A stretch of 23,507 bases of DNA from a virus: positions 1 to 23,507 of the IMG/VR virus record IMGVR_UViG_3300032883_000214. The stretch is one strand, 5' to 3'. The stretch's first letter is position 1. Each line of letters begins with the position of its first letter. A program made the position numbers and the translations under genes. The notes below the pieces were generated by a model, which saw only the letters and a program-made list of their open reading frames with translations, was not told the DNA's origin and did no database searches. Positions 1 to 23,507 of this stretch are shown piece after piece.

Positions 1-381
1 CCCGAGGTACCCCTGAACACCGGCTGAAGCCGCGGGAGCCATGGCTGACTGGGAGATCTGGGACATCGCGGAGGCACGCGCTTGAGGGTTCAACCCCCCA
101 AAACCCAGCATGGCGTTCCCGGCCTGCACGGATCCCGCCCGACTGGCAAGGTCCATCGCACCGTACCCGTACTGGCGCATCTGGGATATGCCGGGAGCCG
201 CCATGGAAGGAACCAACGAGGGAAACAAGTCCTCCAAAAGCATCCTCAACCGATCCGCTTCGGACTCCTGCACCGCGGGAGCCCTGGGTACACTCGGCCT
301 CAGAGGGGTGCCCCCCACAGCCTCGGCACCGCCCCCACCCACGCCCGCGCCCATGTACCGCTCAGACGACTCCCGCATCAT
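1..381 (-). CDS. Gly/Ala-rich virion-associated protein, 3' part missing at window edge
   Basis: An open frame of 127 codons runs off the left edge with no stop. The start is a double ATG (381 and 378) preceded by GGAGG seven bases upstream, and ATG-381 overlaps the TGA of the preceding gene in an ATGA. The visible protein begins MMRESSERYMG, has a Gly-rich patch (GVGGGG), a short charged helix-like stretch (QESEADRLRMLLEDL), then a segment rich in Ala, Ser, Gln and Met. No catalytic motif or signal peptide is visible. I do not recognise the family. Its place at the distal end of the tail-fibre cluster and its Ala/Gly/Gln composition would suit an internal or ejection protein or a minor tail protein, but this is inference. 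Existence of the gene is well supported by the ribosome site, the overlap and the uninterrupted frame. Confidence 0.72.
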   Translation of the reverse strand, partial: MMRESSERYMGAGVGGGGAEAVGGTPLRPSVPRAPAVQESEADRLRMLLEDLFPSLVPSMAAPGISQMRQYGYGAMDLASRAGSVQAGNAMLGFGGLNPQARASAMSQISQSAMAPAASAGVQGYLG

Positions 382-1016
382 GGCAATTCCTCCGGACCCA
401 GCACGAGGTACCCCACGGTCACGTGCAGGGCACTAGTTCCGTCGTTCGATACTGTGCAGGTCAAGGCCGCTCCCACACTACCCACGCAAGGAGCCCCGAT
501 GAAGCTCTCGATGTGCGTACCGCCATTCATGTCCAGGTACCCCTTATGGAGATTGCTATTGAAATAGAAGGTCTTGCCCGAAGCCGTGTCAGGGTTGTTG
601 ACCTTGATGCGCTTGAGGACGATCCGTTTCCCCGGCACCGCTGCGACAACGGTAGTCGTCGCGTTGACCGCGCAGGATGCGTACGCGAAGAGTACATCGT
701 GCTCCCGGTATAAGAAGAGTTCTCGCAAGGCTCCCTCCACGGCTGCGGCAGAGGCCGCAGCCGCACCCACCTCAACCGGCCAGAGGACATGGTACTCCCC
801 GTCCAGAACCAGGTACAACACCCCGTCTTCCAGGAGCAATTCCCCGTCCTCCGGGTCCGGAGAACGGGTCCCCGTGGGAACGATGACCGCCCCACCCATC
901 AAAACATCCCGCACGTGGTTGAGCCAGGACTCCAAACCGGAAAGAGCGCGCTCCGGGGTTAGTCCCACTAACCTCAGACGAGACCCGGTGAAACGCACTT
1001 TCCGCGTGAGAGACAT
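378..1016 (-). CDS. Structural protein with C-terminal beta domain, probably fibre or tail accessory
   Basis: 212 aa, ATG start directly abutting the TAG of the upstream gene, with AGAGG about six bases before it. The N-terminal half (about 1-105) carries a short strand-rich segment (GELLLEDGVLYLVLDGEYHVLWPVEV) and an Ala-rich helix. The C-terminal half (about 112-208) is a beta-rich domain with the pattern NATTTVVAAVPGKRIVLKRI, a central Gly-Gly turn and a final HVTVGYLVLGP. This domain resembles, by eye, the whole 117-aa protein encoded at 7960-8313 in the same module. No enzyme motif is seen. The position after three fibre-like genes suggests a virion surface or tail role; the exact function is unknown. 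Confidence 0.82.
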   Translation of the reverse strand: MSLTRKVRFTGSRLRLVGLTPERALSGLESWLNHVRDVLMGGAVIVPTGTRSPDPEDGELLLEDGVLYLVLDGEYHVLWPVEVGAAAASAAAVEGALRELFLYREHDVLFAYASCAVNATTTVVAAVPGKRIVLKRIKVNNPDTASGKTFYFNSNLHKGYLDMNGGTHIESFIGAPCVGSVGAALTCTVSNDGTSALHVTVGYLVLGPEELP

Positions 1017-1679
1017 CTACAACCTCTGCAAGACGACCTTGTAATCGAAGTTCATCGTACCTGTGGCGAGCCGTTTGGCAACCAACCGGAAGTAGGGAGC
1101 ACTCGACGCCCCGGAATCGAACCCCCATCCCTGATTCACCAGGCAGTAGTCGATCGCCCCGGAGTACACCGGGCATACGTATGCAAACACTGGAGTCCAG
1201 TTCGAGTTGAAGGGGGCTGCCGAGTTGTAGGCGGCCAGGAACCGGAGATCGAGCTGACACTTCTGCGTCGTAGCCCAGGTCGTGTCGTACGGGTTGTAGT
1301 CCATCAGGACCGTGCCGTAGACCAGACTGGTCGTGGTACTACCTAGTACACACGTGCCGGATCCGGAGAGCACCACGTAGATTTTGGCGGCGTAGATCCG
1401 GGGCACATAGTAGTTGCCCCAGACCACGTTCATCGCCTGGAGATTGAAGTGCTTCTTCAGCAGACCCGTGGTGACCAGAGGCTTCCCCCCAGCGTTAGTC
1501 GTGGCATTGTGGTTGTGGCCGTCCTCGTGAAAATGGATCTGAGTCTCGAGGAGTTTCGTCGTGGTGTCGATGTCCCCCATGGCGATGCCACCCGTGAAGT
1601 ACCCCCAAGCTTCATTGAAGAGCTTCCAGAGGGAGTACCGCCGGGGTGGGGTCGTCAAGGTGTATGCCGAAAGGGCCAT
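1017..1679 (-). CDS. Tail fibre-like protein with His-rich HxH motif (third of three)
   Basis: 220 aa. I chose the ATG at 1679 because GAGAGG lies seven bases upstream and the previous stop is only four bases away; the frame is open further upstream but that part overlaps the neighbour and does not look coding. Near residues 69-78 it has FHEDGHNHN, a His-rich motif like the HxH metal-binding motifs of phage fibres. This is followed by a linker (NAGGKPLVTTGLLKKHF) and a beta-rich C-terminal domain with many aromatic residues, including FAYVCPVYSG, which echoes FFVCPVYTN in the protein encoded at 2286-3041. Best read as a receptor-binding or fibre component by motif and context; there is no known family match that I can name. 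Confidence 0.82.
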   Translation of the reverse strand: MALSAYTLTTPPRRYSLWKLFNEAWGYFTGGIAMGDIDTTTKLLETQIHFHEDGHNHNATTNAGGKPLVTTGLLKKHFNLQAMNVVWGNYYVPRIYAAKIYVVLSGSGTCVLGSTTTSLVYGTVLMDYNPYDTTWATTQKCQLDLRFLAAYNSAAPFNSNWTPVFAYVCPVYSGAIDYCLVNQGWGFDSGASSAPYFRLVAKRLATGTMNFDYKVVLQRL

Positions 1680-1683
1680 CGTT

Positions 1684-2286
1684 CTACCTCTCGATCGGAT
1701 CCAGGTACCCCGGAGCGGCACCCACAGCACAGTAGGTCACGGTGAGCGCCGATACGGCGTAGGCCCCATGGTTGGCATCATCCAACCAAATGCCCGAGAG
1801 CGTGAATCCCTGACTGGTAACACCCGTCACCCATGCCGAGGCCCCGATGAACCCAGTAGCGGCTCCCACACCTACGAAGAAGGAAGCCGATACCAACGGC
1901 ATCGTGCCCGGGGAGAACGCCTGGCGCGCGTAGGACGTGGAGGCAAACTCGATGAAGAAGTCCTCCTCCCAATCGCTGCCGTAGAGCGCATAGAACCCGA
2001 AAAGCATCAGGGTCTTGGCCGCTTGCGTATTCAGTACCTGAGCATTCTCCGCTCCCGAGACCCGGTTCAAGTGACTATCCCGAATCACCCCCAACCCAAG
2101 GGTCCCGTCCTGGTGGTTGTGTCGATCCCAGACCAGATAGTGCTCCGAGATCCCCGCCTGGGGATGGAAGTTCCTCCAATCCAGATGAACCGTGGAGAGC
2201 GTCTTCAACGTATCGTAGGGCGTGCTCAGGTGCGAGGCCGCTGAAACGCGGCCTCGCCCGAACGGCACGTAGGTCACAAGTCCCAT
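1684..2286 (-). CDS. Tail fibre-like protein with HxH motif (second of three)
   Basis: 200 aa from the ATG at 2286, which shares one base with the TAA of the upstream gene (TAATG), so translation is probably coupled. The motif DRHNHQDGTLGLGVIRDSHL at about residues 54-73 matches the HxH-x-DG pattern seen in the two flanking genes. The remainder is beta-rich with several Gly/Ala-rich turns (FVGVGAATGFIGASAWVTGV) and ends in a compact strand (ALTVTYCAVGAAPGYL). No signal peptide or membrane segment is apparent. By motif and neighbourhood this is a fibre or receptor-binding component, probably paralogous to its neighbours although the overall sequence has diverged strongly. Confidence 0.82.
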   Translation of the reverse strand: MGLVTYVPFGRGRVSAASHLSTPYDTLKTLSTVHLDWRNFHPQAGISEHYLVWDRHNHQDGTLGLGVIRDSHLNRVSGAENAQVLNTQAAKTLMLFGFYALYGSDWEEDFFIEFASTSYARQAFSPGTMPLVSASFFVGVGAATGFIGASAWVTGVTSQGFTLSGIWLDDANHGAYAVSALTVTYCAVGAAPGYLDPIER

Positions 2287-3041
2287 TAGATCACAACCTC
2301 TCCCATAACAAAGACGTGCATCTCCCACCCCGCCGGGATCGCCACACCACCCGTGTCCCGCATCTCCGCCGCCACGGAATCCACCTTGCCTCCATAAACC
2401 CCAAGCGTGATCGTTGGGTACACCAGACCCCGCTTCTGTGCGTCCGACATCTCCGAATAGTTCGTATACACCGGGCAGACGAAGAACCGACTCGTGCCGA
2501 AAGACGCGTTCGCCCGGTACAAGAAAGCATCTCCCGGGGTCCACTGGTAGTAGTTGTAAGGAATCGCCAACCTATAGGAAACCTGCGTGCCGCTCACCGC
2601 GAAGTCCTGGACTCGATCCGCTACCGCCATCGAGTACAAGTACAACCCGTTGAAGTTCGTGGACGGATGCCGGACCACTCCGAAAGCCAGAGACCCCATG
2701 AGAGTCGACCCGATGATCCCCGTCTCCAGGGTCGCAGAGTCCACACCATCATGGGAATGCCGAGCCCCATACGTGGGCCAGAGCTTGTTGCCCGACTCCC
2801 AGTCCTGGAGCATGACCGTCTCAGTCCGCGTGGCGGATGCCGTGTCAAGATCCGACCCGTTCAGGTTCCCGTTCACGCGCCCGAAGATCACCGACCAGTT
2901 GGACTGGATGACATCCGCGTCCACAATGTCAGAGGTGTCCCAGTCCGTCCAGGAAGCATAATCCGCCGGCGTTGCAAAGCCGGCATCCCGGGAAGCGAGC
3001 TTCCCATGTGGAAGAACCGGCTTGATGAGAGGAAGACTCAC
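2286..3041 (-). CDS. Tail fibre-like protein with HSHDG motif (first of three)
   Basis: 251 aa from a GTG start at 3041, four bases after the TAG of the SEC-C gene and preceded by GGAG. Residues near 92-98 read ARHSHDG followed by DSATLETG, a layout common in phage tail fibres where an HxHDG motif sits just before the shaft or receptor-binding domain. The N-terminal 60 residues (KPVLPHGKLASRDAGF, then a W-rich stretch) may be the attachment part. The C-terminal half is aromatic and strand-rich and includes FFVCPVYTN, matched by YVCPVYSG in the protein at 1017-1679. Role assigned from motif and context. Confidence 0.83.
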   Translation of the reverse strand: MSLPLIKPVLPHGKLASRDAGFATPADYASWTDWDTSDIVDADVIQSNWSVIFGRVNGNLNGSDLDTASATRTETVMLQDWESGNKLWPTYGARHSHDGVDSATLETGIIGSTLMGSLAFGVVRHPSTNFNGLYLYSMAVADRVQDFAVSGTQVSYRLAIPYNYYQWTPGDAFLYRANASFGTSRFFVCPVYTNYSEMSDAQKRGLVYPTITLGVYGGKVDSVAAEMRDTGGVAIPAGWEMHVFVMGEVVI

Positions 3042-3045
3042 CCTG

Positions 3046-3297
3046 CTACTCCACCATCATGCAGCAACGCTTGAACCGCGTCCCGCTGCCACACGGGCAC
3101 GCACTGTTCCGGCTGATTTTGCCGTGGTACGTGGTCTCCACCATCCGACGTACACGAGGAGATAGGTTTGACAACCGGATCTCCTTCATGTTCCCCCGAG
3201 AATCCGAGTCGGTCCTGACCTTACGCAGGTACTTCTTGGGAACCCCCCGAGCTAGAAGCTCCTTCAGCGGTGCAATCTCACCCGTTCGCATGTCCAT
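3046..3297 (-). CDS. Small protein with C-terminal SEC-C zinc motif
   Basis: 83 aa, ATG at 3297 with GGAGGG eight bases upstream (a second in-frame ATG lies two codons in). The last 20 residues carry CPCGSGTRFKRCC, the classic SEC-C motif first known from the SecA C-terminus, in which three Cys and a further Cys or His bind one zinc. The preceding part is short, basic and probably helical (KELLARGVPKKYLRKVR). SEC-C tails mediate protein contacts in several unrelated proteins, so the family does not give a precise role. The gene sits between the nozzle-side genes and the fibre genes of a virion module, an unusual place for such a protein. Motif identification is secure; function is unknown. 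Confidence 0.88.
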   Translation of the reverse strand: MDMRTGEIAPLKELLARGVPKKYLRKVRTDSDSRGNMKEIRLSNLSPRVRRMVETTYHGKISRNSACPCGSGTRFKRCCMMVE

Positions 3298-3317
3298 GAT
3301 TGAATCCCTCCTTTACC

Positions 3318-3818
3318 CTACCCTACCAGACTTGCCCGTCCGGGTCCCGGCAAACGCCGGAAGTGCCAGGCGAGCTGAATCACCCGGAACGGCGTCAGAT
3401 CCGCCGCCACCGCGAACCCGGCCGTGAACGACGCCGAGATCAACCTCGAGAACTCCGCCCGGGCATGAAACCTCCGCAGGTGCGCGTAGCGCGCCGTGCC
3501 CCACACCGGGGTCGCTTGGCCGTAAAAGACCCCCGGCTCCGTTCCCTGAGCCGCCGCCGTGGCATAGGTCGTCATCTCGTAGACCGTGCCCGCCTCCGTG
3601 ATGGGGAACCGCTTCCAAACCTCCACCGAGATCGGAATCTCCCGCAGGGACTCGTAGATCATGTAGAGATGCTTCAGGTCCTTCAACCCGTCCGGGTCCC
3701 CGAAGTCCAACCCCTCCAAGACGAACCGCGCGGAGTTGTCATAGAGATCCGCAACCCCCGTGTCCGCCGACGGGTAGTCGGACAGACAGTAGAGGATCGG
3801 AAGCACCCGGGCCGCCAT
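3318..3818 (-). CDS. Conserved-looking tail module protein of unknown function
   Basis: 166 aa from ATG 3818, one base after the TAG of the nozzle-like gene, with GAGG six bases upstream; an upstream TTG at 3830 is less likely. The protein has an Arg-rich start (MAARVLPILYCLSDYPSAD), a mixed middle (GLDFGDPDGLKDLKHLYMIYESL) and a strand-rich C-terminus (RLISASFTAGFAVAADLTPFRVIQLAWHF). The pattern of alternating strands near the end suggests a beta structure that may pack against the preceding nozzle protein. I do not recognise a family. Tight coupling with the nozzle gene suggests that the two are made in similar amounts. Confidence 0.8.
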   Translation of the reverse strand: MAARVLPILYCLSDYPSADTGVADLYDNSARFVLEGLDFGDPDGLKDLKHLYMIYESLREIPISVEVWKRFPITEAGTVYEMTTYATAAAQGTEPGVFYGQATPVWGTARYAHLRRFHARAEFSRLISASFTAGFAVAADLTPFRVIQLAWHFRRLPGPGRASLVG

Positions 3819-3819
3819 C

Positions 3820-5406
3820 CTAAACCTCAAACCCCAACACGATCGCCTCCACCTGGCCGTAGGGGGCGCTCATGGAGAACGCCCAATCGTCGATCACGCC
3901 AACTAATCCGGTCTCGAGTTGAATCACCAGCGTCCGGTTCGGCTGATAGCCGGCCACGGGATCCGTTCCACCATAAACGTACTTCTGCCCCGTGTCGTCC
4001 CGGTAGGATAGGTAGTACCGATCATGCGACACCGCCCCACAAGCAAACCTCCAATCAATAGACCCCAGTGAATCCCAACCAACACCGGAGAATGGAATCG
4101 GTTGGGGGGAGGATCCGTTGAAGAAGTAGAGTCCGTCTCGGGATAGAAATACAACACCGTCCCTCCAGGGAAAGAGGGTCCGCGGGGCCACGCAGCCTAC
4201 GTAGTCGTTATGAACCACGAAAACGTAGTTCTCTGGAGAGGATCCCGCCAAACGTAGGATCCCCCGGTCCAGGAACAGATAGAGTTCCCCGTTGACGACT
4301 CGAGCCTGCTGGATCGTGCGCACCCCAAGATCCGCCGATAGGGGGATCTCGAATGTCGCCGGCCACACGTCCGGGTAGCCTGCCTTGGAGCAGGCTACCC
4401 GATTCGGCCGGCCGTACCCACCTATGCCCCACATGCGGTCCTGGTGCGCCGCCAACAGACGGAAGTTGCAGGGGAGACCCGTGTCGTACGGGATGCCGTA
4501 GCCGAGATCCATGTCCGGTACCATGTCCACAAAACCTGTCACCGGACGCAGGATATCCGCCACGAACTGCGGAGTCGCGGAAGCGTTGGGGGTCCGGTAA
4601 AGCCGGATCGCCGTGATGTGCGTGTCAAACAGAGACCACGTAACCTTGAAGATCGGGAAGCCCCCTACCTGCGCAAAAAGACCCGTGGGAGTCCCCAACA
4701 CTATCGGAGGACCTTCCCCAAACCTCGATACCACCGAAGCCGCATAGACCCCACGCGTCGTGACGTTGGTCCCATCCCCGTAAGAGGAACAGCCGGAATA
4801 TGGCGACAGACTCATCGTGACGCACGCACCATCGTTCAGCGTGGGATGATGAACCCCCATCGCCCGGTAGTAGGGAGTCCTTATCGAGGACTTGGCGAAG
4901 AGGCTGTGGAGTCCTTCGATTCGGATGGGCCAATCGAGTCCGTTAGCAAAGTACAGGTTGTCTCCAAACTCAGCATAGCTCCCGTACAGGAAAGCAGCCC
5001 CAGTGTCGGATCCGGGGTCAGCACTAGGCTGGGTGTTCCAGGAAGGCCCCAACAGAGAAAGTGCCTCAAACCGGAGCAGAAACGGACTTGTTCCAGGAGT
5101 GGTACAAACCTGACGCGACCGGAGAGCACCGAAAGATCCGCATAGGACAAGCGTCGATAACCCCCCGGACCCGCTCCAGTAGTGAATCCCGTGGTATTGG
5201 GTGGGTACGAGACTTCCAGTGTCGTCGAAGACTTGGGCAACCTGGGAGTAGCCGAAACTCTTGACCAGCTTACCCTCGCGGTCAATCTGGAAACCACGGC
5301 TCCGAAACGGGTCGTAGTACGCACCAGGATCTGACACGCCCCCCGGAGAGCGGAAGCCAGGGAACTTATCCTGGACGTAGACTTCCGTTGGAGCCCCGTC
5401 TGCCAC
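3820..5406 (-). CDS. Tail nozzle/hub-like beta-propeller protein
   Basis: 528 aa from a GTG at 5406. The frame stays open to 5469 (also GTG), but that start has no ribosome site and would overlap the upstream gene by 59 bases, whereas GTG-5406 has GGGGGGA seven bases upstream and begins five bases past the upstream TGA. The protein is long and strand-rich with repeated blade-like units such as RLLAAHQDRMWGIGG, ARVVNGELYLFLDRGIL, DGVVFLSRDGLYFFNG and AVSHDRYYLSYRDDTG. This layout matches the beta-propeller tail hub or nozzle proteins of short-tailed phages (P22 gp10 type and its relatives), which close the tail tube before ejection. Assignment is by fold pattern and position after the adaptor genes, not by a catalytic motif. 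Confidence 0.8.
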   Translation of the reverse strand: MADGAPTEVYVQDKFPGFRSPGGVSDPGAYYDPFRSRGFQIDREGKLVKSFGYSQVAQVFDDTGSLVPTQYHGIHYWSGSGGLSTLVLCGSFGALRSRQVCTTPGTSPFLLRFEALSLLGPSWNTQPSADPGSDTGAAFLYGSYAEFGDNLYFANGLDWPIRIEGLHSLFAKSSIRTPYYRAMGVHHPTLNDGACVTMSLSPYSGCSSYGDGTNVTTRGVYAASVVSRFGEGPPIVLGTPTGLFAQVGGFPIFKVTWSLFDTHITAIRLYRTPNASATPQFVADILRPVTGFVDMVPDMDLGYGIPYDTGLPCNFRLLAAHQDRMWGIGGYGRPNRVACSKAGYPDVWPATFEIPLSADLGVRTIQQARVVNGELYLFLDRGILRLAGSSPENYVFVVHNDYVGCVAPRTLFPWRDGVVFLSRDGLYFFNGSSPQPIPFSGVGWDSLGSIDWRFACGAVSHDRYYLSYRDDTGQKYVYGGTDPVAGYQPNRTLVIQLETGLVGVIDDWAFSMSAPYGQVEAIVLGFEV

Positions 5407-5410
5407 AACA

Positions 5411-6544
5411 TCATCCCCCCAAATCGTAGTATGCCTTGGCCCGACATACCGAACCACAGTACAAAACACTCAAGGTAGCTGAGGTCCACTTACACCCCTC
5501 TCCAGAGATACCCGCCGTACACTCCAACCCAAACTCCAACGTCCCCACATTGGCATTGGTCCAGGGTATACCACCCCTGCCAAAGTCCGTCTCCTCCAAC
5601 TGACACAAGTTGATAGACCAGTTCGTCCCAAGAACTTTCGCCAAAGTTGATTCCTTGTCCGTTCCGTTCGAGCGGAGAAGAGTCTTCGCGGAGTCACCTC
5701 CGTAACTCCTCTTCGCGCAGAAGGACGCCATGACCGCAGCGATCGCGCCGACTCCCGTGGGAGCAGTTCGTACTTGGGTGGCCTTGGCCCCCACGGTCGC
5801 AGCGTGCCGATAGGTTATGTCCCCGTCCGGAGGAACCTCTTTCACGTAACTCCAATCGTGCGCCCAGGATGTGTGATAACCATCCCCCACCGGAGAACCC
5901 GTACCGATAGAATACGGTTGGGTTAGATAGTCCCCGGTGCAAAGAACCAGGTCATCATAGTAGAAATCAATCGTCTGGCTGCTGATGTTGATTTTCTTGC
6001 CCACGAAAATATTATTGACTAGGATGCCCGGCCAACCCGCTCCGATGGTACCTGAGATCTTCGATACACCGTCCACCTTGAGTTCGTAGGATTCGTCGGA
6101 CTTCTTCTGCTTGAATTCCAATAGGTACCACTGACCCGTTGTAATCTGGTCCGGGGAAGTCCCCAACAGATTCTCCGACCCGTCCCGCAAGTGCAGGTAA
6201 CCGTCGTGGTCCACACAGATCCGCATACCCTCATAACCCGTATTTTCCACCGTCAGCAGATGCTCATACCCCGTACCAGGAAAAGTCCCCACCCGAAACC
6301 GAAAGCACCCGAAAACTTCCATGGCATTGAAGTTCCCTTCCAGGGTTCCATCTCCTCCCGGAGGAGCTACGGTACCGTAGGCCAGAGCAGTTGTCGTAGG
6401 GAACACACGGAACGAGTAGGCACCGGAATAGACGGGACTGGAAACCATTCCACAGTTCCCAGTCTTGTGATCAAACCCCTCCACGTAGCCGTCATCATGG
6501 CTGCCACCATTGAACCCCGTGAAGAACTTCACCACGGCGGGCAT
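5411..6544 (-). CDS. LamG/concanavalin-like virion protein (copy B)
   Basis: 377 aa, ATG at 6544, three bases after the TAA of the adaptor-like gene. Residues 1-210 form a lectin-like jelly-roll pattern: FTGFNGG near the N-terminus, CFRFRVG, DHDGYLHLRDG, GQWYLLEFKQK, YELKVDGVSKISG and DFYYDDLVLC, typical of LamG/laminin-G-like phage structural proteins. The second half starts with WSYVKEVPPDGDITYRHA and continues through TLLRSNGTDKES to NANVGTLEFGLE, an arrangement often fused to such domains. It lines up by eye along its whole length with the 402-aa protein at 8353-9561. Likely displayed on the capsid or tail and binding carbohydrate; the ligand is unknown. Confidence 0.86.
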   Translation of the reverse strand: MPAVVKFFTGFNGGSHDDGYVEGFDHKTGNCGMVSSPVYSGAYSFRVFPTTTALAYGTVAPPGGDGTLEGNFNAMEVFGCFRFRVGTFPGTGYEHLLTVENTGYEGMRICVDHDGYLHLRDGSENLLGTSPDQITTGQWYLLEFKQKKSDESYELKVDGVSKISGTIGAGWPGILVNNIFVGKKINISSQTIDFYYDDLVLCTGDYLTQPYSIGTGSPVGDGYHTSWAHDWSYVKEVPPDGDITYRHAATVGAKATQVRTAPTGVGAIAAVMASFCAKRSYGGDSAKTLLRSNGTDKESTLAKVLGTNWSINLCQLEETDFGRGGIPWTNANVGTLEFGLECTAGISGEGCKWTSATLSVLYCGSVCRAKAYYDLGG

Positions 6545-6547
6545 CAG

Positions 6548-7252
6548 TTATGCCCCCAACGTCCCGGGAATACGGGGCAGCTCGGGCTGGAATCCCGCGA
6601 AAGGTCCCTCGATCTGGCGCATCTGGGGCACCGAGTCCGAGTGCAGGGCCAGGATCTTCACCATGTCCTGGAGAGCCACCTCGTACTCCCCCTCACAAAT
6701 CATCGCCCGATCCGGAGCGATCGACATCGACGCGAACCAGGCTGCACCCCACACGAGAACCCCCTCGAAGTGGTAGGGAAGGGGAATCCGGTCATCTGCC
6801 GTGGGGGGCGTGGCATAGTAGTTCCCCGACCAGACCAACGTCAGGATCATGTCCCCCGAAGCCGGCGGGGAAATCCGGATCTTCTGCGTGGTACCCTGCG
6901 GGACAACCGTCCAGATCAGGGGCTGCACCCCGCCCGCGATCGTAGAACCAATGTTTACCAACCGGTCAAACTCCGCCGGAGGTCGATAGACCGGGATGTA
7001 AAGATCCCCGCTTGCGTTCACGATCATCAACGCCACCGGCGTTCCGATCGACTCCCCCAACGTGGACGAGGAACTCCCGGATACGATCGTGTCTACGGAA
7101 GACGTATAGAAAAGGGGATCTGGAACCCGCTGGCAGACATCGTTGAAGATGAACCCCAACCACTCGTAAAGCCGGGCGTCCAGGTTGTCGATCCCCAGAA
7201 TATCCGCCACCTCCTGAGCCAAGGAGGACACCAAGGACATCGGATTCGGCAT
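6548..7252 (-). CDS. Head-tail adaptor-like protein (second of two)
   Basis: 234 aa from ATG 7252, one base after the TAG of the preceding gene, with GGAGGG seven bases upstream. The N-terminal part is helical (SSLAQEVADILGIDNLDARLYEWLGFIFNDVCQRVPDPLFYTSS), followed by a beta-rich middle and a C-terminal helix (FEGVLVWGAAWFASMSIAPDRAMICEGEYEVALQDMVKILAL). This helix-sheet-helix plan with a short WL-containing N-terminal helix bundle is that of portal adaptor or connector proteins in short-tailed phages (SU10 adaptor family). It forms a pair with the neighbouring 233-aa gene. A connector role is inferred from plan, size and position between head and nozzle genes. Confidence 0.72.
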   Translation of the reverse strand: MPNPMSLVSSLAQEVADILGIDNLDARLYEWLGFIFNDVCQRVPDPLFYTSSVDTIVSGSSSSTLGESIGTPVALMIVNASGDLYIPVYRPPAEFDRLVNIGSTIAGGVQPLIWTVVPQGTTQKIRISPPASGDMILTLVWSGNYYATPPTADDRIPLPYHFEGVLVWGAAWFASMSIAPDRAMICEGEYEVALQDMVKILALHSDSVPQMRQIEGPFAGFQPELPRIPGTLGA

Positions 7253-7253
7253 T

Positions 7254-7955
7254 CTAACGCCCTCCCCGAAGCACGATCGAGGGGACCATTCCACGCATAT
7301 GCGGGGTGGATGCCACAATCGCCTCTTCGTTCCGGATCATGTCCGTGAGACTCGCCGCGTAGACCTGCTGCCAGAGCATGTACCCTTGGAGGTTCCCCAG
7401 GAAGAGCATCGCCAAGCGCATCACGCCAGCCAGTACCAATTTCCCGTACTTATCCAAAATCCAGTGCGTGCTCGCGGCCCCGGTCATCTTGCCCGGGGCC
7501 GCAAGATACTGCACCAGAAAAGCGTTTGTCGCCGTGGTGTAGAATGGGTAGACTACCAGAAGCGGGATCATGTACTGACCCGCTTCGCTGCACCACCCCG
7601 GGATCGCGTAGTGCGACGGGATCTCGCTAGAATAGGAAGCGTTCCTCCCATGCAGGTTCCCGTAGAAGTCCTGGAGAGCGTTGCGGACCAATACCCCCTG
7701 CGTGTCGTAGATGATGTGATGCACGTTGATGATGTCTCGCGTGGCCCACGGCGCCCACGTCGCCCACTGCCCGGTGACCGTGGTAACCTTCGGGAAACCC
7801 CCCAACGTCTCGGTCTGGAGCTGCTTGTTCCAGGGAGCCTTGGTCGCCAACCCCATCAGAACTCGATTGGTCCAGGTGACGACCCGATCCGAGAGGTTGT
7901 GGTTCCCGGTCAGGACCTGTACCTGGTTCTGAATCTGCCCAACAGTCCAAGCCAT
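7254..7955 (-). CDS. Head-tail adaptor-like protein (first of two)
   Basis: 233 aa, ATG at 7955 overlapping nothing but only four bases from the previous stop, with GGAGG eight bases upstream. The N-terminus (MAWTVGQIQNQVQVLTGNHNLSDRVVTWTNRVLMGLATKAPW) has the short helix pair typical of portal-adaptor proteins that dock under the portal ring. A strand-rich centre follows (DIINVHHIIYDTQGVLVRNA, MIPLLVVYPFYTTATNAFLVQYLAAPG), then a long C-terminal helical region (LDKYGKLVLAGVMRLAMLFLGNLQGYMLWQQVYAASLTDMIR). Likely one of the rings between portal and tail. The SU10-type adaptor family is my best comparison; sequence alone cannot fix which ring it forms. Confidence 0.75.
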   Translation of the reverse strand: MAWTVGQIQNQVQVLTGNHNLSDRVVTWTNRVLMGLATKAPWNKQLQTETLGGFPKVTTVTGQWATWAPWATRDIINVHHIIYDTQGVLVRNALQDFYGNLHGRNASYSSEIPSHYAIPGWCSEAGQYMIPLLVVYPFYTTATNAFLVQYLAAPGKMTGAASTHWILDKYGKLVLAGVMRLAMLFLGNLQGYMLWQQVYAASLTDMIRNEEAIVASTPHMRGMVPSIVLRGGR

Positions 7956-7959
7956 GGTC

Positions 7960-8313
7960 CTATCCTCCCCGCTTGCGGATCAGGTACCTACCCGTGATCG
8001 CCACCGTACCCGTGGCACTCAAATTCCCGTAAAGAACCTCACCGTAACCACCCGATATCTCCGCCTGGATCATGTTACGGAGCGACATACCGCCTTCCTT
8101 CAAGTAACTCTTGTGATAAAGCGTACCCGCCACACCAAAACGGATCGCCACCGTGATGAGGTCCGCCCCCCCGCTGCTGTACTCAATATAGGTAAGTGTG
8201 ATCCGCTCGTCCGCCGCCGGAGTCACCAGAACCGTGTTCCCCGAAGCCGTGAGGTCGATGCAGAACGGGATCCCCCCACGAGATCGAAGCGGGGCCATCA
8301 GTTGATCCGTCAT
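7960..8313 (-). CDS. Small beta-domain virion protein
   Basis: 117 aa, ATG at 8313 with a strong AGGAGGG only three bases upstream. The whole protein looks like one beta sandwich: CIDLTASGNTVLVTPAADER at the start, TVAIRFGVAGTLYHKSYL in the middle and NLSATGTVAITGRYLIRKR at the end. The C-terminal domain of the protein at 378-1016 repeats this layout. Small single-domain proteins of this kind in phage structural modules are often decoration or fibre-associated proteins, but no specific function can be assigned. The gene lies between one LamG-like gene and the adaptor-like genes. Confidence 0.82.
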   Translation of the reverse strand: MTDQLMAPLRSRGGIPFCIDLTASGNTVLVTPAADERITLTYIEYSSGGADLITVAIRFGVAGTLYHKSYLKEGGMSLRNMIQAEISGGYGEVLYGNLSATGTVAITGRYLIRKRGG

Positions 8314-8352
8314 CTACCCTCCTAGGGAGTCGGGGAGTGAACAGCGATCCGA

Positions 8353-9561
8353 CTACCCCCCCAACGTGTAACATCCCTGGTCGCTCACGGATACCGCAGC
8401 CGCCGGGATCTCCTTGAAGAGAGCATGCAACGACATCCCACAACAGTCAACCTGTTCTCCGTTCAGGTAGTCCTCAACGATCGTGATCCCAACCTCGAGG
8501 GCGTTCACCACAGCCGTCGACCAGGCAACAGAAGTCCCGGGGTTGACCCGCCAGAGAACCTGCCGGGGAGTCCAGATCCCCACGCCACTGTCCACAAACC
8601 AGTCGTCGGCGGACGGGTAGTCCACCGCAGCCGATCGGATGAAGTACCCAAGCAGATCTGACCCGGGCGTGAACGACTCCCACTGACTTTGCCAATACCC
8701 CTTCACCGCCAGGATGCTGTGCGCCATCCCCACCGCCGAACCCGGGAGGTCCGCGCAGATGTAGGACTCCTTTCGCCCGGTACGATGCTCGTAAATGTAG
8801 TCGGCCGTACCCGGGGGCAGTTCGTCCACGTCCGCGTACGTACCCACCCACTGATTGTAGTTTCCCGCCCCCGTGGGCATCATCGGCGCGGTGTAGCACT
8901 CCCCGTTGAACCCCGCAGAGTCCAGAACCACATCGTCCAGAACGATCGAGAATGCCGAGGTCGCACGCTTCGTGTAGTTGCCCATGAACAAGACCGCCCC
9001 GTCCACCAGACGAAACTTCCCATTGGTCCCGGAAAACTCCGTGACACCGTTGATCTTCAGAGTGTATGTCCCGTCCGCCACGGCGGGACCGGAGGAGTTG
9101 GTGTATGTCAAACCCACCCAGTAGTACGTCCCGGTCGCAAGCTCCGTAGTCCCCGACGCCAGTAGTACCCCGTCCCGGTCGTACAAATCCAAGTGGTAGT
9201 GTCCTCCGGTATGGCTGTTGATCCGCAGGTCCAGCTTCTGAAGACCACTAATGATCGCCGTCCGCATCGCCAGGATCTGCTCACTTTCCCCTACGGTGGG
9301 AAGCGTGACCCCCTTCAACGCGAACTCGATGAACAGAGGCGAGTACACCAGATCCTTCCAAGACCCATCGGTTTCCAGGTCCAGGATCGTGATGTAGTTG
9401 GTGGTGAGCCCAGTGCCCGAGATCGTGATGTACCGGGTGCCGAAAGCACCCGCCCCGTGCGCGTTGGCCGGGGTGGACCCGAACACCACGGACCCCACGG
9501 ACGGAACGATCATCTCCGTCGAGTCCGCAATCTCAAATCCACAAAAGAAAACGGGGGTCAC
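8353..9561 (-). CDS. LamG/concanavalin-like virion protein (copy A)
   Basis: 402 aa with a GTG start at 9561 that overlaps the TGA of the upstream frame in a GTGA, so translation is probably coupled. The N-terminal 210 residues show a jelly-roll lectin pattern: FFCGFEIAD, FIEFALKGV, MRTAIISGLQKLDLRINSHTG, YHLDLYDRDGVLLASG, YYWVGLTY, YTLKINGVTEFSG and FSIVLDDVVLDSAG. The C-terminal half has WVGTYADVDELPPGTADYIYEH, then a strand-rich domain ending in AVVNALEVGITIVED. The same two-part plan recurs in the protein at 5411-6544. Probably a surface protein that binds glycans. A Cys pair (VDCCGMSL) near the C-terminus is not shared with the other copy. Confidence 0.86.
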   Translation of the reverse strand: MTPVFFCGFEIADSTEMIVPSVGSVVFGSTPANAHGAGAFGTRYITISGTGLTTNYITILDLETDGSWKDLVYSPLFIEFALKGVTLPTVGESEQILAMRTAIISGLQKLDLRINSHTGGHYHLDLYDRDGVLLASGTTELATGTYYWVGLTYTNSSGPAVADGTYTLKINGVTEFSGTNGKFRLVDGAVLFMGNYTKRATSAFSIVLDDVVLDSAGFNGECYTAPMMPTGAGNYNQWVGTYADVDELPPGTADYIYEHRTGRKESYICADLPGSAVGMAHSILAVKGYWQSQWESFTPGSDLLGYFIRSAAVDYPSADDWFVDSGVGIWTPRQVLWRVNPGTSVAWSTAVVNALEVGITIVEDYLNGEQVDCCGMSLHALFKEIPAAAVSVSDQGCYTLGG

Positions 9562-9902
9562 TGATGCCGCCCATCCCTTCCGAAAGCTACTGCCGCCGCA
9601 CGCTCTTCGGGGGTCACCCGATCCTTCCGATGCGTCCGCATCCTGCGCTTGCCCGGAGTCGCCTTCAAGCGTTCACGGAGCAGGATATCAAGACGCTTTC
9701 CCTCCGGGGTCACCTGGAGAACCCTTCGCCCCACCTGTGTTCCAAATACGAGAACTGCGGGGCATCCACCAAGCACGCCTCCCCGGCCCGGCAGAGGGTA
9801 CCACCCGTTGGTAGCCACGGGAGTCTCCTGCCCCGGCGAAGAGGGGGATGATTCGGGACGCATCCACCTGCTCTCCGGCTTGGGCTCTGGCTTCTCGCTC
9901 AT
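9558..9902 (-). CDS. Small basic protein or +1 frame extension of the glycosyltransferase
   Basis: As a free gene this is 114 aa from ATG 9902, with GGGAGG nine bases upstream. It overlaps the 3' end of the glycosyltransferase-like frame by 215 bases. Its first 35 residues (MSEKPEPKPESRWMRPESS) look like a shadow of the overlapping helical coding frame, whereas from about residue 36 on (TPVATNGWYPLPGRGGV, then CPAVLVFGTQVGRRVLQVTP) it reads like a normal protein. It ends in a basic tail (KRRMRTHRKDRVTPEERAAA). It may therefore be the true C-terminus of the upstream protein, reached by a +1 shift at the run of five C (plus-strand G run 9843-9847). Coding potential after about 9840 is good; the form of the product is open. 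Confidence 0.6.
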   Translation of the reverse strand: MSEKPEPKPESRWMRPESSPSSPGQETPVATNGWYPLPGRGGVLGGCPAVLVFGTQVGRRVLQVTPEGKRLDILLRERLKATPGKRRMRTHRKDRVTPEERAAAVAFGRDGRHQ

Positions 9903-10554
9903 GTTCGATTGCCTCCCTGACCCTGAAGTAGTGCGTCTCATCCACAATCATCGGGGTCTCGAGAATGTGTCCGATCTTGACCCCCGTGTGAACGTAGACG
10001 GGATACCCCGCGGTCAGCATGCGGGTGCAGACCGCGGCGTCCTCACCGAAGTCGTTCCCCAGGTTGAAAAGATTCGGACCCAACGTCCGGAAGACCTGTA
10101 CGTCGATCAGGACGAACCCGAACCCGATCACGTCCACCTTCATCACTTCGTCCGGCGGGTAGTAGAAGACCGGTACCGTCCCCTCCCCCGTGATGGAGAA
10201 GATACAGGGGGCGCAACTCACGCTACGTGTGAAGTAGAGCGCGGATAGGATCTTCGGTTGGTCCGGATGCGTCTGCATCGCGTTCCATAGTTTAGTGAAG
10301 TCCTTGCCCGAGAATTGGTGGTCATCGTCCAAGGAGAGAATGTGAGTCACCCCCAGCTCGAGCGCCGCCTCCGCGATCCCGTTACGGGCCGTCTGACGGT
10401 AGGTGCGAACGTCCCGCTGGGTGTAGACGTGCTCGATCTCGGGGTGCTTCCGGCCGATCGTATACATCAGGTTCCATCCGGAGTCCTGGCTGAATTCCGC
10501 TGCTGGCTTGCCGTACGTCGGGTTGGCTACGAGGAGTGAGTATGGCGCACTCAT
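9688..10554 (-). CDS. GT-A fold glycosyltransferase-like protein (family 2 type)
   Basis: 288 aa from ATG 10554, which shares ATGA with the upstream stop and has GGAGGGG five bases before it. The N-terminus (SAPYSLLVANPTYGK) suits the nucleotide-sugar-binding strand. SLDDDH at residues 74-79 is the expected DxD metal site, VDVIGFGFVLIDVQVF (about 140-155) the acceptor-loop region, and GEDAAVC (170-176) the catalytic-base segment; H196 may be a further metal ligand. It probably transfers a sugar to a virion protein, phage DNA or host glycan; the target is unknown. The last 45 residues or so (from about DSRGYQ) look unlike coding sequence, while the +1 frame does look coding there. The zinc-ribbon gene just upstream is coupled to it. 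Confidence 0.78.
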   Translation of the reverse strand: MSAPYSLLVANPTYGKPAAEFSQDSGWNLMYTIGRKHPEIEHVYTQRDVRTYRQTARNGIAEAALELGVTHILSLDDDHQFSGKDFTKLWNAMQTHPDQPKILSALYFTRSVSCAPCIFSITGEGTVPVFYYPPDEVMKVDVIGFGFVLIDVQVFRTLGPNLFNLGNDFGEDAAVCTRMLTAGYPVYVHTGVKIGHILETPMIVDETHYFRVREAIEHEREARAQAGEQVDASRIIPLFAGAGDSRGYQRVVPSAGPGRRAWWMPRSSRIWNTGGAKGSPGDPGGKAS

Positions 10555-10907
10555 GTTCTCCCCTCCAATTCCTTGCCCCGATCTACACCAACCTTGATCG
10601 GCTTCGTCCAACCCCATCCCTGCGGCCCCCAGTAGTGCCAGTGATAAAACACGTACGCCAACCAGAGCGGGAACCACTCACGGAATCCACGCAACTTCGT
10701 GCCAATCATGTACCGGCAGCCACAATGAGGGCACCCCCCATACTTCTTCGACTTCCACTCCGTCACCAGCTTGCCACAGCCGTCATACTTGACCGAACAG
10801 CGGTAGATCCAACACCGGATCTCCGCCGTAGACGGTTCGACATAGGGCTTCGGCATCAGATGTCGAAGGTCCAATCTTGCGTTCTTACTCAGCCCCTGAA
10901 TCCTCAC
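10551..10907 (-). CDS. Small zinc-ribbon protein with aromatic C-terminal segment
   Basis: 118 aa from GTG 10907, chosen because AAGGAGG ends five bases upstream; the longer open frame to 11228 runs through a hairpin and over the previous gene and reads as non-coding. Cysteines at C37, C44, C59 and C62 (with C32 and C64 nearby) form a ribbon-like set, the second knuckle being CPHC. Next comes a strongly aromatic hydrophobic stretch (EWFPLWLAYVFYHWHYWGPQGWGW), long enough for one membrane pass or for burial in a partner protein. The gene ends in ATGA with the glycosyltransferase-like start, so the two are likely made together. Function unknown; a partner or recruiting role is a guess. Confidence 0.8.
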   Translation of the reverse strand: MRIQGLSKNARLDLRHLMPKPYVEPSTAEIRCWIYRCSVKYDGCGKLVTEWKSKKYGGCPHCGCRYMIGTKLRGFREWFPLWLAYVFYHWHYWGPQGWGWTKPIKVGVDRGKELEGRT

Positions 10908-10929
10908 CAACTCCTCCTTGAGCACGCCC

Positions 10930-10958
10930 CCGGGGCCGGCTCTAGGTGCCGGCCCCGG
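10930..10958 (-). terminator. GC-rich hairpin after the capsid gene block
   Basis: An 11-bp perfect stem (CCGGGGCCGGC at 10930-10940 with its complement at 10948-10958) encloses a 7-base loop. It lies between the decoration-like gene and the zinc-ribbon gene, the widest gap inside the late module. No T-run follows on the minus strand, so it is either an intrinsic terminator of a weaker kind or an RNA-stabilising 3' end that raises capsid mRNA over distal genes. Confidence 0.55.
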
Positions 10959-10995
10959 AGAGGTAGCATTCACCCGCGTATCTACTCTGTCCCGC

Positions 10996-11607
10996 CTAGT
11001 CGAGACAGTGGATGAACGCCTTGAGTGTCGTCCCCGTGGTGTACGTCGCAGCCGTGATCGTCGTGGCGACGTTCCCGATCGGTACCAGGTAGCCCCCCGG
11101 CCAGGCGTGAGCGATATTGGACGCCGTGGTCGCCACCTGAGTCGTGATAATCGGGATACACCGTACGAACCCGAAGTAACCAGCGTTCGCCACGGCCCCC
11201 GAACCCGCTGCCGTAAAGATCCCGGCACACGGACGGAGAATCAAGTCCGTGAACTGAGCCGCCGTCCAGGTGCTGATGGTCGCAACCTGGGAGATGTACG
11301 GAAGCGCCGAAGCACCGGCAGAGATCCATACGGCCGGATGTTCCCCGAACTTCTGCACCATGCCATACTCGTTCGGACCAATGTTGTCGCGTCCAACAAC
11401 ACCACAGAGCAGGGCCGGGTTGAGACCGTTCGTGGTTGCGATAGGGGAGAACGTCACGCCGTAGCCGTTGCCAACCGCCGCACCCGTCGTGGGCGAGTAG
11501 TTCCAGTAGACACCATGCCCCACCGTCATCGTGACCGTGGACTCGTTCTTCACCGACACGAAGATCTTGTGGGAGGTGTCCACTCCCAACTGCGGAATGT
11601 TCCACAT
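10996..11607 (-). CDS. Capsid decoration or head-accessory-like protein
   Basis: 203 aa from ATG 11607; GGGAGGG lies upstream and the stop of the capsid gene is 16 bases away. The frame continues open to 11934 but that part is antisense-like noise over the capsid gene. The protein is Ala/Thr/Gly-rich and mostly beta-strand: KIFVSVKNESTVTMTVGHGVYWNY near the start, YISQVATISTWTAAQFTDLIL in the middle and GNVATTITAATYTTGTTLKAF at the end. It has few charged residues, as is usual in outer capsid proteins. Location directly after the major capsid gene suggests a decoration or cement protein. No family is recognised. Confidence 0.82.
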   Translation of the reverse strand: MWNIPQLGVDTSHKIFVSVKNESTVTMTVGHGVYWNYSPTTGAAVGNGYGVTFSPIATTNGLNPALLCGVVGRDNIGPNEYGMVQKFGEHPAVWISAGASALPYISQVATISTWTAAQFTDLILRPCAGIFTAAGSGAVANAGYFGFVRCIPIITTQVATTASNIAHAWPGGYLVPIGNVATTITAATYTTGTTLKAFIHCLD

Positions 11608-11623
11608 GGTAGTGCTTCCCTCC

Positions 11624-12907
11624 CTATGTATGGTACGCAGCGCCGTCACCAAAGGAGATGACGCCGTTCTGCTGCCGGTTGTTGCAACACAGGTTCCCCA
11701 TGAAGAGAATCTGTGCGGTCTTCGCGTCCTGGTTCGTCGGAGTCCGGAACGGGGTGATGGCAAAGTCGGCGTCCCGATGAACCACCCACTCGAACGAGTC
11801 CGAGTTGAGGAAGTACATCGGAGACATCTTCGTCGTCGGACCCGTGGGCGTGCCCCGCAGAACCGTGGTGATGCCCTTGTCCATGACCAGAGAAACCGTG
11901 CGGTAACGTAGGTTCTGGAAGCCCGCGTCCCCAAGCTTCATGTCAGTGTACCGCTCGTTCGGGACCAGCATCCCCTCGTACTGCCCGTACACGTCACGGC
12001 TGGTGAGAATGAGGTCGACCTGCTCGAGACGGTTGAACATCTCCCGCATGGCGGTCAACATCCCCGCGGGAGAAGCCGCGTTGAGGTCCTCGGATGCGAT
12101 CAGCTCCGACTCCGGGAGTGCGGATCCGATCGAGCCACCCACCCCAACCTCCTGAAGGAGATCCACGCCGGGATTGGCGTAGTTCATCCACCAGGCGTTG
12201 ACCCAAGCACCCGTGTTCGCCACGATGTCGTCCCACAGGTTGTAGGCGGATTCACCCGTTCCCAGAGTCACGGAAACCGTGATCCCACCTACCGTGTGAG
12301 ACTGGATCGTAGTCGCGTCGTTGTTCATCAGACCCCAGCCGGAACGGACGAAGTTGTCCAGCGAGTTGAACCACCTGTAGGCCAAGTCGCCCATGTTCAC
12401 CGGAGAGTCAACCGCCGTACCACCCTGAGAGTCGATCGCGTTGGCCGACTCCCTCCCGACGAAGGTGAAACCGAGTGGTCCGTGAAGCCCATGCAGAGCC
12501 GCGGCCAGCTTCTTCCGCATGGAGTTCTCGGCCCGCTTCATCTCCGAATCGAGCAGAGAGAAACGCTGGGCCACGCCGGAGTTCTTGCGGAGGTCCTCCC
12601 CCGCGAGCGTGATCGACGTGGCGACGTTGGCCCACTTGTAGATCGCCGCCGTGACTCCCTCGGTCGGAGTCGTGTTGAGCGTGTCGAAGCGGCCGTACGG
12701 CATGGTCGTCGTGTTGTCCCCGTACTCGAGAGGCACCACGATCTCCTGACCTCCGTCCTCGGTGCGCTTCCGCCCCTTCTCCTCCAACCAGTAGAGCAGC
12801 GGCAGCTTCCGTACTGTCTGTCGGTAGACCCGAGGACGGACCTTCCGGGCCGCGCTGGTGAACAGCGTGTCCCAGGTGTCCGTGACTTGGGTCGCCTGAT
12901 AAGCCAT
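11624..12907 (-). CDS. Major capsid protein
   Basis: 427 aa, ATG at 12907 with GGGGAG about nine bases upstream. It begins MAYQATQVTDTW and continues with KVRPRVYRQTVRKLPLLYWLEEKG, an N-terminal arm, then VPLEYGDNTTTMPYGRFDTLNTTPTEGVTAAIYKW, a stretch frequent in a widespread group of HK97-fold capsid proteins from environmental phages. Later come MREMFNRLEQVDLILTSRDVYGQYEGM and YFLNSDSFEWVVHRDADFAITPFRTPTNQDAKTAQILFMGNL, a strand order typical of the A-domain end of such proteins. Length, position after the scaffold-like gene and these segments make the call firm. No N-terminal delta domain is seen, in agreement with a separate scaffold protein. Confidence 0.92.
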   Translation of the reverse strand: MAYQATQVTDTWDTLFTSAARKVRPRVYRQTVRKLPLLYWLEEKGRKRTEDGGQEIVVPLEYGDNTTTMPYGRFDTLNTTPTEGVTAAIYKWANVATSITLAGEDLRKNSGVAQRFSLLDSEMKRAENSMRKKLAAALHGLHGPLGFTFVGRESANAIDSQGGTAVDSPVNMGDLAYRWFNSLDNFVRSGWGLMNNDATTIQSHTVGGITVSVTLGTGESAYNLWDDIVANTGAWVNAWWMNYANPGVDLLQEVGVGGSIGSALPESELIASEDLNAASPAGMLTAMREMFNRLEQVDLILTSRDVYGQYEGMLVPNERYTDMKLGDAGFQNLRYRTVSLVMDKGITTVLRGTPTGPTTKMSPMYFLNSDSFEWVVHRDADFAITPFRTPTNQDAKTAQILFMGNLCCNNRQQNGVISFGDGAAYHT

Positions 12908-12913
12908 GGTTGG

Positions 12914-13765
12914 CTACTCCCCAATATCCCTCTTCCCAAGCACATCGTCAGGACGAAAGCCCGATTCCTCCAAAGCAGCCCGCATCGCGTCTTTCATCTC
13001 ATACATCGGGCGTTCGGGTGTCTTAGGGACCGAGGACATGGTTCCCGCACCACTCACACCTGCCCGATTCCGAGCATCAGACGCCTCACGGAGCCGCCTC
13101 GCCTGACGCACTTTTTCAACGATGGCAAAGTTGTAGGCATCCTCCCTGGACCGGAGTGGTTTTCCTAGGGCTGCGTCCTTCTGCCATGCGCGCTTCATCC
13201 CGTCGTGGTGCTTTTGCCAGTCAGGGAACTCCTGGACGAACACCGCAAGAGCGAGTTGGTCCACGTTCTGCGCTTGCAGATTCCTGAGCTGCGCGGCCAG
13301 AGGGGCCACATGCCTTTGGATCACCTGTGAAACTACCGGATCCAGATCCGAATCCCCATCCACCCCACTCCCGGTGCCGGGTTCGGTGCCCTCCGGGAAC
13401 GTCTCCATCAGGAAACGCTGCGTCCGTGGGTCCCGTAAAAACGGTTCCAACTGACGCAACCCGTCGAGTTGTGCCGCTCCAGCCTGTAACCGCGCCTGAA
13501 GAGCCTCAACCTCCTTCCGCTGGGCGGAAAGAGCCTGAGTCTTCTTCGTCCACGCAGCCTGCATCCGAGTGTGGGCCTGCCGTTCGGACAGTGTGGCGTT
13601 CTCGGGAAGAGGTACAAACTCCTCCCCTTCGGGGGGTGCGCCTTGACCCTGGTCCGAACCCTCTCCCTCCGTCCCAGTGTCACCGGCAAGCAGGAGATCG
13701 GAATCCACTTCGGAAGCGGGGGTTCCTTCTCCCTCCGGCGACGGGTTGGGGTCCTGGTCTACCAT
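12914..13765 (-). CDS. Scaffolding-like protein
   Basis: 283 aa, ATG at 13765 with AAGGAG six bases upstream. The first 60 residues are very acidic and rich in Gly, Pro and Ser (VDQDPNPSPEGEGTPASEVD and onward). A long helical and coiled-coil region follows (about 62-115, QAHTRMQAAWTKKTQALSAQRKEV then EALQARLQAG), then a second acidic hinge and a helical C-terminal half (DPVVSQVIQRHVAPLAAQLRNL). The last 30 residues (RPMYEMKDAMRAALEESGF) form an amphipathic helix of the type that binds capsid subunits. Such composition and the place just before the capsid gene are typical of scaffold proteins. No protease motif is visible. Confidence 0.85.
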   Translation of the reverse strand: MVDQDPNPSPEGEGTPASEVDSDLLLAGDTGTEGEGSDQGQGAPPEGEEFVPLPENATLSERQAHTRMQAAWTKKTQALSAQRKEVEALQARLQAGAAQLDGLRQLEPFLRDPRTQRFLMETFPEGTEPGTGSGVDGDSDLDPVVSQVIQRHVAPLAAQLRNLQAQNVDQLALAVFVQEFPDWQKHHDGMKRAWQKDAALGKPLRSREDAYNFAIVEKVRQARRLREASDARNRAGVSGAGTMSSVPKTPERPMYEMKDAMRAALEESGFRPDDVLGKRDIGE

Positions 13766-13780
13766 GCAAAACTCCTTCTG

Positions 13781-14044
13781 TTAGCCGGGCGCGGGAAGCA
13801 CCCGGTTTCCCCCATCCATCAAACCATGCTCCTCGAGAACCTGATCCTTCACAGACAGTGCCGACGTGGCCTGGTGCCCGACACTCACCACCTTGAATGT
13901 GGCGGACCAACCCTGCTTCCCATCGTAGCCTCCGTGGTCCACACGCACCAACTCCGCCAGGACTTCCAACACATGGTCGGAGCCAATCTCCTCATTGTGG
14001 ACTTCCTCCGCCACCGGGCCCTCGATCGTGAACTCGCTATCCAT
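13781..14044 (-). CDS. Small acidic protein of the head module
   Basis: 87 aa. The frame is open from 14206, but the ATG at 14044 is preferred: it overlaps the stop of the previous gene by 8 bases and gives a sensible acidic protein (MDSEFTIEGPVAEEVHNEEI), whereas the upstream part overlaps the neighbour. The middle has VLEVLAELVRVDHGGYDGKQGW followed by SATFKVVSVGHQATSALSV, suggesting a helix and two strands. Function unknown; the position between portal and scaffold is where small head-assembly proteins commonly lie. Confidence 0.72.
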   Translation of the reverse strand: MDSEFTIEGPVAEEVHNEEIGSDHVLEVLAELVRVDHGGYDGKQGWSATFKVVSVGHQATSALSVKDQVLEEHGLMDGGNRVLPAPG

Positions 14045-14288
14045 CGTCGTCCTCCCGTACCAGGGACGCCGCAGCCCCACGGTCGGGGACTTCCACCAAC
14101 CCCATCTGGCGCAGTACGTCCCGCTTGTGCCGGCGGCTGTGAATCTCACAACCCAGATTCGGGGAGTAGTATGAGTTTCTCCTCGGGGGCAACGACACGT
14201 CGTCAAAGGTCACGTGAGGAGTTCGATCGGAGATCTTCACGACCTTATCCACCTTCGGATCGTACTTGTAGACTCCCGTTTTGCTCAC
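14037..14288 (-). CDS. Small conserved-type head module protein
   Basis: 83 aa from a GTG at 14288, which overlaps the portal stop in GTGA. It begins MSKTGVYKYDPKVDKVVKISDRTP, a start I associate with short proteins found beside the portal gene in many phages, then has a basic stretch (EIHSRRHKRDVLRQMGLVEV) and an acidic end. No cysteine ribbon is present; the single Cys lies in NLGCEIHS. Likely a small head-assembly accessory protein. Coupling with the portal and the short overlap with the following gene argue that it is a real gene. Confidence 0.8.
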   Translation of the reverse strand: MSKTGVYKYDPKVDKVVKISDRTPHVTFDDVSLPPRRNSYYSPNLGCEIHSRRHKRDVLRQMGLVEVPDRGAAASLVREDDDG

Positions 14289-16186
14289 GACCCCTCCATG
14301 GGAAACTCGTTCCGAGGGTTCGGTCCTGCGGGACCCCTCCGAACCCCCACGTTCTGCGTGGCGGATAGAAGATCCCCCATGTTCGTGCCCCCGCTGCGGA
14401 GTCGGATGTCCTGACTCGCCGGACCTCCCGGAGTGCCCGGAACCCCGGCCGGGCCTGGTAGCCCGGCCGGCTGGCGCGAGGTCAGGAACCGCTCCGGGTT
14501 CGGGACGTTGAGCAACGTCGCAGCGAACCGTGCGGCCTCGTACAGGTCGATGACGGGCATCCCCGTCATGGGATCAACCTTGCTGCCGAAGACGTTCACC
14601 CAATCCATGAATTGCTTGGTGCGGATCTCACGGGAAACGTACGCCATCGACCCCACACGGATCGTGATCTTGACCCGCGTACGCTTGAGGAAGTCCCCCT
14701 GGAAAACGTCCGCAAGCGCCGGGGCCTGCTCCATCCCGACCACGTGGGCAAAGTCCTGGACCGTCCCGTACTGCTGGATCATCGACCAGAGACGGCGTAC
14801 CCCACGGGTCACGAACGCAGCCACGAGCTGCACGTCGTCGGACTCACGCACGCGAGCCGTCGACTCCACGATCGAGGCTTCGGTCGCGGTGGCCCCCTTC
14901 ATCTGCCCGCCCCGACGTTGCTCCGTGGATCCCGAGAGCTTCGTCAAACCGTCCTCGATGATCCCCCGCAAGGCGTAACTGTCCGAGGGGATCGGGAGAT
15001 CCGGGATCGGATAGACCGCCCCGTCCGGGGGACCGTTGAAATGCACGATCCCACAATCCGTGGGAGACTCGAGCATCGCCTCGTCTTCGTCGGCCGCGAA
15101 TGCTCCCTGCTCCACTCCAAACTTCCGGGAACTGGTGCGGAGGATGTGCCCGTACTGCGCGGAGTTGAGTACGTTCAAGCAGACTGCGGGGTTGAACCAG
15201 GTGGATACGTCCGAGACCCCGTACACCTCGTCCGGGTCCTCGTTGAAGACCAGGATCTCGAATGGGAACCCACGGGCGTCGTAGGGGTTCACATCCTCCC
15301 GCAGGAACTTCGTGTGCTCACCCTTCAGCACCCCACCTTCGTCCATGACCAAGAGCGAGTTGGTTTCCCGGTCCCAGATTTCGTAGATCTTCACCAGGTT
15401 GCCAAAACGGTTGGACACCCGGTCCTCGGAACTGACTACCGTGCCGTCCCCGGTCTTGGCCGCGAACACCGGGTAGGCATCCTTGAACCCCACCGTCCCC
15501 TCAATCCCCGCCGCGATCGACTTCGTATACGTCGAGTCCTTCCGGACCTCCTCCTCCGGGCGCAGGATGATGTGCGCCACCCACCGGGCCCGCTCGAAAC
15601 GGTTGCCGGCCAACGGGTCGATCAGGAACATGCGGGGGGAAACACGGAAGGCAAACGGCAACGCCTCCTGGATCCGGTAGTCCGGGTAGTAGGGCTTCTC
15701 CCCCTCCTCTTCGTCCAACCAGAGATCCGGGTCGAACATACTCTGGGCCATCACCGAGGCGAGTTCGTTCTCTACCGACCCCTCACGCGCCAAACCTCGC
15801 AAGTACCCAAACTTCATCACCCCCAAACCACAAACCAGGGCATCCAGGATCGTGCTGCGACACTCGCGCTGGTAGTCGATCTCGTCCAGGGTGTGGTTGA
15901 GAATCATCTCCGCTGCGGTGGCGTAGGGGAGAAGTGTCGATCCGATCGGGTCCGCGAGAACGTCGGGGTTCTGGAAGTAGAGACCCGGGATCACCGTACG
16001 AATGAGTTGGAAGATGTAGTTAATCCAGAGAACCTGACCCGCCGGCTTGTCACTCTCTGGAATCTCCTGACGGTAGTGGCTAAGATACTTGCGCCAGGTG
16101 TCGTACCGCTGCTTCAGCAAACGGTCACAGAGACCAATCTGCTCAGACCAAGACTGGTACCGCTCAGACTCACTCTTCCTTGGCAT
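14285..16186 (-). CDS. Portal protein
   Basis: 633 aa from ATG 16186, which shares one base with the terL stop (TGATG). The N-terminal part has WINYIFQLIRTVIPGLYFQNP (about residues 53-73), a hallmark of a large portal group, followed by AAEMILNHTLDEIDYQRE, DALVCGLGVMKFGY and FRVSPRMFLIDPLAG. The segment GLTKLSGSTEQRRGG and the long helix rich in charged residues after it suit the portal stem and crown. The C-terminal tail is rich in Gly and Pro, with five consecutive G-X-Y triplets (GLPGPAGVPGTPGGP). It forms the dodecameric ring at one capsid vertex through which DNA is packaged by TerL. Confidence 0.93.
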   Translation of the reverse strand: MPRKSESERYQSWSEQIGLCDRLLKQRYDTWRKYLSHYRQEIPESDKPAGQVLWINYIFQLIRTVIPGLYFQNPDVLADPIGSTLLPYATAAEMILNHTLDEIDYQRECRSTILDALVCGLGVMKFGYLRGLAREGSVENELASVMAQSMFDPDLWLDEEEGEKPYYPDYRIQEALPFAFRVSPRMFLIDPLAGNRFERARWVAHIILRPEEEVRKDSTYTKSIAAGIEGTVGFKDAYPVFAAKTGDGTVVSSEDRVSNRFGNLVKIYEIWDRETNSLLVMDEGGVLKGEHTKFLREDVNPYDARGFPFEILVFNEDPDEVYGVSDVSTWFNPAVCLNVLNSAQYGHILRTSSRKFGVEQGAFAADEDEAMLESPTDCGIVHFNGPPDGAVYPIPDLPIPSDSYALRGIIEDGLTKLSGSTEQRRGGQMKGATATEASIVESTARVRESDDVQLVAAFVTRGVRRLWSMIQQYGTVQDFAHVVGMEQAPALADVFQGDFLKRTRVKITIRVGSMAYVSREIRTKQFMDWVNVFGSKVDPMTGMPVIDLYEAARFAATLLNVPNPERFLTSRQPAGLPGPAGVPGTPGGPASQDIRLRSGGTNMGDLLSATQNVGVRRGPAGPNPRNEFPMEGS

Positions 16187-17877
16187 CAACGTGTTCCAAT
16201 CCTTGGAACCCCTTTACCCGTACCCCGGAACAGGTGCGGGAACAACGCCTCGAAGGACTCGGCCTTGGGCTTCTTCTTCGGGGCCGCAGGACCCGGCACG
16301 ACCAGCTTCGGCAACCACGCCAACGCATCTATACAGTCCTTCGTCTCCCCCAAGGGGAAGTGCAACATCTCCGTCGCCAGGAAGTCCTGCCCCGGTACGA
16401 GGGCATAGTAGAGATCCTCCGGCGGGAGAGTCAAGTCCGTTCCGTCCCTCACTCGGAGGTAGAGGCCCCGCGTTCGGGCAAACTCCGCGAAGTCCTCTAT
16501 TCGCATGTCCTTAGACTTGTGGGTCTCTCCTTCCAAAGGATGAATGTGGAACCACTCCCCCCGCTCCACACACTGGGCCTTGAACGAGTGGTAGATCCCT
16601 TTCTGGAACTGGAAGGACTCGATGCCGATCTTGATCGGCTTCCACCGGTGACGGATCTGGAAGAGCGTTTCAATCAATCCCTCGTTGCCTACGATCCGAT
16701 CCCGGATCACCTCCATGACGTAAATCTCGTTGTCGGTCGAAATCCCCACGGTGTCGAATGCTGAATATGCAGAACTCGCCGTCTCCCCACGACTGGGATC
16801 GAGGATCGTGATGTAGACGAAGTTGGTGGGCATCGGGAAGATCTCACCTTCCGCCGTGCGGCGGTACCGCTCGTTGTAGAATCCGAGGTTGTGGAGTTTG
16901 TAGACCTTCGACTCATCGGGGAGAGGGTCGTTCATGTAGAGACATGAGTAGAGCTCCGCCCCGAGAGTCTTCTTCATCTTCGCCAGGAAGGCTTTCGTGT
17001 GGCGGGTCGGGAAGTAGAGTTTACCCGCGGAGTTGACCGCCGGTTTGCAGTATTCCCGCCACTCCCGAGGCTCACGAGCACGCCGGCGCTGGCGTTCCTC
17101 GGCCTCGATCCGCCCATAAGGGTCTGAGAAGTGCCAACGGGTGCCGAAAAGCATCCGAGGCCCGCGCTGGCCCGGGTCGGACGACCATGGGGTCGTCCGC
17201 CCAACCCGCGGGCGCGTGAAGGGGTCGATCAACGGGGCCACCACGTTCAGGGACTGGTTGATCTGAGCCATGATCTCGGGGTTTCGACGGGTCATTTCGT
17301 TCACGGGATCGTCGATGATTACCATGTCATAGTGCTGAGAGGTCTCCGAGGTCTTGATCGAGCTCGCAATCCACGAACACTCCACCCGGAAGAGCGTCCG
17401 ACCTGTGAGCTTGATCCGATCCGTCCTCCAGGTGTCCGTCGTGCCCTCTCCGTGAGGTACTAGGTCCCCGTAGAGAAGCCGAAACGTCCGGTTCGACTCG
17501 AGATGCTGCTTTCCAACCGCTAACCACCCCTTCGTGTAGTCCATTTCCCAGCTCAGAGACATGATTCGGAGGTTCTTGTCCTTCGTGAAGAGCCAGAGAG
17601 GCAACCCTACCGACCCGATCGTGCTCTTGAAACACCCTCGGGGAGCCAGGATCAGCATGTCCTCCCACAAGTACCGCTGAATGAAGTCGCAGATCTCCCA
17701 GTGAGGCTGAATCGCCATGTCTGAGTAGCCGAGAACGTACTTCGTGAATGCATAAAGGGAAGCGTCAGAGACCCGCTTCAACTTCTCGGCCAGGAGAATG
17801 AATAGACGCTGCTTCTGCTCCCGTGGAGTCCAGTCCCCCTGGAGTAGAGACTGGGTGAGTACCTCTTCCTGCCTCAC
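16186..17877 (-). CDS. terL: Terminase large subunit (packaging ATPase/nuclease)
   Basis: 563 aa with a GTG start at 17877 that overlaps the terS stop in GTGA. Walker A is LAPRGCFKST (77-86) and Walker B is YDMVIIDDPVNE (183-194). FGTRWHFSDPYG (244-255) is a segment typical of this terminase group. The RNase H-like nuclease half carries its acidic residues in ITILDPSRG (D360), IGIESFQ (E420) and ETKDCIDALAW (D514 and D517). All motifs are intact, so the motor should be active. It translocates DNA into the head through the portal and cuts the concatemer. A proline- and lysine-rich tail (PAAPKKKPKAESF) follows the nuclease domain. Confidence 0.96.
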   Translation of the reverse strand: MRQEEVLTQSLLQGDWTPREQKQRLFILLAEKLKRVSDASLYAFTKYVLGYSDMAIQPHWEICDFIQRYLWEDMLILAPRGCFKSTIGSVGLPLWLFTKDKNLRIMSLSWEMDYTKGWLAVGKQHLESNRTFRLLYGDLVPHGEGTTDTWRTDRIKLTGRTLFRVECSWIASSIKTSETSQHYDMVIIDDPVNEMTRRNPEIMAQINQSLNVVAPLIDPFTRPRVGRTTPWSSDPGQRGPRMLFGTRWHFSDPYGRIEAEERQRRRAREPREWREYCKPAVNSAGKLYFPTRHTKAFLAKMKKTLGAELYSCLYMNDPLPDESKVYKLHNLGFYNERYRRTAEGEIFPMPTNFVYITILDPSRGETASSAYSAFDTVGISTDNEIYVMEVIRDRIVGNEGLIETLFQIRHRWKPIKIGIESFQFQKGIYHSFKAQCVERGEWFHIHPLEGETHKSKDMRIEDFAEFARTRGLYLRVRDGTDLTLPPEDLYYALVPGQDFLATEMLHFPLGETKDCIDALAWLPKLVVPGPAAPKKKPKAESFEALFPHLFRGTGKGVPRIGTR

Positions 17878-18440
17878 TTGATACTCACAAACTCGGCATC
17901 CTCGATCGGAATCACCTTCCCACCCGCTACCTGGAGATCACTGGAGTAGAGATGGGCAAAAGCTTGCCCAATCTCCCGGTCCAAGTCGTCGTCTGAGAGA
18001 TCCCGGACCATCTGAGACTGGAAGGTGTCTCCCTGTCCCCCCAGGTTGAACTGGTTGATCGTCGGACCCTTCGATGCTACGACACCCGTGATCTCCAGGA
18101 ACTGACGAACTGCCTCTCGGTCCCCCTTATGGGCACGGAGAACCAATTTTCGTAGTACAGGAACGATGCTGGACTGGAGAGCTGATCTGTACCTCTTGTA
18201 GGCTGCTTCATGGAAAGAGGGATCCAGTCTCCAGGTCACCAACTGGGAAATGGGAACCCCAAGCTCCTTGGCAATCTCCTTCTCCTCCTGAGTGTTCATC
18301 GGGTCAGACCAGAGTTCAAGGTAGGTCTGACGAATCTTCCTCATGTCCTCCAAACTGAACTCAGGAGTAACCGGTGTGACTGGAGATGAGGCTATGGCTA
18401 TGATCTTCTTCCCTCTTGGTCTACGAGACCCGGTTTTCAT
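17874..18440 (-). CDS. terS: Terminase small subunit-like protein
   Basis: 188 aa from ATG 18440. The start has no ribosome binding site; the nearest purine-rich stretch is more than 20 bases away, and the next ATG (residue 33) has GGAGG only two bases upstream. The N-terminus is basic (MKTGSRRPRGKKII). Residues 35-75 read KIRQTYLELWSDPMNTQEEKEIAKELGVPISQLVTWRLDP, a helix-turn-helix of the kind used by small terminases to bind the packaging site. A second helical region (VPVLRKLVLRAHKGDREAVRQFLEITGV) probably mediates oligomerisation. The acidic C-terminus (LSDDDLDREI) may contact TerL. Adjacent, coupled terL supports the call. Confidence 0.87.
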   Translation of the reverse strand: MKTGSRRPRGKKIIAIASSPVTPVTPEFSLEDMRKIRQTYLELWSDPMNTQEEKEIAKELGVPISQLVTWRLDPSFHEAAYKRYRSALQSSIVPVLRKLVLRAHKGDREAVRQFLEITGVVASKGPTINQFNLGGQGDTFQSQMVRDLSDDDLDREIGQAFAHLYSSDLQVAGGKVIPIEDAEFVSIK

Positions 18441-18448
18441 ACTGGGGA

Positions 18449-18477
18449 TAGGTACTCTTCAACCTTCTTATTGTCAA
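18449..18477 (-). promoter_or_regulatory. Possible late promoter just before terS
   Basis: TTGACA (complement of 18472-18477) matches the sigma-70 -35 consensus exactly. Seventeen bases further is TACCTA (18449-18454), a poor -10. If used, transcription would begin within a few bases of the terS ATG, giving an almost leaderless message, which would fit the missing ribosome site. The weak -10 keeps confidence low. Confidence 0.3.
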
Positions 18478-18494
18478 GTATCTCCCACGAATCG

Positions 18495-18520
18495 GCTGCG
18501 GGGCTCTGAGGCCCCGCAGC
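18495..18520. repeat. 10-bp GC-rich hairpin upstream of terS
   Basis: GCTGCGGGGC (18495-18504) pairs perfectly with GCCCCGCAGC (18511-18520) around a 6-base loop. No T-run follows on either strand. It could be a terminator for messages entering from either side, or a structured leader element of the late transcript. Confidence 0.6.
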
Positions 18521-18594
18521 AAAGTGCGTGGGGAGTGGTCTAACTGGAGATGAGGTTCTCTACTCTCTTCTATCTCTATGTAACTACTACAATC

Positions 18595-18630
18595 CCTGAC
18601 ACCCTTCGCCTTGAGGCTTCGGGTGTCAGG
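18595..18630. repeat. Extended hairpin in control region
   Basis: CCTGACACCC (18595-18604) and GGGTGTCAGG (18621-18630) pair perfectly; inside, GCC and GGC (18608-18610, 18615-18617) can add a short upper stem with a TTGA loop. Flanking sequence (GTAACTACT on the left, AGTAGTAAC on the right) allows a further imperfect stem, so the whole structure may span about 18581-18646. No T-run follows. Confidence 0.6.
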
Positions 18631-18683
18631 TCAATGAGTAGTAACTGGGGGGATTTCTAAGGGGGGACGGGTAGGTCTGTCAA

Positions 18684-18702
18684 CCCCCTATTTTCCAGGG
18701 GG
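18684..18702. repeat. Short C5/G5 hairpin
   Basis: CCCCCT (18684-18689) pairs with AGGGGG (18697-18702) around a 7-base loop containing TTTT. Small but GC-rich; the role is unknown. Confidence 0.4.
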
Positions 18703-18815
18703 CGAAGTGGCGCAGCAGCCAGGGGTTAGGGGTTGTGGTACATTGTACTAATACGATGTATTTTCTACTACTGGTCAGAATTTGGTGTGCAGAGAGGTGG
18801 GTAGTACCTAGGGTT

Positions 18816-18821
18816 TATAAT
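18816..18821 (+). promoter_or_regulatory. Possible early promoter -10 element
   Basis: A perfect TATAAT lies on the plus strand in the control region, oriented towards the early genes. No good -35 is found at 16 to 18 bases upstream (AGAGGT at 17), and there is no TG extension, so activity would need an activator or be weak. A transcript from here would have a leader of nearly 600 bases that includes all downstream repeats. Confidence 0.35.
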
Positions 18822-18872
18822 GAATAGACGTACGCCGCGCCGGGGGGTGTACGCTCGACCGGCTCGGGACCT

Positions 18873-18975
18873 TTCTTCGCGTGGGCGCACATGTACGGGC
18901 ATCTCTTCGCGCGGCTGCATGCATGCGAGTCAAGCCTAGCGCGGGTTTGAGAGCAATTCTTAGCGCGCGTGCATG
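18873..18975. repeat. Four iteron-like imperfect direct repeats
   Basis: Cores TTCTTCGCGTGGGCGCA (18873), CTCTTCGCGCGGCTGCATG (18903), CCTAGCGCGGG (18935) and TTCTTAGCGCGCGTGCATG (18957) are spaced about 30, 30 and 24 bases apart, close to whole helical turns. The first, second and fourth are alike; the third is diverged. Such spacing is typical of sites for an initiator or repressor protein. Confidence 0.5.
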
Positions 18976-19023
18976 GGAGGGGATGGGAGGAGCTAGGTGA
19001 GGCCAATCTCTCCCCTCCCCTCC
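18976..19023. repeat. Homopurine/homopyrimidine inverted repeat
   Basis: A purine-only arm (18976-18992, starting GGAGGGGATGGGAGG) and a pyrimidine-only arm (19008-19023, CTCTCCCCTCCCCTCC) pair over about 15 positions with one mismatch and one bulge around a 15-base loop. It can form a long RNA hairpin or, in DNA, an unusual purine-pyrimidine structure. Confidence 0.55.
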
Positions 19024-19190
19024 TGTGCTTCTTCTAGCTCTGGTGCTTGGTTGGAGTTACCCGATATGCTTCTAGCTCCTGTGACCAGTCTAGCCTGTTC
19101 ATGTTCTCTGCATGGAATCAGCCACATGTGCGAAGTGTGGTGCATTTCAGCCAGCATCATCTTCGTCCCGCGACTGGCGCTTCTCAGCCA

Positions 19191-19302
19191 TCGTGCAGGA
19201 CTCGCATTTTGCACGACAAAACCGTGCAGTCTGCACGTTTTCGGTTTGTGGTTGGAATCAGCCCTGCCAACGCAAAGCCCGTCGGCGCAGCGGTTTGCAC
19301 GA
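19191..19302. promoter_or_regulatory. TGCACG/CGTGCA operator-like cluster
   Basis: Five copies of CGTGCA or its complement occur at 19192, 19210, 19223, 19232 and 19296. Two form TCGTGCA (19191-19197) and TGCACGA (19210-19216), a 7-bp inverted repeat with 12-base spacing. Two more form CGTGCAG-T-CTGCACG (19223-19237), a palindrome with one central base, flanked by AAAAC and GTTTT-like ends. The layout suggests binding sites of a dimeric regulator placed 120 to 230 bases before the first early gene. Confidence 0.5.
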
Positions 19303-19371
19303 AAGTTTTCGTCGTGGCACGGCGTTCGCAAGTCTCGGTCTCGCCGGTCGCGGATCCCGCGAATTCGCCCC

Positions 19372-19400
19372 CGGAATTCTCAGACACTCGCGGAATTCTC
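19372..19400. repeat. CGGAATTCTC direct repeat
   Basis: CGGAATTCTC occurs at 19372-19381 and 19391-19400, and a related GCGAATTCGC lies just before at 19359-19368. The repeats sit immediately upstream of the ribosome site of the first early gene, so they may mark an operator. They are short and could be chance. Confidence 0.35.
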
Positions 19401-19418
19401 CCCATCCCCGGAGGAAGC

Positions 19419-19616
19419 ATGAACTCTCTCCAGTCTGCAACCTACGACCCCAAGACCCAGGTTCTGACTCTGTGTGTGAAGTGTCAGAGTCCGACTCCCA
19501 GCATGAGTGGGAAGACTCTGGTGGTCGGAACTACCCATGGGAATCAGCCCACGGAAGTCCAGATATCGGGCAAGACTCTGATCGTGGGAGTCAACGCCTA
19601 CATCCGGGCAGCGTAG
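19419..19616 (+). CDS. Small early protein with internal duplication
   Basis: 65 aa from ATG 19419, with GGAGG four bases upstream; the frame is open much further 5' but that part lies in the control region. It has a CVKC pair (residues 22-25) and two related segments, SMSGKTLVVGTTHG and ISGKTLIVGVNAY, about 20 residues apart, each a strand followed by a Gly turn. The DNA of the two units is also similar, so the duplication is recent or under selection. The stop is followed by a 27-bp sequence that recurs after the gene at 19698-19913. Function unknown. It is the first gene of the early module. Confidence 0.7.
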   Translation: MNSLQSATYDPKTQVLTLCVKCQSPTPSMSGKTLVVGTTHGNQPTEVQISGKTLIVGVNAYIRAA

Positions 19617-19633
19617 GCTACTCCCAGCCACGG
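19607..19633 (+). repeat. Gene-end repeat, copy 1
   Basis: A 27-bp unit starting GGCAGCGTAGGCTACT covers the last two Ala codons and stop of the 65-aa gene and the first bases of the following hairpin. It matches 19904-19930 with two differences. Confidence 0.7.
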
Positions 19634-19668
19634 GGAGCGTAGGCTCCCCGTGGCCCATTGGCTGGGAG
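19621..19668 (+). terminator. Nested hairpins after the first early gene
   Basis: An 11-bp perfect stem (CCACGGGGAGC at 19628-19638 with its complement at 19643-19653) has a GTAG loop. An outer 10-bp arm pair (CTCCCAGCCA at 19621-19630 and TGGCTGGGAG at 19659-19668) shares three bases with the inner stem, so the two folds nest or compete. No T-run follows; it may be an attenuator or RNA-stability element. Confidence 0.6.
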
Positions 19669-19670
19669 CG

Positions 19671-19679
19671 TGGTATACT
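19671..19679 (+). promoter_or_regulatory. Possible extended -10 promoter
   Basis: TGGTATACT reads as TG-N-TATACT, an extended -10 element, 19 bases before the ATG of the 71-aa gene and directly after the nested hairpins. No good -35 is seen, as is allowed for extended -10 promoters. It would restart transcription after the hairpin. Confidence 0.45.
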
Positions 19680-19697
19680 CTACTCGTTGGAGGACCG

Positions 19698-19913
19698 ATG
19701 ACCAAGCGCGTGACCTGGCGCAAGCTAGCTGAGTCCAACCTTGCCGAGCTACGGGCTGGGGGGGCTATTGCCTGGTTGACGTCAACCAATCGAGCCCACG
19801 TCTATGTGAGTATCAGGACCCCAAAACATCTGTGGGAGGCTGGACCGATGACTTGGAAAGAAGCCAACCTGTATATCCACGGGCTGGCTCAAGGCAAGAA
19901 ACTGGCAGCGTAG
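19698..19913 (+). CDS. Small early protein of unknown function
   Basis: 71 aa from ATG 19698, chosen because GGAGG lies four bases upstream; the open frame to 19650 overlaps the hairpin. The protein is mixed alpha/beta: a basic N-terminal helix (TKRVTWRKLAESNLAELRAG), a central strand (RAHVYVSIRT) and a C-terminal helix (TWKEANLYIHGLAQGKK). It ends in Ala-Ala like the preceding 65-aa protein, because both gene ends lie in the same 27-bp repeat. No family recognised; such small proteins are common among phage early genes that act on host functions. Confidence 0.72.
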   Translation: MTKRVTWRKLAESNLAELRAGGAIAWLTSTNRAHVYVSIRTPKHLWEAGPMTWKEANLYIHGLAQGKKLAA

Positions 19914-19930
19914 GCTACTTCCAACCACGG
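19904..19930 (+). repeat. Gene-end repeat, copy 2
   Basis: Second copy of the 27-bp unit (see 19607-19633), again covering the GCA GCG TAG gene end and the bases after it. Here no hairpin follows, and the repeat leads instead into the GGAGG of the next gene. Confidence 0.7.
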
Positions 19931-19943
19931 GAGGAATCTCGTT

Positions 19944-20126
19944 ATGAGTCTGTTCAAGAGTCTGACCCCCGAAGAGGAGTCCCAGTACCGGACGTGGGCC
20001 ATCAACCACTACGCCCCGTTCGATGACATCAAGGGTACCTGGCATCCTACGATCCAGGCCGAGTGTGTAGAGATCAATCCGGATGAACTGGAGCAGTACG
20101 TCAAGAACCATCCACAAGCGAGGTGA
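19944..20126 (+). CDS. Small early acidic protein
   Basis: 60 aa, ATG at 19944 with GGGAGG about nine bases upstream. It is acidic and probably helical at both ends: SLFKSLTPEEESQYRTWAINHY and EINPDELEQYVKNH, with a central Pro/Trp turn (GTWHPTIQAEC). The stop lies three bases before the ATG of the DUF932 gene, so the two are likely co-translated. No family recognised. Confidence 0.72.
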   Translation: MSLFKSLTPEEESQYRTWAINHYAPFDDIKGTWHPTIQAECVEINPDELEQYVKNHPQAR

Positions 20127-20129
20127 ATC

Positions 20130-21131
20130 ATGCCACACGAACTGTCCTACGACGGAGAGGTAGTCGAGATGTCGGCGGTCATGGAAGGCGGCGAGCCCTG
20201 GCACGGCTTGGGTCAACGCCTAACCGCCCGAGCCACGAGAGACGAGATCCTGACCGCTGCGAATCTGTCCTGGCCGGTGCTTCAGAGCCCCGTGATTCTG
20301 CGGGTGGGTGGTGTTGATCTGGAGCTCGATACCCACAAGATCAATTACCGTGTCCTGACCGATGGCACTCCACGCCCGCTGGGCGTGGTGGGTGCCGACT
20401 ACTCCGTAGTCCAGCACTCCCAGCTAGGGGAACTGGCGGAAGCGATCGTGGGGGAGTCCGGAGGCATCTACGACACCGCCGGAGCGATCTACGGTGGCCG
20501 GCGGGTCTGGGTCTGCGTCAAGCTGGACTGGCTCCAGAACGCGATCCAGGGAGACCCCATCGACGCCTATCTCACGGTCATGTCCAGCCACGACGGTTCC
20601 ATGGCTGTTTCGATCTGGCGTTCCGGTATCCGCACGGTCTGCAAGAACACGATCATGTCCGGAATCAGCCAGGCCGAAGGCCGTGGGAACCTGTGGCAGG
20701 TGCGTCATACGTCCGGTGCCCGTGTCAGGCTCGATGAACTCAAGCGTACCCTGGTTGGGATCCGCGAGGACTTCCAGCAGAACGTGCAGACGCTCCAGGC
20801 TCTCAAGGCTGCTCCCTGGGACCTAGACGTGGTGAACCGGATGCTGGAGGACCTGTGGCCCATCGCAGACGTGGAGAACCCCAGCCGTGCCTACTCGATC
20901 CGCACCGACAAGCGGGACCGCGTTCTGGAGCTGGCCCGCGACGAGAGCCGCGGCAACAACGGAACCACGCTCTACGATGCCTACAACGGCCTCAGCGACT
21001 ACGTGAGCCATGAACTGGTGCCCGTGCGCACGATCCAACAGGCCGAACGCCGGATGCTGTCCATGGCGAACGGCACCGGTGCGGATCTTCTGGTCCAGGG
21101 TCGCAAGGTCCTGACCGATTCCCTGAAGTAG
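20130..21131 (+). CDS. DUF932 / phage-plasmid-like protein (TIGR03299 type)
   Basis: 333 aa, ATG at 20130 with GAGGTG about seven bases upstream. The start MPHELSYDGEVVEMSAVMEGGEPWHGLGQRL contains WHGLG, the signature of this family, which is widespread in phages and plasmids and sometimes called LGT-type or phage/plasmid-like protein. Later family-like segments are LGVVGADYSVVQHSQL (about 83-98), GGRRVWVCVKLDW (121-133), IRTVCKNTIMSGI and the helical C-terminus ending in a region with NGTGADLLVQGRKV. Its biochemical role is not established in the family. Length (usually 300-400 aa) is normal and the gene looks complete. A strong hairpin follows. Confidence 0.88.
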   Translation: MPHELSYDGEVVEMSAVMEGGEPWHGLGQRLTARATRDEILTAANLSWPVLQSPVILRVGGVDLELDTHKINYRVLTDGTPRPLGVVGADYSVVQHSQLGELAEAIVGESGGIYDTAGAIYGGRRVWVCVKLDWLQNAIQGDPIDAYLTVMSSHDGSMAVSIWRSGIRTVCKNTIMSGISQAEGRGNLWQVRHTSGARVRLDELKRTLVGIREDFQQNVQTLQALKAAPWDLDVVNRMLEDLWPIADVENPSRAYSIRTDKRDRVLELARDESRGNNGTTLYDAYNGLSDYVSHELVPVRTIQQAERRMLSMANGTGADLLVQGRKVLTDSLK

Positions 21132-21140
21132 CCCGAACCG

Positions 21141-21169
21141 GGGGGAGCGGGCTTGATGCCCGCTCCCCC
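21141..21169 (+). terminator. 12-bp GC-rich hairpin after the DUF932 gene
   Basis: GGGGGAGCGGGC (21141-21152) pairs perfectly with its complement (21158-21169) around TTGAT. No T-run follows, and the next gene's GGAGG lies only three bases downstream. It resembles the other GC-rich hairpins of the window, so it may stabilise or separate transcripts rather than stop them. Confidence 0.5.
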
Positions 21170-21183
21170 ATGGAGGATTCTAC

Positions 21184-21501
21184 GTGAAAAAGGTCGAGTG
21201 GCAACCCATGAACCGACCACACCTTGAGCTATGCACCGGCGATCTGGACCTGGAGATTGTCCACAAGAATGACGCGGGGGAACCCGTGCGCCTACTTGGG
21301 ACCGTCAACATCTGTGGGACGAACTTCCATGTATCCTGCGAGCGGGTCCAGGATGACGAAGAGCAGTCCATCTACGAGGGAGGCTGCGACGAAGCCGTGG
21401 TGGCGATCCAATCCCTAGACCACAACGAGCGTCAGCAAACCGTATCCTTCGAGGGGTACTCCGGTGAGTGGCTGGTCGTGTTCTCCCCGCACTGCGTCTG
21501 A
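21184..21501 (+). CDS. Small acidic early protein
   Basis: 105 aa from a GTG start at 21184; GGAGG lies seven bases upstream. The protein is acidic and strand-rich: LELCTGDLDLEIVHKN, LLGTVNICGTNFHVSCERVQDDEEQSIYEG, AVVAIQSLDHNERQQTVSFEG and EWLVVFSPHC, which suggests a small beta barrel or sandwich. Five Cys are present but not in a zinc-ribbon pattern. No family is recognised. The gene is separated from the DUF932 gene by a hairpin and leads into the small membrane protein. Confidence 0.75.
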   Translation: MKKVEWQPMNRPHLELCTGDLDLEIVHKNDAGEPVRLLGTVNICGTNFHVSCERVQDDEEQSIYEGGCDEAVVAIQSLDHNERQQTVSFEGYSGEWLVVFSPHCV

Positions 21502-21516
21502 CAACGGAGGGTACCC

Positions 21517-21681
21517 ATGCGTAGAACGGTTTTCCAGGAGGCAGCCATAGTCGGAGTCTGCGTCTTGGTCGGCCTTCCCTGTCTGCTGCTGAAACTCTAT
21601 GTCCCAGTCGTGATCGCAACCGTGGGCATCGGTCTGGTCCTGGGTTCAATGCTCTTGGAAACGATCGAGCACTACCTGTAG
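21517..21681 (+). CDS. Small membrane protein with two hydrophobic helices
   Basis: 54 aa, ATG at 21517, GGAGG five bases upstream. The basic start MRRTVFQEA is followed by a hydrophobic stretch IVGVCVLVGLPCLLL (11-25), a short turn KLYVP, a second hydrophobic stretch VVIATVGIGLVLGSMLL (31-47) and the tail ETIEHYL. This gives a hairpin-like membrane protein. Holins can be this small, but a holin in an early module with no endolysin beside it is unlikely; a superinfection-exclusion or host-membrane role fits as well. The gene is 10 bases before the clamp gene, whose GGAGG overlaps its TAG. Confidence 0.75.
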   Translation: MRRTVFQEAAIVGVCVLVGLPCLLLKLYVPVVIATVGIGLVLGSMLLETIEHYL

Positions 21682-21691
21682 GAGGTGATCC

Positions 21692-22984
21692 ATGCAGAAG
21701 GTAACCGTTGACGGTGCTCCCCTGAGCGAGGTCGTCCAATGGGTGCGCCGTGCAGCTCTCGTTAGGGGATTGAGCCTGCCCATCCTGGAGTCCGTGCTGC
21801 TGAAGGCTCAAGCCGGCAGGCTCTACGTTCAGGGGACGAACCTGGATACGTACGCCACGGCCTGGCTTCCGTGCCAGGGGGATCTCAATCCCGTCTGTAT
21901 CAACGCCGGGCAGCTCGGATCCTCGCTGGGCAGCAAGGGACCGATCGAGCTGGAGGTGGAGATCCAGGACGGCACGCCGAGGCTGCACGTGCGGGATGGG
22001 GTGTCCGACGTGGTTCTCTGCACCGTGCCCGTGGAGGACATGCCCACCGAGCCGGGGATGGAGAAAAACTCGAAGATCGAGCCTTTCGGGTGGTCCTTCG
22101 ACCCGGGTCATGCGTTCCACAACGCTCTGGCTGGCGCATCCTGGGATGAAATCCGCCCCGAGTTTTGCGGTGTGTTCCTGGAGGTGAAGCAGGATCGGTG
22201 CCACCTGACCGGAACCAACGGACGCCGGATGCACCATGACACGATCACGTCCGGAATCTGGGCCGTACCCAGCAGCCCGGTTCTGATCCCCGCGGTCAGT
22301 CTGCACCGCGTTCTGACCGCGGGACTGGCCGGAAAGGCATCGAAGCGGAAGAAGGATCCGAAGGTCCTGCTCAACGTGTCCCTGATCGGCAAGAGTTACG
22401 TCCAGTTCTCCTACCCCACCGGGAAGGACCTGTCCTTCGGCAATCGTGCAACCATGCGTTTGCTGGAAATACCTTTCCCCGACTACAATCGCGTCATCCC
22501 AACCATCTCCGAAGAGCGGTTCAAGATCGAGGCCGAGCGGCTGTCCGACGTGACCTCACGGGCTCTGCCGCACACCGATCGGCTCACGCACCAGGTCAAG
22601 ATCTCGGTCAGTCCCGCCGGCATCAAGGTCTCAGCCGAGCATCAGGGATTGGGTACGTTCGAGCAGTCGATCACGCCCATCTCATGGAACCCCGACCCGT
22701 TCGTGGTCGTGTTCAATGGGAGTTACTTGCGAGATGCTCTTCTGGTCTTCCCCGGAGAGGTGGTCTCATTCTCTCAGGACCAGAACATCGTGGTCGGCAT
22801 GCTCCGCACCGATACCGACCCGGATCGGTGGGTGCTCATCATGCCCGTCAGGCTTCCGGAGACAGCTCCCAAGGAACACAAGTGTCCTGAGTGTGGAGCT
22901 GTAACCGAGGAAGGAGGATGCCCCACCTGCAATCCTCCGTGCCCCAACGCCGAGGAGAACACCGATGTGGAATCCAGTTCCTGA
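21692..22984 (+). CDS. dnaN: DNA polymerase III beta-like sliding clamp with C-terminal zinc ribbon
   Basis: 430 aa, ATG at 21692 with GGAGG six bases upstream. Clamp signatures are LPILESVLLKAQAGRLYVQGTNLD (29-52), IRPEFCGVFLEV (154-165), a second-domain VLIPAVSLHRVL (197-208) and EIPFPDYNRVIP (259-270), with the third domain ending in WVLIMPVRL (380-388), the normal end of bacterial beta clamps. Here a 42-residue tail follows with CPEC (398-401) and CPTC (410-413), a CxxC-x8-CxxC zinc ribbon, then an acidic end. A ring clamp would hold a polymerase on phage DNA; the ribbon may bind DNA, a polymerase or a regulator. The clamp assignment is strong; the tail is seen directly in frame, with no frameshift. 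Confidence 0.88.
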   Translation: MQKVTVDGAPLSEVVQWVRRAALVRGLSLPILESVLLKAQAGRLYVQGTNLDTYATAWLPCQGDLNPVCINAGQLGSSLGSKGPIELEVEIQDGTPRLHVRDGVSDVVLCTVPVEDMPTEPGMEKNSKIEPFGWSFDPGHAFHNALAGASWDEIRPEFCGVFLEVKQDRCHLTGTNGRRMHHDTITSGIWAVPSSPVLIPAVSLHRVLTAGLAGKASKRKKDPKVLLNVSLIGKSYVQFSYPTGKDLSFGNRATMRLLEIPFPDYNRVIPTISEERFKIEAERLSDVTSRALPHTDRLTHQVKISVSPAGIKVSAEHQGLGTFEQSITPISWNPDPFVVVFNGSYLRDALLVFPGEVVSFSQDQNIVVGMLRTDTDPDRWVLIMPVRLPETAPKEHKCPECGAVTEEGGCPTCNPPCPNAEENTDVESSS

Positions 22985-23177
22985 GTTTACCCGAGAGAAC
23001 GTAGCTGCCGGATCACGGCTCCTGGAATTGTGGTTGGGCACGGTGAACCGTGCCGGCTACGTGATCCCCCCGCATCTGATTGGAGAGATTGCACGCCTGG
23101 CAATCAGAGTCGTTGGATGCCCCGTGGGACCTAAGATGCGCGTGCCCGGCTATGAACCGGAGGAACCCGATGCCTAG
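22965..23177 (+). CDS. Small early protein overlapping the clamp gene
   Basis: 70 aa, ATG at 22965, 20 bases inside the 3' end of the clamp gene, with GAGGAG seven bases upstream. The protein is probably helical in the middle (TRENVAAGSRLLELWLGTVNRAG, then PPHLIGEIARLAIRVVG) and ends in a Pro/Glu-rich tail (GYEPEEPDA). No family recognised. Overlaps at both ends show that it is translated within the early operon, and the link to the clamp suggests a replication-related partner, though this is inference. Confidence 0.74.
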   Translation: MWNPVPEFTRENVAAGSRLLELWLGTVNRAGYVIPPHLIGEIARLAIRVVGCPVGPKMRVPGYEPEEPDA

Positions 23178-23451
23178 TCCCCTGCGATTCCTCTTCATCG
23201 TGGCCCTGGACCTGGCCCACGAACAGGGGAAGGTGACCCTTTTCCCCTACGCCCGCACCACGGGTTTGCCGTGGCAGGACGCAGAACTCATGCTGGACTC
23301 CATGCAACACCGGGGACTGCTCGAGGCAGTCCCCGGCAAAAGCCGCAATAACCCAGCCTTTCAGCTCACGGACCACGGAAGGCGGGTGCGGAAGACCATG
23401 CCCCGCAGAGACTTCGCAGCTTTCTACCGGGATTGTAGATTCTACGCTTGA
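23170..23451 (+). CDS. Small winged-helix-like protein
   Basis: 93 aa from ATG 23170, with GGAGG six bases upstream; it overlaps the previous gene by 8 bases. The pattern is that of a winged helix: helix 1 (LRFLFIVALDLAHEQG), strand (KVTLFPYA), helix 2 and recognition helix (LPWQDAELMLDSMQHRGLL), then a wing with a beta hairpin (EAVPGKSRNNPAFQLTDHGRRVRK). The segment FQLTDHGRRVRK is frequent in PadR/MarR-like transcription factors (LTxxGxxxx). It may regulate phage or host genes. The C-terminus is short and has no sensor domain. Confidence 0.72.
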   Translation: MPSPLRFLFIVALDLAHEQGKVTLFPYARTTGLPWQDAELMLDSMQHRGLLEAVPGKSRNNPAFQLTDHGRRVRKTMPRRDFAAFYRDCRFYA

Positions 23452-23494
23452 CGGAGAACCACAAAGGCAGTACGCTCCACGTCCTACGAAGGGG

Positions 23495-23507
23495 AAAGGA
23501 GTTACCC
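23495..23507 (+). promoter_or_regulatory. Ribosome binding site of a gene starting beyond the window
   Basis: AAAGGAG at 23495-23501 is followed by six bases up to the window edge, so a start codon is expected at or just after 23508. This indicates that the early module continues to the right. Confidence 0.55.

Follow-up and report, generated by a model that had tools for sequence, protein, structure and literature searches.

The question raised by this locus is whether a phage sliding clamp really continues past its usual C-terminus into a cysteine-containing tail and, if so, what such a tail would be doing on the ring. The window, i.e. the whole stretch of DNA analysed, is a virus record of 23,507 bases. 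Coding in its left two thirds is mainly on the minus strand, and the genes for terminase, portal and the major head protein are located there; the terminase large subunit (16186-17877, minus strand) has only 21-28% identity to 14 matching phage records, among them ANMV-1 virus and a virus associated with Methanomicrobiales. The clamp gene and the elements in front of it are the following:

20130-21131, plus strand: DUF932 protein (PF06067), the gene before that of the clamp
21680..21689, plus strand: Shine-Dalgarno-like AGGAGGTGAT of the clamp gene, ending two bases 5' of the ATG (read from the sequence)
21692..22984, plus strand: phage DnaN-type sliding clamp with a C-terminal extension, 430 aa (Pfam, PHROG, TIGR00663, PDB and Foldseek matches)

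The window encodes a phage DnaN-type clamp. Domains I and III scored above the Pfam gathering scores (PF00712, 26.6 bits vs 24.4; PF02768, 35.5 bits vs 27), domain II stayed below (PF02767, 12.1 bits vs 27), and phrog_947, 'DNA polymerase processivity factor', covered residues 2-390 with an E value of 2.6e-33. The 48 distinct PDB sequences matching below E 0.01 all bear the name DNA polymerase III beta or beta clamp, and include fusion constructs with MutL (two) and SMT3 (one). In an AlphaFold model built from 50 sequences the clamp had a mean pLDDT of 85, and the best 50 Foldseek matches listed were beta clamps, with TM scores of 0.72-0.78 by query length and up to 24% identity (M. thermoresistibile clamp). 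Thus, despite the low Pfam score of domain II, the whole chain was modelled and matched as a three-domain clamp. The TIGR00663 equivalog score was 89.7 bits, below the NCBIfam cut-off of 137.65, and to judge from this score the protein is a phage homologue and not a bacterial DnaN equivalog.

What distinguishes this protein from bacterial beta clamps (DnaN; TIGR00663, PF00712/PF02767/PF02768), with which it shares the three-domain fold and, for the most part, the pocket motifs and the MPxRL end, is a 42-residue tail with four cysteines after MPVRL:

22841..22855, plus strand: MPVRL, the usual clamp C-terminus and equivalent of pocket subsite II (alignment A1; by the pocket list in PMC11139829); apart from its ATG no start codon lies in frame close to the ribbon
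22856..22984, plus strand: 42-residue C-terminal extension plus stop, consisting of the linker PETAPKEHK, a Cys4 module and an acidic end (from the sequence)
22883..22930, plus strand: CPEC-x8-CPTC, a putative zinc knuckle pair (1 found vs 0.02 expected; the same in the second contig, L002)
22952..22957, plus strand: GAGGAG, where ribosomes probably bind for translation of the following gene, within the coding sequence of the tail
22965..23177, plus strand: downstream ORF of 70 aa overlapping the clamp gene by 20 bases (no PHROG match, no Pfam family at cut-off)

The tail comprises clamp residues 389-430, encoded by bases 22856-22981 and followed by the stop codon; past WVLIMPVRL the frame reads PETAPKEHKCPECGAVTEEGGCPTCNPPCPNAEENTDVESSS and then stops. 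CPEC is encoded at 22883-22894, CPTC at 22919-22930 and a fifth cysteine at 22940-22942, and the net charge of the tail is -7. The codon pattern for CxxC-x8-CxxC occurs once in the window, compared to a mean of 0.02 per dinucleotide shuffle (2 of 100 shuffles had one), and in the six-frame translation of the window (about 47,000 codons) the tail motif is the sole CxxC-x(4-20)-CxxC. Read in the clamp frame, the codon usage of the tail scored below 96% of in-frame 42-codon blocks from the training phage genes and above 98.5% of the out-of-frame blocks, hence the tail looks coding but atypical. Both the GAGGAG and the ATG of the next gene fall within the last codons of the tail.

The same tail was found in a second, separate contig, IMGVR_UViG_3300035701_003987 (L002), which begins at clamp residue 246 and extends 18 kb further. 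The two sequences differ at 7 positions over 1,081 bases, none of them beyond clamp residue 368, and the tails are identical. A third contig (L001) stops at clamp residue 298, before the tail. Searches with the neighbouring genes (DUF932, PolA, terminase) led back to the contig of L002 (as L135); the near-identical contigs L133/L296, L134/L297 and L136 added no clamp C-terminus, and no clamp was present in the stretch covered by the distant PolA contigs L137 and L138. The sequence-only reading, which had described a 430-aa clamp homologue with a normal end and an in-frame 42-residue Cys4 and acidic tail, is thus borne out by the ORF, by Pfam, by phrog_947 and by L002. As a separate observation, a unit of 60-66 bases is repeated in tandem at L131:13711-14006 (4.7 copies at period 66); immediately downstream of this array a minus-strand ORF of 1,083 aa has its start.

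The rarity of the tail was assessed in several collections. In a profile-guided search of viral contigs the best 80 of at least 319 relatives were inspected, one of which was L002's own contig; none of the other 79 clamps had a CxxC tail, and in the majority MP[MV]R was followed by no more than one or two residues. Twenty-six reference-phage records matched, and after 10 apparent repeats or close copies had been left out, all 16 inspected clamps ended at or within six residues of xPxR, with no CxxC. A pattern scan of viral contigs gave 29 matches, among them a single tailed clamp (L020, on the contig of L002), and this was also the sole fused clamp among the at least 120 matches listed for a looser pattern. 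The scan of 84,980 bacterial and archaeal genomes gave 40 matches and no clamp by HMM. In five of these 40 loci a single frame contained MPxR/S together with the two CxxC, none being a clamp by HMM; two of the five look ComF-like. A clamp-specific scan, demanding clamp motifs and a CxxC 13-43 bases from MPxR, yielded 33 matches, 20 of them with a clamp HMM match, in some cases partial; only in one of the 20, again L020, was the CxxC inside the clamp ORF. The numbers from the scans apply to clamps with the particular ends that the patterns demand, and the counts of C-termini leave aside the plasmid clamps (39 records).

Taken by relatedness, the close relative L002 (97%) has the tail, the inspected distant relatives (about 21-28% identity) are without it, and no intermediates were found. 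Absence of the ribbon from all close homologues had been named as an observation that would speak against the architecture: it applies to the distant relatives inspected, and not to L002. The search for a C-terminal CxxC-x8-CxxC in phage clamps, suggested with the original description, gave the contig of L002 as the one tailed clamp among the matches listed. A clamp with a fused zinc ribbon was not found in the open-access full-text literature (subscription journals and other preprints were outside the scope), and the earlier description, too, knew of no described clamp of this kind. The fused Cys4 tail is a confirmed and rare clamp architecture. In the course of this work we noticed that at L095:2501-3733 the clamp frame extends about 60 residues past MPMRV, without a CxxC, and that the extension corresponds to a separate ORF in L098; L095 may be a clamp fusion of another type, or its clamp may have lost a stop codon.

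Does the tail form a zinc ribbon? The spacing of its cysteines, C-x2-C-x8-C-x2-C, is also that of the RecR zinc finger (PF02132). On score the tail is not a member of this family (E 0.59, 10.5 bits vs a cut-off of 22), and no other zinc family reached its cut-off with the 42 residues. A tblastn search with the tail against the 'phages' collection gave no match up to E 10. In the AlphaFold model the block means of pLDDT for residues 391-430 were 43-61; both models had two short bridges in the tail, with block means of about 51-67 around the cysteines. Since no zinc family was matched at cut-off and the models are of low confidence here, 'zinc ribbon' is a motif-based term, resting on the two CxxC knuckles at ribbon-like spacing.

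Small ORFs directly behind the clamp gene were then compared between phages. Of the 19 other clamp-positive matches of the clamp-specific scan 16 were examined (L320 and L327, which have the ORF of L310, and L322, which is like L303, were left out). Eight of these 16 loci, which came from a scan demanding a nearby CxxC, have a separate CxxC-bearing ORF of 51-119 aa starting -4 to +12 bases from the end of the clamp stop, the start codons having been picked by a simple rule. Two or more CxxC are present in L263, L299, L308, L317 and L326, and one in the other three (L310, L312 and L323). The small ORF of L308 shares the reading frame of the clamp and lies 12 bases past the clamp stop, so that loss of one stop would yield the layout of the window; similarly, in Rhizobium phage RHph_TM3_3_14B (L004) a same-frame ORF with CPHC and CIEC starts three bases past the clamp stop. 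These loci share with the window the order clamp, then CxxC module. They differ from it in that the modules are genes of their own, four of the eight have an added helical part (IRRGD..LLDR-like), and none has an HMM match to the tail. No PHROG was matched by any of the six separate CxxC-bearing ORFs scanned (L004, L087, L263, L308, L323, L326).

An unselected set consisted of 50 non-redundant clamp loci chosen without a CxxC requirement. In 21 of the 50 one of three small families follows the clamp: the helical family A at 11 loci, family B (ribbon plus helix) at one and the Cys-rich family C at 10, with one locus having both A and C; the HMMs for these families were built partly from the same loci. 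Forty-eight of the 50 loci could be scored for enrichment. Cys-rich small ORFs were found behind 9 of the 48 clamps, compared to 9 of 234 control long ORFs (Fisher p 9e-4), the loci not being independent because most belong to family C (phrog_6074-like). ORFs with CxxC..CxxC were not enriched behind clamps in the unselected set (1/48 vs 1/234), and the window tail had no HMM match to family A, B or C up to E 10.

Several features of these small proteins are recorded here as observations in their own right. Proteins of family C, located directly behind the clamp, have about 77-108 aa and mostly the motif W-C-x-[HR]-C ... C. Loci of this type are L008, L016, L050, L078, L090, L094, L096, L100, L103, L106, L112, L113 and L125, and two of these loci belong to rhizobial reference phages; both Cys-rich proteins scanned (L008 and L016) match phrog_6074, of unknown function. 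The helical family, found behind 11 of the 50 non-redundant clamps, has a motif like IRxGxxDDAIxTLER (L072, L073, L076, L080, L083, L089, L099, L104, L108, L121 and L123; also L006 and L102), and this is resembled by the motif of the IRRGDxxEAxxLLDR plus CxxC family (L087, L299, L308, L312 and L323). The small helical and CxxC families behind clamps are candidate clamp cofactors.

Pocket residues were placed in the window clamp by motif, starting from their positions in the E. coli sequence. The equivalents are R155, F158, T175, G177, R178, R179, M180, P263, R267, V268, N342, Y345, M384, P385, V386 and R387. Twelve of these (R155, T175, G177, R179, P263, R267, V268, N342, Y345, M384, P385 and R387) agree with invariant or nearly invariant columns of alignment A1 or A2, and the exceptions are F158 (usually Leu), R178 (usually His), M180 (usually Leu) and V386 (usually Met). 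As listed in the pocket description of PMC11139829, subsite I of the E. coli clamp is made up of R152, L155, T172, G174, H175, R176, L177, P242, R246, V247, V360 and M362, and subsite II of H175, N320, Y323, V344, M362, P363, M364 and R365. By motif, M362-R365 of subsite II on that list (PMC11139829) correspond to M384-R387 of the window clamp. Because the start of the tail directly follows these residues, the tail exits from the edge of the pocket, which agrees with the original proposal that it sits at the peptide-binding face, in so far as the motif placement and the pocket list (PMC11139829) go. Separately, comparison of window 21692-22795 with L001 and L002 revealed 12 non-synonymous codon changes and 1 synonymous change; F158L and R178H, both in L001, bring back the usual residue at pocket positions, and low-coverage sequencing error may underlie the codon differences between the three.

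The sister contig (L002/L135) carries replication genes, among them those for a polymerase, a DnaB-type helicase and a TOPRIM protein whose N-terminus has CxxC pairs. The polymerase, located in this contig and not in the window, is a 797-aa replicase (L135:4147-6540) in which domains for UDG (uracil-DNA glycosylase), 3'-5' exonuclease and family A polymerase (PolA) are fused. A loose clamp-binding pattern was absent from the UDG-exonuclease-PolA protein (0 vs 0.86 expected by shuffling), which is weak evidence, since such a difference is unremarkable and weak motifs exist. Among the 11 replication-region proteins of the sister contig there were 2 matches to clamp-binding motifs, about the level of shuffled sequences.

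Five readings of the tail were weighed, and their order of likelihood was docking module, tolerated fusion, gate, free ribbon product and error. The first, which we favour tentatively, is that the tail is a built-in docking module for phage replication proteins. Recruitment of a polymerase or transcription factor by two such modules per ring, or a block on host factors, had been suggested in the original description as what the tail could do. The module would go back to a small ribbon ORF that lay immediately after the clamp stop and became fused, in frame, to the clamp gene; with small CxxC-bearing ORFs following the clamp stop in 8 of the 16 selected loci this origin is plausible, not demonstrated. 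The four cysteines would bind one zinc per subunit, the nine-residue linker would place the module beside the peptide pocket on each ring half, and the module would help to keep replication proteins of the phage itself on the ring, in particular the UDG-exonuclease-PolA replicase of the sister contig, in which no canonical clamp-binding peptide was seen. Against this reading, the tail is identical in its sole two copies and no fused relative was found outside the lineage, which leaves no variation in which selection could show. The low model confidence of the tail, its lack of a match at cut-off to zinc families and by HMM to the small families behind other clamps, and the missing enrichment of CxxC..CxxC ORFs in the unselected set also count against it. 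A wider generalization, which we consider rather doubtful, would be that phage clamps repeatedly pair with a zinc-ribbon cofactor encoded behind them, fused here at the edge of the pocket into a 'self-equipped' ring recruiting a PolA-type replicase that has no peptide motif.

A ribbon ORF could also have become part of the clamp, neutrally or recently, when a stop codon was lost, leaving a tolerated tail that sits idle on the ring. This reading, somewhat unlikely in our judgement and closest to the favoured one, would fit the atypical codon usage, the finding of the tail in one lineage only in the scans made, and the fact that the other inspected clamps manage without it. The intact state of the four cysteines in both contigs speaks against an idle tail, although two near-identical copies cannot discriminate, and with an ordinary stop codon and the next gene's ribosome-binding site lying inside the tail the arrangement looks settled.

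A little less probable is a gate, in which the negative tail would cover the positively charged area around the pocket in the same subunit; host clamp-binding peptides would then bind less well, reserving the ring for phage partners. The net charge of -7 and the start of the tail at the pocket are compatible with this, and PMC11139829 describes the surroundings of the E. coli pocket as strongly positive and the flanks of clamp-binding peptides as mostly negative. However, no clamp-binding-like peptide was recognized in the tail by eye, and for gating a Cys4 module would be superfluous.

An internal start at M384 (ATG 22841) might give a second product, a free 47-residue ribbon peptide made beside the fused clamp, much as other phages encode a separate CxxC-bearing protein directly behind the clamp. 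The ATG is in frame and GGTGGG lies 5' of it, but this is a poor ribosome-binding site, and M384 is a conserved pocket residue that the clamp needs anyway; we regard such a product as improbable. That a sequencing or assembly error joined two genes, the other objection raised with the original description, is very improbable, although small Cys ORFs are found directly, and sometimes in the same frame, behind the clamps of some phages and although both alternative frames have nearby stops, with end positions 22890 and 22904. L002, a separate contig, has the same sequence here, and the window has no in-frame ATG, GTG or TTG between MPVRL and CPEC; if clamp and ribbon were two genes, the second would thus lack a start codon.

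Returning to the docking module, a precedent for a phage clamp serving as a platform for phage-specific partners is T4 gp45 with gp33/gp55 in late transcription (PMC9690074). A difference is that gp45 is a trimer bound through the C-terminal motifs of its partners, and zinc goes unmentioned in that review. The known partners of the beta clamp, according to PMC11139829, share one pocket, to which they bind through short motifs. A folded module fused beside the pocket would be another way of choosing clamp partners, and a clamp equipped with such a tail would be an example of a replisome that a phage assembles on a ring which it encodes itself.
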